A stretch of DNA of 64,000 nucleotides from Arthrobacter sp. zg-Y844 (GTDB lineage Bacteria > Actinomycetota > Actinomycetes > Actinomycetales > Micrococcaceae), in contig NZ_JANFLS010000001.1 of NCBI RefSeq assembly GCF_024385465.1, positions 1,178,001 to 1,242,000 on the forward strand, in the 5' to 3' direction. This document shows, piece by piece, positions 1-64,000 of this stretch. Positions within the stretch are counted from its first letter, which is position 1; each line of letters opens with the position of its first letter. The notes under the pieces were generated by a model. The model worked only from the letters and a program-made list of their open reading frames with translations, did not search any database and was not told where the DNA came from. A program made the translations under genes and the position numbers.

Positions 1-159
1 AGCGGCGCTTTTTTCATGTGTCTGTCTGTACTCGCCCGGACCTGGACCCTGATTTCCAGAACCCCTGCAGGGCATGTGTGAGTACAGATAGCAGACACAA
101 AGGACTACTCAACGTTAGGTGAGACGGGGGCACCAGTCAAACCGGGCTCAGCCCCGGAG

Positions 160-396
160 TAATCCACAGCCCGCAACGGACTGTGGATACCCTGTGGATA
201 GTCCGCACATCCGGTTGTGCACCCAGATTTTTCAACAGCTGTGGACAACTGCTGTGGGTATCCTGCGTCCATAGGTCCTGTGAGAGAGCCAACAGGCCCT
301 TGTGCAGGCGGATTTCCAGCTACCACCAAGGGAAATCATCCTCTAGGCTTGGCGACGGGTACTTTATCCACTATCTGTGCATAACTCTGTGGATGA
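160..396. other. oriC: oriC, left DnaA-box array upstream of dnaA
   Basis: Bases 1-463 contain no convincing gene. They hold at least eight 9-mers close to the DnaA box TTATCCACA or its complement: TAATCCACA at 160, TGTGGATAC at 182, TGTGGATAG at 193, TGTGGACAA at 240, TGTGGGTAT at 253, TTATCCACT at 364, TGTGCATAA at 376 and TGTGGATGA at 388. Together with the array after dnaA this makes a bipartite origin. Bases 1-159 show nothing I can name. The rpmH gene that usually lies upstream on the opposite strand is not in the window. Confidence 0.8.
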
Positions 397-463
397 AGTG
401 CCGGGATCCCCACCGGGATCCCGAGTTTTCTTAGACAGCCGCAGGGCGTCATGAGAGGTTTTT

Positions 464-1885
464 GTGGGTACGGACGAAATCAACGATGTTGGCAGCTCTT
501 GGCGCAAGGTCATTCGGACTCTGGAGACCGATGACAGGGTCACTCCCCGACAGCGTGGATTCGTGGTGCTTGCGCAGGCCCAAGGCCTGATCGGTACGAC
601 CCTTCTGGTAGCCGTTCCCAACGAACTGACCCGTGAAGTGCTGCAGACGCAGCTGAAGAACATCCTCGATGAAGTCCTGCGCGGCGTTTTCCAGGCCGAT
701 ATCCAGTGTGCGTTCGTCATCGACTCGGACCTCACTCCCGTGGCTGAAGCCGAACCGGAACCCGAAGAGCAGCCGGCGGCCCCCAGCCCCGTACCCTCCG
801 GCGAAAGCGGTGCTCCTTCCCCGACGCCGCCGAGCACCAGCCAGGAATTCGGCCGCCTCAACCCCAAGTACGTCTTCGAGACCTTCGTTATCGGTTCGTC
901 CAACCGGTTTGCCCATGCAGCGGCGGTAGCCGTGGCCGAAGCGCCGGCGAAGGCCTACAACCCCTTGTTCATCTATGGGGACTCCGGGTTGGGCAAGACC
1001 CACCTCCTTCACGCCATCGGGCATTATGCACGTCACTTGTACACCGGGATCCGCGTCCGCTACGTGAATTCGGAAGAGTTCACGAACGACTTCATCAACT
1101 CCATCCGCTATGACGAAGGCGCCAGCTTCAAACAGCTGTACCGCAACGTGGACATCCTGCTGATTGATGACATTCAGTTCCTGGCCAACAAGGACGCCAC
1201 CCAGGAAGAGTTCTTCCACACCTTCAATGCCCTCCACAACCACAACAAGCAGGTTGTGATCACCTCCGACCTGCCGCCCAAGCAGCTTTCCGGTTTCGAG
1301 GAACGGATGCGGTCGCGGTTTGAGTGGGGCCTGTTGACGGATGTGCAGCCGCCGGAACTTGAAACCCGTATCGCCATCCTGCGGAAGAAGGCCATCGGCG
1401 ACAGCCTGAGCGCTCCGGATGACGTCCTGGAATACATCGCGTCCAAGATCTCCACCAACATCCGGGAGCTTGAAGGCGCACTGATCCGCGTGACCGCCTT
1501 CGCCAGCCTGAACCGGCAGCAGGTAGACGTGGGCCTGGCCGAAATCGTCCTGAAGGACCTGATTACCGACGACGGCGCCCAGGAAATCACTGCCGCATCC
1601 ATCCTTGGGCAGACGGCAGCCTATTTCCAGATCAGCCTTGAGGAACTCTGCAGCAAGTCCCGGACCCGGACCCTGGTCACCGCACGGCAGATCGCCATGT
1701 ACCTGTGCCGCGAGCTGACCGATATGTCCCTGCCGAAGATCGGCCAGGAACTTGGCGGCCGCGACCACACCACTGTGATCCACGCGGACCGGAAAATCCG
1801 CGAGCTGATGGCCGAACGCCGGGCCATCTACAACCAGGTCACCGAACTGACCAACAGGATCAAACAGCAGCAGCGCGAGGCCTGA
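464..1885 (+). CDS. dnaA: Chromosomal replication initiator protein DnaA
   Basis: DnaA binds the 9-mer boxes at the origin as an ATP-bound filament, melts the adjacent AT-rich DNA and recruits the replicative helicase. The 473-residue product has an N-terminal domain I, an acidic/proline-rich linker at about residues 85-120, and an AAA+ domain with Walker A GDSGLGKT at 172-179 and Walker B LLIDDIQ near 235. The C-terminal helix-turn-helix carries the signature [10 protein letters not shown]. The GTG start is preceded by GAGAGG about 6 bases upstream. The gene is flanked by DnaA boxes on both sides, which also suggests autoregulation. Length and motifs are normal for actinobacteria. Confidence 0.98.
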
Positions 1886-1929
1886 GCCAGTAGGACGGCA
1901 GGGCCCCGCAGGGGCCCAAAATTAACATT

Positions 1930-2114
1930 TGTGGACAAGGGTGTGGATAACCCGGTGGACAACCCGTGGTTACGCACACTTCCCTGTGGATACGCGGAAT
2001 CCTAAAAAAGTTTCCAACAGGCCCGGACTCGGACGCTGCAGCGAGTCCACAGGTTATCAACAGGCTTAAACAGCTGGGACGCCCCGGTGCGGGGGGTTAT
2101 CCACAGTATCCACA
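1930..2114. other. oriC: oriC, right DnaA-box array between dnaA and dnaN
   Basis: This is the main box array of the origin. Visible 9-mers are TGTGGACAA at 1930, TGTGGATAA (exact) at 1942, GGTGGACAA at 1954, TGTGGATAC at 1985, TTATCAACA at 2054, TTATCCACA (exact) at 2097 and GTATCCACA at 2106. Box orientation flips within the array: those before about 2000 read on one strand and those after on the other. Confidence 0.88.
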
Positions 2115-2170
2115 GGAGTTATTAACACTACGGATCTTAAGAAATTCGGTTCCACCAAATAACAACTATG
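2115..2170. other. Probable DNA unwinding element of oriC
   Basis: This stretch is clearly AT-richer than its surroundings, with runs such as GTTATTAACACTA and CTTAAGAAATT. It directly follows two head-to-tail DnaA boxes, the usual position of the melting region. The rest of the intergenic region (2171-2491) has no gene. It probably carries the dnaN promoter and leader, but I could not pick out convincing -35/-10 hexamers. Confidence 0.6.
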
Positions 2171-2491
2171 CTTCCGGCACACTTCAAACCCTCCGAGATG
2201 ACCACCAAAAAAACCTCTCTGACGAGAGGGGCCACCACCTCGAACGGTCCCCATCCGTTCCCCTGGCCGGACAGAACCCGGTGCAGCACACCGGCGGACG
2301 GGGCTAAGCTGTCACAGAGTATGGTTGTCATTCGCATGTAAACGAGTACGGTCCGTCCATGGCTACATCCTTGGGATCTGCACGGACTGGACCGGTCCAC
2401 GGATGCTTCCGCGATTTACACACAGCTCAAGACGAGTTCAAGACAAGATCAGTTGTACTGAGAAGTACGTTGCGAAAGGCGGCACCCTTCA

Positions 2492-3616
2492 GTGAAGTTT
2501 CGAGTTGAGCGGGATGTCCTGGCCGAGGCCGTCACGTGGACAGCACGTTCCCTGTCCCCGCGCCCGCCCGTTCCGGTCCTTTCGGGGCTGCTTATCAAGG
2601 CTGAAAACGGTTCGCTGAGTCTTGCCAGCTTCGATTACGAGATTTCCGCGCGCCTCCAGATTCCCGCCGATGTGAGCGAAGAAGGAACCATCCTGGTCTC
2701 CGGCCGCCTGTTGGCCGAGATCTGCCGCAGCCTTCCGTCTGCTCCGGTGGAAGTGGAGACTGACGGGGCCAAGGTCACGCTGACCTGCCGCAACAGCCGG
2801 TTCAACCTGGCAACCATGCCTGAAGCCGAATACCCGGAACTGCCGGCACTGCCCGAGGTGAGCGGCGTCGTCGACGGCGATGCCTTCGCCCAAGCCGTCT
2901 CCCAGGTCATCATTGCCGCCAGCCGCGATGACACCCTGCCCATCCTCACCGGTGTACGCATGGAAATCGAAGATGACCTCATCACCTTCCTGGCAACCGA
3001 CCGGTACCGCCTGGCCCTGCGCGAATTGTCCTGGAAGCCCGCAACTCCGGGGATTTCCACCAGTGCACTGGTGAAAGCCAAGACGCTCAACGAGGTGGCC
3101 AAGACCCTTGGCGGGGCAGGCGACCTCAACATCGCCCTGTCGGATGACAGCGAACTCATTGGTTTTGAAAGCGGCGGACGGCGCACCACGTCGCTTCTGG
3201 TTGACGGCGATTACCCCAAAATCCGTTCCCTGTTCCCCGAAAACACGCCGATTCACGCCACTGTAGAGACCTCCGCACTGGTCGAAGCCGTACGCCGTGT
3301 GTCCCTGGTTGCCGAACGCAACACTCCTGTCCGCCTTGCCTTCACGGACGGTCAGCTCTCCCTGGATGCCGGCACCGGCGAAGACGCCCAGGCATCGGAA
3401 GCACTGGAAGCGGCACTCGTAGGCGACGACATCACGGTTGCCTTCAACCCGCATTACCTAAGCGAAGGCCTGGGCGCGTTCCCGAGCAAGTACGTCCGCT
3501 TCTCCTTCACGACGCCGCCCAAACCGGCCGTGATTTCGGCCCAGGAAGAACTCAACGGGGACGACCAGGCAGATTACCGTTACCTGCTGATGCCGGTTCG
3601 CCTGCCGAACCAGTAG
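2492..3616 (+). CDS. dnaN: DNA polymerase III subunit beta (sliding clamp)
   Basis: The beta clamp is a ring-shaped dimer that tethers DNA polymerase III and other replication and repair proteins to DNA. The 374-residue product has the three-fold repeated clamp domain. It begins KFRVERDVLAEAVTWTARSL and ends with the typical YLLMPVRLPNQ, whose last residues contribute to the peptide-binding pocket. The start is GTG with AAAGG about 12 bases upstream. It follows oriC, as usual, and is separated from recF by 183 bases. No gnd gene lies between dnaN and recF, unlike in some other actinobacteria. Confidence 0.98.
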   Translation: MKFRVERDVLAEAVTWTARSLSPRPPVPVLSGLLIKAENGSLSLASFDYEISARLQIPADVSEEGTILVSGRLLAEICRSLPSAPVEVETDGAKVTLTCRNSRFNLATMPEAEYPELPALPEVSGVVDGDAFAQAVSQVIIAASRDDTLPILTGVRMEIEDDLITFLATDRYRLALRELSWKPATPGISTSALVKAKTLNEVAKTLGGAGDLNIALSDDSELIGFESGGRRTTSLLVDGDYPKIRSLFPENTPIHATVETSALVEAVRRVSLVAERNTPVRLAFTDGQLSLDAGTGEDAQASEALEAALVGDDITVAFNPHYLSEGLGAFPSKYVRFSFTTPPKPAVISAQEELNGDDQADYRYLLMPVRLPNQ

Positions 3617-3799
3617 GACGCCGCCGCCTGGCCGCCGGACCAGCTGCATTTCGATCCGGCAGCGGCGGAGGACGGCGCAAAAAAATCGTCGTAACAATGC
3701 CGATGTAACACAATTTGACAAAGGCATGCCGAGCGGCGGCGGATCCGCTGCCGGAAGGGTCGGCGGCAGGCTCGACGGACAGGAAAGGACCAGGAACCC

Positions 3800-4984
3800 A
3801 TGTACGTTGACCACCTGTCCCTTACCGGTTACCGCAGCTATCCGCAGCTGGACATCCGGCTCGAGCCGGGCGTCACGGTGTTTGTCGGTCCCAACGGCAC
3901 GGGTAAAACCAATATTGTCGAGGCAATCGGCTATCTGGCCACACTGTCTTCACACCGGGTAAGCACTGATGCCCCCTTGGTGAATTTCGACGCCGACCAG
4001 GCGCTGATCAGGGCCCGTCTGGTGCGCGGTTCCCAGGCCACCGGCGTGGAGCTGGAACTGAACCCCGGCCGCGGCAACCGGGCCCGCATCAACCGTGCCA
4101 ACCCGGTCCGGGCCCGGGACATCCTGGGCTTGTGCCGGACAGTGCTCTTCGCACCTGAAGACCTGGCGCTGGTCAAGGGTGATCCCGGCAGCCGCCGGCG
4201 TTTCCTGGATGAGTTGATTGTTTCCTTGGTACCGCGCCATGCGGCAACCCGCTCGGACTATGACCGCGTGCTGAAGCAGCGGAACGCCCTGCTGAAATCA
4301 GCACGGGCCGCAGGTCGCTTCACCTCTGCCCACGAGGCAACACTGGACGTCTGGGACCAGCACATGGCTGTAGCCGGCGCCGAGCTTGTGGCCGCTCGGC
4401 TCGAGGCGCTCCAACGCCTGCAGCCGCACCTGCAGGCGGCATATCGAGACCTCACCGACGGTTCAAAGGCTGCCCGGGCGGTCTATCGGTCCACACTGCA
4501 GGGAACCGTCAACGACGACGGCGCCGTGGAGGGTTCCCAGGATCCGGACGAGTTGTATTCCTTGACGGTGCCGGAACTCACCGAGCGGTTCCTGCAGGCA
4601 TTCGCCGCCAACCGCCGGCGCGAGCTGGACCGCGGGATTTCCCTGGTGGGTCCGCACCGGGACGAACTGGAGCTGATCCTCGGAAAGGCACCAGCCAAGG
4701 GGTACGCCTCCCACGGGGAAACCTGGTCCTTCGCACTGTCCCTTCGCCTGGGGTCGTACTACCTGCTGACCAGCGACGATCCCACCCCCGGTGCCGGGCC
4801 GATCCTGATCCTGGACGACGTGTTTGCGGAGCTGGATGTGCAGCGCCGGCAGCGGCTCGCCGGAATTGTCGCTGGAGCCGAGCAGGTGCTGGTGACTGCG
4901 GCTGTTGGCGACGACATTCCGGAATCACTGGCAGGGCGGGTCATCAACGTGATCCCGGGAGGCGTCAGTGTGCCCGTCTCCTGA
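3800..4984 (+). CDS. recF: DNA replication/repair protein RecF
   Basis: RecF is an SMC-like ABC ATPase that helps load RecA at single-strand gaps with RecO and RecR. The 394-residue product has Walker A GPNGTGKTN near residue 35, the signature region around LVGPHRDELEL, and Walker B ILILDDVFAELD near the C-terminus. The ATG has AAAGGAC and CAGGA upstream. Its 3' end overlaps the start of the DUF721/DciA gene by 17 bases, so the two are probably translated together. Confidence 0.97.
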   Translation: MYVDHLSLTGYRSYPQLDIRLEPGVTVFVGPNGTGKTNIVEAIGYLATLSSHRVSTDAPLVNFDADQALIRARLVRGSQATGVELELNPGRGNRARINRANPVRARDILGLCRTVLFAPEDLALVKGDPGSRRRFLDELIVSLVPRHAATRSDYDRVLKQRNALLKSARAAGRFTSAHEATLDVWDQHMAVAGAELVAARLEALQRLQPHLQAAYRDLTDGSKAARAVYRSTLQGTVNDDGAVEGSQDPDELYSLTVPELTERFLQAFAANRRRELDRGISLVGPHRDELELILGKAPAKGYASHGETWSFALSLRLGSYYLLTSDDPTPGAGPILILDDVFAELDVQRRQRLAGIVAGAEQVLVTAAVGDDIPESLAGRVINVIPGGVSVPVS

Positions 4985-5507
4985 TCCCGTTCCCCCCGGC
5001 GAGGATCCCGGGGAACGGCCCGATGCGGCGCGGGAGCAATTGAACCGCATGCGCCAGGCAGCCCTTGCCCGCGGGAATCAACGCACCCCGGCCACCCGTC
5101 GCAAGACCGGCCGAGGCAGGCAGGCGCCCTTTGTTCCCGGAGAGTATGTCGGGCGGGATCCGCAGGGCCTGGGCAATGTCTTCACCCGGTTCGTGAATGA
5201 ACGCGGCTGGAACTCTCCCGTCGCCGTCGGATCGGTGATTTCCCGCTGGGAGGAGCTGGTGGGAAGCGAGGTCAGCGCCCACTGCAAGCCGGAGTCGTTC
5301 CAGGACACCACGGTGCAGGTTCGGTGTGACTCGACGGCCTGGGCCACCCAGCTCCGGCTCCTCAGAGACACCCTGATTGCCCGGTTCGACGCTGAACTCG
5401 GTTCCGGCGTCGTCACCAAGATCGAGGTCATCGGTCCGGCGGCGCCCAACTGGCGCAAGGGTCTGCGCAGCGTCAAGGGGCGGGGCCCCCGGGATACCTA
5501 CGGGTAA
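4968..5507 (+). CDS. dciA: DUF721 protein, DciA-type helicase loader
   Basis: DciA is the ancestral bacterial loader of the replicative helicase DnaB and has a C-terminal DUF721 domain. In this 179-residue protein the first ~60 residues are basic and low in structure (RKTGRGRQ). The DUF721 domain spans about residues 65-165, with the conserved W-(E/K)-x-(L/I)-VG motif as RWEELVGSEVSAHC and a strand reading LRCDSTAWATQLRLL-like. The GTG start lies inside recF and has GGGAGG 5 bases upstream. The position between recF and gyrB is the typical actinobacterial location. Confidence 0.88.
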   Translation: MCPSPDPVPPGEDPGERPDAAREQLNRMRQAALARGNQRTPATRRKTGRGRQAPFVPGEYVGRDPQGLGNVFTRFVNERGWNSPVAVGSVISRWEELVGSEVSAHCKPESFQDTTVQVRCDSTAWATQLRLLRDTLIARFDAELGSGVVTKIEVIGPAAPNWRKGLRSVKGRGPRDTYG

Positions 5508-5697
5508 GCCGGACAGCCTGGCATCCGGAGCCTCGGTGCGGCAGGGACCGAAAATCCCGCCCGTACAGGAGCCGGTTAGGGGCCGGAGAACCCCCTTGCT
5601 GGTATCCGCCCCTATCCGGGCGGCTCCAATTCGCTTCAAAGCATCATTAGTGGCCTGCCAGAGGGTGTTTTGGACAGGTTTGCCCCTTGCGGCGCGG

Positions 5698-5703
5698 TAG
5701 AAT
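5698..5703 (+). promoter_or_regulatory. Possible -10 element for gyrB
   Basis: TAGAAT lies 70 bases upstream of gyrB in a 266-base gap without a gene. The only good -35-like hexamer, TTGGAC at 5670, is 22 bases away, longer than the usual spacing. This is a candidate only. Confidence 0.3.
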
Positions 5704-5746
5704 TGAGAGTGGAGATGCCTGTCCGCTGGGGAGGCTTCAATTCTGA

Positions 5747-7831
<2,085 letters not shown>

Positions 7832-7900
7832 CGGATTCAGTGCCGGCGACTGGCTGCCGGAGAGCATGGACTTTAGCGACTTAGAAACGGAAGCAGAACT

Positions 7901-10551
<2,651 letters not shown>

Positions 10552-10555
<4 letters not shown>

Positions 10556-11061
10556 GCTCGACCAACCCAAGCCCCAGGTCGTCCTCGGGCGGCGGGCCGC
10601 GGGTGAAAACCCCCGCCCGCCCCGCCCAGCGTCCTGGAGGGGGTCAGAGCACCTCGGGTAACCGCCAGCCGCTGGTGAAGCCGGCGCCCAAGGCCAAGGC
10701 CCGGAAGGCCCGGCTACTGGTCAGCAAGATTGACCCCTGGTCCGTCCTGAAGATGGCATTCCTGCTTTCGGTGGCACTCGGCGTCGTCACCGTGGTGGCT
10801 GCCATCGTGCTGTGGACCGTACTGGACCTGACCGGGATCTTTGACCGCGTCAACACCCTGCTGGGCGAGATTGCCGGCAGCGAGTCCGGCGGTTTCGACC
10901 TCCGTGACTTTGCCTCGCTGGGACAGGTGGTTTCCTTTGCGACCATCATCGCAGTGGTGAACGTCCTGCTGCTGACGGCACTGTCGATGCTCGCGGCCGT
11001 GTTGTACAACATCGCCTCCACCCTGGTGGGCGGCATTGGCGTGACACTGACGGACGACTAG
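10552..11061 (+). CDS. DUF3566 transmembrane protein coupled to gyrA
   Basis: This 169-residue membrane protein of unknown role is found next to gyrA in many actinobacteria. Residues 1-55 are Ser/Pro/Gly/Lys-rich and probably cytoplasmic. Two hydrophobic segments span about 68-91 and 126-150. The intervening loop contains [15 protein letters not shown] and a Gly/Ser stretch. The GTG start overlaps the gyrA stop, and GGAGG lies just upstream inside gyrA. An inverted repeat directly follows the stop. The conserved coupling to gyrase is known for the family; no function can be read from the sequence. Confidence 0.9.
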
Positions 11062-11062
11062 C

Positions 11063-11111
11063 GTTTTCCGGTTCCGGAGGAGCTCAAACAGCGCCTCCGG
11101 AACCGGAAAAC
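11063..11111 (+). terminator. Hairpin after gyrBA-DUF3566
   Basis: An 18-bp perfect inverted repeat (11063-11080 with 11094-11111; arm begins GTTTTCCGGTTCCGG) has a 13-base loop and starts two bases after the stop codon. It lacks a long T-run but is well placed to end the gyrase transcript before the tRNA. Confidence 0.65.
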
Positions 11112-11119
11112 CACTCGAT

Positions 11120-11148
11120 TTGGCGCCGGGCCGAAGGTACGGTAAAGT
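11120..11148 (+). promoter_or_regulatory. Candidate promoter of tRNA-Ile
   Basis: TTGGCG (11120-11125) and TAAAGT (11143-11148) are separated by 17 bases and lie 24 bases before the tRNA. Spacing and hexamers suit a housekeeping sigma factor. Confidence 0.45.
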
Positions 11149-11172
11149 CATATCTCGGCCCGAAGAGGTTCG

Positions 11173-11246
11173 GGGCGTATAGCTCAGGCGGTTAGAGCGC
11201 TTCGCTGATAACGAAGAGGTCCCAGGTTCAAGTCCTGGTACGCCCA
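11173..11246 (+). tRNA. tRNA-Ile (GAT)
   Basis: The 74-base sequence folds as a cloverleaf. The acceptor GGGCGTA pairs with TACGCCC, the D arm contains AGCTCAGGCGGTTAGAGC, and the anticodon stem CTTCG/CGAAG encloses loop CTGATAA with anticodon GAT at 11207-11209. The T arm has GGTTCAAGTCC. The discriminator is A and no 3' CCA is encoded. Confidence 0.97.
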
Positions 11247-11291
11247 CGGAACACCTTGCAAAAGGTGGACCACAACGGCAAGGAGGATTCC

Positions 11292-11411
11292 GTGAAGAAG
11301 TTGCTGGCAGTAACGGCAGCTGCGGCTGCGGGAGTCTTTGCTTTCAAGAAGTGGCAGGAAACTGCCGCTGAGAAGGCCGTTTGGAAGGAATCGACCGACA
11401 AGGTCGACTAA
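11292..11411 (+). CDS. DLW-39 family small protein
   Basis: This 39-codon gene begins GTG with AGGAGG 5 bases upstream and encodes a peptide starting MKKLLAVTAAAAAGVFAFKK and ending WKESTDKVD. The length of exactly 39 residues, the basic N-terminus with one hydrophobic helix, the tryptophan near the C-terminus and the position between tRNA-Ile and tRNA-Ala after gyrA all match the actinobacterial DLW-39 family. That family is conserved but uncharacterised. The last residues differ slightly from the DLW name motif (VWKEST here). It is probably a single-span membrane or membrane-bound peptide. Confidence 0.85.
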   Translation: MKKLLAVTAAAAAGVFAFKKWQETAAEKAVWKESTDKVD

Positions 11412-11476
11412 AACCAAATAGCTTTCCGGTCATAACCTGAGGCAACAGTAGGTTATACTGGATAAGTTCTCATTTC

Positions 11477-11549
11477 GGGGGCATGGCGCAATTGGTAGCG
11501 CACCTGCTTTGCAAGCAGGGGGTTCGGGGTTCGAGTCCCCGTGCCTCCA
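11477..11549 (+). tRNA. tRNA-Ala (TGC)
   Basis: This is a 73-base cloverleaf. The acceptor GGGGGCA pairs with TGCCTCC (one G-U pair), the anticodon stem CCTGC/GCAGG encloses TTTGCAA with anticodon TGC at 11510-11512, and the T arm has GGTTCGAGTCC. The discriminator is A and the 3' end is not CCA-encoded in full. A TATACT at 11454-11459 is a good -10 candidate. Confidence 0.97.
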
Positions 11550-11556
11550 CCGAATA

Positions 11557-11592
11557 CAGAAGGTCCCCGCTCTTAGGAGCGGGGACCTTCTG
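11557..11592. terminator. Strong hairpin after tRNA-Ala
   Basis: A 16-bp perfect stem (CAGAAGGTCCCCGCTC and its complement) with loop TTAG sits 7 bases after the tRNA. It is followed by GCGTTT. It should terminate the tRNA transcript. Confidence 0.85.
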
Positions 11593-11683
11593 CGTTTAAC
11601 CCGTCAGGAATGCCCGCCTCAGCGCCGGGATCCCTCCCCGCCGCGGCGCCGGGGCAGCGCGGTTCCTGCACTAGTGTTGGCCT

Positions 11684-12607
11684 GTGAATATTTTCCTCGC
11701 GGTGGTAGGAGTGCTGGGCGTCTCCGCCTCCGGGCCCATTATGGCCGCTACCGCGGCTCCAGCCCTGGCCATCGCTTTCTGGCGCAATGCCATCGGCGCG
11801 GTGCTGATGGGTACACCGGCGGTGTTGGGCCGGCGTCGGGAATTCGGACAGCTCACTGCCCGGGACTACAAGTGGACCGCTATTGCCGCTGTGGCGCTGG
11901 CGCTGCACTTCGCCTGCTTCATCACGTCGCTGCAATTGACGTCTGTTGCGGCTGCCACGGCGCTGGTATGCCTGCAGGCAGGCTGGATCGCGTTGTTCAA
12001 TGTGCTGAGGGGCATCCGGGTTCCGCCCGTGGTCCTCGCGGGACTCGCAGCCGCATTTGCAGGCGTGCTGGTGATTTCCGGGTTCGATCTGGGTCTGTCC
12101 CGGGAGGCCCTCATCGGCGACGTACTCGCCGTGGCCGGAGGCGCCCTGGCGGGCGTGTACACGATTGCCGGCGGGAAGGCCCGGGAATCCATGTCTACGG
12201 GCACCTATACAACCCTCTGCTACGGCGCCTGCGCGGTGCTCCTGCTGGCCCTGTGCGCAGCCTTCCGGCAGCCTATCGTCGGCTTCCCGCCGGCGGCCTG
12301 GATAGGGATCCTCGGAGTAACCGTGGTGGCTCAGATCCTGGGCCATACCGTGTTTAATCACCTGCTGGCCGTGATCAGTCCGTTGGTCGTGTCAATGATC
12401 ATCCTGCTGGAGATCCCGGGAGCGGCCATCCTGGCGGCCGTCTTCCTCCACGAACAGCTTCCCGCCGGTACTTACGCGGGGCTGGCACTGATTTTGGTCG
12501 GACTGACGGTGGTTGTGGCCGGCCAGGGCAGGCTCCGCCGACGAACCGGGGCAAATGCCCGTCCGGCACCTCCCGCCCCGCCGGCCCTGGGCGGGGACCA
12601 GCTCTAG
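11684..12607 (+). CDS. EamA/DMT family transporter
   Basis: This 307-residue membrane protein has the duplicated five-helix EamA arrangement, giving about ten hydrophobic segments. Typical motifs include the early ASGPIMAATAAPALAIAFWRN-like helix and a conserved glutamate in MIILLEIPGAAILAAVFLHE, as in YdcZ/RhaT-type drug/metabolite exporters. The C-terminus is a short Arg/Pro/Ala tail. The GTG start has no visible Shine-Dalgarno, so the message may be leaderless. The gene stands alone between two hairpins. The substrate cannot be told from sequence. Confidence 0.85.
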   Translation: MNIFLAVVGVLGVSASGPIMAATAAPALAIAFWRNAIGAVLMGTPAVLGRRREFGQLTARDYKWTAIAAVALALHFACFITSLQLTSVAAATALVCLQAGWIALFNVLRGIRVPPVVLAGLAAAFAGVLVISGFDLGLSREALIGDVLAVAGGALAGVYTIAGGKARESMSTGTYTTLCYGACAVLLLALCAAFRQPIVGFPPAAWIGILGVTVVAQILGHTVFNHLLAVISPLVVSMIILLEIPGAAILAAVFLHEQLPAGTYAGLALILVGLTVVVAGQGRLRRRTGANARPAPPAPPALGGDQL

Positions 12608-12619
12608 GCGGGGAAGCAA

Positions 12620-12656
12620 AGAAGGAGGGCTCCGCCTATGGCGGAGCCCTCCTTCT
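12620..12656. terminator. Bidirectional hairpin between EamA gene and 11-mer repeat gene
   Basis: A 17-bp perfect stem (arm AGAAGGAGGGCTCCGCC) with a 3-base loop lies between two convergent genes and can serve both. Confidence 0.85.
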
Positions 12657-12704
12657 CTGTACTCGTCCCGGGACCGGTCCTAGCCGATGCCCGAGCCGGT
12701 TCTG

Positions 12705-13712
12705 CTACTTGCCGGTGTTGTTCTCCGAATGGGCGCCGGAGGGCTTTGCAGCTCCCTTGGCGTCTCCTGCGGTTTCCTTGCTGTGCTTGCCCGCATCGGA
12801 GGCCTTCTCGCCGGAACGGGCCGCAGCGCGCTCGGCTGCTTCCTTGATGCTGGCTACAGTCTCCGAGGTTTCGGACGGAGCGGGCGCAGCAGCGTCCGTG
12901 GTCTTCGCGGCGGGCTTGGCTGCCGGCGTCGGCTTGGGCACCTCAACGACGGGTGTGGCGGCCTCGGCCGGCTTAGCCGCAGCGGTGGACGAAGCACCGG
13001 TGCTGGCAGGAGCCGTTGCCGGGGTGGTAGTAGCCGGCTTGGGCGCTGCGCCGGTACCGGCGGCAGGCTTGGGGGCCGGTGTCTTCCACGGATCCTCGAC
13101 CGGGCGGGAAGCGCGCCAGGCGGCCACGCCGGCCGTTACTGCCGCTGCAATGATGCCGAAGACCAGCCAGCCCTTGCCGCCGCCCTTCTGGCTCTTGCGG
13201 GCTTCCTTGGCAGCCTGCGCGGCCGCCTTCTGTGCCCGCTTCAGTGCCTTCTTGTTGCCCGTGACCTTCGCAACGGCCGTCTGCACGGGTACGTTGGCGG
13301 CCGTCAGGCTGCGCGAAACGCTGTCTGCGGCAACCCCGATGCGCGTGGACAGGGCGGGAATGTAATCATCCACAACCCGGTCCTTGGCCGTGTTCAGTGC
13401 CGGGGTGGCACGGTCCAGGGTGTTCTGGATCCGCGGAGCGGCTTCATCCACGGCGTGGCTGATGCGCGGCCCAACCTTCTCGAGCCCGCCCTGGATGCGG
13501 GGCGTGACGGTGGCTACGCCCTGGGCGATTTCATCAGCAGCGCGCTTGATGCCGTCCTGGATCTTCGGGGATGCGGTCTCGATCCCCTTTTCAATCCGCG
13601 GAACGGCCCAGCCCTTGGCTGCGTCGACCTTGGGTGTTGCCCAGTCGCGGGCAGTCACGATGCCTGCTGCAACATTGGCTTCGAGATCATGGGTGATGCG
13701 GTCCTTCTTCAA
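12705..13712 (-). CDS. Membrane protein with eight exact 11-residue repeats
   Basis: I do not recognise a characterised family for this 335-residue protein. Residues 27-114 form eight head-to-tail 11-mers without gaps, starting at 27, 38, 49, 60, 71, 82, 93 and 104. Seven begin with proline, mostly PRI or PKI (for example PRIEKGIETAS, PRIQGGLEKVG, PRISHAVDEAA). Such a period is known from amphipathic lipid-binding helices of the apolipoprotein/LEA type. A basic Ala/Lys helix spans 150-180 and a single membrane span 181-199. A low-complexity Ala/Pro/Thr/Lys tail of about 125 residues follows, starting near EDPWKTP. There is no signal peptide, so the N-terminal repeats are probably cytoplasmic. 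The gene is divergent from the cyclophilin gene. Confidence 0.8.
   Translation of the reverse strand: MKKDRITHDLEANVAAGIVTARDWATPKVDAAKGWAVPRIEKGIETASPKIQDGIKRAADEIAQGVATVTPRIQGGLEKVGPRISHAVDEAAPRIQNTLDRATPALNTAKDRVVDDYIPALSTRIGVAADSVSRSLTAANVPVQTAVAKVTGNKKALKRAQKAAAQAAKEARKSQKGGGKGWLVFGIIAAAVTAGVAAWRASRPVEDPWKTPAPKPAAGTGAAPKPATTTPATAPASTGASSTAAAKPAEAATPVVEVPKPTPAAKPAAKTTDAAAPAPSETSETVASIKEAAERAAARSGEKASDAGKHSKETAGDAKGAAKPSGAHSENNTGK
13371..13634 (-). repeat. Region coding for eight 33-bp (11-residue) repeats
   Basis: This segment encodes residues 27-114 of the protein above. The repeat is clear at protein level, with a proline (once aspartate) every 11 residues and Ile/Leu at the same positions, but diverged in DNA. 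It is therefore old and selected rather than a recent tandem duplication. Confidence 0.85.
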
Positions 13713-13864
13713 AACTACCTCCCGGGATAGTTGTCGTTTCAGCCTTAGCCTACGTGTTCCTGCGGGTCTCTGCTATCAAGGGCCCTGACAGGGCGCGGTT
13801 TTCACTGTGCGCTGAACCAGGCCGTTTCCGCCCACACACGGAAGTGCCGTGGAACAATGTCCTT

Positions 13865-14407
13865 ATGACTGCTATTCCTACAGCAAAAGCAACCATCCAC
13901 ACTTCCATGGGCGACATCCGTGTCAACCTGTTCGGAAACCACGCCCCCAAGACGGTCAAGAACTTCGTTGGCCTGGCCACCGGCGAAATCGAGTGGACCG
14001 ATCCGGCGACCGGTGAGAAGACCACCCGTCCGCTCTACGACGGAACCATCTTCCACCGCATCATCAAGGACTTCATGATCCAGGGCGGGGACCCCCTGGG
14101 CCGCGGCACCGGCGGACCGGGCTACCAGTTCGACGACGAGATCAACCCCGATCTCGACTTCTCCGCGCCGTACAAGCTGGCGATGGCCAACGCAGGTGTC
14201 CAGATGGGCCGGGGCACCAACGGCTCGCAGTTCTTCATCACCTCTGTGCCCACCACCTGGCTGCAGGGCAAGCACACCATCTTCGGTGAGGTTGCCGACG
14301 ACGAGTCACGTGCACTCGTTGACCAGCTCAACGCGGTTTCCACCGACGGACGCGACAAGCCGGCCGAAGACGTGGTTATCAACAGCATTACCGTCGAACA
14401 GCTCTAG
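13865..14407 (+). CDS. Peptidyl-prolyl cis-trans isomerase, cyclophilin type
   Basis: The product is a 180-residue cytoplasmic cyclophilin (no signal peptide). Landmarks are the strand ATIHTSMGDIRVNLF, the catalytic-site segment FHRIIKDFMIQGGDPLGRGTG, MANAGVQMGRGTNGSQFFIT and LQGKHTIFGEV. It resembles PpiA of mycobacteria and speeds proline isomerisation during protein folding. An upstream in-frame extension to 13754 is possible, but homology starts at the ATG at 13865. A terminator hairpin follows 12 bases after the stop. Confidence 0.95.
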   Translation: MTAIPTAKATIHTSMGDIRVNLFGNHAPKTVKNFVGLATGEIEWTDPATGEKTTRPLYDGTIFHRIIKDFMIQGGDPLGRGTGGPGYQFDDEINPDLDFSAPYKLAMANAGVQMGRGTNGSQFFITSVPTTWLQGKHTIFGEVADDESRALVDQLNAVSTDGRDKPAEDVVINSITVEQL

Positions 14408-14419
14408 CCTGTTCGAAGT

Positions 14420-14449
14420 GCCCCGGCCGAATTCTCGGCCGGGGCTTTT
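14420..14449 (+). terminator. Intrinsic terminator after cyclophilin gene
   Basis: GCCCCGGCCGA and its complement form an 11-bp stem with loop ATTC, followed by TTTT. Confidence 0.9.
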
Positions 14450-14471
14450 CGTCAATCCGGGAGTCCCAGCA

Positions 14472-15332
14472 ATGTCATATGGTGTGCCGGCCGAGGTGCC
14501 GGCTTCTCAGGTGCCCGTGTGTCCCCGCCATCCGGACCGGGTCAGCTACATCCGCTGCCAGCGCTGCGGGCGCCCTGCCTGCCCCGAGTGCCAGCAGAAC
14601 GCTGCAGTAGGCGTCCAGTGCGTGGACTGCTTCAACCAGCAGCGCAAGACCCAGCCTGCCTACCGGACTCCCTTCGGCGGGCGCGTCGCCCCGGGCGGAA
14701 AACCGGTAGTGACCATCACCATCATGGCGGTGTGCGCTGTGGCCTACGTGCTGCAGCTGCTGCTGCCGGAATTTACGCGCACTTTCTTCTACGCACCCGT
14801 GCTGACCGATTATCAGCCGTGGCGCCTGCTGACGTCAGCGTTCCTGCATTCCCAGGGCAGCCCCATCCACATTGCCTTCAATCTCTACGCCCTCTGGTTC
14901 CTGGGCCGCAGCCTGGAGCCCTTGTTCGGCCGCGTCAGGTTTGCCCTGCTGTACCTGATCTCCGCCTTGGGCGGCTCTGTGGGCGTGATGTACCTGGCGG
15001 ATCCCGGTGTGGCCGTGGTGGGCGCCTCCGGTGCCGTGTTCGGCCTCTTCGGCGCCCTGTTCGTGGTGATCCGGCAGCGGCAGGGCGAGCTGCGTTCGCT
15101 GCTGATCCTGCTGGCGGTGAACCTGGTCCTTGGATTCGTGGTCCCGGGGATCGCCTGGCAGGCCCATGTGGGCGGACTGATCACGGGTGCAGCCTGCGCG
15201 GCCATCCTGGCCTATACACCCAGGGGAAAGCACCGCACAGCCATTCAGTTTGCCGGGCTTGCGGGAGTGGTGCTGGTACTCGTGGTCGCGGGTGTGCTTT
15301 GGCAACCTCCGGCGCAGATTATCCCCGGGTAG
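14472..15332 (+). CDS. Rhomboid family intramembrane serine protease with N-terminal zinc motif
   Basis: The 286-residue product cleaves substrates within the membrane. Residues ~17-56 hold a B-box-like zinc ribbon: CPRHP, then YIRCQRCGRPACPEC, then VQCVDC. Six to seven membrane helices follow from about residue 75. The catalytic dyad is Ser186 in GASGAVFG and His232 in WQAHVGG. The loop-1 region contains FNLYALWFLGRSLEPLFGR. The frame is open further upstream, but the ATG at 14472 gives the normal actinobacterial length. The zinc-ribbon-rhomboid fusion next to a cyclophilin gene is common in this group. The physiological substrate is unknown. Confidence 0.93.
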   Translation: MSYGVPAEVPASQVPVCPRHPDRVSYIRCQRCGRPACPECQQNAAVGVQCVDCFNQQRKTQPAYRTPFGGRVAPGGKPVVTITIMAVCAVAYVLQLLLPEFTRTFFYAPVLTDYQPWRLLTSAFLHSQGSPIHIAFNLYALWFLGRSLEPLFGRVRFALLYLISALGGSVGVMYLADPGVAVVGASGAVFGLFGALFVVIRQRQGELRSLLILLAVNLVLGFVVPGIAWQAHVGGLITGAACAAILAYTPRGKHRTAIQFAGLAGVVLVLVVAGVLWQPPAQIIPG

Positions 15333-15357
15333 TCCCCGGGATAAGACATCGACTTGC

Positions 15358-15384
15358 GTGCCCGCCGTCACTGACGGCGGGCAC
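15358..15384 (+). terminator. Hairpin after rhomboid gene
   Basis: GTGCCCGCCGTCA and its exact complement flank a single C, giving a long GC-rich stem. It is followed by AGATGTTTAA and lies 25 bases after the rhomboid stop codon. Confidence 0.75.
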
Positions 15385-15478
15385 AGATGTTTAACGCCCG
15401 CCGATCTCTGCGGCGTGTCTACCCGTTTAGCCCGGGGTGCCGGGACGAAGCCCCCGGGGAGCTCCGGGCACCCGAAAG

Positions 15479-15696
15479 TTATCCACAGGGATACCCACAG
15501 TGTTAATAACCTACATCGTTGTAATTTTCGTGCCCGGCCGCTGATCCACAGGGTTATCCATAGGCTGAACGGAGTTACACACATGTAATTCCACAGGTGT
15601 GGATAACCTCCTTCCCTTTATTTGCAAGGAAGTTGTCGAAGTAACCCACAGAGTTTCCCACACCTGTGGATAACTCCGTGCACAACCTGTGAACAA
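15479..15696. other. Second DnaA-box cluster, oriC-like, between rhomboid gene and crgA
   Basis: The gap 15333-15791 has no gene but holds a dense cluster of DnaA-box 9-mers. Three are exact: TTATCCACA at 15479, TGTGGATAA at 15598 and TGTGGATAA at 15665. Near matches include ATACCCACA at 15491, TGATCCACA at 15542, TTATCCATA at 15554, AATTCCACA at 15587, TAACCCACA at 15642, TTTCCCACA at 15654 and TGTGAACAA at 15688. AT-rich segments (TGTTAATAACCTACATCG at 15501 and CTTTATTTGCAAGG at 15615) lie among the boxes. The density is equal to that of oriC. Possible roles are DnaA titration, regulation of initiation, or a former or auxiliary origin. Confidence 0.8.
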
Positions 15697-15732
15697 CGTG
15701 GAAAACCGGGGATAGCGGTCGTCAGGGCAAAG

Positions 15733-15770
15733 AAAAAGGCTTCCCGGCGCCAAAACGGCACCGGGAAGCC
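15733..15770 (-). terminator. Terminator of crgA
   Basis: Read on the - strand, GGCTTCCCGG and CCGGGAAGCC form a 10-bp stem extended by three inner pairs, followed by a TTTTT run (AAAAA at 15733-15737). It is 22 bases after the crgA stop. Confidence 0.85.
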
Positions 15771-15791
15771 CGAGGTACGAACGCCGGAACG

Positions 15792-16043
15792 TCAGCGCCA
15801 GCGCGTCGTCATCAGGAAGCCCACAATCGCGATGCCAAAGCCCACCAGGATGTTGCTGGCACCGAAAGCCGGTACCGGGTACTCGCCCTGGGTGATGTAG
15901 TACGTGATGATCCACAGCAGACCGAGGATCATCAGGCCGAACATGACCGGCTTGTACCAAACAGGGTTTTCCTTGGGCACTGACGCAGTCTGTGCGGGGG
16001 TTGCGGGGCGGGAAGGCTTCTTGCGGGATTTGGACTCAGGCAC
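15792..16043 (-). CDS. crgA: Cell division protein CrgA
   Basis: CrgA is a small integral membrane protein that, in mycobacteria and Streptomyces, interacts with FtsZ, FtsQ, FtsI and other divisome parts and coordinates septation. The 83-residue product has a basic Ser/Pro/Lys N-terminus, a first membrane span at about 30-51, a short outer loop with GEYPVPAFG, and a second span at 60-80 ending in TTRWR. Length, topology and the location next to the sortase/pkn block are all typical. The gene is divergent from the sortase gene. Confidence 0.93.
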   Translation of the reverse strand: MPESKSRKKPSRPATPAQTASVPKENPVWYKPVMFGLMILGLLWIITYYITQGEYPVPAFGASNILVGFGIAIVGFLMTTRWR

Positions 16044-16248
16044 GGATCCTCCTAGCGGAACCGGCTCTGCAGACGCCGGTGGTTGTAGTCATGGGCCGGG
16101 ACGACCAGATCCCGAGCACGAGAAGTCTCCTTCAATGCGCGGACCTGTTAGGGTCATCCCTATTCTGATTATCCTAGCGAATTCCGCGGCCAAGCTGTCC
16201 CGGGTTCCCTGAGGCCGTGAAATACCGGTACCAGCCAAAAGGAGAGCG

Positions 16249-17046
16249 TTGGCCGAGCCATCCGTTACCACCACGCAGCACCGACGTCGGCGTAGTGCTT
16301 CCCCGCGCCGTACGGGAGGAAAGGGCCGGATGGTGGTCCAGGTAGCCGGAGAGCTCCTGATCACGCTGGGAATCGTCCTGGCGCTGTTTGTCGCCTGGCA
16401 GCTCTGGTGGACCAACATTGACTCAAACCGGGCCCAGCAGGAGGCCATCGACGGGTTGTTCGAGGACTTCGACCTCCCCGCAGTTCCGCCGCCGGCTTCC
16501 TCGCCCCAGGATTACGGAGATCCGGTGGTCCTGGACCCGCCAACTGAGGAAGGCGAGACATTCGCCGTCGTCTATGTTCCCCGCTTCGGGGCGGATTATG
16601 CCGCTCCGGTGACCAGCGGTGTCGGGACGGCCGTGCTGGACCGCCTGGGGCTGGGCCACTATCCGGATACCGCGATGCCCGGGGCGGTTGGGAACTTCGC
16701 CGTTGCAGGCCATCGGCAGACCCACGGCAAGGCCCTGGATCCCATCCACACCCTCGTACCCGGAGACCACATCTACGTTCAGACGTCGGACGGTTACTAC
16801 GACTACGTCTACCGCAATACCCAGATAGTGCTGCCCGACCGGGTCGATGTGATCGCAGCCGTCCCGACAGAGCCCGCAGCGATCCCCAGCGAACGGTTCC
16901 TTACCCTGACCAGCTGCAACCCGCGTTTCGGCTCCCAGGAGCGCATCATCGCCTACGCCCGGCTGGACTCCTGGCAGCCTCTGTCCGCCGGTCCCCCGCC
17001 GGCTATCGCAGACGTTGTTGCCGCCAATGCATCCGGAGGTCGCTAA
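16249..17046 (+). CDS. Class E sortase
   Basis: Sortases cleave a C-terminal sorting motif and attach proteins to the cell wall; class E enzymes of actinobacteria prefer LAxTG. The 265-residue product has a basic N-terminus, a membrane anchor at about residues 31-53, and a catalytic domain from ~85. The triad is His155 in AVAGHRQTHG, Cys223 in LTLTSCNPRF and Arg232 in GSQERIIAYARL. The TTG start is chosen because GGAGAG stands 3-8 bases upstream. The small membrane-protein gene begins 1 base after its stop codon. Confidence 0.93.
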   Translation: MAEPSVTTTQHRRRRSASPRRTGGKGRMVVQVAGELLITLGIVLALFVAWQLWWTNIDSNRAQQEAIDGLFEDFDLPAVPPPASSPQDYGDPVVLDPPTEEGETFAVVYVPRFGADYAAPVTSGVGTAVLDRLGLGHYPDTAMPGAVGNFAVAGHRQTHGKALDPIHTLVPGDHIYVQTSDGYYDYVYRNTQIVLPDRVDVIAAVPTEPAAIPSERFLTLTSCNPRFGSQERIIAYARLDSWQPLSAGPPPAIADVVAANASGGR

Positions 17047-17047
17047 A

Positions 17048-17218
17048 ATGTATGGATGGTTGTTTCGGCACCTTCCCGGACCGTTGTGGTTCCGGATTCT
17101 GCTCTCCGCGGTGCTGATTGCCGCGGCCGTGCTGGCCCTGATGGAGTATGTCTTCCCCTGGCTTGCCGAGACCAGCCTTCTTCCCTCACTGACGGATTCA
17201 ACGATTGGCGGTTCCTAG
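17048..17218 (+). CDS. Small single-span membrane protein between sortase and pabA
   Basis: The 56-residue peptide starts MYGWLFRHLPGP, has one hydrophobic helix at about residues 14-37 (WFRILLSAVLIAAAVLALME) and ends TIGGS. The ATG is preceded by GGAGG about 8 bases upstream inside the end of the sortase gene. It lies in the sortase-pabA operon, 4 bases before the pabA ATG. Similar small proteins occur at this place in related actinobacteria. No function is known to me. A role in anchoring or partnering the sortase is only an inference. Confidence 0.8.
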   Translation: MYGWLFRHLPGPLWFRILLSAVLIAAAVLALMEYVFPWLAETSLLPSLTDSTIGGS

Positions 17219-17222
17219 CACC

Positions 17223-17891
17223 ATGAGCACCCGGATCCTGGTGGTCGACAACTATGACAGCTTTGTCTATACCCTGGTGGGCTATCTGCAGGAACTCGGG
17301 GCGGAGACCACGGTGATCCGCAATGATGACCTGAGTGTGGAGTCCGCGATTGAGCTGGCTGCCCGCCACAACGGAGTGCTGGTTTCCCCGGGCCCGGGCA
17401 CGCCGGGCGAGGCGGGTGTGTCGGTAGACCTGATCCGCTGGTGCGGAGCTACTGCAACGCCGATGCTCGGCATCTGCCTGGGCCACCAGGCGCTGGCGGA
17501 AGCGTACGGCGGCACGGTGACGCACGCGCCTGAATTGATGCACGGGAAGACCTCGCTCGTGGAACACGGCGGCGAGGATGTGTTTGCGGGTCTGCCCAGT
17601 CCGCTGACCGCCACTCGATACCACTCGCTGGCGGCTGTCAACGACAGCATTCCCGCCGAGCTGCGGGTGACGGCGCGAACGGCCAGCGGAATCATCATGG
17701 GTCTGCAGCATGCGGCAGCACCGCTGTCCGGCGTGCAGTTCCACCCCGAGTCCGTCCTCACCGAGGGCGGCTACCGGATGCTGGGTAACTGGCTGGAGTC
17801 AGCCGGACTGACTGGAGCGGCGGCCCACGCGGCCACGCTGAGTCCGCTCATTTCGAGCTCAGCGCAGGCCGGGACTTCCGTCCGCGCCTAG
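17223..17891 (+). CDS. pabA: Class I glutamine amidotransferase, PabA/TrpG type
   Basis: This is the glutaminase subunit of aminodeoxychorismate (PabA) or anthranilate (TrpG) synthase, giving ammonia to the partner subunit for folate or tryptophan synthesis. The 222-residue product has the oxyanion motif SPGPGTPGEAG, the nucleophile Cys85 in GICLGHQALAEAYGG, and His174/Glu176 in VQFHPES. No pabB or trpE is adjacent. Placement beside the pkn cluster is usual in actinobacteria, where it is annotated pabA or trpG. An earlier TTG at 17205 exists, but the ATG fits homologues. Its stop shares CTAG with that of pknB on the other strand. Confidence 0.93.
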   Translation: MSTRILVVDNYDSFVYTLVGYLQELGAETTVIRNDDLSVESAIELAARHNGVLVSPGPGTPGEAGVSVDLIRWCGATATPMLGICLGHQALAEAYGGTVTHAPELMHGKTSLVEHGGEDVFAGLPSPLTATRYHSLAAVNDSIPAELRVTARTASGIIMGLQHAAAPLSGVQFHPESVLTEGGYRMLGNWLESAGLTGAAAHAATLSPLISSSAQAGTSVRA

Positions 17892-19777
17892 CGCCGTCCC
17901 GGCGGGGTGGCGGGTGTGCTGGACGGCGAGGCTGTCGGAGCAGGCGTCGGTTCCGGAGCCGGCGCCTTGGCAACCGACAGGACCACGGAAGTTCCGGGGG
18001 CCACGTCCGTGCCGCCGGGAATACTCTGCGCGATGACCGTGCCGGGTGCCGCATCGGCGGATTCGACTTCCGTTCGTTTGGGAGTCAGGAGGAGCGCCGG
18101 ATCGAGTAGTTTCTCCTGGGCCTGCTCCCAAGGCATCCCCTCGAGATTCGGAACGGTTACCCGTCCGGTGGACACCACAATGTCGACTTCGCTGTCTGCC
18201 GGGACGGTCTCGCCGATAGCAGGGTCGGTGCCGAGGACTCGTCCCGACTCCATGGTGGAGCTGTTGCCCCCGATCGTGGCCCCGCCCTTGAGGCCGAGCC
18301 CGCGAAGCTCGTCGCGGGCACCCGATTCCGTCATTCCCACCAGGTCCTGCGGGATGACCATGCTGGAAGGCCCCTTGGAGATGTAGAGCGTGATGCTCTC
18401 ATCCTTGACGACCTCAGCGCCACCCGCCGGAGTGGTGCGAATGGCCAGGTCCTCGGCCACGCTGTCGCTGTATTCCTCGCTGATCCGGGGTGGTTGGAAG
18501 CCCGCGCTGATAATGGCGTTCATGGCATCGGTCTGGGATTTGCCCTCGACCTGGGGTACGGCTGCCGTTACGGGTGCGGCGGGTTTGGCATTGATCATGT
18601 TCCATCCGACAAATCCGCCGACGGCGAGGACCAGGACCACAAGAATGCTGAAGACTGTGATCCAGGCCCGCCGGCGGGCCTTTTGCTGGGGGTCGCGGTC
18701 GCCGGTGGATCCGATGGGAAGGACCGGGTGGTCTTCCGTCCGGGGATGGTCATCGTCCGAAAGGAGAGATCCGCCGGCGAGCACTTTGGCCATGGCCCGT
18801 GTCCGGGGTTCGTCCTCGGGAGCAGGGGTCATGGCAACGGTGGCGGGGTCCGCCGGCCGTGCCACGGAGATTGCCTGCGTTGCAGCGGTGACGGGTCCGC
18901 CGTCGCGCGCCGAAAGCAGTGCTTCCCGGAAATCCCGGGCGGTCTGATAACGGTGGTCGCGGTCCTTGGCCAGCCCGCGCTTCAAGACGTCATCGAGGGC
19001 GGCTGGAATTTCGGGGTTCAGGCTGCTGGCCGTGACGGGCTGTTCGCGGACGTGCTGGTAGGCCACGGAGACGGGGCTTTCACCGATGAACGGAGGCCGG
19101 CCGGTAAGCAGCTCGAACAGCAGGCATGCCGTGGAGTAGAGGTCGCTGCGGGCATCCACGGTTTCGCCGCGGGCCTGCTCGGGGGACAGATACTGTGCGG
19201 TACCGACTACGGCCTGGGTCTGCGTCATGGTTGCGGCTGAATCCGCCATGGCACGTGCGATGCCGAAGTCCATGACCTTTACCCCGCCGTCGGCGGTCAC
19301 CATAACGTTGGCCGGCTTGATGTCGCGGTGGACGATCCCGGAGCGGTGGCTGTAATCCAGGGCGGCGAGGACTCCGAGGGAATAGTCAATGGACTTCTCG
19401 ATGGTGAGCTCGTCTGCCTTGAGCAGGTCGCGCAGGGTCCGGCCCGGAACGTATTCCATCACGATGTAGGGCAGCCGCACGTCGTCCCGCGGCGAGGCGG
19501 ACTCCTGGTCGCCCGTGTCATATACGGACACAACGGAGGGGTGGTTCAGCCCCGCCACGGCTCGTGCTTCGCGCCGGAAGCGTGACTGGAACAGCGGATC
19601 ACGGGCCAGGTCCGGCCGCAGCACCTTGATAGCCACGGTCCGGCCCAGGCGTATATCCCGCCCAAGGTAGACGTCGGCCATTCCGCCGCGTCCGATCAGT
19701 TCACCCACCTCGTACCGCCCGTTCAGGACGTTATCAGTGTTGAGGGTGGGCTGCCCTCGAAGGAATTCTGCGCTCAT
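17888..19777 (-). CDS. pknB: Ser/Thr protein kinase PknB with three PASTA domains
   Basis: PknB is the receptor kinase that senses muropeptides or lipid II and controls growth and division. In the 629-residue product the kinase domain spans ~21-290, with Gly loop GRGGMADVYLG, Lys51, catalytic HRDIKPANV (Asp152), DFG at 170-172 and APE-like SPE. A juxtamembrane region ends in RRR, the membrane span is at 372-393, and three PASTA repeats lie at about 404-468, 472-538 and 540-603. A Pro/Ala/Thr tail follows. M. tuberculosis PknB has four PASTA domains. It is the last gene of the - strand cluster, 6 bases after pknA. Confidence 0.97.
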   Translation of the reverse strand: MSAEFLRGQPTLNTDNVLNGRYEVGELIGRGGMADVYLGRDIRLGRTVAIKVLRPDLARDPLFQSRFRREARAVAGLNHPSVVSVYDTGDQESASPRDDVRLPYIVMEYVPGRTLRDLLKADELTIEKSIDYSLGVLAALDYSHRSGIVHRDIKPANVMVTADGGVKVMDFGIARAMADSAATMTQTQAVVGTAQYLSPEQARGETVDARSDLYSTACLLFELLTGRPPFIGESPVSVAYQHVREQPVTASSLNPEIPAALDDVLKRGLAKDRDHRYQTARDFREALLSARDGGPVTAATQAISVARPADPATVAMTPAPEDEPRTRAMAKVLAGGSLLSDDDHPRTEDHPVLPIGSTGDRDPQQKARRRAWITVFSILVVLVLAVGGFVGWNMINAKPAAPVTAAVPQVEGKSQTDAMNAIISAGFQPPRISEEYSDSVAEDLAIRTTPAGGAEVVKDESITLYISKGPSSMVIPQDLVGMTESGARDELRGLGLKGGATIGGNSSTMESGRVLGTDPAIGETVPADSEVDIVVSTGRVTVPNLEGMPWEQAQEKLLDPALLLTPKRTEVESADAAPGTVIAQSIPGGTDVAPGTSVVLSVAKAPAPEPTPAPTASPSSTPATPPGRR

Positions 19778-19783
19778 GGTCTC

Positions 19784-21607
19784 TTAGCTGCTGCCTGTAG
19801 GGCCGGTCATGCTGGCGCCGCCGGGCTGATTCAGGCTGGTACCGGTATCCGGATTGGATCCAGTCCCGGCGCCGTTCCCAGCCGCCGGGGCGGAAGGAGT
19901 CGAGGTGGGCGGAGCCGGTGCCGGAGCTGAAGGGGCGGCTTCTGCGATGTAGTAGGTGACGGAAGAGCCCCGCGCCACGGTAGCGCCTTCGGTGGGATTG
20001 ACCCCCACGACGGTGCCCGGGGTGGCATCGGACTGCTGGGTGCCGCCGTTGACCGGCATCAGGCCGGCATCGACGATGCGCTGGCGTGCCGCCGCCTCAG
20101 GCTGTCCTGTCAGGGCAGGGACGGAAACAAGTTCCGGGCCCGAGGAGTAGATAATGGTCACGGCATCCCCGCGGCTCAACGTTCCGGAGGGATTGACCTC
20201 AATGACGGAACCTTCCGGGATGGTCGCGTCCGAGACCGGCAGGCGTTCCACCTGAAGGCCCAGGGCAATCAGCTCGGAGTAGACATCGTTTACGGGCCGG
20301 CCCTCGTAGGTGGCCGAATCGATGCGGATTTCGTCGGGCGTTTCGGACGGGGTTGCACTCGCTGTGGTCTTGGAAGGCGAGGGGCTGCGCGAGCTGGTGG
20401 CTGACGAACTCGCGGCGGGGGCCGGGTCCTCGTCTCCCTCGGAGCCGGTGAGCACGAAGAACGCCACGACGCCGGCCAGAATGAGCACGAGCAAGGCGAT
20501 CAGCGGGATCGTCCAGGGGCTGCGGCGCTTTTCCTCTTCGACGTCCCCCGGGGCGCCGTCGTCGTAATCGACATCGTCTTCGTCGGTCCAATCACGGGAC
20601 GCGGCAAGCTCACCCGTGCGGGCATCGGCCACGGACGCGCCGGCGACCGTGGGCAGTGCCGACGTCGAAGGTGCGGTGTCCACCACGCGGGTGGCTGACG
20701 TACCGGTGGTGGGCACCGGGGCCGTAACCGCGCCGGTGGAGGATCCGAAGAGCAGCATGCCGGGGACGGCTTCCTGCGCTGCATGGATGTCTCCGCGGCG
20801 GATGGCGGCGACAGCAAGGGCAAGCGACTCGGCGTCGGCCGGACGGTCCGCCGGGTCCTTCGCCAGCATGGACATAATCAGGGCACGCACCGGTTCCGGA
20901 ATGGTTTCCGGCAGCGGCGGAGGCGTGTCGTTGACCTGTGCCAGGGCAATCGCGATTTGGGATTCACCGGAGAAGGGACGGCGGCCGGCAAGGAGTTCGT
21001 AGCCAATGACACCAAGCGCGTAGATGTCGCTGGAACCCGTCGCCTGCTGTCCGGTGGCCTGCTCCGGAGCCAGATACTGGGCAGTGCCCATGACCTGACC
21101 GGTGGCGGTCAACGGCACCTGGTCGGCCAGTCGGGCGATCCCGAAGTCGGTGATCTTGACCTTGCCGTCGGGCATGATGAGCAGGTTGCCCGGCTTCACG
21201 TCGCGGTGCACCAGGCCCTGGTTGTGGGCTACGGCAAGCGCAGTGGCGACCTGGCCGATGATGGACAGCGTCCGGTCGGGCGAGAGCACCTTGTCGCGCT
21301 CGATGATGCTGGACAGCGGCTGGCCCGGAACAAGTTCCATGACCAGGTACGCCGAACCGTCCTCTTCGCCGTAGTCGAAGACATTGGCAATGCCGGGATG
21401 GTTGAGCAGTGCGGTGTGCCGGGCCTCCGCCCGGAAACGGTTAAGGAAGCCCGGATCCCCGGTGTACTCCTCCTTGAGGATTTTGATGGCAACAATGCGG
21501 CCCAGGACAAGGTCCCGTGCCTTCCAGACCTCGCCCATACCGCCAATGGCAATACGGTCGGTCAGCTGGAACCTGCCGCCTAAGGTGATACCCGATGTAG
21601 GCCTCAC
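19784..21607 (-). CDS. pknA: Ser/Thr protein kinase PknA-type, with membrane span and PASTA domains
   Basis: This is the second kinase of the cluster, 607 residues. The kinase domain is at ~12-270, with Lys42, HRDVKPGN (Asp136), DFG at 154-156 and APEQ at 180-183. An acidic juxtamembrane segment (about 340-360) precedes one membrane span at 365-387. The outer part is a Ser/Thr-rich linker, two PASTA-like repeats at about 430-490 and 493-557, and a Pro/Ser/Ala tail. Mycobacterial PknA has no PASTA repeats, so this form is longer. The GTG start overlaps the pbpA stop by 4 bases, which implies coupled translation. Confidence 0.93.
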   Translation of the reverse strand: MRPTSGITLGGRFQLTDRIAIGGMGEVWKARDLVLGRIVAIKILKEEYTGDPGFLNRFRAEARHTALLNHPGIANVFDYGEEDGSAYLVMELVPGQPLSSIIERDKVLSPDRTLSIIGQVATALAVAHNQGLVHRDVKPGNLLIMPDGKVKITDFGIARLADQVPLTATGQVMGTAQYLAPEQATGQQATGSSDIYALGVIGYELLAGRRPFSGESQIAIALAQVNDTPPPLPETIPEPVRALIMSMLAKDPADRPADAESLALAVAAIRRGDIHAAQEAVPGMLLFGSSTGAVTAPVPTTGTSATRVVDTAPSTSALPTVAGASVADARTGELAASRDWTDEDDVDYDDGAPGDVEEEKRRSPWTIPLIALLVLILAGVVAFFVLTGSEGDEDPAPAASSSATSSRSPSPSKTTASATPSETPDEIRIDSATYEGRPVNDVYSELIALGLQVERLPVSDATIPEGSVIEVNPSGTLSRGDAVTIIYSSGPELVSVPALTGQPEAAARQRIVDAGLMPVNGGTQQSDATPGTVVGVNPTEGATVARGSSVTYYIAEAAPSAPAPAPPTSTPSAPAAGNGAGTGSNPDTGTSLNQPGGASMTGPTGSS

Positions 21608-23043
21608 TTATTCAACACCGCCTCTAGGAGTTTCTGCGCGCTTGGAGTGGTCAATTGGGCACCGGTGGCCAGGTCCACGTCTTCCATAACAACGGAAATG
21701 GCCACCTGCGGATCGTCGGCCGGCGCGAAGCCGGTGAACCAGGCATTGTCTCCCCGGCCGTCCACCTGGGCCGTGCCGGTCTTGCCGGCCACCTTGAATC
21801 CGGGGACCTGGGCAGATTTGGCCGAGCCGTTGTCTACGACGCCGACCATCCACTCGGTGAGCTGGCGGGCTGTGTCGGGGCTGACGGAAGTATTCAATTC
21901 AGTGGGCTTCGGTTCATCGATCACGGACAAATCGGGAGCGCGGACGCTGCGGATCAGGTTGGGGGTCATCTGCACGCCGTCGTTGGCGATGGCTGCGGAA
22001 ATCATGGCGACCTCCAGCGGGGTGGCGGTCACGCTTCCCTGTCCGATCGAGGCGAGGGCCAGTTGCGCCTCGTCCTCGTTCTCGGGGAAATGGCTGGCCA
22101 CAACCTCGTTGGGGATCTGGAGGGAGGTATCGAAACCGAACTTCTTGGCCTGCGCTGCGATGTTGTCCTGCCCCAGATCCAGTGCCACCTGGGCGAAGAC
22201 GGTATTGCAGGACCAGGCGAGGGCAAAGGCGAAGTCTGCCTCGGACCGGGCCGAGCAGGCGCCCGTGGTGAAGTTCGGAAGGGAGATGTTGGTTCCGGGC
22301 AGCGGGAGTTCCGGCGGATTCGGGATCACGGATTCGGCGTCGTATTTTCCAGACTCCAAGGCTGCTGCCGTGTCCACGAGTTTGAAGACGGACCCGGGGG
22401 CCAGCAGGGACTGCGTGGCCGGATTTGTATAGGGCGACAGTCCCGGCTGGGAGGTCAGGGCCTCCATGTTGGCACCCAGCACCGCAGTGTCATGGCCGGC
22501 CAGGAGATTGGTGTCATATGTGGGCTTGGAGACCATGGCGAGGATATCGCCCGTCTTCGGGTCCATCACGACGATGGATCCCTTCTGACCGTCGGGAATA
22601 AGGTCGTAGGCCAGCTGCTGGAGTTCCGGATCGATGGTCAGTTCCACCGAAGCACCCTGGCTCTGGGCACCGGAGAAGAGCTGGACCAGCTTGTCGTTGA
22701 ACTGTTGGGAGCTGTTGCCGGACAGCTCGTCGTTCATGGTCATTTCCAGCTGCGTGGTGTTGTTCAGGTTGAAATACCCGGTCAGATGCGAATACAGCTC
22801 CGGGCTGTTGTAGACCCGCTGGTAATTGAACTGGTCGTCCGAGGGAACGGACTCGGCGATCGCCTTGCCGTCCACAAGGATGGAGCCGCGGGGTTCGCCG
22901 AAATCACGGTAAAGGGCCCGATTGTTGTTCGGGTTGGTGTTGAGCTTCTCAGCGGCGAAGAACTGCACGTAGGTCAGCGAACCGAGAATGAGCACGAACA
23001 TTGCCAGGGCCACTACCCAGCTGTTACGGATAGCCTGGTTCAT
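21604..23043 (-). CDS. pbpA: Penicillin-binding protein 2, monofunctional transpeptidase (PbpA)
   Basis: PbpA cross-links peptidoglycan together with the SEDS protein encoded just upstream. The 479-residue class B PBP has a membrane anchor at about residues 9-30. Its transpeptidase domain contains the active-site SVFK (Ser218-Lys221), SCN (278-280) and KTGT (421-424). It is likely the division/elongation transpeptidase paired with RodA/FtsW, and a beta-lactam target. It overlaps both neighbours (ATGA with the SEDS gene, GTGA with pknA). Product length matches PbpA of other actinobacteria. Confidence 0.96.
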   Translation of the reverse strand: MNQAIRNSWVVALAMFVLILGSLTYVQFFAAEKLNTNPNNNRALYRDFGEPRGSILVDGKAIAESVPSDDQFNYQRVYNSPELYSHLTGYFNLNNTTQLEMTMNDELSGNSSQQFNDKLVQLFSGAQSQGASVELTIDPELQQLAYDLIPDGQKGSIVVMDPKTGDILAMVSKPTYDTNLLAGHDTAVLGANMEALTSQPGLSPYTNPATQSLLAPGSVFKLVDTAAALESGKYDAESVIPNPPELPLPGTNISLPNFTTGACSARSEADFAFALAWSCNTVFAQVALDLGQDNIAAQAKKFGFDTSLQIPNEVVASHFPENEDEAQLALASIGQGSVTATPLEVAMISAAIANDGVQMTPNLIRSVRAPDLSVIDEPKPTELNTSVSPDTARQLTEWMVGVVDNGSAKSAQVPGFKVAGKTGTAQVDGRGDNAWFTGFAPADDPQVAISVVMEDVDLATGAQLTTPSAQKLLEAVLNK

Positions 23044-24458
23044 TCGTCTCCTCCCTTAGGGGAACGCCGGGTACGGGCAGGAGCGCCGGACCGGGAATCG
23101 GACATGGCGGGGACCATATCGGTGGCCAGCGGGCCGGTAGGCGTGGGCCGGCGGGCAGCGTCGGAAATCATGAGCAGGAGCGCCACGATGATCCAGTTGG
23201 CCAGCAACGATGATCCGCCTGCCGACATGAACGGGGTGGTCAATCCGGTCAACGGGATCAGGCGCGTAACGCCTCCGATCACCACGAAGCACTGCAAGGC
23301 AATGATGAAGGACAACCCGCATGCCAGGAGCTTCCCGAAACCGTCCTTGGTACCCAGGGCGGCACGGAATCCGCGGGATACCAGCAGCACAAACATCAGC
23401 ACGATCGCGAAGATGCCGATCAGGCCCAGTTCCTCGCCGAGGGCGGCAATAATCATATCGCTGTTCGCAAAGGTCACCAGATCCGGGCGGCCCTGTCCCA
23501 AACCGGTACCGACAAGCCCACCGCTGGCCAGGCCGAAGAGCCCTTGCACTACCTGGTAGCTGCCGCCGGCCCCGTTGTAGACCTCGGGATCAAAGGCGTT
23601 GAGCCAGCCGTGGATGCGCGCCTGCAGGTGGCTGAACAATTGGAGGGCGACGAATCCGCCCGCCGCGAGCAGGCCCACGCCGATCAGTACCCAGCTCACG
23701 CGGCTGGTGGCGACATAGATCATGGCCATGAACAGGCCGAAGAAGAGGATGGACGAGCCAAGGTCCCGCTGGAAGACCAGCACGCCGATGCTGACGAGCC
23801 AAGCCACGAGCATGGGGCCCAGGTCCCGCATGCGCGGGAACTGCAGCGGCCCGACCTTCCGTCCCGCGAGCAGGATGAGGTCACGGTTGGTGGATAGATA
23901 CCCGGCGAAGAATATGGCCAGGGTGATCTTGGCGATCTCGCCGGGCTGGAAGGTTCCGATGCCAACGTTGATCCAGATCCGGGCGCCGTTGATCTCGCGG
24001 CCCACGGGTGCCGGCATCAGCGGAAGGAGCAACAGAATCGCGCTGACGATCAACGAGATATAGGTGTAGCGGCGCAGGATCCGGTGGTCCTTGATGATGA
24101 ACAGCACGGCGATTCCGGCCGCCACGGCCACTGTGCTCCACAACAGCTGCCGGTCAGCTGCATCATCGCCGTTGGTGATATCCAGGCGGTGGATCATGGC
24201 CAGCCCGATGCCGTTAAGGGCAGTCACAATGGGAAGTATTACCGGATCGGCATATTTGGCACGGAAGCGCAGCACGAGGTGGAAGATGATTACCAGGGCC
24301 ATGAGCGTCCCGCCCTGGACCCAGAAATCGGAGTCGAAGGCACGGTCTTCGTCGAGGCCGACAATCATGTTGGCTCCCACTCCGACCAGGAGCGCAACGA
24401 GGAGGAGGAGGGCTTCGATGTTCCGGCGCGGTTTAGGCACGGTGAGGACATCCGACAT
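23040..24458 (-). CDS. rodA: SEDS glycosyltransferase of the FtsW/RodA/SpoVE family
   Basis: SEDS proteins polymerise lipid II glycan chains in complex with a class B PBP, here the adjacent PbpA. The 472-residue product has 10-12 hydrophobic segments. It shows the family segments ALNGIGLAMIHRLDI, INGARIWINVG, FQPGEIAKI and VGTGLGQGRPDL, and ends in a short charged tail. Within the pkn cluster the gene is usually called rodA; ftsW is expected elsewhere in the dcw cluster. Start and stop overlap pstP (1 base) and pbpA (4 bases). Confidence 0.95.
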   Translation of the reverse strand: MSDVLTVPKPRRNIEALLLLVALLVGVGANMIVGLDEDRAFDSDFWVQGGTLMALVIIFHLVLRFRAKYADPVILPIVTALNGIGLAMIHRLDITNGDDAADRQLLWSTVAVAAGIAVLFIIKDHRILRRYTYISLIVSAILLLLPLMPAPVGREINGARIWINVGIGTFQPGEIAKITLAIFFAGYLSTNRDLILLAGRKVGPLQFPRMRDLGPMLVAWLVSIGVLVFQRDLGSSILFFGLFMAMIYVATSRVSWVLIGVGLLAAGGFVALQLFSHLQARIHGWLNAFDPEVYNGAGGSYQVVQGLFGLASGGLVGTGLGQGRPDLVTFANSDMIIAALGEELGLIGIFAIVLMFVLLVSRGFRAALGTKDGFGKLLACGLSFIIALQCFVVIGGVTRLIPLTGLTTPFMSAGGSSLLANWIIVALLLMISDAARRPTPTGPLATDMVPAMSDSRSGAPARTRRSPKGGDE

Positions 24459-25975
24459 TACTGCTCACCTCCGCAGGCACTGTTCTGGTCGGTTTCGGGC
24501 GCAGCAGTCGCACCCGGTGAAGGCGCAGCAGTCGGGGAATCGGTGTTTACCGGCGGACACAGGACCGCCTTGGCGGTGTCCCGCAATTCGCTGACTATCT
24601 CTCCGGCATGCTCAAGATCCCGGGCAGGAAGGGTGTCCTCCACCCGGTTCCGGTGATATTCGGAGAGGCTGTCCACCGGAATGTCGGAGACGTCGGTGAC
24701 ATGCGAGAGCTGGATAGGTCCGATGGTCTGGGAGACACCGTTGTAGATGGCGACCCGGTTTTCATAGGAGCCCACGTAGTAGCGGGTCTGCGTCCAGGTG
24801 TAGCCGAGCCACACGACGACGGCGAGCAGCAGCGCAACCACGGTCAGGAATGCCGGCAGCAGCCAGCGCTTCCAACCGGTACGGGGCGAATCCCCGGTCT
24901 CCTGCTCTCCCTGCTGCTCGGATTCCGCCTTGTGGGTCAGCATGCGGGCAGCGCGCCGCTCGGCGGACCGCTTCGTGACGATCGGAATTTCACCGGTCTC
25001 GGTGGCAAGGGAAGCCGCGCCGACCAATACGTGCGGCCGGGAGGCCAGATCCTGGCGGATCAGCTGGGCGCGTTCGCGCTCACTTTCGGCGTCGTCGGCG
25101 TCGTCGCGGGCAGCGGTATTCTCCGTGCGGGGTCCAGTCTCGTCCTCGGTCACGGGCGGCGCCGCGGCTACCGCAGCCGTCGGGCGGTACGCATTGTCCC
25201 GGGCGGTCAATTCGGAGAGCGGAGCGGTTGCCGGTGCGGAGCCGGCGTCGGGGTCCTCGTCTATTTCGATGACTGCCACTGTCACGTTGTCCGGAGAACC
25301 GCCGGCCAGGGTGAGTTCAACCAGGGTATCCACGCACTCCTGCAGGTCCGAGGTGCTGCGGAGAACGCCCTCGATATCGGAGTCGCGCAGGACGGCAGTA
25401 AGGCCGTCCGAACACAGCAGCCAGCGTTCGCCGGGCTCGACGTCGAAAGTGGCCAGGTCCAGTTCGGGGCTGGCATCAACGTCACCGAGCACGCGCATGA
25501 GGACGTTCTTATGCGGATGTACTTCGGCTTCTTCGGGTTGCAGGCGCCCTTCATCGATAAGCCGCTGCACGAAGGTGTGGTCGATGCTGATCTGTTCGAA
25601 CCGGCCGTCTTTGAGCCGGTAGGCGCGGGAGTCGCCGATATGCGCAAGTGCCAGGCGCTGCTCATGCAGCAGCAGCGCAGTGACGGTGGTTCCCATGCCG
25701 GAGAGCTGGGGGCTGGTGGTCACCAACTCGGACAGAAGCGAATTCGCCGCTTGGATTTCATCGGCAAGGACGGTCAGGGGTTCATCCTCGTGGACGCTGC
25801 TGTCCAAGTGGACCAGATCGAGCACGGTGGAGGCCGAGGCGACGTTGCCGCCGGCATGACCGCCCATGCCGTCGGCGACGACGGCGAGGTAGCGGCCGAC
25901 GTAGGCGGAATCGTCATTCTTGAAACGAACCATTCCAACGTCGGAGCGTGCTGCATATCTGAGGACCAGGGCCAC
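24458..25975 (-). CDS. pstP: PP2C-type Ser/Thr phosphatase PstP
   Basis: PstP removes phosphate from PknA/PknB and their substrates. The 505-residue product has a PPM domain at ~6-238 with metal-binding Asp35 (DGMGGHAGG), Asp190 (CSDGLT) and Asp229 (SPDNVTV), and the HIGDSRAYR motif. A long acidic linker with AESERERAQL leads to a membrane span at 371-391 and an outer domain of ~115 residues that starts YYVGSYENRVAIYNG. The start is GTG, 2 bases after the fhaB stop. Domain order equals that of mycobacterial PstP. Confidence 0.96.
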   Translation of the reverse strand: MALVLRYAARSDVGMVRFKNDDSAYVGRYLAVVADGMGGHAGGNVASASTVLDLVHLDSSVHEDEPLTVLADEIQAANSLLSELVTTSPQLSGMGTTVTALLLHEQRLALAHIGDSRAYRLKDGRFEQISIDHTFVQRLIDEGRLQPEEAEVHPHKNVLMRVLGDVDASPELDLATFDVEPGERWLLCSDGLTAVLRDSDIEGVLRSTSDLQECVDTLVELTLAGGSPDNVTVAVIEIDEDPDAGSAPATAPLSELTARDNAYRPTAAVAAAPPVTEDETGPRTENTAARDDADDAESERERAQLIRQDLASRPHVLVGAASLATETGEIPIVTKRSAERRAARMLTHKAESEQQGEQETGDSPRTGWKRWLLPAFLTVVALLLAVVVWLGYTWTQTRYYVGSYENRVAIYNGVSQTIGPIQLSHVTDVSDIPVDSLSEYHRNRVEDTLPARDLEHAGEIVSELRDTAKAVLCPPVNTDSPTAAPSPGATAAPETDQNSACGGEQ

Positions 25976-25977
25976 TG

Positions 25978-26463
25978 TCAGGGCCTCAATTCGATGACCG
26001 TCTTACCGATGCGAATCGGCACACCGGGTTCGACGGGCAACGCCCGGGTAAGTTGGCTTCCGCCGAGATAGGTTCCGTTGGTTGAACCAAGGTCCTCAAC
26101 GAACCAGCGGCTGCCCTGGGGGAAGAGGCGGGCATGGCGGCCGGAGGCGTAGTCGTCCTCCAGGACGAGGGTTGCTTCCTGTGCCCTTCCAAGCAGGATG
26201 GGGCTGGCGGCAAGGTCGAGTGTGGTGCCGCGCAGCGGGCCTTCCGTCACTACGAGTTCCCTGGGCGTGACCTTGCCGGGGGCCGGCGCACGCTGTTCAA
26301 GGTTTGGGTCTTTACGGATCTGGCGGGCCGTCGGGGTGCCGGTCCGGTTGCGGCTGCCCACGGCGAGGTCGCGCCGGATGGCGCCGACTACGCTGACCAC
26401 CATGATCCACAGCAGGATCAGGAAGCCGTAGCGCAGGAGTGTTTCAGTTAATTCGCTGAGCAC
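25978..26463 (-). CDS. fhaB: FHA domain protein FhaB (FipA-like)
   Basis: FhaB is a small membrane-anchored phosphothreonine-binding adaptor that links PknA/PknB signalling to FtsZ and septal partners in mycobacteria. The 161-residue product has one N-terminal membrane span (about 10-30) and a basic linker. Its FHA domain at ~75-155 has LGRAQEATLVL, SGRHARL and DLGSTNGTYLGG, which hold the conserved Gly, Arg, Ser-His and Asn of the fold. The start is GTG, overlapping the fhaA stop by one base. Confidence 0.95.
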   Translation of the reverse strand: MLSELTETLLRYGFLILLWIMVVSVVGAIRRDLAVGSRNRTGTPTARQIRKDPNLEQRAPAPGKVTPRELVVTEGPLRGTTLDLAASPILLGRAQEATLVLEDDYASGRHARLFPQGSRWFVEDLGSTNGTYLGGSQLTRALPVEPGVPIRIGKTVIELRP

Positions 26464-27194
26464 TAACGTCCCCCGGTCCGGACAGGCAGCAGCCGAAAGA
26501 CGATTCGGGTGCGTCCCATGGTGATTGTGGATCCGTCGGTAAGCACTGCTTCACCTTGAACTTTCTGGCCGTTGACGAAGCTGCCGTTGGTGGACCCCAG
26601 ATCGATGGCACGGCTGGCACCGTTCTCGGTACGGATCTCCAGATGGCGGCGTGAAACACCGGTGTCGTCCACGAGGATGTCGGCTTCGGAGGAGCGTCCC
26701 AGAACCACTGAGGGGGCGTTGAGGGTGTAGCGCTGGCCGTCAACGTCCAGGACGGGCTGCATACGAGCCGATGGTCCCTGCCGGGGTGCAGGAGGAGAGG
26801 GCATCCGGGCTTGGGCCGAGGGGGACTTTTCAGTGGATGAATCCACTTCAAGTACCCCTGCCTTAAGGGAGGAATCGCGGGTAAACGAAACCCGTACCGG
26901 GCCCTGAAGTGTGTAGGACTGGCTGCGTGCATGCTTAATAACCACGTCGCAGAGCTCTTCAGCCAGGGGTGCGCCCCACTTCTGTGCCTGGGTGAAGTCC
27001 GAGGTGGATAGCCGCACAGTAAAGACATTCGGTGCCAGCGTCCGGCCCTGGCCCAGGACCATGGAATGCTGATCCAGTTCCTTGCGGAGTGCGATGGCAA
27101 GCTCCAGCGGTTCAACACGGCCGGACGAACCGGACGCGAAAGCACCACGAACAATCTTTTCGATGCCGCGTTCGACATTGTCGAGTATGCCCAA
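26463..27194 (-). CDS. fhaA: FHA domain protein FhaA with N-terminal DUF3662 domain
   Basis: FhaA binds phosphorylated cell-wall proteins such as MviN and PknB in mycobacteria and helps control peptidoglycan synthesis. The 243-residue product has an N-terminal DUF3662 region (~1-125, with ILDNVERGIEKIV and AIALRKELDQHSMVLG), a Ser/Pro-rich linker, and a C-terminal FHA domain (LGRSSEADILV, SRRHLEI, DLGSTNGSFVNG). I choose the TTG at 27194: AAGGAGACG lies upstream and the DUF3662 homology starts here. An open frame continues to 27425 but looks non-coding. It is the first gene of the seven-gene cluster. Confidence 0.92.
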   Translation of the reverse strand: MGILDNVERGIEKIVRGAFASGSSGRVEPLELAIALRKELDQHSMVLGQGRTLAPNVFTVRLSTSDFTQAQKWGAPLAEELCDVVIKHARSQSYTLQGPVRVSFTRDSSLKAGVLEVDSSTEKSPSAQARMPSPPAPRQGPSARMQPVLDVDGQRYTLNAPSVVLGRSSEADILVDDTGVSRRHLEIRTENGASRAIDLGSTNGSFVNGQKVQGEAVLTDGSTITMGRTRIVFRLLPVRTGGR

Positions 27195-27635
27195 GTTCGT
27201 CTCCTTCCGTGTCCTGTCCAGTGAATTGCCTCGTCTGCAGTACCTGCCCGGGCACCGGGGTGCGGGCGGAATCGTCCGCCGGGACTGGTTCGGGACCGGT
27301 TCCGGCAGGGCACAGGTACATACGTCCACTTCGATAGTACTGGTGACGGCAGATAATTGTCTTACCGCCGTCCCGGCGCCCCGCGTTCCGGCGCGGCCGA
27401 TGTGCCAAGCCGGTTGCCGCTTCACACCGGTCCCCTGAGCGGCCGGGGGAACAGCCGTCGATTCCTTGCAACAGCGCGGTTTTCTGGTTGCCTCGGCGGC
27501 CGTTTAGGTGTTTGGCCAAAATGCCGGTATGCTTGATTCTGCTGTTCCCGAGGAAACGCAACGAATGATCACAGACAGGATCCGCTTGGATCGTGTGAGA
27601 TTGTCCGCACAGCGTTGCCGCGGGAAACCATTTAT
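27195..27635. promoter_or_regulatory. Gene-free region with candidate promoter of the fhaA-pknB cluster
   Basis: No gene is supported in these 441 bases. On the - strand a possible promoter has AAGACA (complement of 27358-27363) and TACTAT (complement of 27334-27339) with an 18-base spacer, about 140 bases before fhaA. The part next to the tRNA must contain the tRNA-Leu promoter, but I could not assign its hexamers. Confidence 0.4.
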
Positions 27636-27718
27636 GCGCGAGTGGCGGAACGGCAGACGCGCTGGCTTCAGGTGCCAGTGTCCGAAAGGGCGTGGGGGTT
27701 CAAATCCCCCCTCGCGCA
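27636..27718 (+). tRNA. tRNA-Leu (CAG)
   Basis: This is an 83-base class II tRNA. The acceptor GCGCGAG pairs with CTCGCGC, and the anticodon stem CTGGC/GCCAG encloses TTCAGGT with CAG at 27669-27671. A long variable arm (TGTCCGAAAGGGCGT) and T arm GGGGGTTCAAATCCCCC follow. The discriminator is A; the following CA is not a complete CCA. Confidence 0.97.
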
Positions 27719-27723
27719 CATAG

Positions 27724-27765
27724 AAAAGAATGACCCCGGCCAAACGGCCGGGGTCATTCTTTTTT
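27724..27765 (+). terminator. Intrinsic terminator after tRNA-Leu
   Basis: An 18-bp stem containing GACCCCGGCC and its complement, with loop AAAC, is followed by a T-run (TTCTTTTTT). Confidence 0.92.
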
Positions 27766-27806
27766 GCGTCCCGGGTGGTCATCCCCCGGAGCAGGGGAGA
27801 CGGACA

Positions 27807-27845
27807 AAGGGAGGGGCCGCGCAGCAGCTGCGCAGCCCCTCCCTT
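27807..27845 (-). terminator. Terminator of the DUF5997 gene
   Basis: AAGGGAGGGGC pairs with GCCCCTCCCTT around an inner GCGCAG/TGCGC helix. It lies 34 bases after the DUF5997 stop on the - strand. Confidence 0.75.
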
Positions 27846-27879
27846 ATGTGCGTATTGCGAATCCGGCGAGCCGAAGCTC

Positions 27880-28269
27880 CTAGGCGCGTTCCGCCTTCTT
27901 GGCTTCGGCTTCCTTTACCCGCTGGGCTTCCGCACGGACGGCAGCAAAGCTCGCACGTTCCTCAACCAGCCAGGCCGGAGGCTCGGCAAGCAGCGCCTTG
28001 ATTTCCTCGGTGGTCAGGGCCTCGGTCACGCCGGCGCGGGTCAAACCGCCGATCGAGACGTTGAGCTTCTGCGCCACGACGGGGCGCGGATGCGGGCCGG
28101 TGCGGCGCAGCTCGGTGAGCCACTCAGGCGGATTGGACTGCAGTTCGTCGAATTGGGCCCGCGAAATAGGACCGTCCTGGAAATCCTGCGGCGCTGCGGG
28201 CAGATAGATGCCCAGCTTCTTGGCTGCCGTGGCAGGCTTCATGGATTGGGGAGATTTCTCGGTGGTCAT
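27880..28269 (-). CDS. DUF5997 family protein
   Basis: This soluble protein of 129 residues has unknown function. It opens with a short Lys/Ser/Thr tail (MTTEKSPQSMKPATAAKKLG), then LGIYLPAAPQDFQDGPISR, a segment with ELQSNPPEWLTELRR, and PRPVVAQKLNVSIGGLTRAG, which has the look of a small helix-turn-helix-like helical domain. The C-terminus is Ala/Lys/Glu-rich. The ATG at 28269 fits the homologous core; an open frame to 28344 reads as non-coding. It is divergent (53 bases apart) from the LysR-effector-like gene, an arrangement I recall from other Micrococcaceae. Confidence 0.8.
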   Translation of the reverse strand: MTTEKSPQSMKPATAAKKLGIYLPAAPQDFQDGPISRAQFDELQSNPPEWLTELRRTGPHPRPVVAQKLNVSIGGLTRAGVTEALTTEEIKALLAEPPAWLVEERASFAAVRAEAQRVKEAEAKKAERA

Positions 28270-28322
28270 ATTCCAAGGGTATCCGCCCGCCGCGCCACCT
28301 CCCGGTGGGCTAAGGTGTTTTG

Positions 28323-29078
28323 ATGCCCACAGACACATCAGCATCCCTGCAGGGGGCGACGTCGCGGCCGCTGACCGTGGCCTATGTACCGGGCGTGACG
28401 CCGGGCAAATGGATCACCCGCTGGCGTGAACGGCAGGACCAGGAACTGAGGACGTTCCAGTGTGAGGAGCCCGCAGCGCTGGAGGAACTTGCCTCCAACC
28501 GGGCGGACCTGGCGTTTATCCGTATTCCCGCCGAAGGTTTCGCGCGCCCGGACGGCGTGAACGTGATTCCGCTGTACGAAGAGCAGCCGGTGGCCGCTGC
28601 CTCAAAGGAGCACCCGCTGGCGGCCTTCGACGCCGTCGACCTCGCCGATCTCGACGGCGAGACGATCCTGGACATTGACGAGATGGGCGGGGCCGCCGTC
28701 GCCCTTGAGGTGGCTGCCGCCGGCAGCGGTGTTGTGATCCTCCCCATGTCCGTAGCCCGCCTGCACTCCCGGAAGGACGTTGCAGCGCGGCCCGTGAACG
28801 GTGTTCCGGCAACACGGATCGGAATTGCCTGGTTGCAGGACCGGGACGAGCCGGACATCGAAGAGTTCATCGGGGTGGTGCGGGGACGGACCGCGAACAG
28901 CTCCCGCCAGCCCTCCATCCAGGCTGAACAGAAGTCCTCGGCCAAGAAGCGGACCAAGGAGCGCCAGGCCCGGAGCGCGGCCAAGCCCGCGGCAAAGTCC
29001 GCGGCAAAATCCGGCGGGCGTCCCGCAGGCAAGGGAAAAGGCGCAGGCAAGAACGGCAAACCGCGCCGCAGCCGTTGA
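28323..29078 (+). CDS. LysR substrate-binding-domain protein lacking the DNA-binding domain
   Basis: The 251-residue product has the periplasmic-binding-like effector fold of LysR regulators (about residues 15-190), with LTVAYVPGVTPGKW, LASNRADLAFIRIP, VIPLYEEQPVAAASKEHPL and GSGVVILPMSVARL. It has no N-terminal helix-turn-helix, since only ~16 residues precede the domain. The last ~55 residues are a Lys/Ala/Arg-rich tail (KKRTKERQARSAAKPAAKS), which could bind nucleic acid in place of the missing HTH. ATG at 28323 is used; a TTG directly before it is also possible. The ligand and role are unknown. Confidence 0.85.
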   Translation: MPTDTSASLQGATSRPLTVAYVPGVTPGKWITRWRERQDQELRTFQCEEPAALEELASNRADLAFIRIPAEGFARPDGVNVIPLYEEQPVAAASKEHPLAAFDAVDLADLDGETILDIDEMGGAAVALEVAAAGSGVVILPMSVARLHSRKDVAARPVNGVPATRIGIAWLQDRDEPDIEEFIGVVRGRTANSSRQPSIQAEQKSSAKKRTKERQARSAAKPAAKSAAKSGGRPAGKGKGAGKNGKPRRSR

Positions 29079-29147
29079 AGCACCGTTGATTCCACAGCTG
29101 ATCCGGCACTGCTGACACCGGCCGGGGCCGGAGGTACCCTTTCGCAG

Positions 29148-29525
29148 ATGCGGATCAAAATGAGCGGCATCCATGTGGTCGACCCGGAACGTGCCTACGA
29201 GTTCTACACGGGTACCCTTGGCCTGGAACCCTTGATGGCCATGCCGGAGTACAACCTGTTCATTGTCTGTTCGCCTGAAGATCCGGGTGGTCCGGGGCTG
29301 CTGCTCGAACCCAGCGACAACCCGGTTGCCGAAGCGTACCGGACGGGGCTGTACCGGGAGCAGCTGCCCGTGCTGGTGCTTGGCGTACCGGATGTGCAGG
29401 CGGAGTATGAGCGGTTATCGGGGCTCGGCGTCCAGTTCCTCGGTGAACCCACCCTTGATTCGACGGGCGCCCAGGCGGTTTTCGACGACGGCTGCGGCAA
29501 CTACCTCCAGCTTCACCAGGACTAA
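29148..29525 (+). CDS. VOC family protein (glyoxalase/bleomycin-resistance fold)
   Basis: The 125-residue protein has the two beta-alpha-beta-beta-beta modules of the vicinal oxygen chelate fold: IHVVDPERAYEFYTGTLGL, then VLGVPDVQAEYERLSGLGVQF and AVFDDGCGNYLQLHQ. The final GNYLQL strand is the typical end of such domains. It may be a metal-dependent lyase/dioxygenase or a binding protein; nothing in the sequence or context decides the substrate. The ATG lies 69 bases after the LysR-effector gene on the same strand. Confidence 0.88.
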   Translation: MRIKMSGIHVVDPERAYEFYTGTLGLEPLMAMPEYNLFIVCSPEDPGGPGLLLEPSDNPVAEAYRTGLYREQLPVLVLGVPDVQAEYERLSGLGVQFLGEPTLDSTGAQAVFDDGCGNYLQLHQD

Positions 29526-29576
29526 CGCGGAGGCGGCGGTGCCCAGACCGCCGTCCAGCGCCTGGGAACACCGCCG

Positions 29577-31307
29577 CTAGCGTTCCCCCAGCCGCGGGCG
29601 GAGGCGGGATTCCTCCAGGTCCAGCAGCCGCTGCGCCTCCGAAAGGGTTCGGGACGCATAGCGTCCCTCACGGCGGGCCAGCAGCAACTGGTCCCGTTCG
29701 GCCTCGACGACGGCGCGGCGCAGTACGCGGTATTGGAGCTGCGGCGTCGGATCCTCATTTTCCCCGAGTGCACGTACCCGTTCCCAGGCCAGTTCGCTGC
29801 GGAGGAAGGTGCTCTGGCGGACCCTTTCGACGACATCCGGGTCCACCTCCCGGCGTACGCCCGGGCATTGCGCAGGCTGCTCCAGAACGCTGAGCCCGGC
29901 ACCGCTGAGCTCGTCCAGCAGCTTGGCCAGCTCCCTCTGGTCCGATGCCACATCCCGGCCCTGAACCCCCAGGAGGCGGATCAGCCACGGCAGGGTGACG
30001 CCCTGCAGCAGCAGGGTTGCCACGGCCACCGTGAAAGCGATCAGCACCAGCTGCTCGTGGTACGGGGTCTGCTCCGGCAGGGACTGGGCCGCGGCCAGGG
30101 TCACCACGCCCCGCATACCGGACCAGGAGATCACCATGCCGCCGCGCCAGCCCAAACCCTCGCGGCCGAGTTGCTCGACGTCGGCCCGGCGGCGGAGGTA
30201 GAGCAGCTCGGCCCGCCGATGCCGCCTGCGCTGCCGATCGTCGTTCAGCCCGCCAGCCTTGATCCGGTCCAGGCCCAGCCGGAACCGCTTGGTCCGCCGT
30301 TCCTGGTGACGGACCTTCAGCCGCAGCAGGTAGATCAGCGGAGTAACCCAGGCGAAGCGCAGCAGGATCAGCAGCACGGTGGTTGCCAGGCCGATCAGTA
30401 CGGCATCGAGGACCGGAAGGAGGCTGGCGTCGATGTTCTCCACCAGATGCCGCAGTTCGAGTCCCATTAGGAGGAAAACGCCGTTTTCCAATAGGAACTG
30501 GATGGTCCGCCAGTTGATGCTGTCATTGATCCGGGCCTGCGCCGTCAGCGCTGAGGCACTGCGGTGCCCGGTGTACAGCCCGGCCACGACCACGGCGAGG
30601 ACCCCCGAGGCCCCGGCTTCCTCCGCCGGAATGAAGGCAATAAAGGGAACCACAAAGGAGATTGCCGTATCCAGGACCGGATCGGAGAGTTTCGATCGGA
30701 CATAGACCGTGGCCGCGCCTACCAGCAGGCCGACAAGAACGGCAACGACGACCGCGAAACCGAAGTCACCGATGCCGGCCCAGATGCTCGACAGGCCCCC
30801 GGCGGAGGCGGCGACGGCGGAGCGCAGCAGCACCAGGGCGGTGGCATCATTGACCAGCCCCTCGCCTTCGAGCACCGTGACCAGGCGCGGCGGCAGACCC
30901 AGCTTCTTTCCGATCGAAGTGGCAGCGACGGCGTCGGGCGGACTGACGACGGCGCCCAGTGCCACCGCGGCGGCGAAGTTCAGGTCCGGCAGCAGCAGGT
31001 AAAGGAGGAGCCCCGTGGCAAAAGCCGAAAACAGGACGAGGAAGACGGACAACGAGGAAATGGCACCGATGTTGCGCCGGAAGTCCACCACGGGGACGTT
31101 CACCGCGGCGGCATAGAGCAATGGGGGCAGCACCCCCATCAGGATCCATTCGTGCGGAACGGAGAACTCCGGCACGCCCGGCGTGTAGGAAAGCGCCAGC
31201 CCCACCACCACCAGGATCAGCGGTGCAGCTATCCCGAGGCGTTTGGAAAAGGCAGCAACCGTCACAATGACGGCAACACCCACTACAGCAAAAAGAGCCA
31301 GTTCCAC
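29577..31307 (-). CDS. Na+/H+ antiporter, CPA1/NhaP family
   Basis: The 576-residue product exchanges protons for Na+ (or K+) across the membrane. About 12 hydrophobic segments cover residues 1-420. CPA1 landmarks include GVLPPLLYAAAVNVP, GAVVSPPDAVAATSIGKKLGLP, the EGEGLVNDATALVLLR ion-site helix and WSGMRGVVTLAAAQSLP. The C-terminal ~130 residues form a charged cytoplasmic domain with DQRELAKLLDELSGAGLSVLE. The start is GTG. It stands alone between a VOC gene (convergent) and the YdjM-like gene (same strand, 46 bases away). Confidence 0.94.
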   Translation of the reverse strand: MELALFAVVGVAVIVTVAAFSKRLGIAAPLILVVVGLALSYTPGVPEFSVPHEWILMGVLPPLLYAAAVNVPVVDFRRNIGAISSLSVFLVLFSAFATGLLLYLLLPDLNFAAAVALGAVVSPPDAVAATSIGKKLGLPPRLVTVLEGEGLVNDATALVLLRSAVAASAGGLSSIWAGIGDFGFAVVVAVLVGLLVGAATVYVRSKLSDPVLDTAISFVVPFIAFIPAEEAGASGVLAVVVAGLYTGHRSASALTAQARINDSINWRTIQFLLENGVFLLMGLELRHLVENIDASLLPVLDAVLIGLATTVLLILLRFAWVTPLIYLLRLKVRHQERRTKRFRLGLDRIKAGGLNDDRQRRRHRRAELLYLRRRADVEQLGREGLGWRGGMVISWSGMRGVVTLAAAQSLPEQTPYHEQLVLIAFTVAVATLLLQGVTLPWLIRLLGVQGRDVASDQRELAKLLDELSGAGLSVLEQPAQCPGVRREVDPDVVERVRQSTFLRSELAWERVRALGENEDPTPQLQYRVLRRAVVEAERDQLLLARREGRYASRTLSEAQRLLDLEESRLRPRLGER

Positions 31308-31353
31308 ACTTCAACTTTAGTCCCGCCCGGGTGTGCTCCCGTCCCCGGAAGGG

Positions 31354-32130
31354 CTAGGTATAGGGGGACCAGCCGGTCAGCGCCGTCATGCCGTCCACGG
31401 TGACGCCGTAAATCGCGTAAATGGTCACGGGCACCATCAGGGCCCATTCCCGCCATGAGCCGGCCGCGCCGATCAGGGGCAGCGAGAAGCAGCCGCTGCT
31501 CCGCCAGAGCTTACTGACAACAGGGAATCGGACCAGGGACCGCGGGCGTTTGATCCGCAGCGGCCACAGGATCATTACGCCCTGGTGGGTGAGGAGGTCG
31601 CCGACAATATGCACTGCCACGCCCAGGCCCACCGCCACCGGCAGCCAGTCATTGTTTTCCGGGGCATAGACGGCAATGAACCCCGAGAAAACCAGGGCGA
31701 GGAACCAGCTGCGAACCGGTCCGCCGGCGATTTTCAGCGCCTTGAAGGCAAATCCCATCAGCAGGACGGACAGGATCCCCGCGCCCACCGCCACTGATCC
31801 GAAGACCGGCACCTCGGTGGTCACTTTGCCCAGTGCTGTCGCCAGCGCCACGAAGACCGCCAGCCCGAGCAGGGAATGCGTGCCGCGCCGGTGGCCGCCG
31901 CTGACGGCCTCCGTAAAGCGGGCAAGGATTTTGGTGAGCGGGGGAAGGGAATGGGCAATGGTCCCGCTGTGATGGTCGAGATCGGGCAGCAGGGCAGCGC
32001 CGGCGGTCAACAGGGCACCGGTGACGACGCCGAGCGGCGTCACCGGATACCAGCCGAAGGCGTGGGGAGCGGTGGAGGCGACGGCAACCCAGGCCGCAGC
32101 GCCGCTAGCGGCATGGTGGCCACCCATCAT
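31354..32130 (-). CDS. YdjM-like membrane-bound metal-dependent hydrolase (DUF457)
   Basis: This is a 258-residue integral membrane protein with the histidine/aspartate motifs of the family: MMGGHHAASGAA, LLPDLDHHSGTIAHS, SGGHRRGTHSLLG and HIVGDLLTHQGVMILWP. E. coli YdjM is LexA-regulated and of unknown function; the conserved His/Asp suggest a metal-dependent hydrolase. Five to six hydrophobic helices are visible. GGAAGGA precedes the start. The substrate is unknown. Confidence 0.9.
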   Translation of the reverse strand: MMGGHHAASGAAAWVAVASTAPHAFGWYPVTPLGVVTGALLTAGAALLPDLDHHSGTIAHSLPPLTKILARFTEAVSGGHRRGTHSLLGLAVFVALATALGKVTTEVPVFGSVAVGAGILSVLLMGFAFKALKIAGGPVRSWFLALVFSGFIAVYAPENNDWLPVAVGLGVAVHIVGDLLTHQGVMILWPLRIKRPRSLVRFPVVSKLWRSSGCFSLPLIGAAGSWREWALMVPVTIYAIYGVTVDGMTALTGWSPYT

Positions 32131-32244
32131 GGTTGAAAAGTCCTTCCAGAGGGCGGTGCAGGCGCCAAAAGAGTTTATTGAAGCTACCTATTTTTCCACG
32201 GTTTCTTCGGGCCTTCGTTCACCTTGGGCCGAGGGCGCAGGTGC

Positions 32245-32763
32245 TTAGGCAACTGTGAATCCCAGGTGCCTAAGAATGGCCTCCACGATTTCCGCAGGAG
32301 AATCCGTTATTTCAATCCGGATACCGGCCTCGTCCAGTGAAAGCGGCTCCAACGTGCTCAACTGCGAGGGAAGCAGGGACGGCGGCATGAAATGTCCGCT
32401 TCGGGTTTTCATGCGTTCGGCAAGCACCTCGCTGCTCCCGTCCAGGTGGACGAACGTAACGTCCCCGGTTGCCTGCGCAAGGACGTTCCGGTACGTGCGT
32501 TTCAACGCGGAACAAGTGACGATGGTGCACCGGCCGTTTTCCGCCTGGACACCCATCCAGTCGCGGATGGCGTAGAGCCACGGCCAACGGTCGTCGTCGT
32601 CCAGGGGGACGCCGGCGGACATCTTGGCAATATTAACGGCCGGATGGAACTCATCAGCCTCTGCGGCGATCCATCCGAGCCGTTTGGAAAGCAGGTTGGC
32701 GATGGTGGTTTTGCCCGATCCGGCAACACCCATGATGACGAGGTGCTGTGCAGTTTGGGACAT
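32245..32763 (-). CDS. gntK: Gluconokinase
   Basis: GntK phosphorylates gluconate to 6-phosphogluconate, feeding the pentose phosphate pathway. The 172-residue product has Walker A GVAGSGKT (12-19), then ADEFHPAVNIAKMSAGVPLDD, the segment RWPWLYAIRDWM, CSALKRTYRNVL and HFMPPSLLPSQLSTLEP, all typical of the GntK/thermoresistant family. The ATG at 32763 has AAGGAGAT 5 bases upstream. The divergent neighbour is an FCD-type GntR regulator that presumably controls it. No gluconate permease gene is adjacent. Confidence 0.95.
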   Translation of the reverse strand: MSQTAQHLVIMGVAGSGKTTIANLLSKRLGWIAAEADEFHPAVNIAKMSAGVPLDDDDRWPWLYAIRDWMGVQAENGRCTIVTCSALKRTYRNVLAQATGDVTFVHLDGSSEVLAERMKTRSGHFMPPSLLPSQLSTLEPLSLDEAGIRIEITDSPAEIVEAILRHLGFTVA

Positions 32764-32980
32764 TGAAATCTCCTTGGGACGCCGTTGTCGCGGGTTCGGA
32801 CCGGTTTGCTGACCCGAACTTCTGAGCACAAAGGTATCACCAACTGATGGAGCGGGACCGGATGAATCGGGGCACCGTTGGCGGCTGATCAAAGGCGGGC
32901 CTCGGAGGCTAGGCTGAAGCAGGGGGCGGGTGGCCGGTCTCAGCGGTATCCCCGCCGATTAGGCGCCCCCACTCATATGC

Positions 32981-32992
32981 ATTCTAGGGAAT
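32981..32992. promoter_or_regulatory. Possible operator in the gntK-gntR gap
   Basis: ATTC-TAGG-GAAT is a small perfect inverted repeat 33 bases before the regulator start, in a 261-base divergent gap. A regulator site is expected here, but the arms are only 4 bp. Confidence 0.3.
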
Positions 32993-33024
32993 ATACAAAG
33001 GAACGTAGCTGGAAAGATGCGGAT

Positions 33025-33729
33025 ATGAACGAACATGCCGGCCCGCCGGCCGCGGTCCTGAACGCCCGGATCATCGAGGTCCTGGGCCAGGACATAACCT
33101 CCGGTGTGCTTGCCCCGGGGGACCGGCTCACGCTTGACGGGCTGCAGCAGGAGTTCGGAGTTTCTCGAACCGTGGTCCGCGACTGCATGCGGATCCTCGA
33201 GTCCATGAACCTGGTGTATTCCAAGCGCCGGGTCGGCATTGTGGTGCAGGAACCCCAGCTGTGGAATGTGTTCGATCCGCGGATCATCAAGTGGCGCCTG
33301 GCCGGGCCGGGCCGGGCGGAGCAGTTCCGCACCCTGACCGAACTGCGGGTGGGGGTGGAGCCGGTAGCCGCGGCGGCCGCAGCCAGTCACGCGGCACCAG
33401 CTGAGCGGGACCGGATGGTGGAGCTGGCCGCGGAGCTTCGAAGGCTCGGCGAAGCGGGGGAGCTGGATGAGTTCCTGCAGGCCGATATTGAATTCCATAC
33501 GTTGCTGCTGCGTTCCAGCGGCAACGACATGTTCGCCTCGCTTCAGGACGTGGTTGCCGAAGTGCTTACCGGCCGCACCCGGCAGGGCATGATGCCGGCG
33601 AACCCGAGCGAGGCTGCCCTCCGGGGGCATGTGCTGGTGGCGGACGCCGTCGCCGCCGGCGACGGCGCTGCCGCGCTGGCGCACATGATGGATCTACTGG
33701 AAGAAGTACGGCAGGCGATCGCGGGTTAG
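33025..33729 (+). CDS. FadR/GntR-family transcriptional regulator (FCD domain), likely gluconate repressor
   Basis: The 234-residue product has a winged helix-turn-helix (~10-72; LDGLQQEFGVSRTVVRDCMRILESMNLV) and an FCD effector domain (~95-225). The FCD metal/ligand residues lie in ADIEFHTLLLRSSGN and GHVLVADAVAAGD. The ATG at 33025 is chosen because GGAAAG lies 8 bases upstream and the HTH begins soon after; the frame is open back to 32878. Divergence from gntK makes gluconate or a phosphogluconate the probable effector, as for GntR1/2 of Corynebacterium. Confidence 0.88.
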   Translation: MNEHAGPPAAVLNARIIEVLGQDITSGVLAPGDRLTLDGLQQEFGVSRTVVRDCMRILESMNLVYSKRRVGIVVQEPQLWNVFDPRIIKWRLAGPGRAEQFRTLTELRVGVEPVAAAAAASHAAPAERDRMVELAAELRRLGEAGELDEFLQADIEFHTLLLRSSGNDMFASLQDVVAEVLTGRTRQGMMPANPSEAALRGHVLVADAVAAGDGAAALAHMMDLLEEVRQAIAG

Positions 33730-33778
33730 CCGAGCCACTGGGCGCAGCTGAATGCCGGCAGTGCGGGGGACGGCAAAG

Positions 33779-33811
33779 GCCGGCGCACCCCTGGAAAAGG
33801 GATACGCCGGC
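33779..33811. terminator. Hairpin between gntR and dps
   Basis: GCCGGCG and CGCCGGC, with additional inner pairs CCCT/AGGG, form a stem between two convergent genes. Confidence 0.65.
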
Positions 33812-33826
33812 CCGGAAGCCGGAGTC

Positions 33827-34324
33827 CTAGCGGGTCGGTTTCAGGTTGCTGTCTTCGGGTGTGACTACCTCTGCCGTGGCGGAAATGTTCTCGGCATCCA
33901 CCATCCAGGCGTACTGCTCCAGCTTGGCAATAAAGCCGTGCAGGATGTCCGCAGTGGTCGGATCCTCTTCGTCCACCTGGTCGTGCACGTCGCGCATGGT
34001 CTTGACGACGGCCTCGAGCATGGCGACCACGTGCGTCACGGTATCGCTGGTGTCAACCAGTCCGGCGGGGAACGGCGGCAGGCTGGTGCCGTTGGCCACT
34101 GCCACGCTTCGGCCGTCCGGAACGGCGCGGAGGGCACGCATGCGCTCGGCCAGTTCATCCGCGAAGATGCGCGCGTCGTCAATGATCTCGTCAAGCTGCA
34201 GGTGCAGGTCCCGGAAGTTCTTACCTACTACGTTCCAGTGGGCCTGCTTGCCCTGCAGGTGCAGTTCGATCATGTCCACCAGGACGGCCTGCAGGTTGGT
34301 GGTCAGCTCTTCAGATGCCTTCAT
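33827..34324 (-). CDS. dps: Dps family ferroxidase / DNA-protecting ferritin
   Basis: Dps forms a 12-subunit shell that oxidises and stores iron and can shield DNA in stress and stationary phase. The 165-residue product has the ferroxidase ligands in their exact spacing: His29 and His41 (HWNVVGKNFRDLH), Asp56 and Glu60 (DELAER). ATG at 34324 follows GGAGGAAAC; homology also starts there. A hairpin ends the transcript. The 272-base divergent gap to the SRPBCC gene holds the promoters of both. Confidence 0.95.
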   Translation of the reverse strand: MKASEELTTNLQAVLVDMIELHLQGKQAHWNVVGKNFRDLHLQLDEIIDDARIFADELAERMRALRAVPDGRSVAVANGTSLPPFPAGLVDTSDTVTHVVAMLEAVVKTMRDVHDQVDEEDPTTADILHGFIAKLEQYAWMVDAENISATAEVVTPEDSNLKPTR

Positions 34325-34596
34325 GTTTCCTCCAGATATTGACGAAAAATGAGTACTGGACTCACCTGCCGGAAAAAGTCCGGACACTGCAGTGCACAGC
34401 GCCGCCGGCAGGTGGATTGTTCCCCAGCCTAACCCCGGGACGCAGCTCGGAACAGAATGGACCGGTTCCCGGGACAGCTAATATAAGCAACCTTACTTCC
34501 AGTTGAAGTGACTTGTCGTCCTGTGTACGGTGAGGAAAACGGGGCCTGTGAGAAACGGCCCGGCCAAGGCAGGATTCGTACTACCGGAGGGACAGC

Positions 34597-35187
34597 ATGA
34601 CCACCGTAGAAGAGTCAATCGACGTATCAGTACCGGTTACCACCGCTTACAACCAGTGGACCCAGTTCGAGTCCTTCCCCCACTTCATGGGCGGCGTTCT
34701 CTCCATTACCCAGCTTTCGGACACCACCACACACTGGGTGACCAAGGTGGCCGGCGTCGAGCGGGAATTCGACACGGAAATCACCGAGCAGCACCCGGAT
34801 GAGCGGGTCGCCTGGAAGAGTACGGACGGAAAGTCCCATGCCGGCGTCGTAACGTTCCACCGCCTGGGCGACGCCGAGACCCGGGTGACCGTCCAACTGG
34901 ACTGGGATCCCGAAAACATCGTTGAGAAGCTGGGGTCCGTGGTCGGCGCCGATGACCGGCAGGTCAAGGCCGACCTCGCTCGTTTCAAGGAATTCATTGA
35001 AAGCCGCGGATCGGAAACGGGTTCGTGGCGGGGAAATGTTGACGCTCCCGGTAATGCCGCCACCGGCGCGGCCGGCACGGCTCCCGTAGGACCTACCTCC
35101 ACCGACACATCGCGGCTGGCGGCAGCCCCGGACGCGGATCCGGCGATGGATGACCCGGAATCCGGCGGACCCCGGGCCGGCCTCTAG
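34597..35187 (+). CDS. SRPBCC family protein (CoxG/SMU-like) with disordered tail
   Basis: The 196-residue product has a START/Bet v1-like SRPBCC fold in residues ~1-140 (MTTVEESIDVSVPVTTAYNQ, WTQFESFPHFMGGV, RVAWKSTDGKSHAGVVTFH, VKADLARFKEFIESRG). A low-complexity Gly/Ala/Pro/Thr tail of ~55 residues follows. GGAGGGAC precedes the ATG. Proteins of this type are often linked with stress genes in actinobacteria, and the neighbour here is dps. The ligand is unknown. A strong terminator follows. Confidence 0.88.
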   Translation: MTTVEESIDVSVPVTTAYNQWTQFESFPHFMGGVLSITQLSDTTTHWVTKVAGVEREFDTEITEQHPDERVAWKSTDGKSHAGVVTFHRLGDAETRVTVQLDWDPENIVEKLGSVVGADDRQVKADLARFKEFIESRGSETGSWRGNVDAPGNAATGAAGTAPVGPTSTDTSRLAAAPDADPAMDDPESGGPRAGL

Positions 35188-35204
35188 CCGCCCGGCTGGT
35201 TAAG

Positions 35205-35243
35205 CAAAGACTGCGGATGCCTGCAAGGCATCCGCAGTCTTTG
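35205..35243. terminator. Bidirectional terminator between SRPBCC and Rieske flavoprotein genes
   Basis: AAAGACTGCGGATGCC and its complement form a 16-bp stem with a 5-base loop, extended by C-G at the base. A-rich and T-rich flanks suit both directions. Confidence 0.9.
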
Positions 35244-35263
35244 GTTAAAACCGGGTCCGGAGA

Positions 35264-36748
35264 TCAGGCGGGATCGAGGTTCTTAACCGCGGGACCTTCC
35301 AGCAGCGTTCCCTTGGCCGTGAACCGGGAGCCGTGCAGCGGACAATCCCAGGACTGTTCGGCGTCGTTCCAGTTCAAGACCCCCTTGAGGTGCGGGCACA
35401 CGGCCGACACCCGGCTGGTCTCGCCGGCGACGGTGCAGGTACCCACCGGCTTGCCGTTCTCCCGGGACACCACACCCTGCCCCTCCGGCGGGGCCGTGTC
35501 GGTGCTGTTGACCAGTCCGGCGGCCCAGCCGGTGAGCATGGAGAGCCCCACCTCGGCGTTGTCACGCAGGGTGGACGCGGCATCCAGCGGGGCCACCCGG
35601 GGCTTGTACAGCTCGCGCGCCCACGGGTTCTCTCCGCCGAGAATCTCCGCGCTCAGGGCCAGAGACGCCGCGACGGCATTGGTCATGCCCCACTTGTTGT
35701 AACCGGTGGCTACATAGATGTTGGATCCCATCAGCGGCAACTGCCCGACGTAGGGCAGGCTGCGTGCCGGCGAGTAATCCTGCGCCGACCAGGCATAGCT
35801 GGCCGCGCTTCCCACCGCGAAGTTCTCCTCGGTCCAGTCCACCAGATCGTCCACCAGTTCCTGGGTGTGCTTTTTCCGCCCGACCGTGTGCCCGTTGCCC
35901 CCGGCGAGCAGGTAGGAAATACCGTCTGCCTCCGCGGTCCGCAGGGAGCGGGTGGGCGAATCGACGGAGAGGTACATGCCCTGCGGAACCGTTCCCGTCA
36001 CCGGCAGGGCCACTGCGTAGGAACGCTCGGGTTTCAGGACGGCAAAGTAGCCGCCGCGGTCAAGGATCGGGATGCCGGTGGCCAGCACCAGGTGCCGCGC
36101 CGTGACCTCGCCCTGGCTGGTTCCGACCTTGATGCCGGCACCCTCCTCGTGGCGCGCGCCGGTCACCCGGACGCCCTCGATCAGGGTGCCGCCGTGGGCG
36201 CGGTAATCCTTGGCCAGGCCGGCAAGCACAGTCATCGGCTGGATCTGCGCCTGGTCGCGAAGCCGCAGGGCGCCCGTGGTTTCAAAGGGAAGCTCGGTCT
36301 CCGTGGTGAACTCGACGTCGAGCCCTGCCTCCTTGGCTGCCTCGTGTTCCTTCCGCAGGCTCTTGAGTCCCTGCTCGGTGGTGGCGTAGGTGTACGCGTC
36401 CCGGACCTCGTAGCCAATCCCGTTTTCGTCGCAGAATCGCAGCAGCCAGCTTTGTCCCTGCCGGTTGGCTTCCACATACTGGCGGGCAGTCTCCGCGTTA
36501 TGATGCGACGTGATGCTGGACAGCTGTGTTCCCTGCAGGAGGGAAACCTTGGCCGTGGTGTTGCCGGTAGCGACCGCACCTACCGTGCGTGCTTCCAGGA
36601 TGGCCACGCGCTGTCCGCTGCGTGCCAGCAGGGCTGCCGTGGTGAGGCCGGTGAGTCCGGCGCCGACCACCACGGTGTCGTAGGACGCCCCGGGGTCGAA
36701 GGGATCAGAGGGTATAACGGGCGCGGTATCGAGCCATAGAGATTTCAA
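35264..36748 (-). CDS. FAD-dependent oxidoreductase with C-terminal Rieske [2Fe-2S] domain
   Basis: The 494-residue product is a DAO-type flavoprotein (residues ~20-380; FAD fingerprint VVVGAGLTGLTTAALLARSG, and the late YVATGYNKWGMTNAVAASL) fused to a Rieske domain in the last ~95 residues. The cluster ligands are CPHL and CPLHGS. The layout is like Bacillus YhfW. Substrate and electron partner are unknown. The TTG start at 36748 is preceded by GGAAGGA. It lies 1 base after the SDR stop codon, so the two genes form an operon and may act on related substrates. Confidence 0.9.
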   Translation of the reverse strand: MKSLWLDTAPVIPSDPFDPGASYDTVVVGAGLTGLTTAALLARSGQRVAILEARTVGAVATGNTTAKVSLLQGTQLSSITSHHNAETARQYVEANRQGQSWLLRFCDENGIGYEVRDAYTYATTEQGLKSLRKEHEAAKEAGLDVEFTTETELPFETTGALRLRDQAQIQPMTVLAGLAKDYRAHGGTLIEGVRVTGARHEEGAGIKVGTSQGEVTARHLVLATGIPILDRGGYFAVLKPERSYAVALPVTGTVPQGMYLSVDSPTRSLRTAEADGISYLLAGGNGHTVGRKKHTQELVDDLVDWTEENFAVGSAASYAWSAQDYSPARSLPYVGQLPLMGSNIYVATGYNKWGMTNAVAASLALSAEILGGENPWARELYKPRVAPLDAASTLRDNAEVGLSMLTGWAAGLVNSTDTAPPEGQGVVSRENGKPVGTCTVAGETSRVSAVCPHLKGVLNWNDAEQSWDCPLHGSRFTAKGTLLEGPAVKNLDPA

Positions 36749-36749
36749 G

Positions 36750-37547
36750 TTATCCTTCCCGCCAAGCTGACGAAGTGATGTGGGAGCCGCCCTGCGGTCC
36801 CATCTGGAGCATGCCGCCGTCGACGGCCCAGGAGGCCCCCGTGACGTAGGACGACGCCGGTGAAGCCAGGAAGGCCACGACGTCGGCAATCTCGGTGGCA
36901 TAGCCGGGCCGGCCCAGCGGAATGCCGGGGCGGTCCTCGGCCTGCGGGTCGGAGTCCGTCTGCCCCGTCATGGGTGTGGCGATTTCCCCGGGCGCCACCG
37001 AATTGGCCGTGATCCCGTAGCTGCCCAGCTCCAGGGCGATGGTCTTGATCAGCCCGCCGAGCCCGTGCTTGGAGGCGGTGTACGCCGCGGCGCCCACTCG
37101 CGGCTGGAGTTCGTGGACGCTGGTGACGGCGATCAGCCGGCCGCCGTTGCCGGCCGCGACCATGCGCTGAGCTGCCCGCTGCAGGCAGACAAAAGCCCCG
37201 CTGAGGTTGGTGTCCAGGGTGGTGCGCCAGGCGTCATGGCCCAGCTCCAGGAACTTCTGCCCGTCCCCGGTCCCCGAGTTGTTGACGAACACGTCCAGGC
37301 CGCCCAGCTTCTCCGCCAGGGAATCCACCACGTCCGCGCACCCTGGGAGATCGGTGGTGTCCAGATGGGCCACGACGGCGGTGCGGCCGTGCGAACGGAC
37401 CTCCTCAGCAGTGTCCATGGCACCCTGTTCATCCGAATGCCAGGTGATGCCCACATCCATTCCCGCCTTGGCCAGTGCTACGGCGGCGGCGCGTCCTATG
37501 CCGGAATCAGACCCCGTGACTATTGCCGTTTTAGGCGCAAACCCCAT
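36750..37547 (-). CDS. SDR family oxidoreductase, glucose dehydrogenase-like
   Basis: This is a classical short-chain dehydrogenase of 265 residues with cofactor motif TGSDSGIG (11-18), NNSG, catalytic Ser in TSVHE and the YTASK pair, and a C-terminal GASWAVDGGM strand. The sequence resembles glucose/ribitol-type SDRs. ATG at 37547 is preferred because GAGGGGG lies 6 bases upstream; an ATG at 37562 is possible. It is the first gene of a two-gene operon with the Rieske flavoprotein. Confidence 0.9.
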   Translation of the reverse strand: MGFAPKTAIVTGSDSGIGRAAAVALAKAGMDVGITWHSDEQGAMDTAEEVRSHGRTAVVAHLDTTDLPGCADVVDSLAEKLGGLDVFVNNSGTGDGQKFLELGHDAWRTTLDTNLSGAFVCLQRAAQRMVAAGNGGRLIAVTSVHELQPRVGAAAYTASKHGLGGLIKTIALELGSYGITANSVAPGEIATPMTGQTDSDPQAEDRPGIPLGRPGYATEIADVVAFLASPASSYVTGASWAVDGGMLQMGPQGGSHITSSAWREG

Positions 37548-37677
37548 CTGGTACCCCCTCATGGTCCTGGAAAGTCAGCATGCTTCCCACCTTGCCCCAA
37601 TTGTGCAACAGTTTAAAGCCCTGATCACCGAATCCTCCCGGTCCGGTTCTCCGGTGCTGCGGAGCAGAGGAGTCATC

Positions 37678-38181
37678 ATGGCATACCCCAGCTACGGTTC
37701 CAGCGGCGGTCTCTCGGCGCGCAGGACCAATGCGCAGAAAGCCGCAATTGCATTCGGGATTGTTTTCCTGCTTATCGGAGTCCTGGGGTTCATTCCCGGG
37801 GCCACCATCAATTACAGCCAGCTTTACTTCTCGGGTTACGCATCCGAAGCCGCACTTCTGGGCATATTCCAGGTCTCGGTGCTCCACAACGTGGTCCACA
37901 TGCTGCTGGGCTTCGCCGGGCTGGCCCTGGCGCGAAAGCACTCCTCGGCCAAGCTCTATTTGCTGGGAGGAGGCATCCTCTACGCCCTGCTCTTCATTTA
38001 CGGGCTGCTCATCCCGCTGGAGTCGGACGCCAACTTCGTTCCCTTCAACACGGCGGACAATTGGCTGCACGCAGTGCTGGCAGTGGTGATGATCCTGCTG
38101 GGTATCTTCCTGGGACGTGAGAGCGAACCGAGCTCGTACCGCAGCAACCCGAACCCCGGTGAAGGATCAGTTCCCAACTAG
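37678..38181 (+). CDS. DUF4383 membrane protein
   Basis: This is a 167-residue protein with four hydrophobic helices after a short Ser/Gly/Arg N-terminus: FGIVFLLIGVLGFIPGA, the conserved GIFQVSVLHNVVHMLLGFAGL, LGGGILYALLFIYGLLIP, and NWLHAVLAVVMILLGIFLG. The HNxVHxLxG motif is the family hallmark. AGAGGAG lies 6 bases before the ATG. The function is unknown; the family is common in actinobacteria and often near stress genes. The C-terminus is a short polar tail. Confidence 0.88.
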   Translation: MAYPSYGSSGGLSARRTNAQKAAIAFGIVFLLIGVLGFIPGATINYSQLYFSGYASEAALLGIFQVSVLHNVVHMLLGFAGLALARKHSSAKLYLLGGGILYALLFIYGLLIPLESDANFVPFNTADNWLHAVLAVVMILLGIFLGRESEPSSYRSNPNPGEGSVPN

Positions 38182-38238
38182 CCGGGCTGCCGCGTCCGAT
38201 GCTGGAATCCGCCGCCCGCCCCGGTTAGCGTTGGAGCC

Positions 38239-38478
38239 ATGGACGAACAGGAAATCCAGCACCGGATCCAGGAACTCGTAGCGCAGGAGCAGTCCCTGCG
38301 GGAGACGGATCCGGGTGCGGAACCCGAGAAACACGCCGCGGAACTCAGGCGGGTGGAGGAACAGCTGGACCAGTACTGGGACCTTCTCCGCCAGCGGCGG
38401 GCCAAGGCCGACGCCGGGCAGAACCCGGATGAGGCGCAGGAACGGCCCGTGGGTGAAGTCGAGGGATACCGCCAGTAG
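38239..38478 (+). CDS. DUF2630 family small protein
   Basis: The 79-residue helical, highly charged protein begins MDEQEIQHRIQELVAQEQSL and continues with EKHAAELRRVEEQLDQYWDLLRQRRAK, a pattern of a two-helix coiled coil. The C-terminus (NPDEAQERPVGEVEGYRQ) has the conserved VxxYxQ-like end of DUF2630. GGAG precedes the ATG. The function is unknown. It follows the DUF4383 gene by 57 bases on the same strand. Confidence 0.88.
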   Translation: MDEQEIQHRIQELVAQEQSLRETDPGAEPEKHAAELRRVEEQLDQYWDLLRQRRAKADAGQNPDEAQERPVGEVEGYRQ

Positions 38479-38509
38479 GGACCATCCCGTACGGCCGGCC
38501 CCGAGCGGA

Positions 38510-38827
38510 CTAGTGCTGCTGCCGGCTGCTGACGGACATTTTCGGCGTGCCGGCTTCAGCTTCCCGGTCTGCCGGGCCGGCGACCTGGTGCAGCAGGGTG
38601 GCGGCACCGATGCTGCGCCGGAAGCCGCTGTCACCTCGGAAGGTCTCCCCAAGGGCCCAGACCATCAGGCAGCCTTTGCTGAGGGTCTTAAGCAGCCCGG
38701 CGTTCCTGGGCGTCAGTGCCATCATGGACGCCACGCCAAACAGGCCCCAGCCGATGAGCGGCCCGTTGGGCACCTTGAAAACAGTCTGCCGGCCGAACCG
38801 GTCCGTGAAGAAATTGCGAGATGCCAT
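38510..38827 (-). CDS. Small membrane-associated protein downstream of ku
   Basis: I do not recognise a family for this 105-residue protein. It starts MASRNFFTDRFGRQTVFKVP and has a hydrophobic region at about residues 22-60 (PNGPLIGWGLFGVASMMALTP, LSKGCLMVWALGE). A polar C-terminus ends MSVSSRQQH. The ATG lies 5 bases after the ku stop, with no clear Shine-Dalgarno of its own, so translation is probably coupled to ku. This suggests a link to DNA end joining or to the same stress response, but that is inference. Confidence 0.65.
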   Translation of the reverse strand: MASRNFFTDRFGRQTVFKVPNGPLIGWGLFGVASMMALTPRNAGLLKTLSKGCLMVWALGETFRGDSGFRRSIGAATLLHQVAGPADREAEAGTPKMSVSSRQQH

Positions 38828-38832
38828 AGCGG

Positions 38833-39735
38833 TCAGGCGCCTTTCCGGGTTTTGGCTGTGCTTTTGGTGCCTTTGGAGTTCGCGGTTTTGGCGGGAGCCT
38901 TCTTGGTGCCGTCCTCTTTGGTGCTTTTACTGTCGGTGCCGCTCTTTTTATCGCGGTTCTTCTCTACGCTCCGCCGCAGCGCCTCCATGAGGTCCAGGAC
39001 CTTGCCGCCCTCGTCCTCCTCGGATTCTCCGCCGAAGGTCTCCTCCGTGTCGAGCGATTCTCCCTGTTCGAGCTTGGCATCGATCAGGGTTTTGAGCTGC
39101 TCTTGGTAATCGTCGGTGAATTCGGAAGGATCGAAGTCCCCGCTGAAGGAATCCACGAGGGCCGAGGACATCTCCAGCTCCTTGGCGGAAATCCGCACCT
39201 TTTCGTCGAGGGAGGGGAAGGTGGCCTCCCGGACCTCGTCCTCCCACAGCAGGGTCTGGAGGGTCAGCACGTCACCGCGTACGCGCAGGGCACCCAGCCG
39301 GCTCTTCTGCCGGAGCGAGAACTGGACGATAGCCGTGCGGTCGGTGTCCTCAAGGGTGCGGCGCAGCAGCACGTAGGACTTCGTCGATTTGGAGTCCGGC
39401 TCCAGATAGTACGTCCGGTCAAACAGGATGGGATCCACCTGCTCGCTGGGCACGAATTCCACGACGTCGATTTCCCGGCTTTTCTCCACGGGAAGGGAGG
39501 CCAGATCCTCGTCGGTAAGGACCACCGTCTGCTCGCCGTCGTCGTACGCCTTTGCGATGTCCTTGTATTCCACCACCTCGCCGCAGATCTCGCAGCGGCG
39601 CTGGTAGCGGATGCGCCCGCCGTCTTTGCCATGCACCTGGTGAAGGCTGACGTCGTGGTCCTCGGTGGCGGCATAAACCTTGACCGGCACGTTGACCAGC
39701 CCAAACGCAATGGCGCCTTTCCAGATCGCTCTCAT
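38833..39735 (-). CDS. ku: Non-homologous end joining protein Ku
   Basis: Ku binds double-strand DNA ends as a homodimer and recruits LigD, encoded 7 kb away. The 300-residue product starts MRAIWKGAIAFGLVNVPVK and has the beta-barrel/bridge core (HGKDGGRIRYQRRCEICG, EYKDIAKAYD, VVEFVPSEQVDPILFDRTYYL, TAIVQFSLRQKSRLGALR). The ~45-residue C-terminal tail is Lys/Thr/Ser/Ala-rich; such tails in bacterial Ku bind DNA. It lies 15 bases after an alpha/beta hydrolase gene and 5 bases before a small membrane protein gene, so it sits inside a three-gene run. Confidence 0.97.
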   Translation of the reverse strand: MRAIWKGAIAFGLVNVPVKVYAATEDHDVSLHQVHGKDGGRIRYQRRCEICGEVVEYKDIAKAYDDGEQTVVLTDEDLASLPVEKSREIDVVEFVPSEQVDPILFDRTYYLEPDSKSTKSYVLLRRTLEDTDRTAIVQFSLRQKSRLGALRVRGDVLTLQTLLWEDEVREATFPSLDEKVRISAKELEMSSALVDSFSGDFDPSEFTDDYQEQLKTLIDAKLEQGESLDTEETFGGESEEDEGGKVLDLMEALRRSVEKNRDKKSGTDSKSTKEDGTKKAPAKTANSKGTKSTAKTRKGA

Positions 39736-39750
39736 GTAGTCCAGTGAACA

Positions 39751-40686
39751 CTAGATTCCGGTTCCGTTGCCAGAGCCGGGTTTGTCTGCGCGTGCCTCCC
39801 GCAGATGCTCCCACAGCTGCCGGTACACACGCGGATCGGAAAAATAGGCGGTATGGGATTCGGGAAAGGGTTTGCCGGAGTCCACTTCGCTGTCGGTCAC
39901 GTTCACCTCCCGGCCGGCAAACACGCGTTCGGCGCAGAAGGAGATCAGGTCGCGCTCGTCCCAGAAATTCAACCAGGGGACTGCGGGCCCTGAACCGCCG
40001 CGGACTGGACCGAGATAGGCGAGGGCATCGAGGAGGTAGAACCACGGCGCCTGCGAGCCCACGGTCACCAGCAAATCCACGCGGATGCCGTCCGCTTCGG
40101 GGGAACTGAGCAGGTCGACAGCTGCCACGGAGCCGAGGCTGTGGCCGAACAATACGACAGGTGCGTCCTGGTCCGTGCTGCGCAGGGTGTCCGCAATGCG
40201 GGCACAGGCAGCCGGACCGTGGCGCAGATAGAAGGCAACCTTGCCGAAGAAGCTGCCCGCGGCGTCGGTGAGGCGGATCCGGTGCCGGATCCCCGCCTCC
40301 GTGAGCACACCCAGGACCAGATCCTGCAGCGTCTCGCCCAGGAATGCCGCGTCAGGGCGCGCCGGCGGGGCACCGGTGCTGGAGGCCTGTTTCAGCGGAT
40401 CAGCCGCTCCCAGGTCCATGCCGAAAAGGGCCAGGGCCAAGGACGTATCGGTCACTCCGGGCGGATCGTCGGCGACATACCGCGGGGGCAATGCCGGGAC
40501 AAAGCTGACATTGTCGGGTGCGGCGGCGGCCCAGTCGACCGCCAGCACCCGGTAATCGGACAATCCCGGCACCGCTGCCATCTGCTCCCGGATCCGGTCC
40601 GCGAGCTGCGGATTGGGCTGGCCGGTGCCCGGCAGGAAAACCAGCGTTCCGGGTTTCTCCGGTGGTCCGAGGGGTGCGGGATCCAT
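39751..40686 (-). CDS. Alpha/beta hydrolase-like protein upstream of ku
   Basis: This is a 311-residue protein with an alpha/beta hydrolase nucleophile elbow GHSLG (181-185, Ser183), preceded by APVVLF. An early strand TLVFLPGTGQPN could form the oxyanion hole, and a late DERDLISFCAE and SHTAYF offer Asp and His. No signal peptide is present. GAAGGAGGC precedes the ATG at 40686; an open frame extends to 40824. The substrate is unknown; it may be a cytoplasmic lipase or esterase. The 15-base gap to ku suggests co-transcription. Confidence 0.78.
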   Translation of the reverse strand: MDPAPLGPPEKPGTLVFLPGTGQPNPQLADRIREQMAAVPGLSDYRVLAVDWAAAAPDNVSFVPALPPRYVADDPPGVTDTSLALALFGMDLGAADPLKQASSTGAPPARPDAAFLGETLQDLVLGVLTEAGIRHRIRLTDAAGSFFGKVAFYLRHGPAACARIADTLRSTDQDAPVVLFGHSLGSVAAVDLLSSPEADGIRVDLLVTVGSQAPWFYLLDALAYLGPVRGGSGPAVPWLNFWDERDLISFCAERVFAGREVNVTDSEVDSGKPFPESHTAYFSDPRVYRQLWEHLREARADKPGSGNGTGI

Positions 40687-40848
40687 GGCTGCCTCCTTCG
40701 TTGCGGCGGCACCTTCACCGACCGCGCAAGGCAGCGGTTTCGGCCCGATAGGGACACTTTCACATGCCGCAGTCCCGGCCGCCAGCGAAGGGGAGGGAAG
40801 GACGGAATCCGGGTGGCTTGGCACGGCCCGGGAGGCTGTGCAGGAGCG

Positions 40849-41499
40849 TCAGCGGGGAACGGCAGCCACGGGACTGAAAACGCGGGTCTGCATAATCACG
40901 TCGCCGGGCCCCTGCAGATCAACCACCAGGCCTTCGCCGCTCTTCAGCGAGTTGAAGATGCCGGCCGCCTTGCGCGTCCTCATCTGGATACTCGACTCCC
41001 AGCCCACGAGGTGCCCCGTGTCCAGGGTGAAGCCTTCCCCTGCTTTCAGGGATACAACGTCCAATGCGCCGTAGGAGGAAACCAGGAGGTTGCCCTGGCC
41101 GCTGACCTTCAGCACCACCAGGCCCGAACCGGCAAACATGCCGTTCAGGGAGGCGTCCGGGCCGACGTCGAGGTTCCCGTCGTTCGCCAGCCACGCTCCC
41201 TTCGTCAAGCGGAAGCCCGTTGCATTATCCACCCCGACGGAAACTACGTCTCCGACGGACTCGGAAATGACATCGACCCAGCCGCCCTCGGCGGGGGCGG
41301 TGAAAACGGTGGTGTGGAAGCTTTCCCCGCCGATCATTTTCCCCAGGCCTTTCATAAAGCCGCCGTCAGCCTTTGCCACGAGCGTTACGCCGAAGGAATG
41401 CGCCATCATTGCTCCCGGCTGCACTTTTATTGCCTCGTGGGGTTCAAGGAAGCAGCGGGCTACTGCGTATGCCGGGCTGTGGCGGATTTCTACTTTCAC
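40849..41499 (-). CDS. AIM24 family protein
   Basis: The 216-residue protein has the AIM24/TraT-like double beta-roll: KVEIRHSPAYAVARCFLEP, a GAMMAHSFGVTLVAK segment, FTAPAEGGWVDVI, the GSGLVVLKVSGQGNLLVSSYGAL core and a final VDLQGPGDVIMQTR. The GTG start has AGAGGT upstream. Bacterial AIM24 proteins have no settled function (the yeast namesake is a mitochondrial inner-membrane protein). It is divergent from soxR, 166 bases apart. Confidence 0.9.
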   Translation of the reverse strand: MKVEIRHSPAYAVARCFLEPHEAIKVQPGAMMAHSFGVTLVAKADGGFMKGLGKMIGGESFHTTVFTAPAEGGWVDVISESVGDVVSVGVDNATGFRLTKGAWLANDGNLDVGPDASLNGMFAGSGLVVLKVSGQGNLLVSSYGALDVVSLKAGEGFTLDTGHLVGWESSIQMRTRKAAGIFNSLKSGEGLVVDLQGPGDVIMQTRVFSPVAAVPR

Positions 41500-41665
41500 A
41501 ATTACCTCTTTATAAAAAATATGGGATTCAGTGGCCTGCGCTGCGAATATAACTGCCTTGATCCTAAGTGCGGGGTTCCATGGACCGGCGCGCCCGCACA
41601 TTTGCCTCCGGCAAGTCGGCGGCGGCAGCGGGCGGATAATGGGTGCTGTGAGGGAAGGCGAGGCC

Positions 41666-42124
41666 GTGGAAGCGAATACATCCGGATCCGGGCCCGCGCG
41701 GGTGGAACTGTCCGTGGGGCAGGTGGCCGAGCGCAGCGGCGTCAGCGTATCGGCGCTGCACTTTTACGAGCGCCAGGGCCTGCTCTCCAGCCGGCGGACA
41801 CAGGGTAACCAGCGGCGCTATGACCGGTCGGTGCTGCGGCGGGTGGCCGTGATCCGCGCGGCGCAGCAGGCAGGCATTCCGTTGGCCGTGATCAACCGGG
41901 CTTTCGCCGAACTGCCTCCGGACGGGGTCCCGGACCAGGCCGACTGGCAGCGGCTTTCTGCCGCCTGGCAGCAGGAACTCAATACCCGCATCCGCCACCT
42001 CCAGGCACTTCGTGACCGGCTCGGCGGCTGCATCGGCTGCGGCTGCCTCTCCCTGGCCCAGTGCCGGTTCGTGAATCCCGACGATTCGGGCACCGGCACC
42101 GGCGCCCGGGCATTCGACGTCTGA
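41666..42124 (+). CDS. soxR: Redox-sensing MerR-family activator SoxR
   Basis: SoxR is a dimeric [2Fe-2S] regulator that activates target promoters when its cluster is oxidised by redox-cycling compounds or superoxide. The 152-residue product has the MerR HTH (SVGQVAERSGVSVSALHFYE), a dimer helix, and the cluster motif CIGCGCLSLAQC. Its Cys122, Cys125, Cys127 and Cys133 have exactly the E. coli spacing. The GTG at 41666 is chosen because GGGAAGG lies ~7 bases upstream and it gives the normal length; ATG 41639 and GTG 41648 are alternatives. A sox-box promoter follows directly downstream. Confidence 0.95.
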   Translation: MEANTSGSGPARVELSVGQVAERSGVSVSALHFYERQGLLSSRRTQGNQRRYDRSVLRRVAVIRAAQQAGIPLAVINRAFAELPPDGVPDQADWQRLSAAWQQELNTRIRHLQALRDRLGGCIGCGCLSLAQCRFVNPDDSGTGTGARAFDV

Positions 42125-42135
42125 GTCCCTCCGAT

Positions 42136-42166
42136 TTGACCTCAACTATGGTTGAGGTTTTAGCGT
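42136..42166 (+). promoter_or_regulatory. SoxR-type promoter: sox box in a 19-bp spacer
   Basis: TTGACC (-35, 42136-42141) and TAGCGT (-10, 42161-42166) are 19 bases apart, the overlong spacer typical of MerR-family targets. Between them lies a perfect dyad, ACCTCAAC (42139-42146) - TATG - GTTGAGGT (42151-42158), matching the known sox-box pattern CCTCAA-N-TTGAGG. It lies between soxR and the flavin reductase gene, 43 bases before the latter's start. Confidence 0.88.
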
Positions 42167-42208
42167 TGAGGGATGCCCTCGATGGGTTGGTCTGCGGAAG
42201 GACTTGAG

Positions 42209-42760
42209 ATGACGCGGAATACGGCTCTGTGCGAGCGGAATGTAACGGATGCATTCAAGGACGCCTTTCGGGCTCATCCGGCGGGCGTGGCGATCATTAC
42301 GGCCGACGGCGGCAGCGGCCCCGTGGGCCTGACCGCCTCCTCGGTTTCCTCGGTTTCGGCGGAGCCGCCGATCCTGTCCTTCTCCCTGGCCTCAACCCAC
42401 GGGACAGCCGGTCTAATAGCCGCGTCGGAGACCGTCGTCGTCCACCTGCTTGGCTCCGAAAATGCCGGACTCGCCGCACTTTTCGCCCGGCAGGGCGCGG
42501 ACCGGTTCGGCTCGACGCGCACCCGCACGCTGCCCGGCGGCGAACCCCTCCTGGAAGAAGCCCCCGTGGCACTTCGCTGCCGGATCGACGGCAGGATCCC
42601 GGTGGGCAGCTCCATCCTGATTGCGGCCACCGTCCTGGAAATCCTCCCCGGCAGCACGGAGCAGGAACCGCTGGTCTACCACAACCGGACTTATCACCGC
42701 CTGGGCGGGCACTCCGTGCTTGGCCAGGCCGGCTCGGTTGCTCCCGGAAGCGGCCAGTAG
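42209..42760 (+). CDS. Flavin reductase family protein (FMN-binding split barrel)
   Basis: The 183-residue protein has the flavin reductase-like fold: FRAHPAGVAIITAD, VGLTASSVSSVSAEPPILSFSL, then VVHLLGSENAGLAALFA and a final LVYHNRTYHRLG strand. Such proteins reduce free FMN/FAD with NAD(P)H for monooxygenases, or act directly on quinones and similar compounds. The ATG at 42209 has GGAAGGA 6 bases upstream; in-frame ATGs at 42173 and 42185 are alternatives. Its promoter is a SoxR site, so it is probably induced by redox-cycling compounds. Confidence 0.9.
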   Translation: MTRNTALCERNVTDAFKDAFRAHPAGVAIITADGGSGPVGLTASSVSSVSAEPPILSFSLASTHGTAGLIAASETVVVHLLGSENAGLAALFARQGADRFGSTRTRTLPGGEPLLEEAPVALRCRIDGRIPVGSSILIAATVLEILPGSTEQEPLVYHNRTYHRLGGHSVLGQAGSVAPGSGQ

Positions 42761-42825
42761 CGGATAATCGGGTTCAGACCCGTACGGCGACCGTCGTCGG
42801 GAACGACCCACCGGAAGGCACGGCG

Positions 42826-43044
42826 ATGGCAAAGAAAAAACTCAAGGACCTGAGCAGCGGACAGAAAAAGGGCCTCGGAGCCCTGACCGGACTCCAGTTC
42901 CTGCTCGCCGGAGCTGCGCTTCGGGATTTGAAGAAGCGACCGAAGGAGCAGATCCGCGGCAGCCGCGGATGGTGGATGGCCGCGTGCGGCATCAACTTCG
43001 CCGGCCCCATCGCCTACTTCCTCTTCGGCCGGCGCTCCGCCTAG
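42826..43044 (+). CDS. Small PLDc_N-type membrane protein
   Basis: The 72-residue protein begins MAKKKLKDLSSGQKKGLGAL, has a hydrophobic helix (LTGLQFLLAGAALRDL), the RPKEQIRGSRGWWMA segment and a second helix ending NFAGPIAYFLFGRRSA. The pattern of two helices with a GPIxYF(L/I)xGRR end matches the phospholipase-D-nuclease N-terminal-like (PLDc_N) small proteins of actinobacteria. GGAAGG precedes the ATG. The pentapeptide gene starts 2 bases after its stop. The function is unknown. Confidence 0.82.
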   Translation: MAKKKLKDLSSGQKKGLGALTGLQFLLAGAALRDLKKRPKEQIRGSRGWWMAACGINFAGPIAYFLFGRRSA

Positions 43045-43046
43045 GC

Positions 43047-43712
43047 ATGGTGCGTTCCCGCAGCACTGGAACCAAACCGCCGGTCCTCGAGCCGGTTCGC
43101 CTGCAGGACCTGAGTGACGGTGCCGATGTTCCGGTAGGCAGCACCCAGGAAGCGGTGGCCTATGCCGGAGAATCCTTCGCCGGTTTGGAACTGCGCGGGG
43201 CAGTGTTCTCCGAATGCAGCCTCACCGGAGTGTCCCTGGACAACGCCGACCTCACCGCTGCACGGTTTCTGGAATCGACCCTGGAAAACCTGTATGCCCC
43301 GGTGTTCCGGGCGGCCAGGACCACCTTCCGGGACGTGGAGATCTCCAACCCGCGCCTGGGTTCCGCTGAGCTTTACGGCGGAAGCTGGAATTCCGTCCGG
43401 GTGGAGGGCGGCAAGATCGATTTCCTCAACCTGCGCGGCTGCACGCTGACCAACGTGCTGTTCTCCAACTGCATCATCGGGGAACTGGACCTGGACGGCG
43501 CGCGGCTGAACCGGGTGGCGTTCCGCGACTGCCGGATCGACTCCCTGCTGCTGGGAAGCGGCGGTACGGCCGTGGATGCAGACCTGCGCGGATCCGCGTT
43601 CCGGAGCATCACCGGATTAGCCGGACTGAAGGGGTTCACCGTGGACGAAGAACAGCTCCTGCTGCTGGCTCCGCTGCTCGCGGCCCAGCTGGGCCTGCGC
43701 GTGGAAGCCTAG
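43047..43712 (+). CDS. Pentapeptide repeat protein
   Basis: This 221-residue protein has pentapeptide-repeat (A(D/N)LxX) turns forming a right-handed beta-helix at about residues 40-170: LELRGAVFSECSLTGVSLDN, ADLTAARF, LNLRGCTLTNVLFSNCIIGE, LDLDGARLNRVAF, DADLRGSAF. A short C-terminal helix (VDEEQLLLLAPLLAAQLGL) may form the dimer contact. The fold resembles the MfpA/Qnr type, some of which protect gyrase from quinolones, but this is not shown here. It is translated directly after the PLDc_N gene. Its stop shares CTAG with the stop of the convergent L,D-transpeptidase gene. Confidence 0.88.
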   Translation: MVRSRSTGTKPPVLEPVRLQDLSDGADVPVGSTQEAVAYAGESFAGLELRGAVFSECSLTGVSLDNADLTAARFLESTLENLYAPVFRAARTTFRDVEISNPRLGSAELYGGSWNSVRVEGGKIDFLNLRGCTLTNVLFSNCIIGELDLDGARLNRVAFRDCRIDSLLLGSGGTAVDADLRGSAFRSITGLAGLKGFTVDEEQLLLLAPLLAAQLGLRVEA

Positions 43713-44938
43713 GGCTGCCCGGCGTACTGGTCCCAGGGGATGTTCCAGTCGCCGTAGCCGTCGTCGATGGAAACCGGCCCGGCTTCGGTGTTCAGCACCT
43801 GCACCACGTCCCCGGCGTCGAAGGTGTCATAGAAGTACTTGGCGCCCTCGGCGGACATCCCAACGCAGCCGTGCGAAACATTGATGCGGCCCAGGGCACC
43901 CACGGCGCCGTCGAGGGCCTGGTGGACAAAGACACCGCTGTTGGTCAGGCGGCTGGCCCAGGAGGCGTCGAACGGCTCGTAATAGTCCGGGTCTCCGGGC
44001 GAGAGACCGATGCTCTCGGCGCGGAAGGGCAGCTTCTCGTGCTGGCTGACGACAACCTGGTAGCCGCTGGGCGAAGGCCAGGTGGGTTCGCCGAGGGTGA
44101 CGGGGAAGGTCCGGACCAGCTGCCCGTCCAGGAACACCTGCATGGTCTTAGTGTTGTTGTCCACCACGGCCAAGCGGGTGTTGTGCGTGTTGAAAGTCCG
44201 GGTTTCGTTGAAGTTGCCGATCATTCCGTTGCCGAAGTCGACGCCGAACAGCTGCATGTCCACGGTGATGGCACTGTTGGGGGCCCAGAAGGCTTCCGGC
44301 CGGTAGCGGACCCGGTTGTCCGTGATCCAGTAAAAGGCGCCGGTCTGGCCCGAGGTGCTGGTGACCTTGATGGCCTGTTCCACCGCGTCTTTGTTGGTGA
44401 CCGGTTCACTGAAGGTGATATCGATGGGCTGGCCCACGCCCACGCTGGCGGCGTTCTGCGGATACATGAATGCATTGGCTTCATTCGCCGGAAGCACGGT
44501 TTCGAAGCCCTGCTTGCGCGTGGTCTCCTTGCCGGCCGAATCCGTGAGCACCACTTCCATGCCGTACCTGGTGTTGAAAGCCAGGGGTGCATCAGCGGTC
44601 CAGACGGCACCGTCGCCGGACATCACGCCGGGCACGGGCTCACCGCCCGCTTCGGGCTTCAGGATGACCTTGTTGATCACTGCATTGGTGGCGGTGACGG
44701 AGGGAACCTCGGCGGGGTTGACGCCTACGGCGCCGTCAGCCGGCGTGGTGGTGATGGATACCGGGGCGGCCTGCACGGAGGGCGACGCCGATGCGGAGGC
44801 GCCTGCTGCGGGGGACGAGCCGGTTTCCGAAGGGCCCAGCCGGCCGGTGGCGAAGGCTGCGCCGAGACTTCCGCCGATGACGAGCACCGCGGCAACCGCC
44901 GCGGCTATTGGCCATTTACGGCTTTTCTTGTCCTGCAC
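43709..44938 (-). CDS. L,D-transpeptidase with Ig-like domains
   Basis: This enzyme forms 3-3 cross-links in peptidoglycan or attaches proteins to it. The 409-residue product has a membrane anchor at about residues 9-30, an Ala/Ser linker, two Ig-like domains (ADGAVGVNPAEVPSV and QNAASVGVGQPIDITFSEPV starts) and a YkuD catalytic domain with SHGCVGMS (His356, Cys358). The C-terminal tail is Asp/Trp-rich (GYGDWNIPWDQY). I choose GTG 44938 because GAGGGG is 8 bases upstream; a TTG at 44944 is only 2 bases from it. The domain layout equals LdtMt2-type enzymes. Confidence 0.94.
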   Translation of the reverse strand: MQDKKSRKWPIAAAVAAVLVIGGSLGAAFATGRLGPSETGSSPAAGASASASPSVQAAPVSITTTPADGAVGVNPAEVPSVTATNAVINKVILKPEAGGEPVPGVMSGDGAVWTADAPLAFNTRYGMEVVLTDSAGKETTRKQGFETVLPANEANAFMYPQNAASVGVGQPIDITFSEPVTNKDAVEQAIKVTSTSGQTGAFYWITDNRVRYRPEAFWAPNSAITVDMQLFGVDFGNGMIGNFNETRTFNTHNTRLAVVDNNTKTMQVFLDGQLVRTFPVTLGEPTWPSPSGYQVVVSQHEKLPFRAESIGLSPGDPDYYEPFDASWASRLTNSGVFVHQALDGAVGALGRINVSHGCVGMSAEGAKYFYDTFDAGDVVQVLNTEAGPVSIDDGYGDWNIPWDQYAGQP

Positions 44939-45096
44939 AGCCAAGTCCCCTCAAGTACAAGCCGGGAGCCGTCACGACGACGGAACCGGCATAGTTGCAG
45001 CTGGGCCGGCTCGACCGGCGCGTATTGTCCTACCGATGATATTAGCTTCTTTGGATTTCCCGAACGCTGTTACCCAATTGCCGCCTAAACGGCTGT

Positions 45097-46587
45097 TCAG
45101 GGTGCGGCCGGTGTTGTCAGCCGCGCTGCCTGCCGCGTGATGTTCTTCGCCATGGAGGGAAAGATCAGGCCGTGGAAAGGGGCAATGAGCCACCAGTAGA
45201 GCTTGCCGCCCAGTCCCTTCGGGAAATAAATGGCCCGCTGCCGGTACAGGCTGCCGCCCTCGCCGTCCGGGTCCACACGCATCTCCAGCCAGGCCTTGCC
45301 GGGCACCCGCATCTCCGCACGCAGCCGCAGCAGGGTGCCGCGTTCCAGCAGTTCCACCCGCCACCAGTCCACCACGTCGCCGGTAAACAGTGTGGTGGGG
45401 TTCCGCCGGCCGCGGGTGAGGCCCGCCCCGCCGACGGTTTTATCGAGGACCCCGCGGATGGCCCAGGCCATGGGAAGCGAATACCAGCCGTTCCGGCCGC
45501 CCACTCCCTCGATGACCTGCCAGACCGCGGCCGGGTCCACGGCCGCGCGGCGCTGCCGCGAGTCCACGTACACTGTCTGGCCCGCCCAGTCCGGGTCGCT
45601 GGGCAGGGGGTCGGAGGCCAGATCGGACGACGCCGAGGCGTTGGCCCAGGTGGTTTCCACCTCGCCGCGTTTCTCCTTGCCCAGCGCCCGCTTCACGGCG
45701 TCGTGGTAGTCCGTGAGCCCGCCGTCGGGCTGCGGCAGGTATTGGTCAATGTCGTGTTCCTTGGCGACGGCGTCGTGCTGCAGGGATTCCACCAGCGGCA
45801 GCGCCATGGAACGCGGGATCGGGGTCACCAGGGACACCCAGTGTCCGGCCAGCCGCGGCGCCGGCAGCGGCAGGGCGTAGATACGGCGCCGGGGCAATCC
45901 GGCTTCCTCCGCATATCCGTTCATGATTTCCGCGTAGGTCAGGACCTCCCGTGATCCGATGTCGAACGTGCGGTTCATGCCGGCGGGGATGTCTACGGCC
46001 CGCACCAGGTAGTGCAGGACGTCCCGCACCGCAATCGGTTCGATGCTTCGCCGTACCCAGCTCGGCGCCGGCATCACGGGCAGGGTTTCCGTCAGGTGCC
46101 GGATCATCTCGAAGGAGGCGGATCCGGAACCGATGACGACGCCGGCCTGGTACACAATGGCGGGCACCTCGCCTTCGAGCAGGATCCGGCCCACCTCGGT
46201 CCTGGATTTCATGTGCGGCGACAACTCGCCTTCCTCCGGGTGAAGCCCGCCGAGATACACGATCCGCTGCACGCCGGCCTCCGCGGCGGCGTCGGCCACC
46301 AAATGGGCAATCTCCGACTCCTGGCTGCCAAAACCCTTCCCGGACGCCATCGAGTGCACGAGGAAGTACAGGGTGTCGATGCCGGCGAAGGCCGCCGCGG
46401 CGGATTCCCGGTCCGATAGGTCACCCTGGACAATTTCGACCTCGGACGCCCAGGGCACATCGGAGAGCTTTTCGGGGGAGCGCGCCAGGACCCGCACCCG
46501 GTGGCCGTCTTCAAGCAGCAGCGGGACAAGCCGTCCGCCGATGTAGCCGGTGGCCCCCGTGACCAGGATGTGCTGGCTTTCTGTCAT
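45097..46587 (-). CDS. NAD(P)-binding epimerase-like protein fused to DUF2867
   Basis: The 496-residue product has an N-terminal Rossmann domain of the atypical/extended SDR type (ILVTGATGYIGGRLVPLLLE, VQGDLSD, YLGGLHPE, EPIAVRDVLHYL). A C-terminal DUF2867 (~330-485; WQVIEGVGGRNGWYS, FTGDVVDWWRVE, LRAEMRVPGKAWLEMRV, QRAIYFPKGLGGKLYWW) follows. The fusion is common in actinobacteria; the role is not established but resembles NmrA/complex I assembly-type proteins. The ATG at 46587 fits the Rossmann start. It is divergent from ligD. Confidence 0.9.
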   Translation of the reverse strand: MTESQHILVTGATGYIGGRLVPLLLEDGHRVRVLARSPEKLSDVPWASEVEIVQGDLSDRESAAAAFAGIDTLYFLVHSMASGKGFGSQESEIAHLVADAAAEAGVQRIVYLGGLHPEEGELSPHMKSRTEVGRILLEGEVPAIVYQAGVVIGSGSASFEMIRHLTETLPVMPAPSWVRRSIEPIAVRDVLHYLVRAVDIPAGMNRTFDIGSREVLTYAEIMNGYAEEAGLPRRRIYALPLPAPRLAGHWVSLVTPIPRSMALPLVESLQHDAVAKEHDIDQYLPQPDGGLTDYHDAVKRALGKEKRGEVETTWANASASSDLASDPLPSDPDWAGQTVYVDSRQRRAAVDPAAVWQVIEGVGGRNGWYSLPMAWAIRGVLDKTVGGAGLTRGRRNPTTLFTGDVVDWWRVELLERGTLLRLRAEMRVPGKAWLEMRVDPDGEGGSLYRQRAIYFPKGLGGKLYWWLIAPFHGLIFPSMAKNITRQAARLTTPAAP

Positions 46588-46752
46588 TTTCCCAACATAC
46601 ACACGCGCCGCCGCCGATGGTCAGGGCGGCCGGACGCTCTGGGCGAAACCCTCCGAAGACTCTTCCGGTTCGCTGCGGCGGATACCCCGGGATTGATAAG
46701 CCCCCTGATGAAATACTGGTATTTGCCCGGTATCCCGGTAAGACTAGGGGGC

Positions 46753-49392
46753 ATGGCGACAGGCGGAGGGAAAAACCAGGAGACCGTCAGTGTGGAGGGG
46801 CACCGGCTCCGCCTGACCAACCTGGACAAGGTGCTTTACCCGGAAACGGAGACCACCAAGGCGGATGTGATTGCCTACTACGCTGCCGTGGCCGAGTACA
46901 TGCTGCCGCACTCGCGCAACCGCGCGGCCACCCGCAAACGCTGGGTGCACGGAGTGGGGACGCCCGAGCACCCCGGCCAGGTGTTCTTCCAGAAGAACAT
47001 CGAGGACTCCGCTCCTTCCTGGGTGAAGCGGTTCTCGATCGAGCACAAAACCTCCACCAATACCTACCCGCTGGTGAATGACCTGGCCACGCTGACCTGG
47101 CTGGCCCAGTCCGCAGCCCTCGAAATCCATGTGCCCCAGTGGCAGTTCGGGCCGCGCGGCAAGATCGGCAATGCGGACCGGATGGTGCTGGACCTGGACC
47201 CCGGAGAAGGGGCGGGGCTGGCCGAATGCGCCGAAGTGGCCCGCCTGGCCCGGGCCATCCTCTCGGACATGGGCCTGGATGCCCGGCCCGTGACCAGCGG
47301 CTCCAAGGGCATCCACCTCTACGCGGCCCTGGACAGCAGCCAGAGTTCCGACGACATCAATGCGGTGGCCCACGAGCTGGCACGCGCCCTGGAGGCTGAC
47401 CATCCGGATCTGGTGGTCAGCGACATGAAAAAGACACGGCGCGTGGGCAAGGTGTTGGTGGACTGGAGCCAGAACAACGGCAACAAGACCACCATCTGCC
47501 CCTACTCGCTGCGCGGACGGTTCACCCCCACGGTGGCCGCCCCGCGGACCTGGAAAGAACTCGAGGATCCGGACCTGGCCCAGCTGGATTATCTGCAGGT
47601 GATGGACCGCGTCCACCGCGGATCCGATCCGCTGGCTGGAATGGAGAGCGGTGCCTTCGAGGAGGAGTCGCTGGAGCAGGCCACGGAGGACTCCGGCGGG
47701 GCATCGGATGGGGTCCGGTCCGCGGGCGGCGGCGCGGACCGGCTGACCAAGTACCGGAGCATGCGGGACGCCGCGAAGACGCCGGAACCCGTCCCGGAGG
47801 AAGCGTCCACTCCCTCGGAGGGCAACAGCTTCGTCATCCAGGAGCACCACGCCCGCCGGCTGCACTGGGACTTCCGCCTCGAGCACGACGGCGTGCTGGT
47901 GTCCTGGGCGCTGCCGAAGGGACCGCCGTCCACGTCCGGAAAGAACAACCTGGCCGTGCAGACCGAGGATCATCCGCTGGAATACGGCAAATTCGAGGGA
48001 CATATTCCCAAAGGGGAATATGGCGGCGGGGACGTCACCATCTGGGATCACGGCACATATGAACGCGAAAAATGGCGGGACGGCAAGGAAGTCATCGCGG
48101 TGCTGCACGGCCAGCCCGACGGCGGCCTGGCTCGGGAAGGGGCAGCCGACCGGCGCTACGCACTGATCCACACCGGCTCGGGCGGCGACAAGGCCAACAA
48201 CAACTGGCTGATCCACCTGATGAAGAACCAGCCGAAGCCGGGCGAAAAGGGACAGCCGGAAGCTCCGCCGGCCGGGTCCGCCGCCGCTCCCGCGGACGCC
48301 CCGGAATCGCCCGCGGAGTCCGTGGCCGCTGCCGCCCGGACACGGCCGGCCACGGCCGCCGCCCCGGCAAAAACCTCGTCCGTCGACGTCGGGAAGGCGG
48401 CCCGCGACGCGGAAGACGCCTCGGTGCCCGCCGTCGAGCCGATGCTGGCGACGCTCGGCAGCCGGGCGGAGATCAACGACGACGACGAGTGGGCCTTCGA
48501 GATGAAATGGGACGGCGTGCGCGCCGTCGTCACCGTGACGCCGGCAGGCACCCGGCTGATCTCCCGCAACGGCAATGACATGACCGCCGCTTATCCGGAA
48601 CTGCAGGACCTCAGTGCGCACCTCAACGGGGAACGGGCCGTACTGGACGCCGAAATCGTCGCGCTGAACAAGGCCGGCCGGCCGGACTTCGGCCTGCTGC
48701 AGCCGCGCATGCACCTGACCAAGCCGCGGGAAATCGCCGCGGCCGCCGCACGGACGCCGGTGCACCTGATGGTCTTTGACCTGCTCTGGCTGGACGGGAA
48801 CTCGCTGGCGGACCTCAGCTACGAACAGCGCCGGGAAATCCTCGAGCAGGCCGTGGAGCCCGTCCCCGACGGGCACCTCCAGGTTCCGCCCGCACTGGAC
48901 ATGTCCATGGACGAGGCGGTGGCAGCCAGCAAGGAACTGGGGCTGGAAGGCGTGATGGCCAAACGCCGCAGCAGCACCTATTCCCCCGGCCGTCGTTCCA
49001 AGAACTGGGTGAAGCTGAAGAACCAGCTGACCCAGGAGGTAGTGGTGGTGGGCTGGCGGCCGGGGCAGGGAAACCGGCAGAACAAGGTCGGTTCCCTCCT
49101 GGTTGCCATTCCGGACGGGGTGGACCTGAAATACATCGGACGGGTGGGGTCCGGCCTGAGCGAGAAGGACCTCGCGACCATCGGTCCGCGCCTGAAGAAA
49201 ATGTCCCGCAAAACGGCGCCGCTGGACGATGTGCCTTCTGCCGATGCCTCCGACGCGCAGTGGGTGCGGCCGGCGCTGGTGGGCGAAGTGACCTTCTCCG
49301 AACGCACCGGCACCGGAAAACTGCGCCATCCCGTCTGGCGCGGCCTGCGCCCGGATAAGAAACCGTCCGACGTCGTGGTGGAGACCCTTTAG
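46753..49392 (+). CDS. ligD: Multifunctional ATP-dependent DNA ligase LigD (POL-PE-LIG)
   Basis: LigD processes and seals double-strand breaks with Ku. The 879-residue product has, in order: an archaeo-eukaryotic primase-like polymerase (~1-300; metal Asp147/Asp149 in LDLDPGEG); a phosphoesterase domain (~357-490; HHARRLHWDFRLEHDG, FEGHIPKGEYGGG); an Ala/Pro linker; and the ATP-dependent ligase (~555-875; nucleophile Lys585 in EMKWDGVRA, LEGVMAKRRSS, NWVKLK). This POL-PE-LIG order is the mycobacterial type. The ATG at 46753 fits homology; an ATG at 46708 is possible. It is divergent from the DUF2867 gene. Confidence 0.96.
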   Translation: MATGGGKNQETVSVEGHRLRLTNLDKVLYPETETTKADVIAYYAAVAEYMLPHSRNRAATRKRWVHGVGTPEHPGQVFFQKNIEDSAPSWVKRFSIEHKTSTNTYPLVNDLATLTWLAQSAALEIHVPQWQFGPRGKIGNADRMVLDLDPGEGAGLAECAEVARLARAILSDMGLDARPVTSGSKGIHLYAALDSSQSSDDINAVAHELARALEADHPDLVVSDMKKTRRVGKVLVDWSQNNGNKTTICPYSLRGRFTPTVAAPRTWKELEDPDLAQLDYLQVMDRVHRGSDPLAGMESGAFEEESLEQATEDSGGASDGVRSAGGGADRLTKYRSMRDAAKTPEPVPEEASTPSEGNSFVIQEHHARRLHWDFRLEHDGVLVSWALPKGPPSTSGKNNLAVQTEDHPLEYGKFEGHIPKGEYGGGDVTIWDHGTYEREKWRDGKEVIAVLHGQPDGGLAREGAADRRYALIHTGSGGDKANNNWLIHLMKNQPKPGEKGQPEAPPAGSAAAPADAPESPAESVAAAARTRPATAAAPAKTSSVDVGKAARDAEDASVPAVEPMLATLGSRAEINDDDEWAFEMKWDGVRAVVTVTPAGTRLISRNGNDMTAAYPELQDLSAHLNGERAVLDAEIVALNKAGRPDFGLLQPRMHLTKPREIAAAAARTPVHLMVFDLLWLDGNSLADLSYEQRREILEQAVEPVPDGHLQVPPALDMSMDEAVAASKELGLEGVMAKRRSSTYSPGRRSKNWVKLKNQLTQEVVVVGWRPGQGNRQNKVGSLLVAIPDGVDLKYIGRVGSGLSEKDLATIGPRLKKMSRKTAPLDDVPSADASDAQWVRPALVGEVTFSERTGTGKLRHPVWRGLRPDKKPSDVVVETL

Positions 49393-49431
49393 GCGCACCA
49401 TGCCGATACCTGACCGGAAAGGACCCCCAAG

Positions 49432-51912
49432 ATGACCGAGACCAATGCTGCCTCCACGGCCCGCATTCCCGGCACCGAACCGCATCCCGACAGCGCCCTG
49501 GACGGTGTGGACGCGTGGTGGCGGGCCGCGAACTATCTCTCTGCCGGCCAGATCTACCTGCGCGACAACCCGCTGCTGCGCCGACCGCTGGAAACATCGG
49601 ACGTCAAGGCGCGGCTGCTGGGGCACTGGGGGACCACACCCGGACTGAACTTCATCTATGCCCACCTGAACCGGCTGATCCGCGAGCAGAAACGCAACGT
49701 CCTGTTCATTACCGGGCCCGGGCACGGCGGCCCTGCCAATGTTGCGAATGCCTGGCTGGAGGGCACCTACTCGGAGATCTACAGCCATGTGGGCCGGGAC
49801 GAGGAAGGGCTGCGCACCCTGTTCCGGCAGTTCTCCTACCCCGGTGGAATCCCCAGCCATGCGCCGCCGGAGACTCCCGGGTCCATCCACGAGGGCGGTG
49901 AACTGGGCTATTCCCTGGCCCATGCCTACGGGGCGGTGTTCGACAACCCGGACCTGGTGGCCGCCACGGTGATCGGCGACGGCGAGGCCGAAACCGGTCC
50001 GCTGGCCGCCAGCTGGCATTCCAACAGCTTCCTCGACCCGGCGGTGGACGGAGCGGTGCTGCCCATCCTGCACCTGAACGGCTACAAGATCGCCAACCCC
50101 ACCATCCTGTCCCGGATGCCCGAGGAACAGCTGCTGAAACTGCTCGAGGGCTATGGCTACCGCCCCTACGTGGTGACGGTCGAGGACCCCGCCGCCGTCC
50201 GACAGGCCCACGAGGACTTCGCTGCCGTACTGGAGACCTGCCTGGCGGAAATCACCGCGATCCAGGCGCCGTACCGGACCGGCGAAAAGACTGCGGTGAC
50301 CCCGGACATCCCCGGTGCCGGCACGATGGAACAGCACGCTCCGCGCTGGCCGATGATTGTCTTCCGCTCGCCCAAGGGCTGGACCGGGCCGGCCGTCGTC
50401 GACGGACTCCAGGTCGAGGGCACCTGGCGGGCCCACCAGGTGCCGCTGTCCGAGATCCACGACAACCCGGAGCATCTGGCCCAGCTGCAGGAATGGCTGC
50501 AGTCCTACCGGCCCGGGGAGCTGTTTGACGCCGACGGCCGGCTTGCCGCAGGGATTGCCGCGCTGGCTCCGGAAGGGGACCTGCGGATGAGCGCGACGCC
50601 GTACGCCAACGGCGGGCGCCTGCTCCAGGACCTGCACCTGCCGGAGTACGCGGACCATGCGGTGAAGATCGATCATCCGGGCTCCGAACGGGTAAGCCCG
50701 ATGTACAACCTGGGTGGCTACCTGCGCGAAGTGATCCGGAAGAACCCGTCTAACTTCCGGATTTTCGGGCCGGATGAAACCGCGTCCAACCGGCTGCAGG
50801 CCGTCTACGACGTCACGGACAAGGCCTGGCAGCAGCGCATTGACGAGCTCGACGAACACCTGGCCCGCAGCGGACGCGTGGCCGAGGTGCTCAGCGAGCA
50901 CCTGTGCGAAGGGTGGCTGGAGGGATACCTGCTGACCGGCCGGCACGGCGTGTTCAACTGCTACGAGGCCTTCGTGCACATTGTGGATTCCATGTTCAAC
51001 CAGCACGCCAAGTGGCTGAAGGTCAGCCGCGGGCTAAGCTGGCGCCAACCGGTCGCCTCGCTCAACTACCTGCTCTCCAGCCACGTCTGGCAGCAGGACC
51101 ACAACGGGTTCTCGCACCAGGACCCCGGCTTCATTGACCATGTGGTGAACAAGAAGGCAGACGTCATCCGGGTCTACCTGCCGCCGGACGCCAACACCCT
51201 GCTGGCCGTGGCCGGGAACATCCTGGACAGCAGGGACCGGGTCAACGTGGTGGTCTCCGGCAAGCAGCCGGCTCCGGTCTGGCTGGATCCGGAACAGGCG
51301 CTGCTGCATGTGGAGCGCGGCGTCGGGATCTGGGACTTTGCCGGCAGCGAGGGCGCCGGCCCGGGCACCCGGACCGATCCCGACGTCGTGATGGCCTGCG
51401 CGGGCGACGTACCCACGCTGGAAACCGTGGCTGCGGCGGCGCTGCTGAAGGACCAGTTGCCGGACCTGAGGATCCGGGTAGTCAACGTGGTGGACCTGAT
51501 GGTGCTGCAGGATCCGCGCGAACATCCGAACGGGCTTCCGGACCGGGATTTCGACACCCTGTTCACGCAGGATAAACCGGTGATTTTCGCCTATCACGGC
51601 TATCCCTGGCTCATCCACCGGCTGACCTACCGGCGCACCAACCACGACAACCTGCACGTGCGCGGCTACAAGGAGGAAGGCACCACCACCACGCCGTTCG
51701 ACATGGCCATGCTGAACCAGATCGACAGGTTCCAATTGGCCATCGACGTGCTGGACCGGGTAGCGTCGCTGGGATCGACGCAGGCGTCCTTCCGGCAGTA
51801 TTTGCAGGACGAACGGGCACGTGCCCGGCAGTACACCCGCGACGAAGGGCAGGATCCGTCGTACATCACCGGCTGGAACCTGCAGGAAGCAGAGCAGGAC
51901 ACGCCCGGCTGA
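49432..51912 (+). CDS. xfp: Xylulose-5-phosphate/fructose-6-phosphate phosphoketolase
   Basis: This thiamine-diphosphate enzyme splits xylulose-5-phosphate or fructose-6-phosphate with phosphate to acetyl-phosphate plus glyceraldehyde-3-P or erythrose-4-P. The 826-residue product has [15 protein letters not shown], the [20 protein letters not shown] phosphate/TPP site, [17 protein letters not shown], the TPP motif [26 protein letters not shown], and late [14 protein letters not shown]. Length is normal. GGAAAGGA precedes the ATG, 39 bases after ligD. An acetate kinase or phosphotransacetylase gene is not adjacent. Confidence 0.97.
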
Positions 51913-52010
51913 GCACCACCGGCCAGGCGCGGTACGCACAGGCTTCGGCGGCGCCCCTAAAGGGCAGCACGCCGTGGAAAAGTACGATCCATCCATCGAA
52001 GGAGAGTTCA

Positions 52011-52478
52011 TTGACCACTGATCAGACGAGCGTTGTAGTTTCCCGGGTCATCGATGCCTCGGCCGCGGACATCTTCAATCTGTTGTCCAACCCCGAGCGC
52101 CACCACGAGCTGGACGGCTCCGGCATGGTGGTTTCGGACGAGAAGACCGACCGCATTACGGCTTCCGGCCAGGTCTTCACCATGAACATGCACAACGAAA
52201 AAATGGGCGACTACCAGACGGAAAACCACGTCACCGGGTACGACCACAACAAGCTGCTGGCCTGGCAGACTGCTCCGGCCGGCACCGAACCCAAGGGTTG
52301 GCAGTGGGTCTGGGAACTCCAGGCCGACGGCGCCGACTCCACCGAGGTCACCCTGACCTATGACTGGTCCCATGTCACGGACAAGGAGACCCTGAAGAAG
52401 GTCTCCTTCCCGATGGTGTCCAAGGACGACCTCGAGGAATCCCTGAACAAGCTCGCCGCAGCGGTCTCCGGCGCCTAG
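52011..52478 (+). CDS. SRPBCC family protein, polyketide cyclase-like
   Basis: The 155-residue protein has the Bet v1-like fold: TSVVVSRVIDASAADIFNLL, SNPERHHELDGSGMV, a KMGDYQTENHVTGYD strand, AWQTAPAGTEPKGWQWVWEL, TEVTLTYDWSHVTD, and a last helix ESLNKLAAAVSG. The TTG start is supported by AAGGAGAG 4-11 bases upstream. It probably binds a small hydrophobic ligand; no partner is obvious. An exceptionally long terminator follows, separating it from the convergent SDR gene. Confidence 0.88.
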   Translation: MTTDQTSVVVSRVIDASAADIFNLLSNPERHHELDGSGMVVSDEKTDRITASGQVFTMNMHNEKMGDYQTENHVTGYDHNKLLAWQTAPAGTEPKGWQWVWELQADGADSTEVTLTYDWSHVTDKETLKKVSFPMVSKDDLEESLNKLAAAVSGA

Positions 52479-52493
52479 GGTTTTTTAGGACGC

Positions 52494-52541
52494 ACGACGG
52501 CGGCCGGCACCTTCCGTAGGGAAGGTGCCGGCCGCCGTCGT
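52494..52541. terminator. 22-bp perfect hairpin between convergent SRPBCC and SDR genes
   Basis: ACGACGGCGGCCGGCACC and four more bases pair perfectly with the complement across loop GTAG. An upstream TTTTTT (52481-52486) reads as A-run on the + strand copy of a - strand transcript, so it may end both genes. Confidence 0.88.
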
Positions 52542-52555
52542 ACTGCGTGCGGAGG

Positions 52556-53554
52556 TTAGACCGCGGACCAGCCGCCGTCGGAGGGCAGGATGGCGCCGTT
52601 GATGTTCACGCCGTCATCGCTGAGCAGGAACGTGATGGACGCAGCGAGGTCCTCCGCCGAGGCCAGGCCCGGAATGTTGACGCGTGCCGGGGACAGGCGC
52701 GCCTCGCCGTACTCGCTGGTCTTGCCGCCCATCGGAATGCCGGTGGCTACGCCGCCCGGAGCAACGGCGTTCACGCGTATGCCTTCACGGGCATACATAA
52801 ACGCGGTGCTGCGGGTGATGCCTACGACGGCATGCTTGGAGGCGGTGTACGCCACGCCCGAAGCGGAGCCGCGCAGCCCGGCTTCGGAGGTGATGTTCAC
52901 AATCGACCCCTTGCGGGCTTCGAGCATGGTCGGCAGCACGGCGCGGGTCAGGCGCATCAGGCCCTCCACGTTGACCGCGAAGATCTTCTGCCACATGGCA
53001 TCGGAGACCTCGTGCAGCGGGGAGAAGTCGTCATTGATGCCGGCCACGTTGGCCAGGCCGTCAATCCTGGTGCCGGAAGCGGCCATGATGCGGTCGATGG
53101 CGGCGGCATCGGTCAGGTCGCCGGCAACCGGAACAATGGCCTCGCCCAGTTCTCCGGCGAGTTCCTTGATCTTCGCCTCGGCGATGTCGACGGCAATCAC
53201 GCGGCCGCCTTCGCGGGCAATGCGGGCGGCGGTGGCGCGGCCGATGCCGGAGCCGGCGCCGGTGACGATGATGGTGCGGCCTTCGAATCGGCCTTCAACG
53301 GTCGGCAGGACGGTTTCGGCGATCTCGGGCATCACGCCGCCGTTGGCCTGCTTCACGAGTTCATCCACGGCAGCCTGCGGGAACTTGCCCTGGCTGAGGT
53401 CAACCAGCTGCTGCAGCTTCATGGTCAGGGCGGGGCCGAGGGTCTTCTCGTCGCTTCCGGCCTGCGCGAGCATGCCGCGGATGGCGGGACCGCCGGCGGG
53501 GTGGTCGAGCCACTGCTGGACGGTGTTCTGGGCGGTGATGGGCAAATTGGCCAC
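52556..53554 (-). CDS. SDR family oxidoreductase with ~85-residue N-terminal helical extension
   Basis: The 332-residue product has a classical SDR domain from residue ~92: TGAGSGIG (98-105), NVAG, Ser in NITSE, the YTASK pair, and C-terminal GAILPSDGGW. The first ~85 residues are an extra helical region (TAQNTVQQWLDHPAGGPAIR, PALTMKLQQLVDLSQG, QAAVDELVKQANGG) unlike a cofactor domain. The start is GTG at 53554 with AAAGGA 7 bases upstream; the frame stays open far beyond (to 55177) only because it is GC-rich. The LacI gene diverges from it and probably controls it. Confidence 0.9.
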   Translation of the reverse strand: MANLPITAQNTVQQWLDHPAGGPAIRGMLAQAGSDEKTLGPALTMKLQQLVDLSQGKFPQAAVDELVKQANGGVMPEIAETVLPTVEGRFEGRTIIVTGAGSGIGRATAARIAREGGRVIAVDIAEAKIKELAGELGEAIVPVAGDLTDAAAIDRIMAASGTRIDGLANVAGINDDFSPLHEVSDAMWQKIFAVNVEGLMRLTRAVLPTMLEARKGSIVNITSEAGLRGSASGVAYTASKHAVVGITRSTAFMYAREGIRVNAVAPGGVATGIPMGGKTSEYGEARLSPARVNIPGLASAEDLAASITFLLSDDGVNINGAILPSDGGWSAV

Positions 53555-53624
53555 GAACCGGTCCTTTCGATCGGAGGAGCGGCCGTAATCTGCGGCCGCC
53601 GGTATCGGCAGCTCGCCACGATGG

Positions 53625-53636
53625 TTACACGTGTAA
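53625..53636. promoter_or_regulatory. Palindromic operator candidate TTACACGTGTAA
   Basis: This perfect 12-bp palindrome has a central CG as in LacI-family operators. It lies 71 bases upstream of the SDR gene and about 104 before the LacI-type gene, in the divergent gap. Confidence 0.65.
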
Positions 53637-53657
53637 GTTGCCTGTATCGTCAGACTA

Positions 53658-53673
53658 CCGGAGAAATCTCCGG
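53658..53673. promoter_or_regulatory. Second palindrome in the SDR-lacI gap
   Basis: CCGGAGA-AA-TCTCCGG is a perfect 16-base inverted repeat, 22 bases after the first palindrome. It may be a second operator, or a short hairpin in the leader of the LacI-type gene. Confidence 0.45.
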
Positions 53674-53740
53674 AGGATAAGGGGCTGATTTCCGCGGTGT
53701 TGCCGGCGGGTCGGTGAAGCCGAGACGAAAGAGGGACGGG

Positions 53741-54751
53741 ATGAACCGCAGGGTCACGTCCAACGACGTTGCGCAGGCGGCCGGCGTTTCCCGTGCCACC
53801 GTTAGCTACGTGCTCAACGGCCGTGCCGGGCAGAGCATCTCCTCCGGGACAAGGGAACGCGTGCTGGCCGCAGCCCGGGACCTGGGCTACGCGCCGTCGA
53901 CCGCCGCCCGCACCCTGCGCCGCGGCCGCAGCGACCTGGTGCTGATGCTGCTGCCGCCCGAGCCGCTGGGCCGCGCCCTGGCCATCCTGATCGATGCCGC
54001 CTCCGAGGAAGTGGAACGGCAGGGGCTGCGCCTGGTGGCGCACCGGCTGCCGGCACAGGGCGGAGCGCCGTCCCTGGTGCAGTCGCTGGCTCCGGCAGCG
54101 CTGATCCTCACCACCCCGCTCCCGGAACCGGAACTGGCAGCCCTGGCGGCCATCGGCATCCGGGTGGCCTCCCTGCACCAGGCGCTGGAAGACCCGCTGG
54201 GCCCGGACCTCGGCATCGGGGCATGCCAGGTGCAGCATCTGGCCGCGGCCGGACACCGGCGGATCGGTGTGGCGGTGCCCCCGGAGTCCGGTTATGCCTG
54301 GCGGGTGGACGTCCGGCTGGCGGCCATTGCGGACGCCTGCCGCCGGCTTGAGCTTCCGCCGCCCGCCGTCGCCCGTCTGGCCCTGGACGCCGGGGAGGCG
54401 GCGGGCGTCGTCGACCGTTGGCGGGCAGGACCGGAGCCGGTGACCGCGGCCTGCGCGTTCGACGACGAGCACGCCTTCGCCCTGCTGGCCGGGCTGGCCG
54501 CGCACGGCCTGAGCGCACCGAAGGATTTGGCGGTGATCGGCGCCGAGGACATTCCGCTGGCGTCGCTGGCAGTGCCGCCGTTGACCACCGTGTCGGTCGA
54601 TGCCCGGTCCTTGGGGGAGCGGTTTGCGCGGATGGCGGTGGCCTCCCTGGATGCGGCACAGGAGCTGCGGGGAAGCGGAGCAGACGGTTCCGGGCAGCCG
54701 GCGGAAGCTGACCTGCCGCCGGTGCGGCTGGTGCGGCGCGTGTCGGCCTGA
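53741..54751 (+). CDS. LacI family transcriptional regulator
   Basis: The 336-residue product has the LacI DNA-binding headpiece (VTSNDVAQAAGVSRATVSYVLNG, residues 5-27, then the hinge region ending RTLRRGRSD). The effector domain is the periplasmic-binding-like type (DLVLMLLPPEPLGRALA, ALILTTPLPEP, LAAAGHRRIGVAVPPE, DLAVIGAEDIPLASLAVPPLTTV). The ATG at 53741 has GAGGGA upstream; a GTG at 53714 is an alternative. The divergent SDR gene and the two palindromes between them make local control likely. The effector is unknown. Confidence 0.92.
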   Translation: MNRRVTSNDVAQAAGVSRATVSYVLNGRAGQSISSGTRERVLAAARDLGYAPSTAARTLRRGRSDLVLMLLPPEPLGRALAILIDAASEEVERQGLRLVAHRLPAQGGAPSLVQSLAPAALILTTPLPEPELAALAAIGIRVASLHQALEDPLGPDLGIGACQVQHLAAAGHRRIGVAVPPESGYAWRVDVRLAAIADACRRLELPPPAVARLALDAGEAAGVVDRWRAGPEPVTAACAFDDEHAFALLAGLAAHGLSAPKDLAVIGAEDIPLASLAVPPLTTVSVDARSLGERFARMAVASLDAAQELRGSGADGSGQPAEADLPPVRLVRRVSA

Positions 54752-54770
54752 GCCTGAGGCGGTTCGGAGG

Positions 54771-55829
54771 TCAGCCGTGCGGCCAGTCTGCGACCGCCTG
54801 CTCAATGGCCCGCCGCTTGGCTGCCGAGACCCGTTCCACCAGGTCGATGACCGGTTCCGGGGTGGCCCGGGAGGTGCGGGGCAGCCGCCAAGTGCCCACC
54901 GCCACGCCGTCGTCGAGCACCGCAGGACGGAAGACCCCGTTGCCGCCCGGGACAATTGCCGCCAGCATCGCCGGGCTGGCAACCAGGGAACGGTCCGCGT
55001 AACCGAGGATCCACTCATCGAACGCCGGCACCAGTGACACGCCGGAAGGTTCCGGAATCTCCGGCTCACCGATGATCCACGCCGGCCGGCCGTCCACTTC
55101 AACCTGGACCAGGTCCGCCACTCCGGCTGCAGCCTTACGCACCATGGTTTTGGGCAGCTTGGTCCACCACGCCGCATCGTTCTCCGTGACCGGACCCCGG
55201 GCGAGCACGAAGCCGCGGACCACCGCGGACAGGTCGCCGTCGTTCGGCGCGCCGGGGTCGACGGCGCGCGGTGCCGTGAGGGTGAGGAGCTGCTCGGTGC
55301 CGGTCTCGAAAAACCGTCCCCAGTGCGCCAGGCCTTCCACGCAAAGGTGCATCAGCAGGTGGTAGCCGCGGCCGTCGGAGGTGTCGATCCCGGCTGCTTC
55401 CCAAAGTTCCAGCGCTTCGGAGCGTCGCAGCGGCCGATCGTCCAGGGCTTCGCGCAGGGTGTCCCGGCCCCGGGCCAGTACCGTCTCCTCAAGCCCCAGC
55501 TCGGCCCGGCGCCGGGCAGCCATGCTGCGGATCCGTTCCGCGGTGAAGGACAGCAGTGTCGCCAGATGCTCCGGCGTGGTGGCGAACAGGGTGCCGCGCA
55601 TCGGCCAGCCGCGCACCAATTCGCCGCGGTCGAACGCGTTCCGGACGTCCTGGACAGTGGTTCCGGGGCGGGAGCGGACGGCAATGGCCCGCAGCACCGC
55701 GGGCAGGTCCTGGCCCTGCAGCGCGACGGCCCGCCGCACGACGTCGGCCGGGGACAGGTCCGAACCGCCCAGCAGCTGCGAGGAGCGCCGGATCCGCCGT
55801 GCATCCTGCCCGGAAAGAGAAGTGACCAC
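54771..55829 (-). CDS. HTH_42 winged-helix protein, YcaQ/AlkZ DNA glycosylase-like
   Basis: The 352-residue protein belongs to the HTH_42 superfamily (DUF1006), which includes the interstrand-crosslink glycosylases AlkZ (Streptomyces) and AlkX/YcaQ (E. coli). Near the N-terminus it has ALQGQDLPAVL, with Gln38-Gly39-Gln40 in the position of the catalytic QxQ motif. Three winged-helix segments and a C-terminal barrel-like domain (VSLVPAFDEWILGYADRS, VAVGTWRL) follow. Start GTG. It may be a base-excision enzyme for bulky alkyl adducts, or a binding-only relative. It lies 52 bases downstream of the RelA/SpoT-domain gene. Confidence 0.85.
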   Translation of the reverse strand: MVTSLSGQDARRIRRSSQLLGGSDLSPADVVRRAVALQGQDLPAVLRAIAVRSRPGTTVQDVRNAFDRGELVRGWPMRGTLFATTPEHLATLLSFTAERIRSMAARRRAELGLEETVLARGRDTLREALDDRPLRRSEALELWEAAGIDTSDGRGYHLLMHLCVEGLAHWGRFFETGTEQLLTLTAPRAVDPGAPNDGDLSAVVRGFVLARGPVTENDAAWWTKLPKTMVRKAAAGVADLVQVEVDGRPAWIIGEPEIPEPSGVSLVPAFDEWILGYADRSLVASPAMLAAIVPGGNGVFRPAVLDDGVAVGTWRLPRTSRATPEPVIDLVERVSAAKRRAIEQAVADWPHG

Positions 55830-55881
55830 GAGGCAAAGCTATGTGGCGCAGCGCTGCCGGGGCAAGGTTCCAGGGGGCAGG

Positions 55882-56997
55882 CTACTGCCCCTGTTCCGCC
55901 TCCCGCGCCCGGTAAAGCTGCATCAACCGGTAGCGGCGGCCCAGGGACTCCCGGCGGGGTTTGACCGGTGCGTCCTCCGGTTCGGCCGTGAGGTCGATGT
56001 GTTCCTTGCCGAAACGCCAGAGCAGCAGGTCATCGAGCAGCCGGTCCGGTCCGGGGGAGTAGCGGTGGTCCAGGGCCGCGCGGACCTTGGTGATGGCGTC
56101 TGCCTGCAGTAGTCCGGCCAGGTCCATGGTGGTCTTCATGCCGTGCGCAGCCAGCATTTCCGCGGCCCAGCCCCAGTCGTCACCGGACTTGCGGTTGACG
56201 TGCGGGAGCAGGGTCATCCAGATGTCCCGGATCCGGTTCGGAGTCAGCGGCGCACTGCCCTGGCCCTCTTCGTCCCAGAAGCCGGTGACGGTTTCGTAGC
56301 GTTCGTGCAGCTCGGCGAAGGCGGTTTCCACCGTCTCCAGCATGGCAGCGGTTGCCGTGAACTGCCGGTCGAAATACGGGCTCCAGGCCCGCGGATCGCC
56401 GGCCTTGAACCGGATGTCGTGCTCTATCTCGGACCAGGCATGGGCCAGCACGGTACGGATCTGCACTTCGAACAGGTAGCTGCCGTTGGGCCGCTGGTCC
56501 GGTTCCAGCAGCTTGTGGTACTTCCGCACCGTCTCATTCTGGATGGTCCGCAGGATCAGGTGCCGGCTGGAGTAGCCGTACGTACCGGATTCGATGGAGC
56601 CAATGTCCTTCTCGCGGTCGCCGCGGCAGTCGAACTCCGCCCGCTGCCGCTTGATCAGGTTGGCCGCTTCATCCACTTCATGCGGCAGCGTCATGATGAT
56701 GCGCAGGCCCACGAGGTCGGTGAGGTTGCGCAGCGGATCCGGGAACAGCAGGGAAGGCAGTTCGCCGGGGTGCTCCGGGGGCAGCATCCGGGAAGCCTTG
56801 TCCCGGAAGGACTCAACGGTCTTGGTGCGCGAGGCTACGAACAGCGGCTTTACCGGGCTGTCGGCAAAGACAGCCCGAAGATTCGCTTCCATCTCCGCGG
56901 TGACCGCTTCCAATCCGGGCCGGACCCGGGCGTACTCATCGGTACTGGCCTGGACTATGGGCCGCAGCCGCTCATCCAGTGTGTCCCACGCGCTCAA
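55882..56997 (-). CDS. RelA/SpoT-domain nucleotidyltransferase (single-domain)
   Basis: The 371-residue product has the (p)ppGpp synthetase fold without HD, TGS or ACT domains. Motifs: SRTKTVESFRDK (56-67), DLVGLRIIM (94-102), GYSSRHLILR (141-150) and FEVQIRTVLAHAWSEIEHD (176-194). A ~175-residue C-terminal helical region follows. Residues differ from standard small alarmone synthetases (for example the GYSSRHL site), so it could be a synthetase, a toxSAS-like RNA pyrophosphorylase or a related transferase. The TTG at 56997 is chosen with AGGGA upstream and homology start. Confidence 0.86.
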   Translation of the reverse strand: MSAWDTLDERLRPIVQASTDEYARVRPGLEAVTAEMEANLRAVFADSPVKPLFVASRTKTVESFRDKASRMLPPEHPGELPSLLFPDPLRNLTDLVGLRIIMTLPHEVDEAANLIKRQRAEFDCRGDREKDIGSIESGTYGYSSRHLILRTIQNETVRKYHKLLEPDQRPNGSYLFEVQIRTVLAHAWSEIEHDIRFKAGDPRAWSPYFDRQFTATAAMLETVETAFAELHERYETVTGFWDEEGQGSAPLTPNRIRDIWMTLLPHVNRKSGDDWGWAAEMLAAHGMKTTMDLAGLLQADAITKVRAALDHRYSPGPDRLLDDLLLWRFGKEHIDLTAEPEDAPVKPRRESLGRRYRLMQLYRAREAEQGQ

Positions 56998-57103
56998 AGC
57001 TGTTTCCCTTTCCCCTGCCTGCCCCCAGCCTATGGCACGGTGTTTCTCCGACACCGGCGATAGGCTCCCTATCAGATTAAGCCCCGCGAGCAGAAGGATC
57101 GTC

Positions 57104-57859
57104 ATGCCAGCGCCTGCACTGCGTCTCTCCTACGGTCCGGACGCGGACCAGTACGCCGAACTGACCCTTCCGGAAAGCGGTGCGGCGCAGGCCGTGGTGG
57201 TCATCGTCCACGGCGGCTACTGGCGCGCAGCCTATGACGCGGAACTGGGCCGGCCGCTGGCGGCGGACCTGGCCGCCCGCGGGTTTGCCGCCTGGAACCT
57301 GGAATACCGGCGGGCCGGCAAGGGCGGCGGCTGGCCGGAAACGTTCGAGGACATCTGCGCCGGGATCGACGCGCTGGTCCCGGCGGCACGGGAACACGAC
57401 GTCGACCTGTCCCGCGTGGTCTTCCTGGGCCACTCCGCGGGCGGCCACCTGGCCGTGCTCGCCGCGGGGCGGACTGATCCGCGCGTCCTGCCTGCCGGCG
57501 TCGTCAGCTGCTCCGGAGTCCTGAACCTGGCCGAGGCCCACGCACTGGGCCTGAGCAACGGCGCGGTGCGGAACTTCCTTGGCTGCACGCCTGTTTCCAA
57601 TCCACGGCGTTTCCGGGAGGCGGACCCCATGTGCGCGCTGCCGCTGCAGGTTCCGGTCTGGGCGCTGCACGGCGAGGAAGACAGCACCGTGCCGCTCAGT
57701 TCCTCCAGCAGCTGGGTGGACGCTGCCCGGGCAAGCGGCACGGCGGCGCAGCTGCGCCTCATTCCCGGTGACCACTTCGCGATGATCACCCCCGGCACGC
57801 CGGCCTGGGACGCCGTCGTCAAGGCGGTCCGCGAGGCCGCCGGAATACCTGTTGTTTAA
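57104..57859 (+). CDS. Alpha/beta hydrolase, kynurenine formamidase-like
   Basis: The 251-residue cytoplasmic esterase-like protein has the oxyanion motif HGGYWR, the segment WNLEYRRAGKGGGWPETFEDI, the nucleophile elbow GHSAGG, acid in HGEEDSTVP and the His in PGDHFAMI. The HGGYW-LEYRR pattern resembles KynB/BNA7-type formamidases and the HSL family; no other kyn genes are nearby, so the substrate is open. AAGGA lies ~6 bases before the ATG. It is divergent from the RelA/SpoT-domain gene (106 bases). Confidence 0.88.
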   Translation: MPAPALRLSYGPDADQYAELTLPESGAAQAVVVIVHGGYWRAAYDAELGRPLAADLAARGFAAWNLEYRRAGKGGGWPETFEDICAGIDALVPAAREHDVDLSRVVFLGHSAGGHLAVLAAGRTDPRVLPAGVVSCSGVLNLAEAHALGLSNGAVRNFLGCTPVSNPRRFREADPMCALPLQVPVWALHGEEDSTVPLSSSSSWVDAARASGTAAQLRLIPGDHFAMITPGTPAWDAVVKAVREAAGIPVV

Positions 57860-57893
57860 GGAAACCCAAAGGCCGCTCTGTTAGGTTGGCAGT

Positions 57894-58808
57894 GTGCTTA
57901 CAGTTATTGGGGAAGCCCTTGTTGATGAAGTAGTCAGCGATACGGCGCCGCGGCGAACACACCCCGGCGGCAGCCCGCTGAACGTAGCTGTGGGCGTGGC
58001 GCGGCTGGGCCGTCCCGTCCAGTTCGTGGGCCGCTTCGGCTCGGATACCTACGGTGCCATGATCGCCGAGCATCTTCGGGCAAACTCCGTGCTGACCGCC
58101 TTCGAAGCCGATGACCGGCCGACCAGCGTGGCCACGGCCGTGCTGGATCCGGCGGGCGGCGCCCGGTACACCTTTGACCTGGAGTGGCAGCTGCCGGGCC
58201 TTGCGGAGGATCTTCCGGCCCTGCTGGACGGAACCACCATGCTGCACACCGGTTCCATCGCCTCCATGCTCTCGCCCGGCGCGGACCACGTGCTGCGCGC
58301 CGTGGAACAGGCACGTCCCGGCTGCACTGTCACCTACGATCCGAACTGCCGGCCGACCATCATCACCGACGCCTCCTACGCCCGCGAACAGGCGGAGAAT
58401 TTCGTGGCACTGGCCGACGTCGTCAAGGCCTCCGACGAAGACCTGCAGTGGCTCTACCCGGACGAACCCGTGGAGGAATCCGCCCGGCGCTGGCTCGCTG
58501 CGGGACCGTCGCTGGTAGTGGTCACCCGGGGATCTAAGGGACCGTGGGCCGTGGCCGCGGCGGGAGAATGCGAAGTGGCCGCACCCACCGTCAGCGTGGT
58601 GGACACCGTGGGCGCCGGGGATTCGTTTATGTCCGCCCTCCTGGTGGGGCTGATGGACCGGGAGCTCGACGGCGGTGCCCGCCGCAGCGACCTGGCCCGG
58701 ATCGGCGTCGGCGAACTGCAGGAGCTGCTCTCCTTCGCCGCACGCGCAGCAGCCGTCACCGTTTCCCGCGCCGGAGCCAATCCGCCCTACCGCCGCGAAG
58801 TCCCCTGA
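57894..58808 (+). CDS. PfkB-family carbohydrate kinase (fructokinase-like)
   Basis: The 304-residue product has PfkB signature 1 (GGSPLNVAVGVARLG, VGRFGSDTYG), the strand VTYDPNCRPT and signature 2 DTVGAGDSFMSALL, with the catalytic Asp in GAGD. It most resembles fructokinases (FrcK/ScrK-like). It would phosphorylate a sugar (possibly fructose) with ATP. The start is GTG; no clear Shine-Dalgarno is visible, so a leaderless or GTG 57892-shifted start cannot be excluded. It follows the alpha/beta hydrolase by 34 bases. Confidence 0.92.
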   Translation: MLTVIGEALVDEVVSDTAPRRTHPGGSPLNVAVGVARLGRPVQFVGRFGSDTYGAMIAEHLRANSVLTAFEADDRPTSVATAVLDPAGGARYTFDLEWQLPGLAEDLPALLDGTTMLHTGSIASMLSPGADHVLRAVEQARPGCTVTYDPNCRPTIITDASYAREQAENFVALADVVKASDEDLQWLYPDEPVEESARRWLAAGPSLVVVTRGSKGPWAVAAAGECEVAAPTVSVVDTVGAGDSFMSALLVGLMDRELDGGARRSDLARIGVGELQELLSFAARAAAVTVSRAGANPPYRREVP

Positions 58809-58856
58809 TCCAGCCGCCCGCCGCGGCACCAATGCAAACTACCCGAAAGGAAGTCC

Positions 58857-59393
58857 GTGGAAAGCCGAGACCCGTATGAGGCACTGCCGCAGGTACCTGA
58901 GTTCACCGTCGAGAGTGAAGAATTCGCGAACGGAGGCACGTTCGCACCGGCCCAGTACAGCGGCAAGATGGGCGTAGCCGACGGCGGCGATGCCTCGCCG
59001 CAGCTGACCTGGTCCGGCTTCCCTGAGCAGACCCGCAGCTTTGCCGTGACGATGTACGACCCCGATGCACCCACCGCCAGCGGCTATTGGCACTGGGCGG
59101 CCTTCAATATCCCGGCGTCGGTCACGGGCCTCGCCGCCGATGCGGCCAATACGGGGCAGATGCCCGCCGGCACCGTACAGCTGGCCAACGACGCCGGATT
59201 TGCGGGCTTTGTGGGCGCCGCCCCGCCCGCAGGACACGGACGGCACCGCTACTTCGTGGTGGTCCACGCCGTGGATACGGAGGAACTGGACGTCCCGCCG
59301 GAGGCCACCCCGGCTGCCCTCGGCTTTGCGCTCTTCACCCACACCTTGGCGCGGGCCACGATGATCGGCACCGCGGAAATCCGGGAGGACTAG
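58857..59393 (+). CDS. YbhB/YbcL family (PEBP-like) protein
   Basis: The 178-residue protein has the PEBP fold: FANGGTFAPAQYSGKMGVA, DASPQLTWSGFPEQTRSFAV, the ligand-binding DPDAPTASGYWHWAAFNIP, GFVGAAPPAGHGRHRYFVVVHAV, and the end THTLARATMIGTAEIRED. Relatives include E. coli YbhB/YbcL and eukaryotic RKIP; the bacterial role is unclear. The GTG start has AAAGGAAG ~6 bases upstream. It is encoded 48 bases after the sugar kinase. Confidence 0.93.
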   Translation: MESRDPYEALPQVPEFTVESEEFANGGTFAPAQYSGKMGVADGGDASPQLTWSGFPEQTRSFAVTMYDPDAPTASGYWHWAAFNIPASVTGLAADAANTGQMPAGTVQLANDAGFAGFVGAAPPAGHGRHRYFVVVHAVDTEELDVPPEATPAALGFALFTHTLARATMIGTAEIRED

Positions 59394-59469
59394 GGTCCCC
59401 GGGGCAGACCCGTTGGGGAGGATTCGCACCGTTCCGGCACCCGCCGCGGCCGGAAGTAAGCTTGATGGC

Positions 59470-60321
59470 ATGCAGGAACAGCGGGGGCCGGTACGGCTGA
59501 TAGCAAGCGACATGGACGGCACCATCGTGGGTGCGGACAACAGCATCAGCGACCGGACCGTGAACGCTTTCCGCGCCTGCATGGCTGCGGGCATCGACGT
59601 CGTCTTCGTGACCGGGCGCCCGCCCCGCTGGCTGGACCCCCTGCGCGAGCGGATCGGGCACGCAGGGACCGTGATCTGTTCCAACGGGGCCATCACCTAT
59701 GACCTGGCCGCCGAGCGGGTCCTCGCCACCCGGCTCCTCCCGCTGGAACAGATGCTCGCCGCCGCGGAGGTCATCAGGGACCTCTTCCCGAGGGCACGTT
59801 TCGCGGCGGAGACGGTGGACGGCCTCCATCTTGAGGACGGCTTCGTGGACACCGGATCCGTCGAACTCCTCGGCGGCATAGTTCCCGGCCCGCTGCACGA
59901 ATCCCTTGCAGGCTCACCGGGCGTGGCAAAATTCCTCGCCCGGGGCGCCGACATCTCCCCGGACGAGTTCCTGCGCCGGGTGGCGCCGGCGGTGTCCGAA
60001 CTGGTGGAGACCACCCATTCGGCACCGCGGATGCCGCTGCTGGAAATGTCCCTGCCGGGCCTGAACAAGGCCGTTACGCTGGCCGGCTACGCCAAGGGGA
60101 AGGGTATAAACCCGGAGGAAACCATAGCTTTCGGCGACATGCCCAACGACATCTCCATGCTGGATTGGGCGGGCCGGGGCTACGCCATGGCAAGTGGTCA
60201 CCCGGCTGCCCGCGAGGCGGCGGACTTCACGGCACCGGGCTTCACGGACGACGGCGTGGCGGTGATCCTTGAACGGCTGCTCGATGTTCAGGAAGCCTCC
60301 GCAGAAGCTGGTGCGCGGTAA
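59470..60321 (+). CDS. Cof-type HAD-IIB family phosphatase
   Basis: The 283-residue product has the HAD motifs: DMDGTIV (Asp14, Asp16), Thr in VTGRPPRWL, Lys in GLNKAVTLAGYAKGKG and GDMPNDISML, and an inserted cap of type IIB (about 85-195). Such enzymes dephosphorylate sugar phosphates, FMN or related compounds. The ATG at 59470 fits homologues; the frame is open to 59413. Its last 80 bases overlap the end of the convergent PAP2 gene. Confidence 0.93.
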   Translation: MQEQRGPVRLIASDMDGTIVGADNSISDRTVNAFRACMAAGIDVVFVTGRPPRWLDPLRERIGHAGTVICSNGAITYDLAAERVLATRLLPLEQMLAAAEVIRDLFPRARFAAETVDGLHLEDGFVDTGSVELLGGIVPGPLHESLAGSPGVAKFLARGADISPDEFLRRVAPAVSELVETTHSAPRMPLLEMSLPGLNKAVTLAGYAKGKGINPEETIAFGDMPNDISMLDWAGRGYAMASGHPAAREAADFTAPGFTDDGVAVILERLLDVQEASAEAGAR

Positions 60322-61021
60322 TTACCACCGCGAGCCAGGCCGCTCCGAGCGTCCAGGCCACCAGCACATCCGTCAGCCAGTGGTGGCCGAGGTAGACCCG
60401 GCTCAGGCCCACGGCAAACGTAAAGACCGCTGCCGCGAGCAGCGCGGAGGCCTTCGCCCAGCGGTTGTGCACGTGCAGGATCACCAGGTAGGCCAGGATC
60501 CCCGCGATGACGATTGAGTTCAGGGTGTGTCCGCTCGGAAACGAGGCGGAGGATTCGTACGGCGGGACGGCATCCGCCAGGTCGGGCCGGGTCCGGCCGA
60601 TCAAGGCCTTTCCCGTGACCGTCATGAGCAGTGAACCGGCGGCTGCGGCCGCGGTGAGGATCAGCGGTGTCCAGGAACGCCAGCGCAGGCCCATAACGAG
60701 CACCACGAGCCCGGCGATGACGGGCATGCCGATGGTCCCGGCAAGGTTGGTGAAGCCGGTGACTGCGGAATCCAGCGCGGGAGTGCGCAGTCCCAGTGCC
60801 GTTTCCAGCACCGGCCGGTCCAGGCCGGCAATGCCGTCCGCGTCGGTGACCGATTCATAGACCTCTGCGGACACCAGGGTCAGGGCCAGTGCCGGCAGGA
60901 GGCCGACGGCCAGGATCACCAACAGGGCCACATGCGGCGAGGTTGCGCGGCTGATTCCATGCAGCAGCTGCCTGAGCCGATTCGCGGCCGGGGAGGGGTG
61001 AGGTGCGGGCACGGGGCTCAT
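60242..61021 (-). CDS. PAP2 (PA-phosphatase) family membrane phosphatase
   Basis: The 259-residue protein has about six membrane helices and the three PAP2 motifs: KALIGRTRPD, PSGHT, and SRVYLGHHWLTDV. It likely dephosphorylates a lipid phosphate such as undecaprenyl-PP or phosphatidic acid. The ATG overlaps the esterase stop as ATGA. The C-terminal ~27 residues overlap in opposite frame with the HAD gene (60242-60321), which is unusual. Confidence 0.93.
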   Translation of the reverse strand: MSPVPAPHPSPAANRLRQLLHGISRATSPHVALLVILAVGLLPALALTLVSAEVYESVTDADGIAGLDRPVLETALGLRTPALDSAVTGFTNLAGTIGMPVIAGLVVLVMGLRWRSWTPLILTAAAAAGSLLMTVTGKALIGRTRPDLADAVPPYESSASFPSGHTLNSIVIAGILAYLVILHVHNRWAKASALLAAAVFTFAVGLSRVYLGHHWLTDVLVAWTLGAAWLAVVITAHQLLRRLPEHRAAVQGSPPRRRP

Positions 61022-62319
61022 GGATCAAGTATGCCAAGCCGCCTGCAGAGCCAGTCCAGGTTGTTCTCCAGTCCGGCCCGCCAGACCTGCCAGGAGTGTC
61101 CGCCCGGAAGCTCCTGGAACTGCACGTCCGCGCCGGCCGCCCGGGCTGCTTCATACACCTGCCTGCCTTCCGGGGCGTACACCTTGTCCTCGCTGCCGAC
61201 GACGACGATCCCGGCAAGTTCGGGAAATGACATCCGGTGAAACCGGTCCACGGCGTTCTGTTCTGCGAAGGCGGCCTGGTCGCCGTCGAAATACGTGTCC
61301 AGCAGGGCCTGCTGCCCATCGGCGTCGGTGGGCTCGTTTTCGCCGGCGATGTCCAGGAATGTCGGATAGGACTCGGGGTGGTTCGCCGCCAACTGCACTG
61401 CGCAGGTGCCGCCGAACGAATACCCCGCGATGGCCCATTGCCGTGCTCCGGCCGTTCCGGCCCCCAGATTCTGCTGCACCCAGGCGGGAAGGTCCCGGGC
61501 CAGGTACGTTGCCGAGTCGCTTACGGTCGTGTCCAGGCACAGCGGCCAGTCGGGGTTGGAGTCATTGCTGGCGTCGGGCATGACGACAATCGGAGCCAGG
61601 CCGGCATGGCGGGCAGCGAAGCCGTCCATCATTTCGGCTATGCGGCCGCTGACCAGCCAGTCATTCGGGGAGCCCGGCTGGCCGTGGATCAGGACCAGCA
61701 CCGGCAGGCTGACCGCGCCTGGATCGGCCAGATAGGCGGGCGGGAGGTAGATCAGTGCAGGGTGGGAGGCGTATCCCGAGGCTGCCGCGGGGATCTCTGC
61801 CCGGTAGACCCGGCCTTCGCCGGGCAGGTTCGACGGCGGCGACCAGTCCCGTTCGGAGGCTGCGGGACGGTTGGTCCCGGTTTCCGCGGGACGGGGCAGC
61901 GGGTCATTCGTGGCCGAGGGCGGGTCCAGGAGGGAACGGAGGGTGGGGTATTGGGCGTAGGCAAGGTTCGCGGTGCAGGCCAACGCCAGCAGTATTCCGA
62001 ACGCCGCCGCAGCGCCCGCGGTCCGGCGGGACCACGAGGTGCCTGGAACTGCCAGCAGTCCGGCCGCCAGCTGAAGCCCCAGGATGGCCAGGGCGGTGTA
62101 GAGGTAGAGCATCCGTGGAAGAGAAGCATTCCACCAATGGAATATAAGTTCTGCGAGCACATACAGCAGTGCCGTGCAGGCGGCCGCAACCACCAAATAG
62201 ACCAGGATCCTGCGCAGGCCCAGCCGCCTCCCGGCAATCCCTAGCCAAAGAAGCGCAGCCGCGCCCAGGGCCAGGGCGAGGGCGGGGAGGATCCCGTCAA
62301 TCAGGGACAGGCCCATCAC
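61018..62319 (-). CDS. Membrane-anchored esterase, alpha/beta hydrolase (FrmB/antigen-85-like)
   Basis: The 433-residue product has four hydrophobic segments in residues 1-125. An outer-facing alpha/beta hydrolase (~170-430) follows, with LPVLVLIHGQPGSPNDW, IVVMPDASND, the nucleophile elbow AGYSFGG, Asp in GSEDKVYAPEG and His in LPGGHSWQVW. The fold is the S-formylglutathione hydrolase/mycolyltransferase type. The start is GTG at 62319 (or the ATG directly after). It sits between DUF2156 (13-base gap) and PAP2 (4-base overlap). A role in lipid or wall modification is inferred from context. Confidence 0.88.
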   Translation of the reverse strand: MMGLSLIDGILPALALALGAAALLWLGIAGRRLGLRRILVYLVVAAACTALLYVLAELIFHWWNASLPRMLYLYTALAILGLQLAAGLLAVPGTSWSRRTAGAAAAFGILLALACTANLAYAQYPTLRSLLDPPSATNDPLPRPAETGTNRPAASERDWSPPSNLPGEGRVYRAEIPAAASGYASHPALIYLPPAYLADPGAVSLPVLVLIHGQPGSPNDWLVSGRIAEMMDGFAARHAGLAPIVVMPDASNDSNPDWPLCLDTTVSDSATYLARDLPAWVQQNLGAGTAGARQWAIAGYSFGGTCAVQLAANHPESYPTFLDIAGENEPTDADGQQALLDTYFDGDQAAFAEQNAVDRFHRMSFPELAGIVVVGSEDKVYAPEGRQVYEAARAAGADVQFQELPGGHSWQVWRAGLENNLDWLCRRLGILDP

Positions 62320-62332
62320 GGCCGGGGTGTCC

Positions 62333-64000
62333 TCATGCGGTACGGGTCACGATCCGGCGGGCCAGTGACAGGCCCTGCCCCAGGGACAGATCCGGAACGT
62401 AGGCCCGCGCCAGCGCGTTGGCGATGGCGGGCAGGGACGCCGGGTCCCGATAGGTCATGAACAACGGCCGGTACTCCGGGGCGAACTTGGCCTTGAAGGC
62501 CAGCAGGGAGCGGAAACCGTATACCGGCTCCAGGGTTTCCCCCAGCCGGTCCAGGAGCCGGTCCATCACGGGCGGACCGTCGGCGTCGTCCTCTGTCTCC
62601 CCGTCGGCACGCGCCAACGGCGCGCCGGAAAGGCTGAGGAAGGAAAACCCCTCGTCCTGGAGCGACAGTGCAGCGGAAGCGATGAGGAAGTCCATCCCCA
62701 GCCGGAAGCCGTTGCTGCGTCGGCGCATAAAATCCAGGGTCCAGCCCGCCACCGCTCCGTTGCGGTACACCGGAAGCCAGGACGTTACCGCGTGCACGGT
62801 GCCGTCTTCGTCGATGGCCAGCAGGCAGCGCACCTCCGGATCATCCACTTCTTCCAGTCCGCCCAGCGTGAAGCCCATCTCCGGCATGTCCTTATCCGCC
62901 ACCCACTCCTCCGAAATGGCGTACACCTGGTCCTTCACGGCCAGCGGTGCCGTGGGATAGCGGGTCCACTCGGCCCGGATGCCCAGCTTGCGGGCCTGGT
63001 TCATGGCGGTGCGGATGTCCTGGAATCTCTTGCCCTTGAACGCCAGCGAGCCCAGCCGGAGGACGGTTTCCTCAGCCACCTGCAGCGAGGAAAATCCCAA
63101 CCCGCTGCTGAGGTCGCGCACCTGGGTGCCCACGGAGTAGAAGCACGCGGTGGTGCCGTTCGCGGCGCAGAAAGCCGAGAATCCCTCCACGGAGCTGTGC
63201 AGCTCATCCCTCGGTCCCACAGGTTCTCCGACGCTCAGCGCCACCCCCAGATCCATCCGGTAGGCCACATAGGAATTCCCGCTGGGGGAAAACCAGTAGC
63301 TGTTGCCCGCCCAGAGCGTCATCCAGGCCATGGTGCTGCCGCCGTGGGTCCGAAGCAGCACACGGGCGCGGTCCGCATCAGCGGTCGCCGGACTGTAGGG
63401 CGGAACCAGGAAGGAGCGCAGCAGCAGCACACACACCAGAACCCAGAAGGCCACCCCTACTCCTTCGTACAGCAGGACCGCCGGCAGGCTCTCCGGCACA
63501 ATGCCCGGAGCCCGGCTGGTCACTTCGAGGACCGGGAGGAAACGTCCGGGGAGATCCGCGGCGAGCAGCGCCGGCGTCGCGGCCGGCGAGAAACCGTTCC
63601 GGTTTAACAGACCGGCACCCAGGTAAAGCGCGGCGAGCAAAACCGCCGCCAGGGCGGAAGTGCCCGCTAACCGCCGGTAGGTTCCGGCAGGAGCGGTTAC
63701 GGAGAAGAGCCCGCGGGCGAGGATCAGCAGCACCAGCACCGCCAGCGGAACGGCCATGGGCAGCACCAGTGCAACCGCATTTCCGGTGCCGGGAGCCAGG
63801 GTGCCCGGTTCATTCCCGGCCAAAAGCCGGCCGATCCGTACCGCGGCCAGAACTGTCATGGCGCCCTGCAGCAGCAGCGCGGCGGCCCACGCGAACCGGC
63901 GCCCGCGCCGCAGGCCGTCGGAAAAAACAGCCAGCAGCACCAGGGGCAGGATGGCCAGGAAGAACGCCGCCGGACCGGCACGCAGTTGGATCCGCGCCGC
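62333..64000 (-). CDS. DUF2156 / phosphatidylglycerol lysyltransferase-like membrane protein (partial, 5' end outside window)
   Basis: The frame is open to the window edge, so the N-terminus is missing; at least 555 residues are encoded here. The visible N-terminal half has several membrane helices. The C-terminal part is the DUF2156/LPG_synthase_C GNAT-like domain, with RTHGGSTMAWMTLWAGNSYW, FYSVGTQVRDLSSGLGFSSL, WVADKDMPEMGFTLGGL, DFMRRRSNGFRLGMDFLIAS and FSFLSLSGAPLA. Relatives (LysX/MprF) transfer amino acids to phosphatidylglycerol; others act in unknown lipid steps. It is the first known gene of the DUF2156-esterase-PAP2 run. Confidence 0.88.
   Translation of the reverse strand, partial: AARIQLRAGPAAFFLAILPLVLLAVFSDGLRRGRRFAWAAALLLQGAMTVLAAVRIGRLLAGNEPGTLAPGTGNAVALVLPMAVPLAVLVLLILARGLFSVTAPAGTYRRLAGTSALAAVLLAALYLGAGLLNRNGFSPAATPALLAADLPGRFLPVLEVTSRAPGIVPESLPAVLLYEGVGVAFWVLVCVLLLRSFLVPPYSPATADADRARVLLRTHGGSTMAWMTLWAGNSYWFSPSGNSYVAYRMDLGVALSVGEPVGPRDELHSSVEGFSAFCAANGTTACFYSVGTQVRDLSSGLGFSSLQVAEETVLRLGSLAFKGKRFQDIRTAMNQARKLGIRAEWTRYPTAPLAVKDQVYAISEEWVADKDMPEMGFTLGGLEEVDDPEVRCLLAIDEDGTVHAVTSWLPVYRNGAVAGWTLDFMRRRSNGFRLGMDFLIASAALSLQDEGFSFLSLSGAPLARADGETEDDADGPPVMDRLLDRLGETLEPVYGFRSLLAFKAKFAPEYRPLFMTYRDPASLPAIANALARAYVPDLSLGQGLSLARRIVTRTA

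What the first reader, a model, noticed from the sequence alone, without database searches (positions are those of the whole stretch)
15479..15696. Second oriC-like DnaA-box cluster about 13 kb from oriC
The non-coding gap between the rhomboid gene and crgA holds three exact DnaA boxes (15479, 15598, 15665) and about seven near matches in some 220 bases, with AT-rich stretches among them. This is as dense as the oriC array at 1930-2114 and far above chance in such GC-rich DNA. Candidate roles are a datA-like titration site, a DARS/DBC-like control site, or a relict/auxiliary origin. Proximity to oriC means that gene dosage doubles soon after initiation, which would suit titration.
Basis: partly seen in the sequence, partly recalled or inferred. 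Interest (0 to 1): 0.8.

Follow-up and report, generated by a model that had tools for sequence, protein, structure and literature searches.

The report
DnaA control site beside crgA
A short stretch of non-coding DNA near the replication origin carries a conserved cluster of binding sites for the replication initiator DnaA, joined to a likely binding site for a cell-division regulator, and the same arrangement recurs next to the same gene in many other actinobacteria, so it may tie DNA replication to cell division.

Summary
The rhomboid-crgA gap carries three exact DnaA boxes and nine weaker ones. Of the genome's 17 exact boxes, only those here, at oriC and upstream of dnaB are clustered. The cluster is not local: all 59 relatives' gaps that could be delimited (of 80 Micrococcaceae loci) hold at least two exact boxes. 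A model built without this family puts its best whole-genome hit 2-264 bp past the end of crgA in 63 of 69 checkable class genomes (37 of 43 untrained); outside the class, 16 of 20 fetched hits also follow crgA. The core is composite: a palindrome matching the published McdR/ResR operator, then three DnaA boxes. In 20 genomes a strict form of that palindrome occurs at 21 places, nine at crgA and nine upstream of whiB2, McdR's known target. DnaA binding at the mycobacterial counterpart (Rv0010c-Rv0011c) is already published; none of the held papers I found links McdR to it. I read the gap as a DnaA-control site gated by McdR, coupling initiation to division. Anatomy and conservation are shown here, DnaA binding is shown in mycobacteria; McdR binding and function are inferred. 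Passive titration remains a rival; a relict origin is unlikely.

The parts
14463..15332 (+). rhomboid-family membrane protease gene (start codon uncertain)
   Evidence: Pfam Rhomboid 9e-33; ORFs
15358..15384 (.). perfect 13-bp inverted repeat after rhomboid, probable 3' hairpin, kept in relatives while its letters vary
   Evidence: I4; alignment
15475..15526 (-). composite element: McdR/ResR-like palindrome followed by three DnaA boxes (weak, weak, exact)
   Evidence: best hit of model R1 in the whole genome, 23.1 bits, E 1.8e-4; model built without this family
15479..15487 (+). exact DnaA box TTATCCACA; identical in 10 of 10 relatives aligned
15491..15499 (+). two-mismatch DnaA box ATACCCACA; identical in 10 of 10 relatives aligned
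15501..15509 (-). two-mismatch DnaA box TTATTAACA, overlapping the McdR-like operator by 1 bp; identical in 10 of 10 relatives aligned
15509..15526 (.). McdR/ResR-like operator, 2 mismatches in 12 fixed positions; core 0.77 identical in relatives
   Evidence: motif from PMC9040748
15542..15562 (+). two one-mismatch DnaA boxes (15542-15550, 15554-15562)
   Evidence: 0.87 and 0.98 identical
15573..15590 (.). McdR/ResR-like operator, 1 mismatch in 12 fixed positions, best match in the 64-kb window; core 15575-15588 invariant in relatives; its left half is also a two-mismatch DnaA box (15575-15583)
15598..15606 (-). exact DnaA box, in a second palindrome-plus-box arrangement
15607..15636 (.). conserved AT-richer spacer, role unknown
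   Evidence: mean identity 0.89
15642..15662 (+). two two-mismatch DnaA boxes (15642-15650, 15654-15662)
   Evidence: 1.00 and 0.94 identical
15665..15673 (-). exact DnaA box; identical in 10 of 10 relatives aligned
15688..15705 (-). two two-mismatch DnaA boxes (15688-15696, 15697-15705)
   Evidence: 1.00 and 0.79 identical
15737..15771 (-). intrinsic terminator of crgA (16-pair stem, T-rich tail)
15792..16043 (-). crgA, cell division protein
   Evidence: Pfam CrgA 3.3e-30

Best explanation
The gap is a DnaA-control site: a non-coding platform of about 220 bp, 13 kb from oriC, on which DnaA assembles next to a dimer of the MerR-family division regulator McdR (ResR, Rv1830). DnaA binds the strong boxes and spreads over the weak inverted boxes. 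The McdR palindrome abuts or overlaps the outermost weak box, so McdR occupancy should change how much DnaA the site holds or how active that DnaA is. My preferred direction is that the site restrains initiation and McdR relieves it: high McdR represses whiB2 (less division) and frees DnaA (more initiation), so one regulator sets both. Shown here: the anatomy, its conservation and its link to crgA. Shown by others in mycobacteria: DnaA binding at the counterpart site, McdR binding to this motif at whiB2, and more origin-proximal DNA when McdR is overproduced. Inferred: McdR binding at this site, the effect of the overlap, and the sign.
For: In 10 relatives chosen from the genus, the three exact boxes and one palindrome core are 1.00 identical and the weaker boxes 0.79-1.00, against 0.45 in the left flank and 0.55-0.68 in two spacers. 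59 of 59 relatives' gaps have at least 2 exact boxes, 51 of 59 at least 3. In 58 class loci the palindrome pattern occurs 33 times in the 23.2 kb just downstream of crgA and once in the other 760 kb; exact boxes 54 against 15. Model R1: best genome-wide hit 2-264 bp downstream of crgA in 63 of 69 genomes, 37 of 43 untrained, and 16 of 20 fetched hits outside the class follow a crgA-like ORF. In this genome ranks 1 to 6 are this gap (four times), oriC and dnaB upstream. The palindrome equals the McdR motif AATnACAnnnnTGTnATT. Of 21 distinct strict palindrome sites in 20 genomes, 9 are at crgA and 9 upstream of a whiB2-type gene. A McdR-like gene lies beside the BFN gene in 17 of 20 genomes by pattern, one more by eye. 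DnaA binds the mycobacterial counterpart by IDAP-seq, ChIP-seq and EMSA. McdR overproduction in M. smegmatis raises ori-proximal copy number and dnaB, dnaN expression. In 4 of 4 loci of one mycobacterial-type genus a start codon lies 66 nt after the palindrome, matching the palindrome 65 bp upstream of Rv0010c that collects convergent mutations in Mtb.
Against: McdR binding at this site is not reported in anything I could read: the McdR DIP-seq has five peaks and the text names three. In Mtb, the authors describe longer cells with an unchanged initiation rate for dnaA and Rv0010c-Rv0011c mutants, which does not support a simple brake on initiation. Raised origin copy number under McdR overproduction may be indirect, from blocked division. 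Hicks et al. read the mycobacterial palindrome as two DnaA-like boxes; in the window one palindrome half does score as a two-mismatch DnaA box, so the two readings overlap. ResR may have many targets: one study lists 113 candidate motifs at 100 Mtb genes. HigA2 is reported to bind the same Mtb site. The unit is not universal: 16 of 296 class genomes have no R1 match at the lenient E of 0.1, and in family f25 10 of 27 have none and the rest match weakly; 3 of 58 class loci have no box with at most one mismatch; only 31 of 58 have the strict palindrome and 24 of 58 both it and an exact box within 400 bp. Training elements were picked because they showed the pattern. The 63 of 69 count covers only genomes whose best hit and crgA place were both printed, which favours strong hits. 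Of 21 Micrococcaceae loci set aside, 10 show at least two exact boxes in the DNA held, 9 one, 2 none.
Confidence: 0.55

Rival explanations
1. Passive DnaA titration site. The boxes only soak up DnaA soon after the fork passes, and the palindrome is unrelated, or is itself a pair of weak DnaA boxes.
For: Dense boxes 13 kb from oriC, doubled early in replication; three exact boxes. Four family f25 loci keep three exact boxes each in the gap, with at best a diverged palindrome. One palindrome half scores as a two-mismatch DnaA box.
Against: A sink needs boxes but no fixed geometry. The palindrome pattern is about 1000-fold denser here than in the surrounding DNA of the same loci, sits at a fixed place next to the first weak box, and recurs upstream of whiB2.
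Confidence: 0.2
2. A DARS-like or datA-like site that changes the nucleotide state of DnaA (ADP to ATP exchange, or hydrolysis), with McdR playing the part that IHF or Fis plays in E. coli.
For: Boxes in fixed orientation plus a partner site, as in DARS2 or datA (design recalled); the geometry is kept.
Against: Nothing here tests nucleotide exchange or hydrolysis, and I read of no such activity at an actinobacterial site.
Confidence: 0.15
3. A transcriptional control site: DnaA and McdR regulate crgA, rhomboid, the mycobacterial downstream gene, or a small transcript in the gap.
For: McdR is a transcription factor and represses whiB2. In mycobacteria the palindrome lies 65 bp upstream of Rv0010c, so it could act on that promoter.
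Against: In the window the two genes converge on the gap, no promoter-like site was found in 15200-16200, and a crgA terminator lies between crgA and the cluster. In family f3 the unit is inverted relative to crgA in the 4 of 4 genomes checked. Neither Rv0010c nor Rv0011c expression changed in Mtb dnaA mutants.
Confidence: 0.07
4. Auxiliary or relict replication origin.
For: Boxes as dense as at oriC and a low-GC 50-bp stretch, 36% against 32% at oriC.
Against: No DnaA-trio-like run in the gap. A separate, standard oriC lies between dnaA and dnaN. The conserved core is boxes plus an operator.
Confidence: 0.03

Closest known systems
DnaA interaction site Rv0010c-Rv0011c of Mycobacterium tuberculosis and its M. 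smegmatis homologue (Hicks et al. 2020, PMC7738170; abstract, passages, sections 9 and 12 seen)
   Same: Same position next to crgA (Rv0011c) near oriC, a DnaA-box cluster, and a palindrome whose position fits the 65 bp reported. Three of the paper's other four DnaA regions (oriC, rpmH-dnaA, dnaB upstream) are also box clusters in the window's genome; the fifth, Rv3843c-RVnc0040, was not looked for.
   Different: The paper reads the palindrome as two DnaA-like boxes and sees no obvious correspondence in other species. Here it matches the McdR operator and the unit is traced through the phylum. In the window the flanking genes converge and the site has two palindromes and three exact boxes.
McdR/ResR operator at whiB2 (PMC9040748; passages and section 7 seen)
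   Same: Same palindrome, AATnACAnnnnTGTnATT; it also lies upstream of a whiB2-type gene in this genome and relatives.
   Different: At whiB2 it is a repressor site around the transcription start. Here it sits between two gene ends, attached to DnaA boxes.
E. coli datA and DARS1/DARS2 (recalled; PMC4585315 seen as abstract start in a search listing)
   Same: Non-coding DnaA-box platforms outside oriC with partner-protein sites.
   Different: The likely partner is McdR rather than IHF or Fis; it lies 13 kb from oriC; no nucleotide-state activity tested.
Streptomyces coelicolor DnaA-box clusters H69, H24 and D78 (recalled, J Bacteriol 2006; paper not held)
   Same: Clusters of DnaA boxes around oriC proposed to restrain initiation; one may be this same locus.
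   Different: I could not confirm the identity. Family f25, which I guess to be Streptomyces from genome size, keeps boxes in the gap in four of four loci but has a weak or missing composite.

Membership tests
Actinobacterial crgA-adjacent DnaA site (type: Rv0010c-Rv0011c) | cluster of DnaA boxes in the gap next to the 3' end of crgA near oriC | tested here: met
Actinobacterial crgA-adjacent DnaA site (type: Rv0010c-Rv0011c) | palindrome in the gap beside the boxes | tested here: met
Actinobacterial crgA-adjacent DnaA site (type: Rv0010c-Rv0011c) | DnaA binding in vivo and in vitro | not testable with these tools
   published for Mtb (in vitro) and M. smegmatis (ChIP-seq) only
McdR/ResR operator | AATnACAnnnnTGTnATT with 4-bp spacer | tested here: met
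   1 and 2 mismatches in 12 fixed positions at 15573 and 15509, the two best in 64 kb; neither is a perfect match
McdR/ResR operator | McdR orthologue in the genome | tested here: inconclusive
   a MerR_1 protein lies beside the BFN gene in G000; that it is the Rv1830 orthologue rests on recalled gene order, and NCBIfam gives no match above cut-off
McdR/ResR operator | McdR binds the DNA | not testable with these tools
   no binding data for this site
BldD box | TNAC(N)5GTNA | tested here: not met
   the palindromes here have six bases between the half-sites; consensus from passages of PMC4151990
datA / DARS | IHF (or Fis) site among the boxes | not tested
   no scan for such sites was run
datA / DARS | changes DnaA nucleotide state | not testable with these tools
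   biochemical assay needed
oriC | DnaA-trio or unwinding element beside boxes | tested here: inconclusive
   no trio-like run of four in the gap, one short run at oriC; 36% GC minimum over 50 bp in the gap, 32% at oriC

The most novel reading that the evidence does not exclude
A phylum-wide replication-division switch: one non-coding element next to crgA, perhaps as old as Actinomycetota, in which the division regulator McdR and the initiator DnaA compete for or share overlapping sites, so that the same regulator that represses whiB2 sets DnaA availability. The convergent palindrome mutations reported at this locus in Mtb would then act through McdR rather than, or as well as, through DnaA boxes.
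Probability: 0.4. Interest if true: 0.92.

Novelty: new variant of a known kind. Interest (0 to 1): 0.78.

Why it matters
From general knowledge, actinobacteria lack several of the DnaA regulators known from E. coli and Bacillus, so how they time initiation is an open question. A single short element traced through the phylum, with a named candidate partner, makes that question directly testable in harmless laboratory strains. It also offers a common reading for two separate lines of work on mycobacteria: the cryptic DnaA site next to crgA and the McdR/ResR-WhiB2 loop.

Tried and rejected
Boxes on the other side of crgA: within 800 bp upstream of crgA in 80 loci there is no exact box and at most one one-mismatch box per locus; I had first looked on the wrong side, since the genes converge. 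BldD box: spacing differs by one base. HigA2: its paper searched ATCAC(N)4-7GTGAT and reports binding at Rv0010c, and this motif overlaps the mycobacterial form of the palindrome; I prefer McdR because the published McdR motif fits the forms outside mycobacteria and whiB2 is the other recurrent site, but HigA2 is not excluded in Mtb. parS with up to 3 mismatches: none in the window. Structured RNA: Rfam finds three tRNAs in the window and nothing in the gap. Pairs of exact boxes with at most 30 bases between, same strand, in 29 genus genomes: one hit, about 80 bp downstream of crgA in G001. Alignment A2 mixed strands because some loci were not turned as I assumed; it is replaced, which uses 10 of the 28 genus relatives, those with short gaps. 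L163 (no crgA by tblastn) and L171 (a 10-base placeholder) were dropped before the class counts. L221, L222 and L223 were fetched and not studied. Literature: the searches showed no held paper that joins McdR/ResR with DnaA or with this site; I checked passages in five candidates (PMC9040748, PMC10336103 in 64, PMC13308281 in 65, PMC9574059 in 66, PMC9579286 in 67). The 2022 Science paper on resR (recalled) and the 2006 Streptomyces paper were not available, so priority is not excluded.

Full report
What is there. Between the convergent genes rhomboid (+, ends 15332) and crgA (-, 15792-16043) lies a 459-bp gap. Its central 220 bp hold three exact DnaA boxes, two with one mismatch and seven with two, at 48% GC in a 65% GC window. 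The whole genome of 3.37 Mb has 17 exact TTATCCACA against 3 for the reversed control. Seven of them fall in three clusters: this gap (three), oriC between dnaA and dnaN (two), and the region upstream of dnaB (two; dnaB recognised from its ORF in L200). The other ten are isolated. The rpmH-dnaA gap is a fourth cluster of weaker boxes. Because the one-mismatch list was cut short, clusters of weak boxes elsewhere are not excluded. The gap cluster lies between a hairpin after rhomboid and the crgA terminator, and no promoter-like site was found in 15200-16200.

Close relatives. I aligned the window with 10 of 28 genus relatives, those with short gaps; two of the ten are nearly identical to each other. 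The three exact boxes, the two weak boxes beside the first one and the palindrome core at 15575-15588 are invariant; other weak boxes are 0.79-1.00 identical; the second palindrome (15511-15524) is 0.77. The left flank is 0.45, two spacers 0.55 and 0.68, the right flank 0.75, the terminator 0.83 and one AT-richer spacer 0.89. All 29 genus genomes searched, own included, have the palindrome pattern and at least three exact boxes within 1.3 kb downstream of crgA. Of 80 named crgA loci, mostly Arthrobacter and kin, 59 had rhomboid within reach: 59 of 59 have at least two exact boxes between the genes and 51 at least three; in 31 of the 59 the two genes are more than 1 kb apart, and among the 28 short gaps the counts are 28 and 23 (one search gave 60 and 52 because it counted the window too). 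Of the 21 set aside, 10 show at least two exact boxes in the DNA held, 9 one and 2 none.

The class. I fetched 60 stretches for crgA, two of them from the window's own family; 58 were scored. 55 of 58 have at least one box with at most one mismatch in the gap (or the first 600 bp when rhomboid was not found); L153, L172 and L176 have none. Within 400 bp downstream of crgA, 37 of 58 have an exact TTRTCCACA, 31 of 58 the pattern TnACAnnnnTGTnA, 24 of 58 both. The rest of the same loci, 760 kb, holds 15 exact boxes and one palindrome, against 54 and 33 in the 23.2 kb.

The composite unit. I picked 26 loci that showed the pattern and aligned them. The order is fixed: palindrome TTACACNNGTGTAA, then TT and a forward weak box (TCCCCA or TCCACA core), a reverse weak box, and a reverse strong box TGTGGATAAC. 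The first weak box overlaps or abuts the palindrome. In the window the same order reads on the minus strand from 15526 to 15475, with a 1-bp overlap at 15509. In family f3 the unit is turned around relative to crgA in the 4 of 4 genomes checked, so it behaves as an autonomous DNA site. Some families show a different box order beside the palindrome (for example L185, L191, L195) and were left out of the model.

Test by a model. R1 was built from those 26 sequences, none from the window's family. In this genome ranks 1 to 6 are this gap (ranks 1, 2, 4, 5), oriC (3) and dnaB upstream (6); rank 9 is a palindrome on another contig, upstream of a whiB2-type gene. The window hit is modest, 23.1 bits, where many other families score 40-58. 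In 296 class genomes, 280 match at the lenient E of 0.1; of the 16 without, 10 are in f25, 5 in f23 and 1 in f21. For the 69 genomes where I had both the printed best hit and the printed crgA place, the hit lies 2-264 bp beyond the 3' end of crgA in 63, and in 37 of the 43 not used for training. Of the six exceptions, four lie 9-10 kb away, one 1.6 kb downstream and one on another contig; they were not examined. Another 71 genomes with a printed best hit had no printed crgA place, and the remaining genomes had no printed best hit. In 198 phylum genomes, 84 match at E up to 0.001, 73 of them outside the class. I fetched 20 of those; in 16 the hit lies 2-376 bp downstream of a crgA-like ORF, one stretch ended at a contig end, and three had no crgA-like ORF.

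What the palindrome is. A search of 20 genomes for the strict form TNACACNNGTGTNATT gave 21 distinct places in 16 of them: nine downstream of crgA (places compared), nine upstream of a WhiB-like gene with the CAQTDPEAFFPEKGGS signature, which I take as whiB2, and three elsewhere, of which one (L209) was looked at and two were fetched and not studied. The published motif of the MerR-family regulator McdR (Rv1830, ResR), which represses whiB2, is AATnACAnnnnTGTnATT (PMC9040748, section 7). The window's two palindromes are the two best matches to it in 64 kb, with 1 and 2 mismatches. A protein with a nearly invariant MerR recognition segment lies beside the BFN-domain gene in 17 of 20 genomes by pattern, including the window's own and four outside the class; an 18th was seen by eye. 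I take it as the Rv1830 orthologue from recalled gene order; Pfam gives MerR_1, NCBIfam nothing above cut-off.

Published precedent. Hicks et al. (PMC7738170; sections 9 and 12) mapped DnaA in M. tuberculosis by IDAP-seq and in M. smegmatis by ChIP-seq. [quoted passage not shown] Four of the five correspond to the four box clusters found here; the fifth was not looked for. They state that the Rv0010c-Rv0011c site has no obvious correspondence in other species. Convergent changes in clinical isolates, all but one, fall in a palindrome 65 bp upstream of Rv0010c, which they read as two DnaA-like boxes. In the four loci of one mycobacterial-type genus checked here, a start codon (ATG in three, GTG in one) lies 66 nt after the McdR-type palindrome; two loci of other genera in that family lack this spacing. 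I infer that it is the same palindrome; I did not read the M. tuberculosis sequence itself. No held paper that I found joins McdR/ResR to this site.

Mechanism. DnaA binding is well supported by the mycobacterial data. McdR binding is predicted by a near-consensus operator. The abutting geometry suggests that the two proteins affect each other. McdR overproduction in M. smegmatis raised copy number near the origin and expression of dnaB and dnaN while repressing division genes (passages). That fits McdR relieving a DnaA brake, but blocked division could give the same picture, and the Mtb mutants are described with longer cells and an unchanged initiation rate. So I give the McdR-gated control site about even odds, with passive titration and a DARS- or datA-like action as the main rivals.

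Limits. In family f25, 10 of 27 genomes lack an R1 match at E 0.1 and the others match weakly, best 1.0e-5, although the four f25 loci read keep three exact boxes each; they may use a diverged form. ResR may have many other sites (113 candidate motifs at 100 genes in one Mtb study; passages), and HigA2 is reported at the same Mtb site. The model's E-values are rough, and counts over printed lists favour strong hits.

Noticed in passing
L200 6747-6877 (own genome C1:1131746-1131876): Another DnaA-box cluster just upstream of dnaB, with three exact TTRTCCACA in 250 bp, matching a published mycobacterial DnaA site.
   Followed up: partly
own genome C4:179713-179728 (L201): Perfect TTACACGCGTGTAATT upstream of a whiB2-type gene; a palindrome lies upstream of the same gene type in L202-L208 and L210.
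   Followed up: partly
L209 near position 3244: In a mycobacterial-type genome, a McdR-like palindrome followed by a DnaA-like box beside a molybdopterin oxidoreductase-type gene: a possible second composite.
   Followed up: no
L011, L013, L039 and others, between crgA and rhomboid: About 2 kb separates crgA from rhomboid, with DnaA boxes in it; what else lies there was not identified.
   Followed up: no
L024 (WNZI01000003.1): Record titled Vibrio cholerae strain 35D carries an Arthrobacter-like crgA, rhomboid and DnaA-box gap; the assembly looks mislabelled.
   Followed up: no
window 15607-15636: Conserved AT-richer spacer (CCCTTTRTTTGCAAGGAA in most relatives) inside the cluster, possibly a further protein site.
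   Followed up: no
window 160-396: Seven DnaA boxes with one mismatch to TTATCCACA in the rpmH-dnaA gap, possibly dnaA autoregulation.
   Followed up: no
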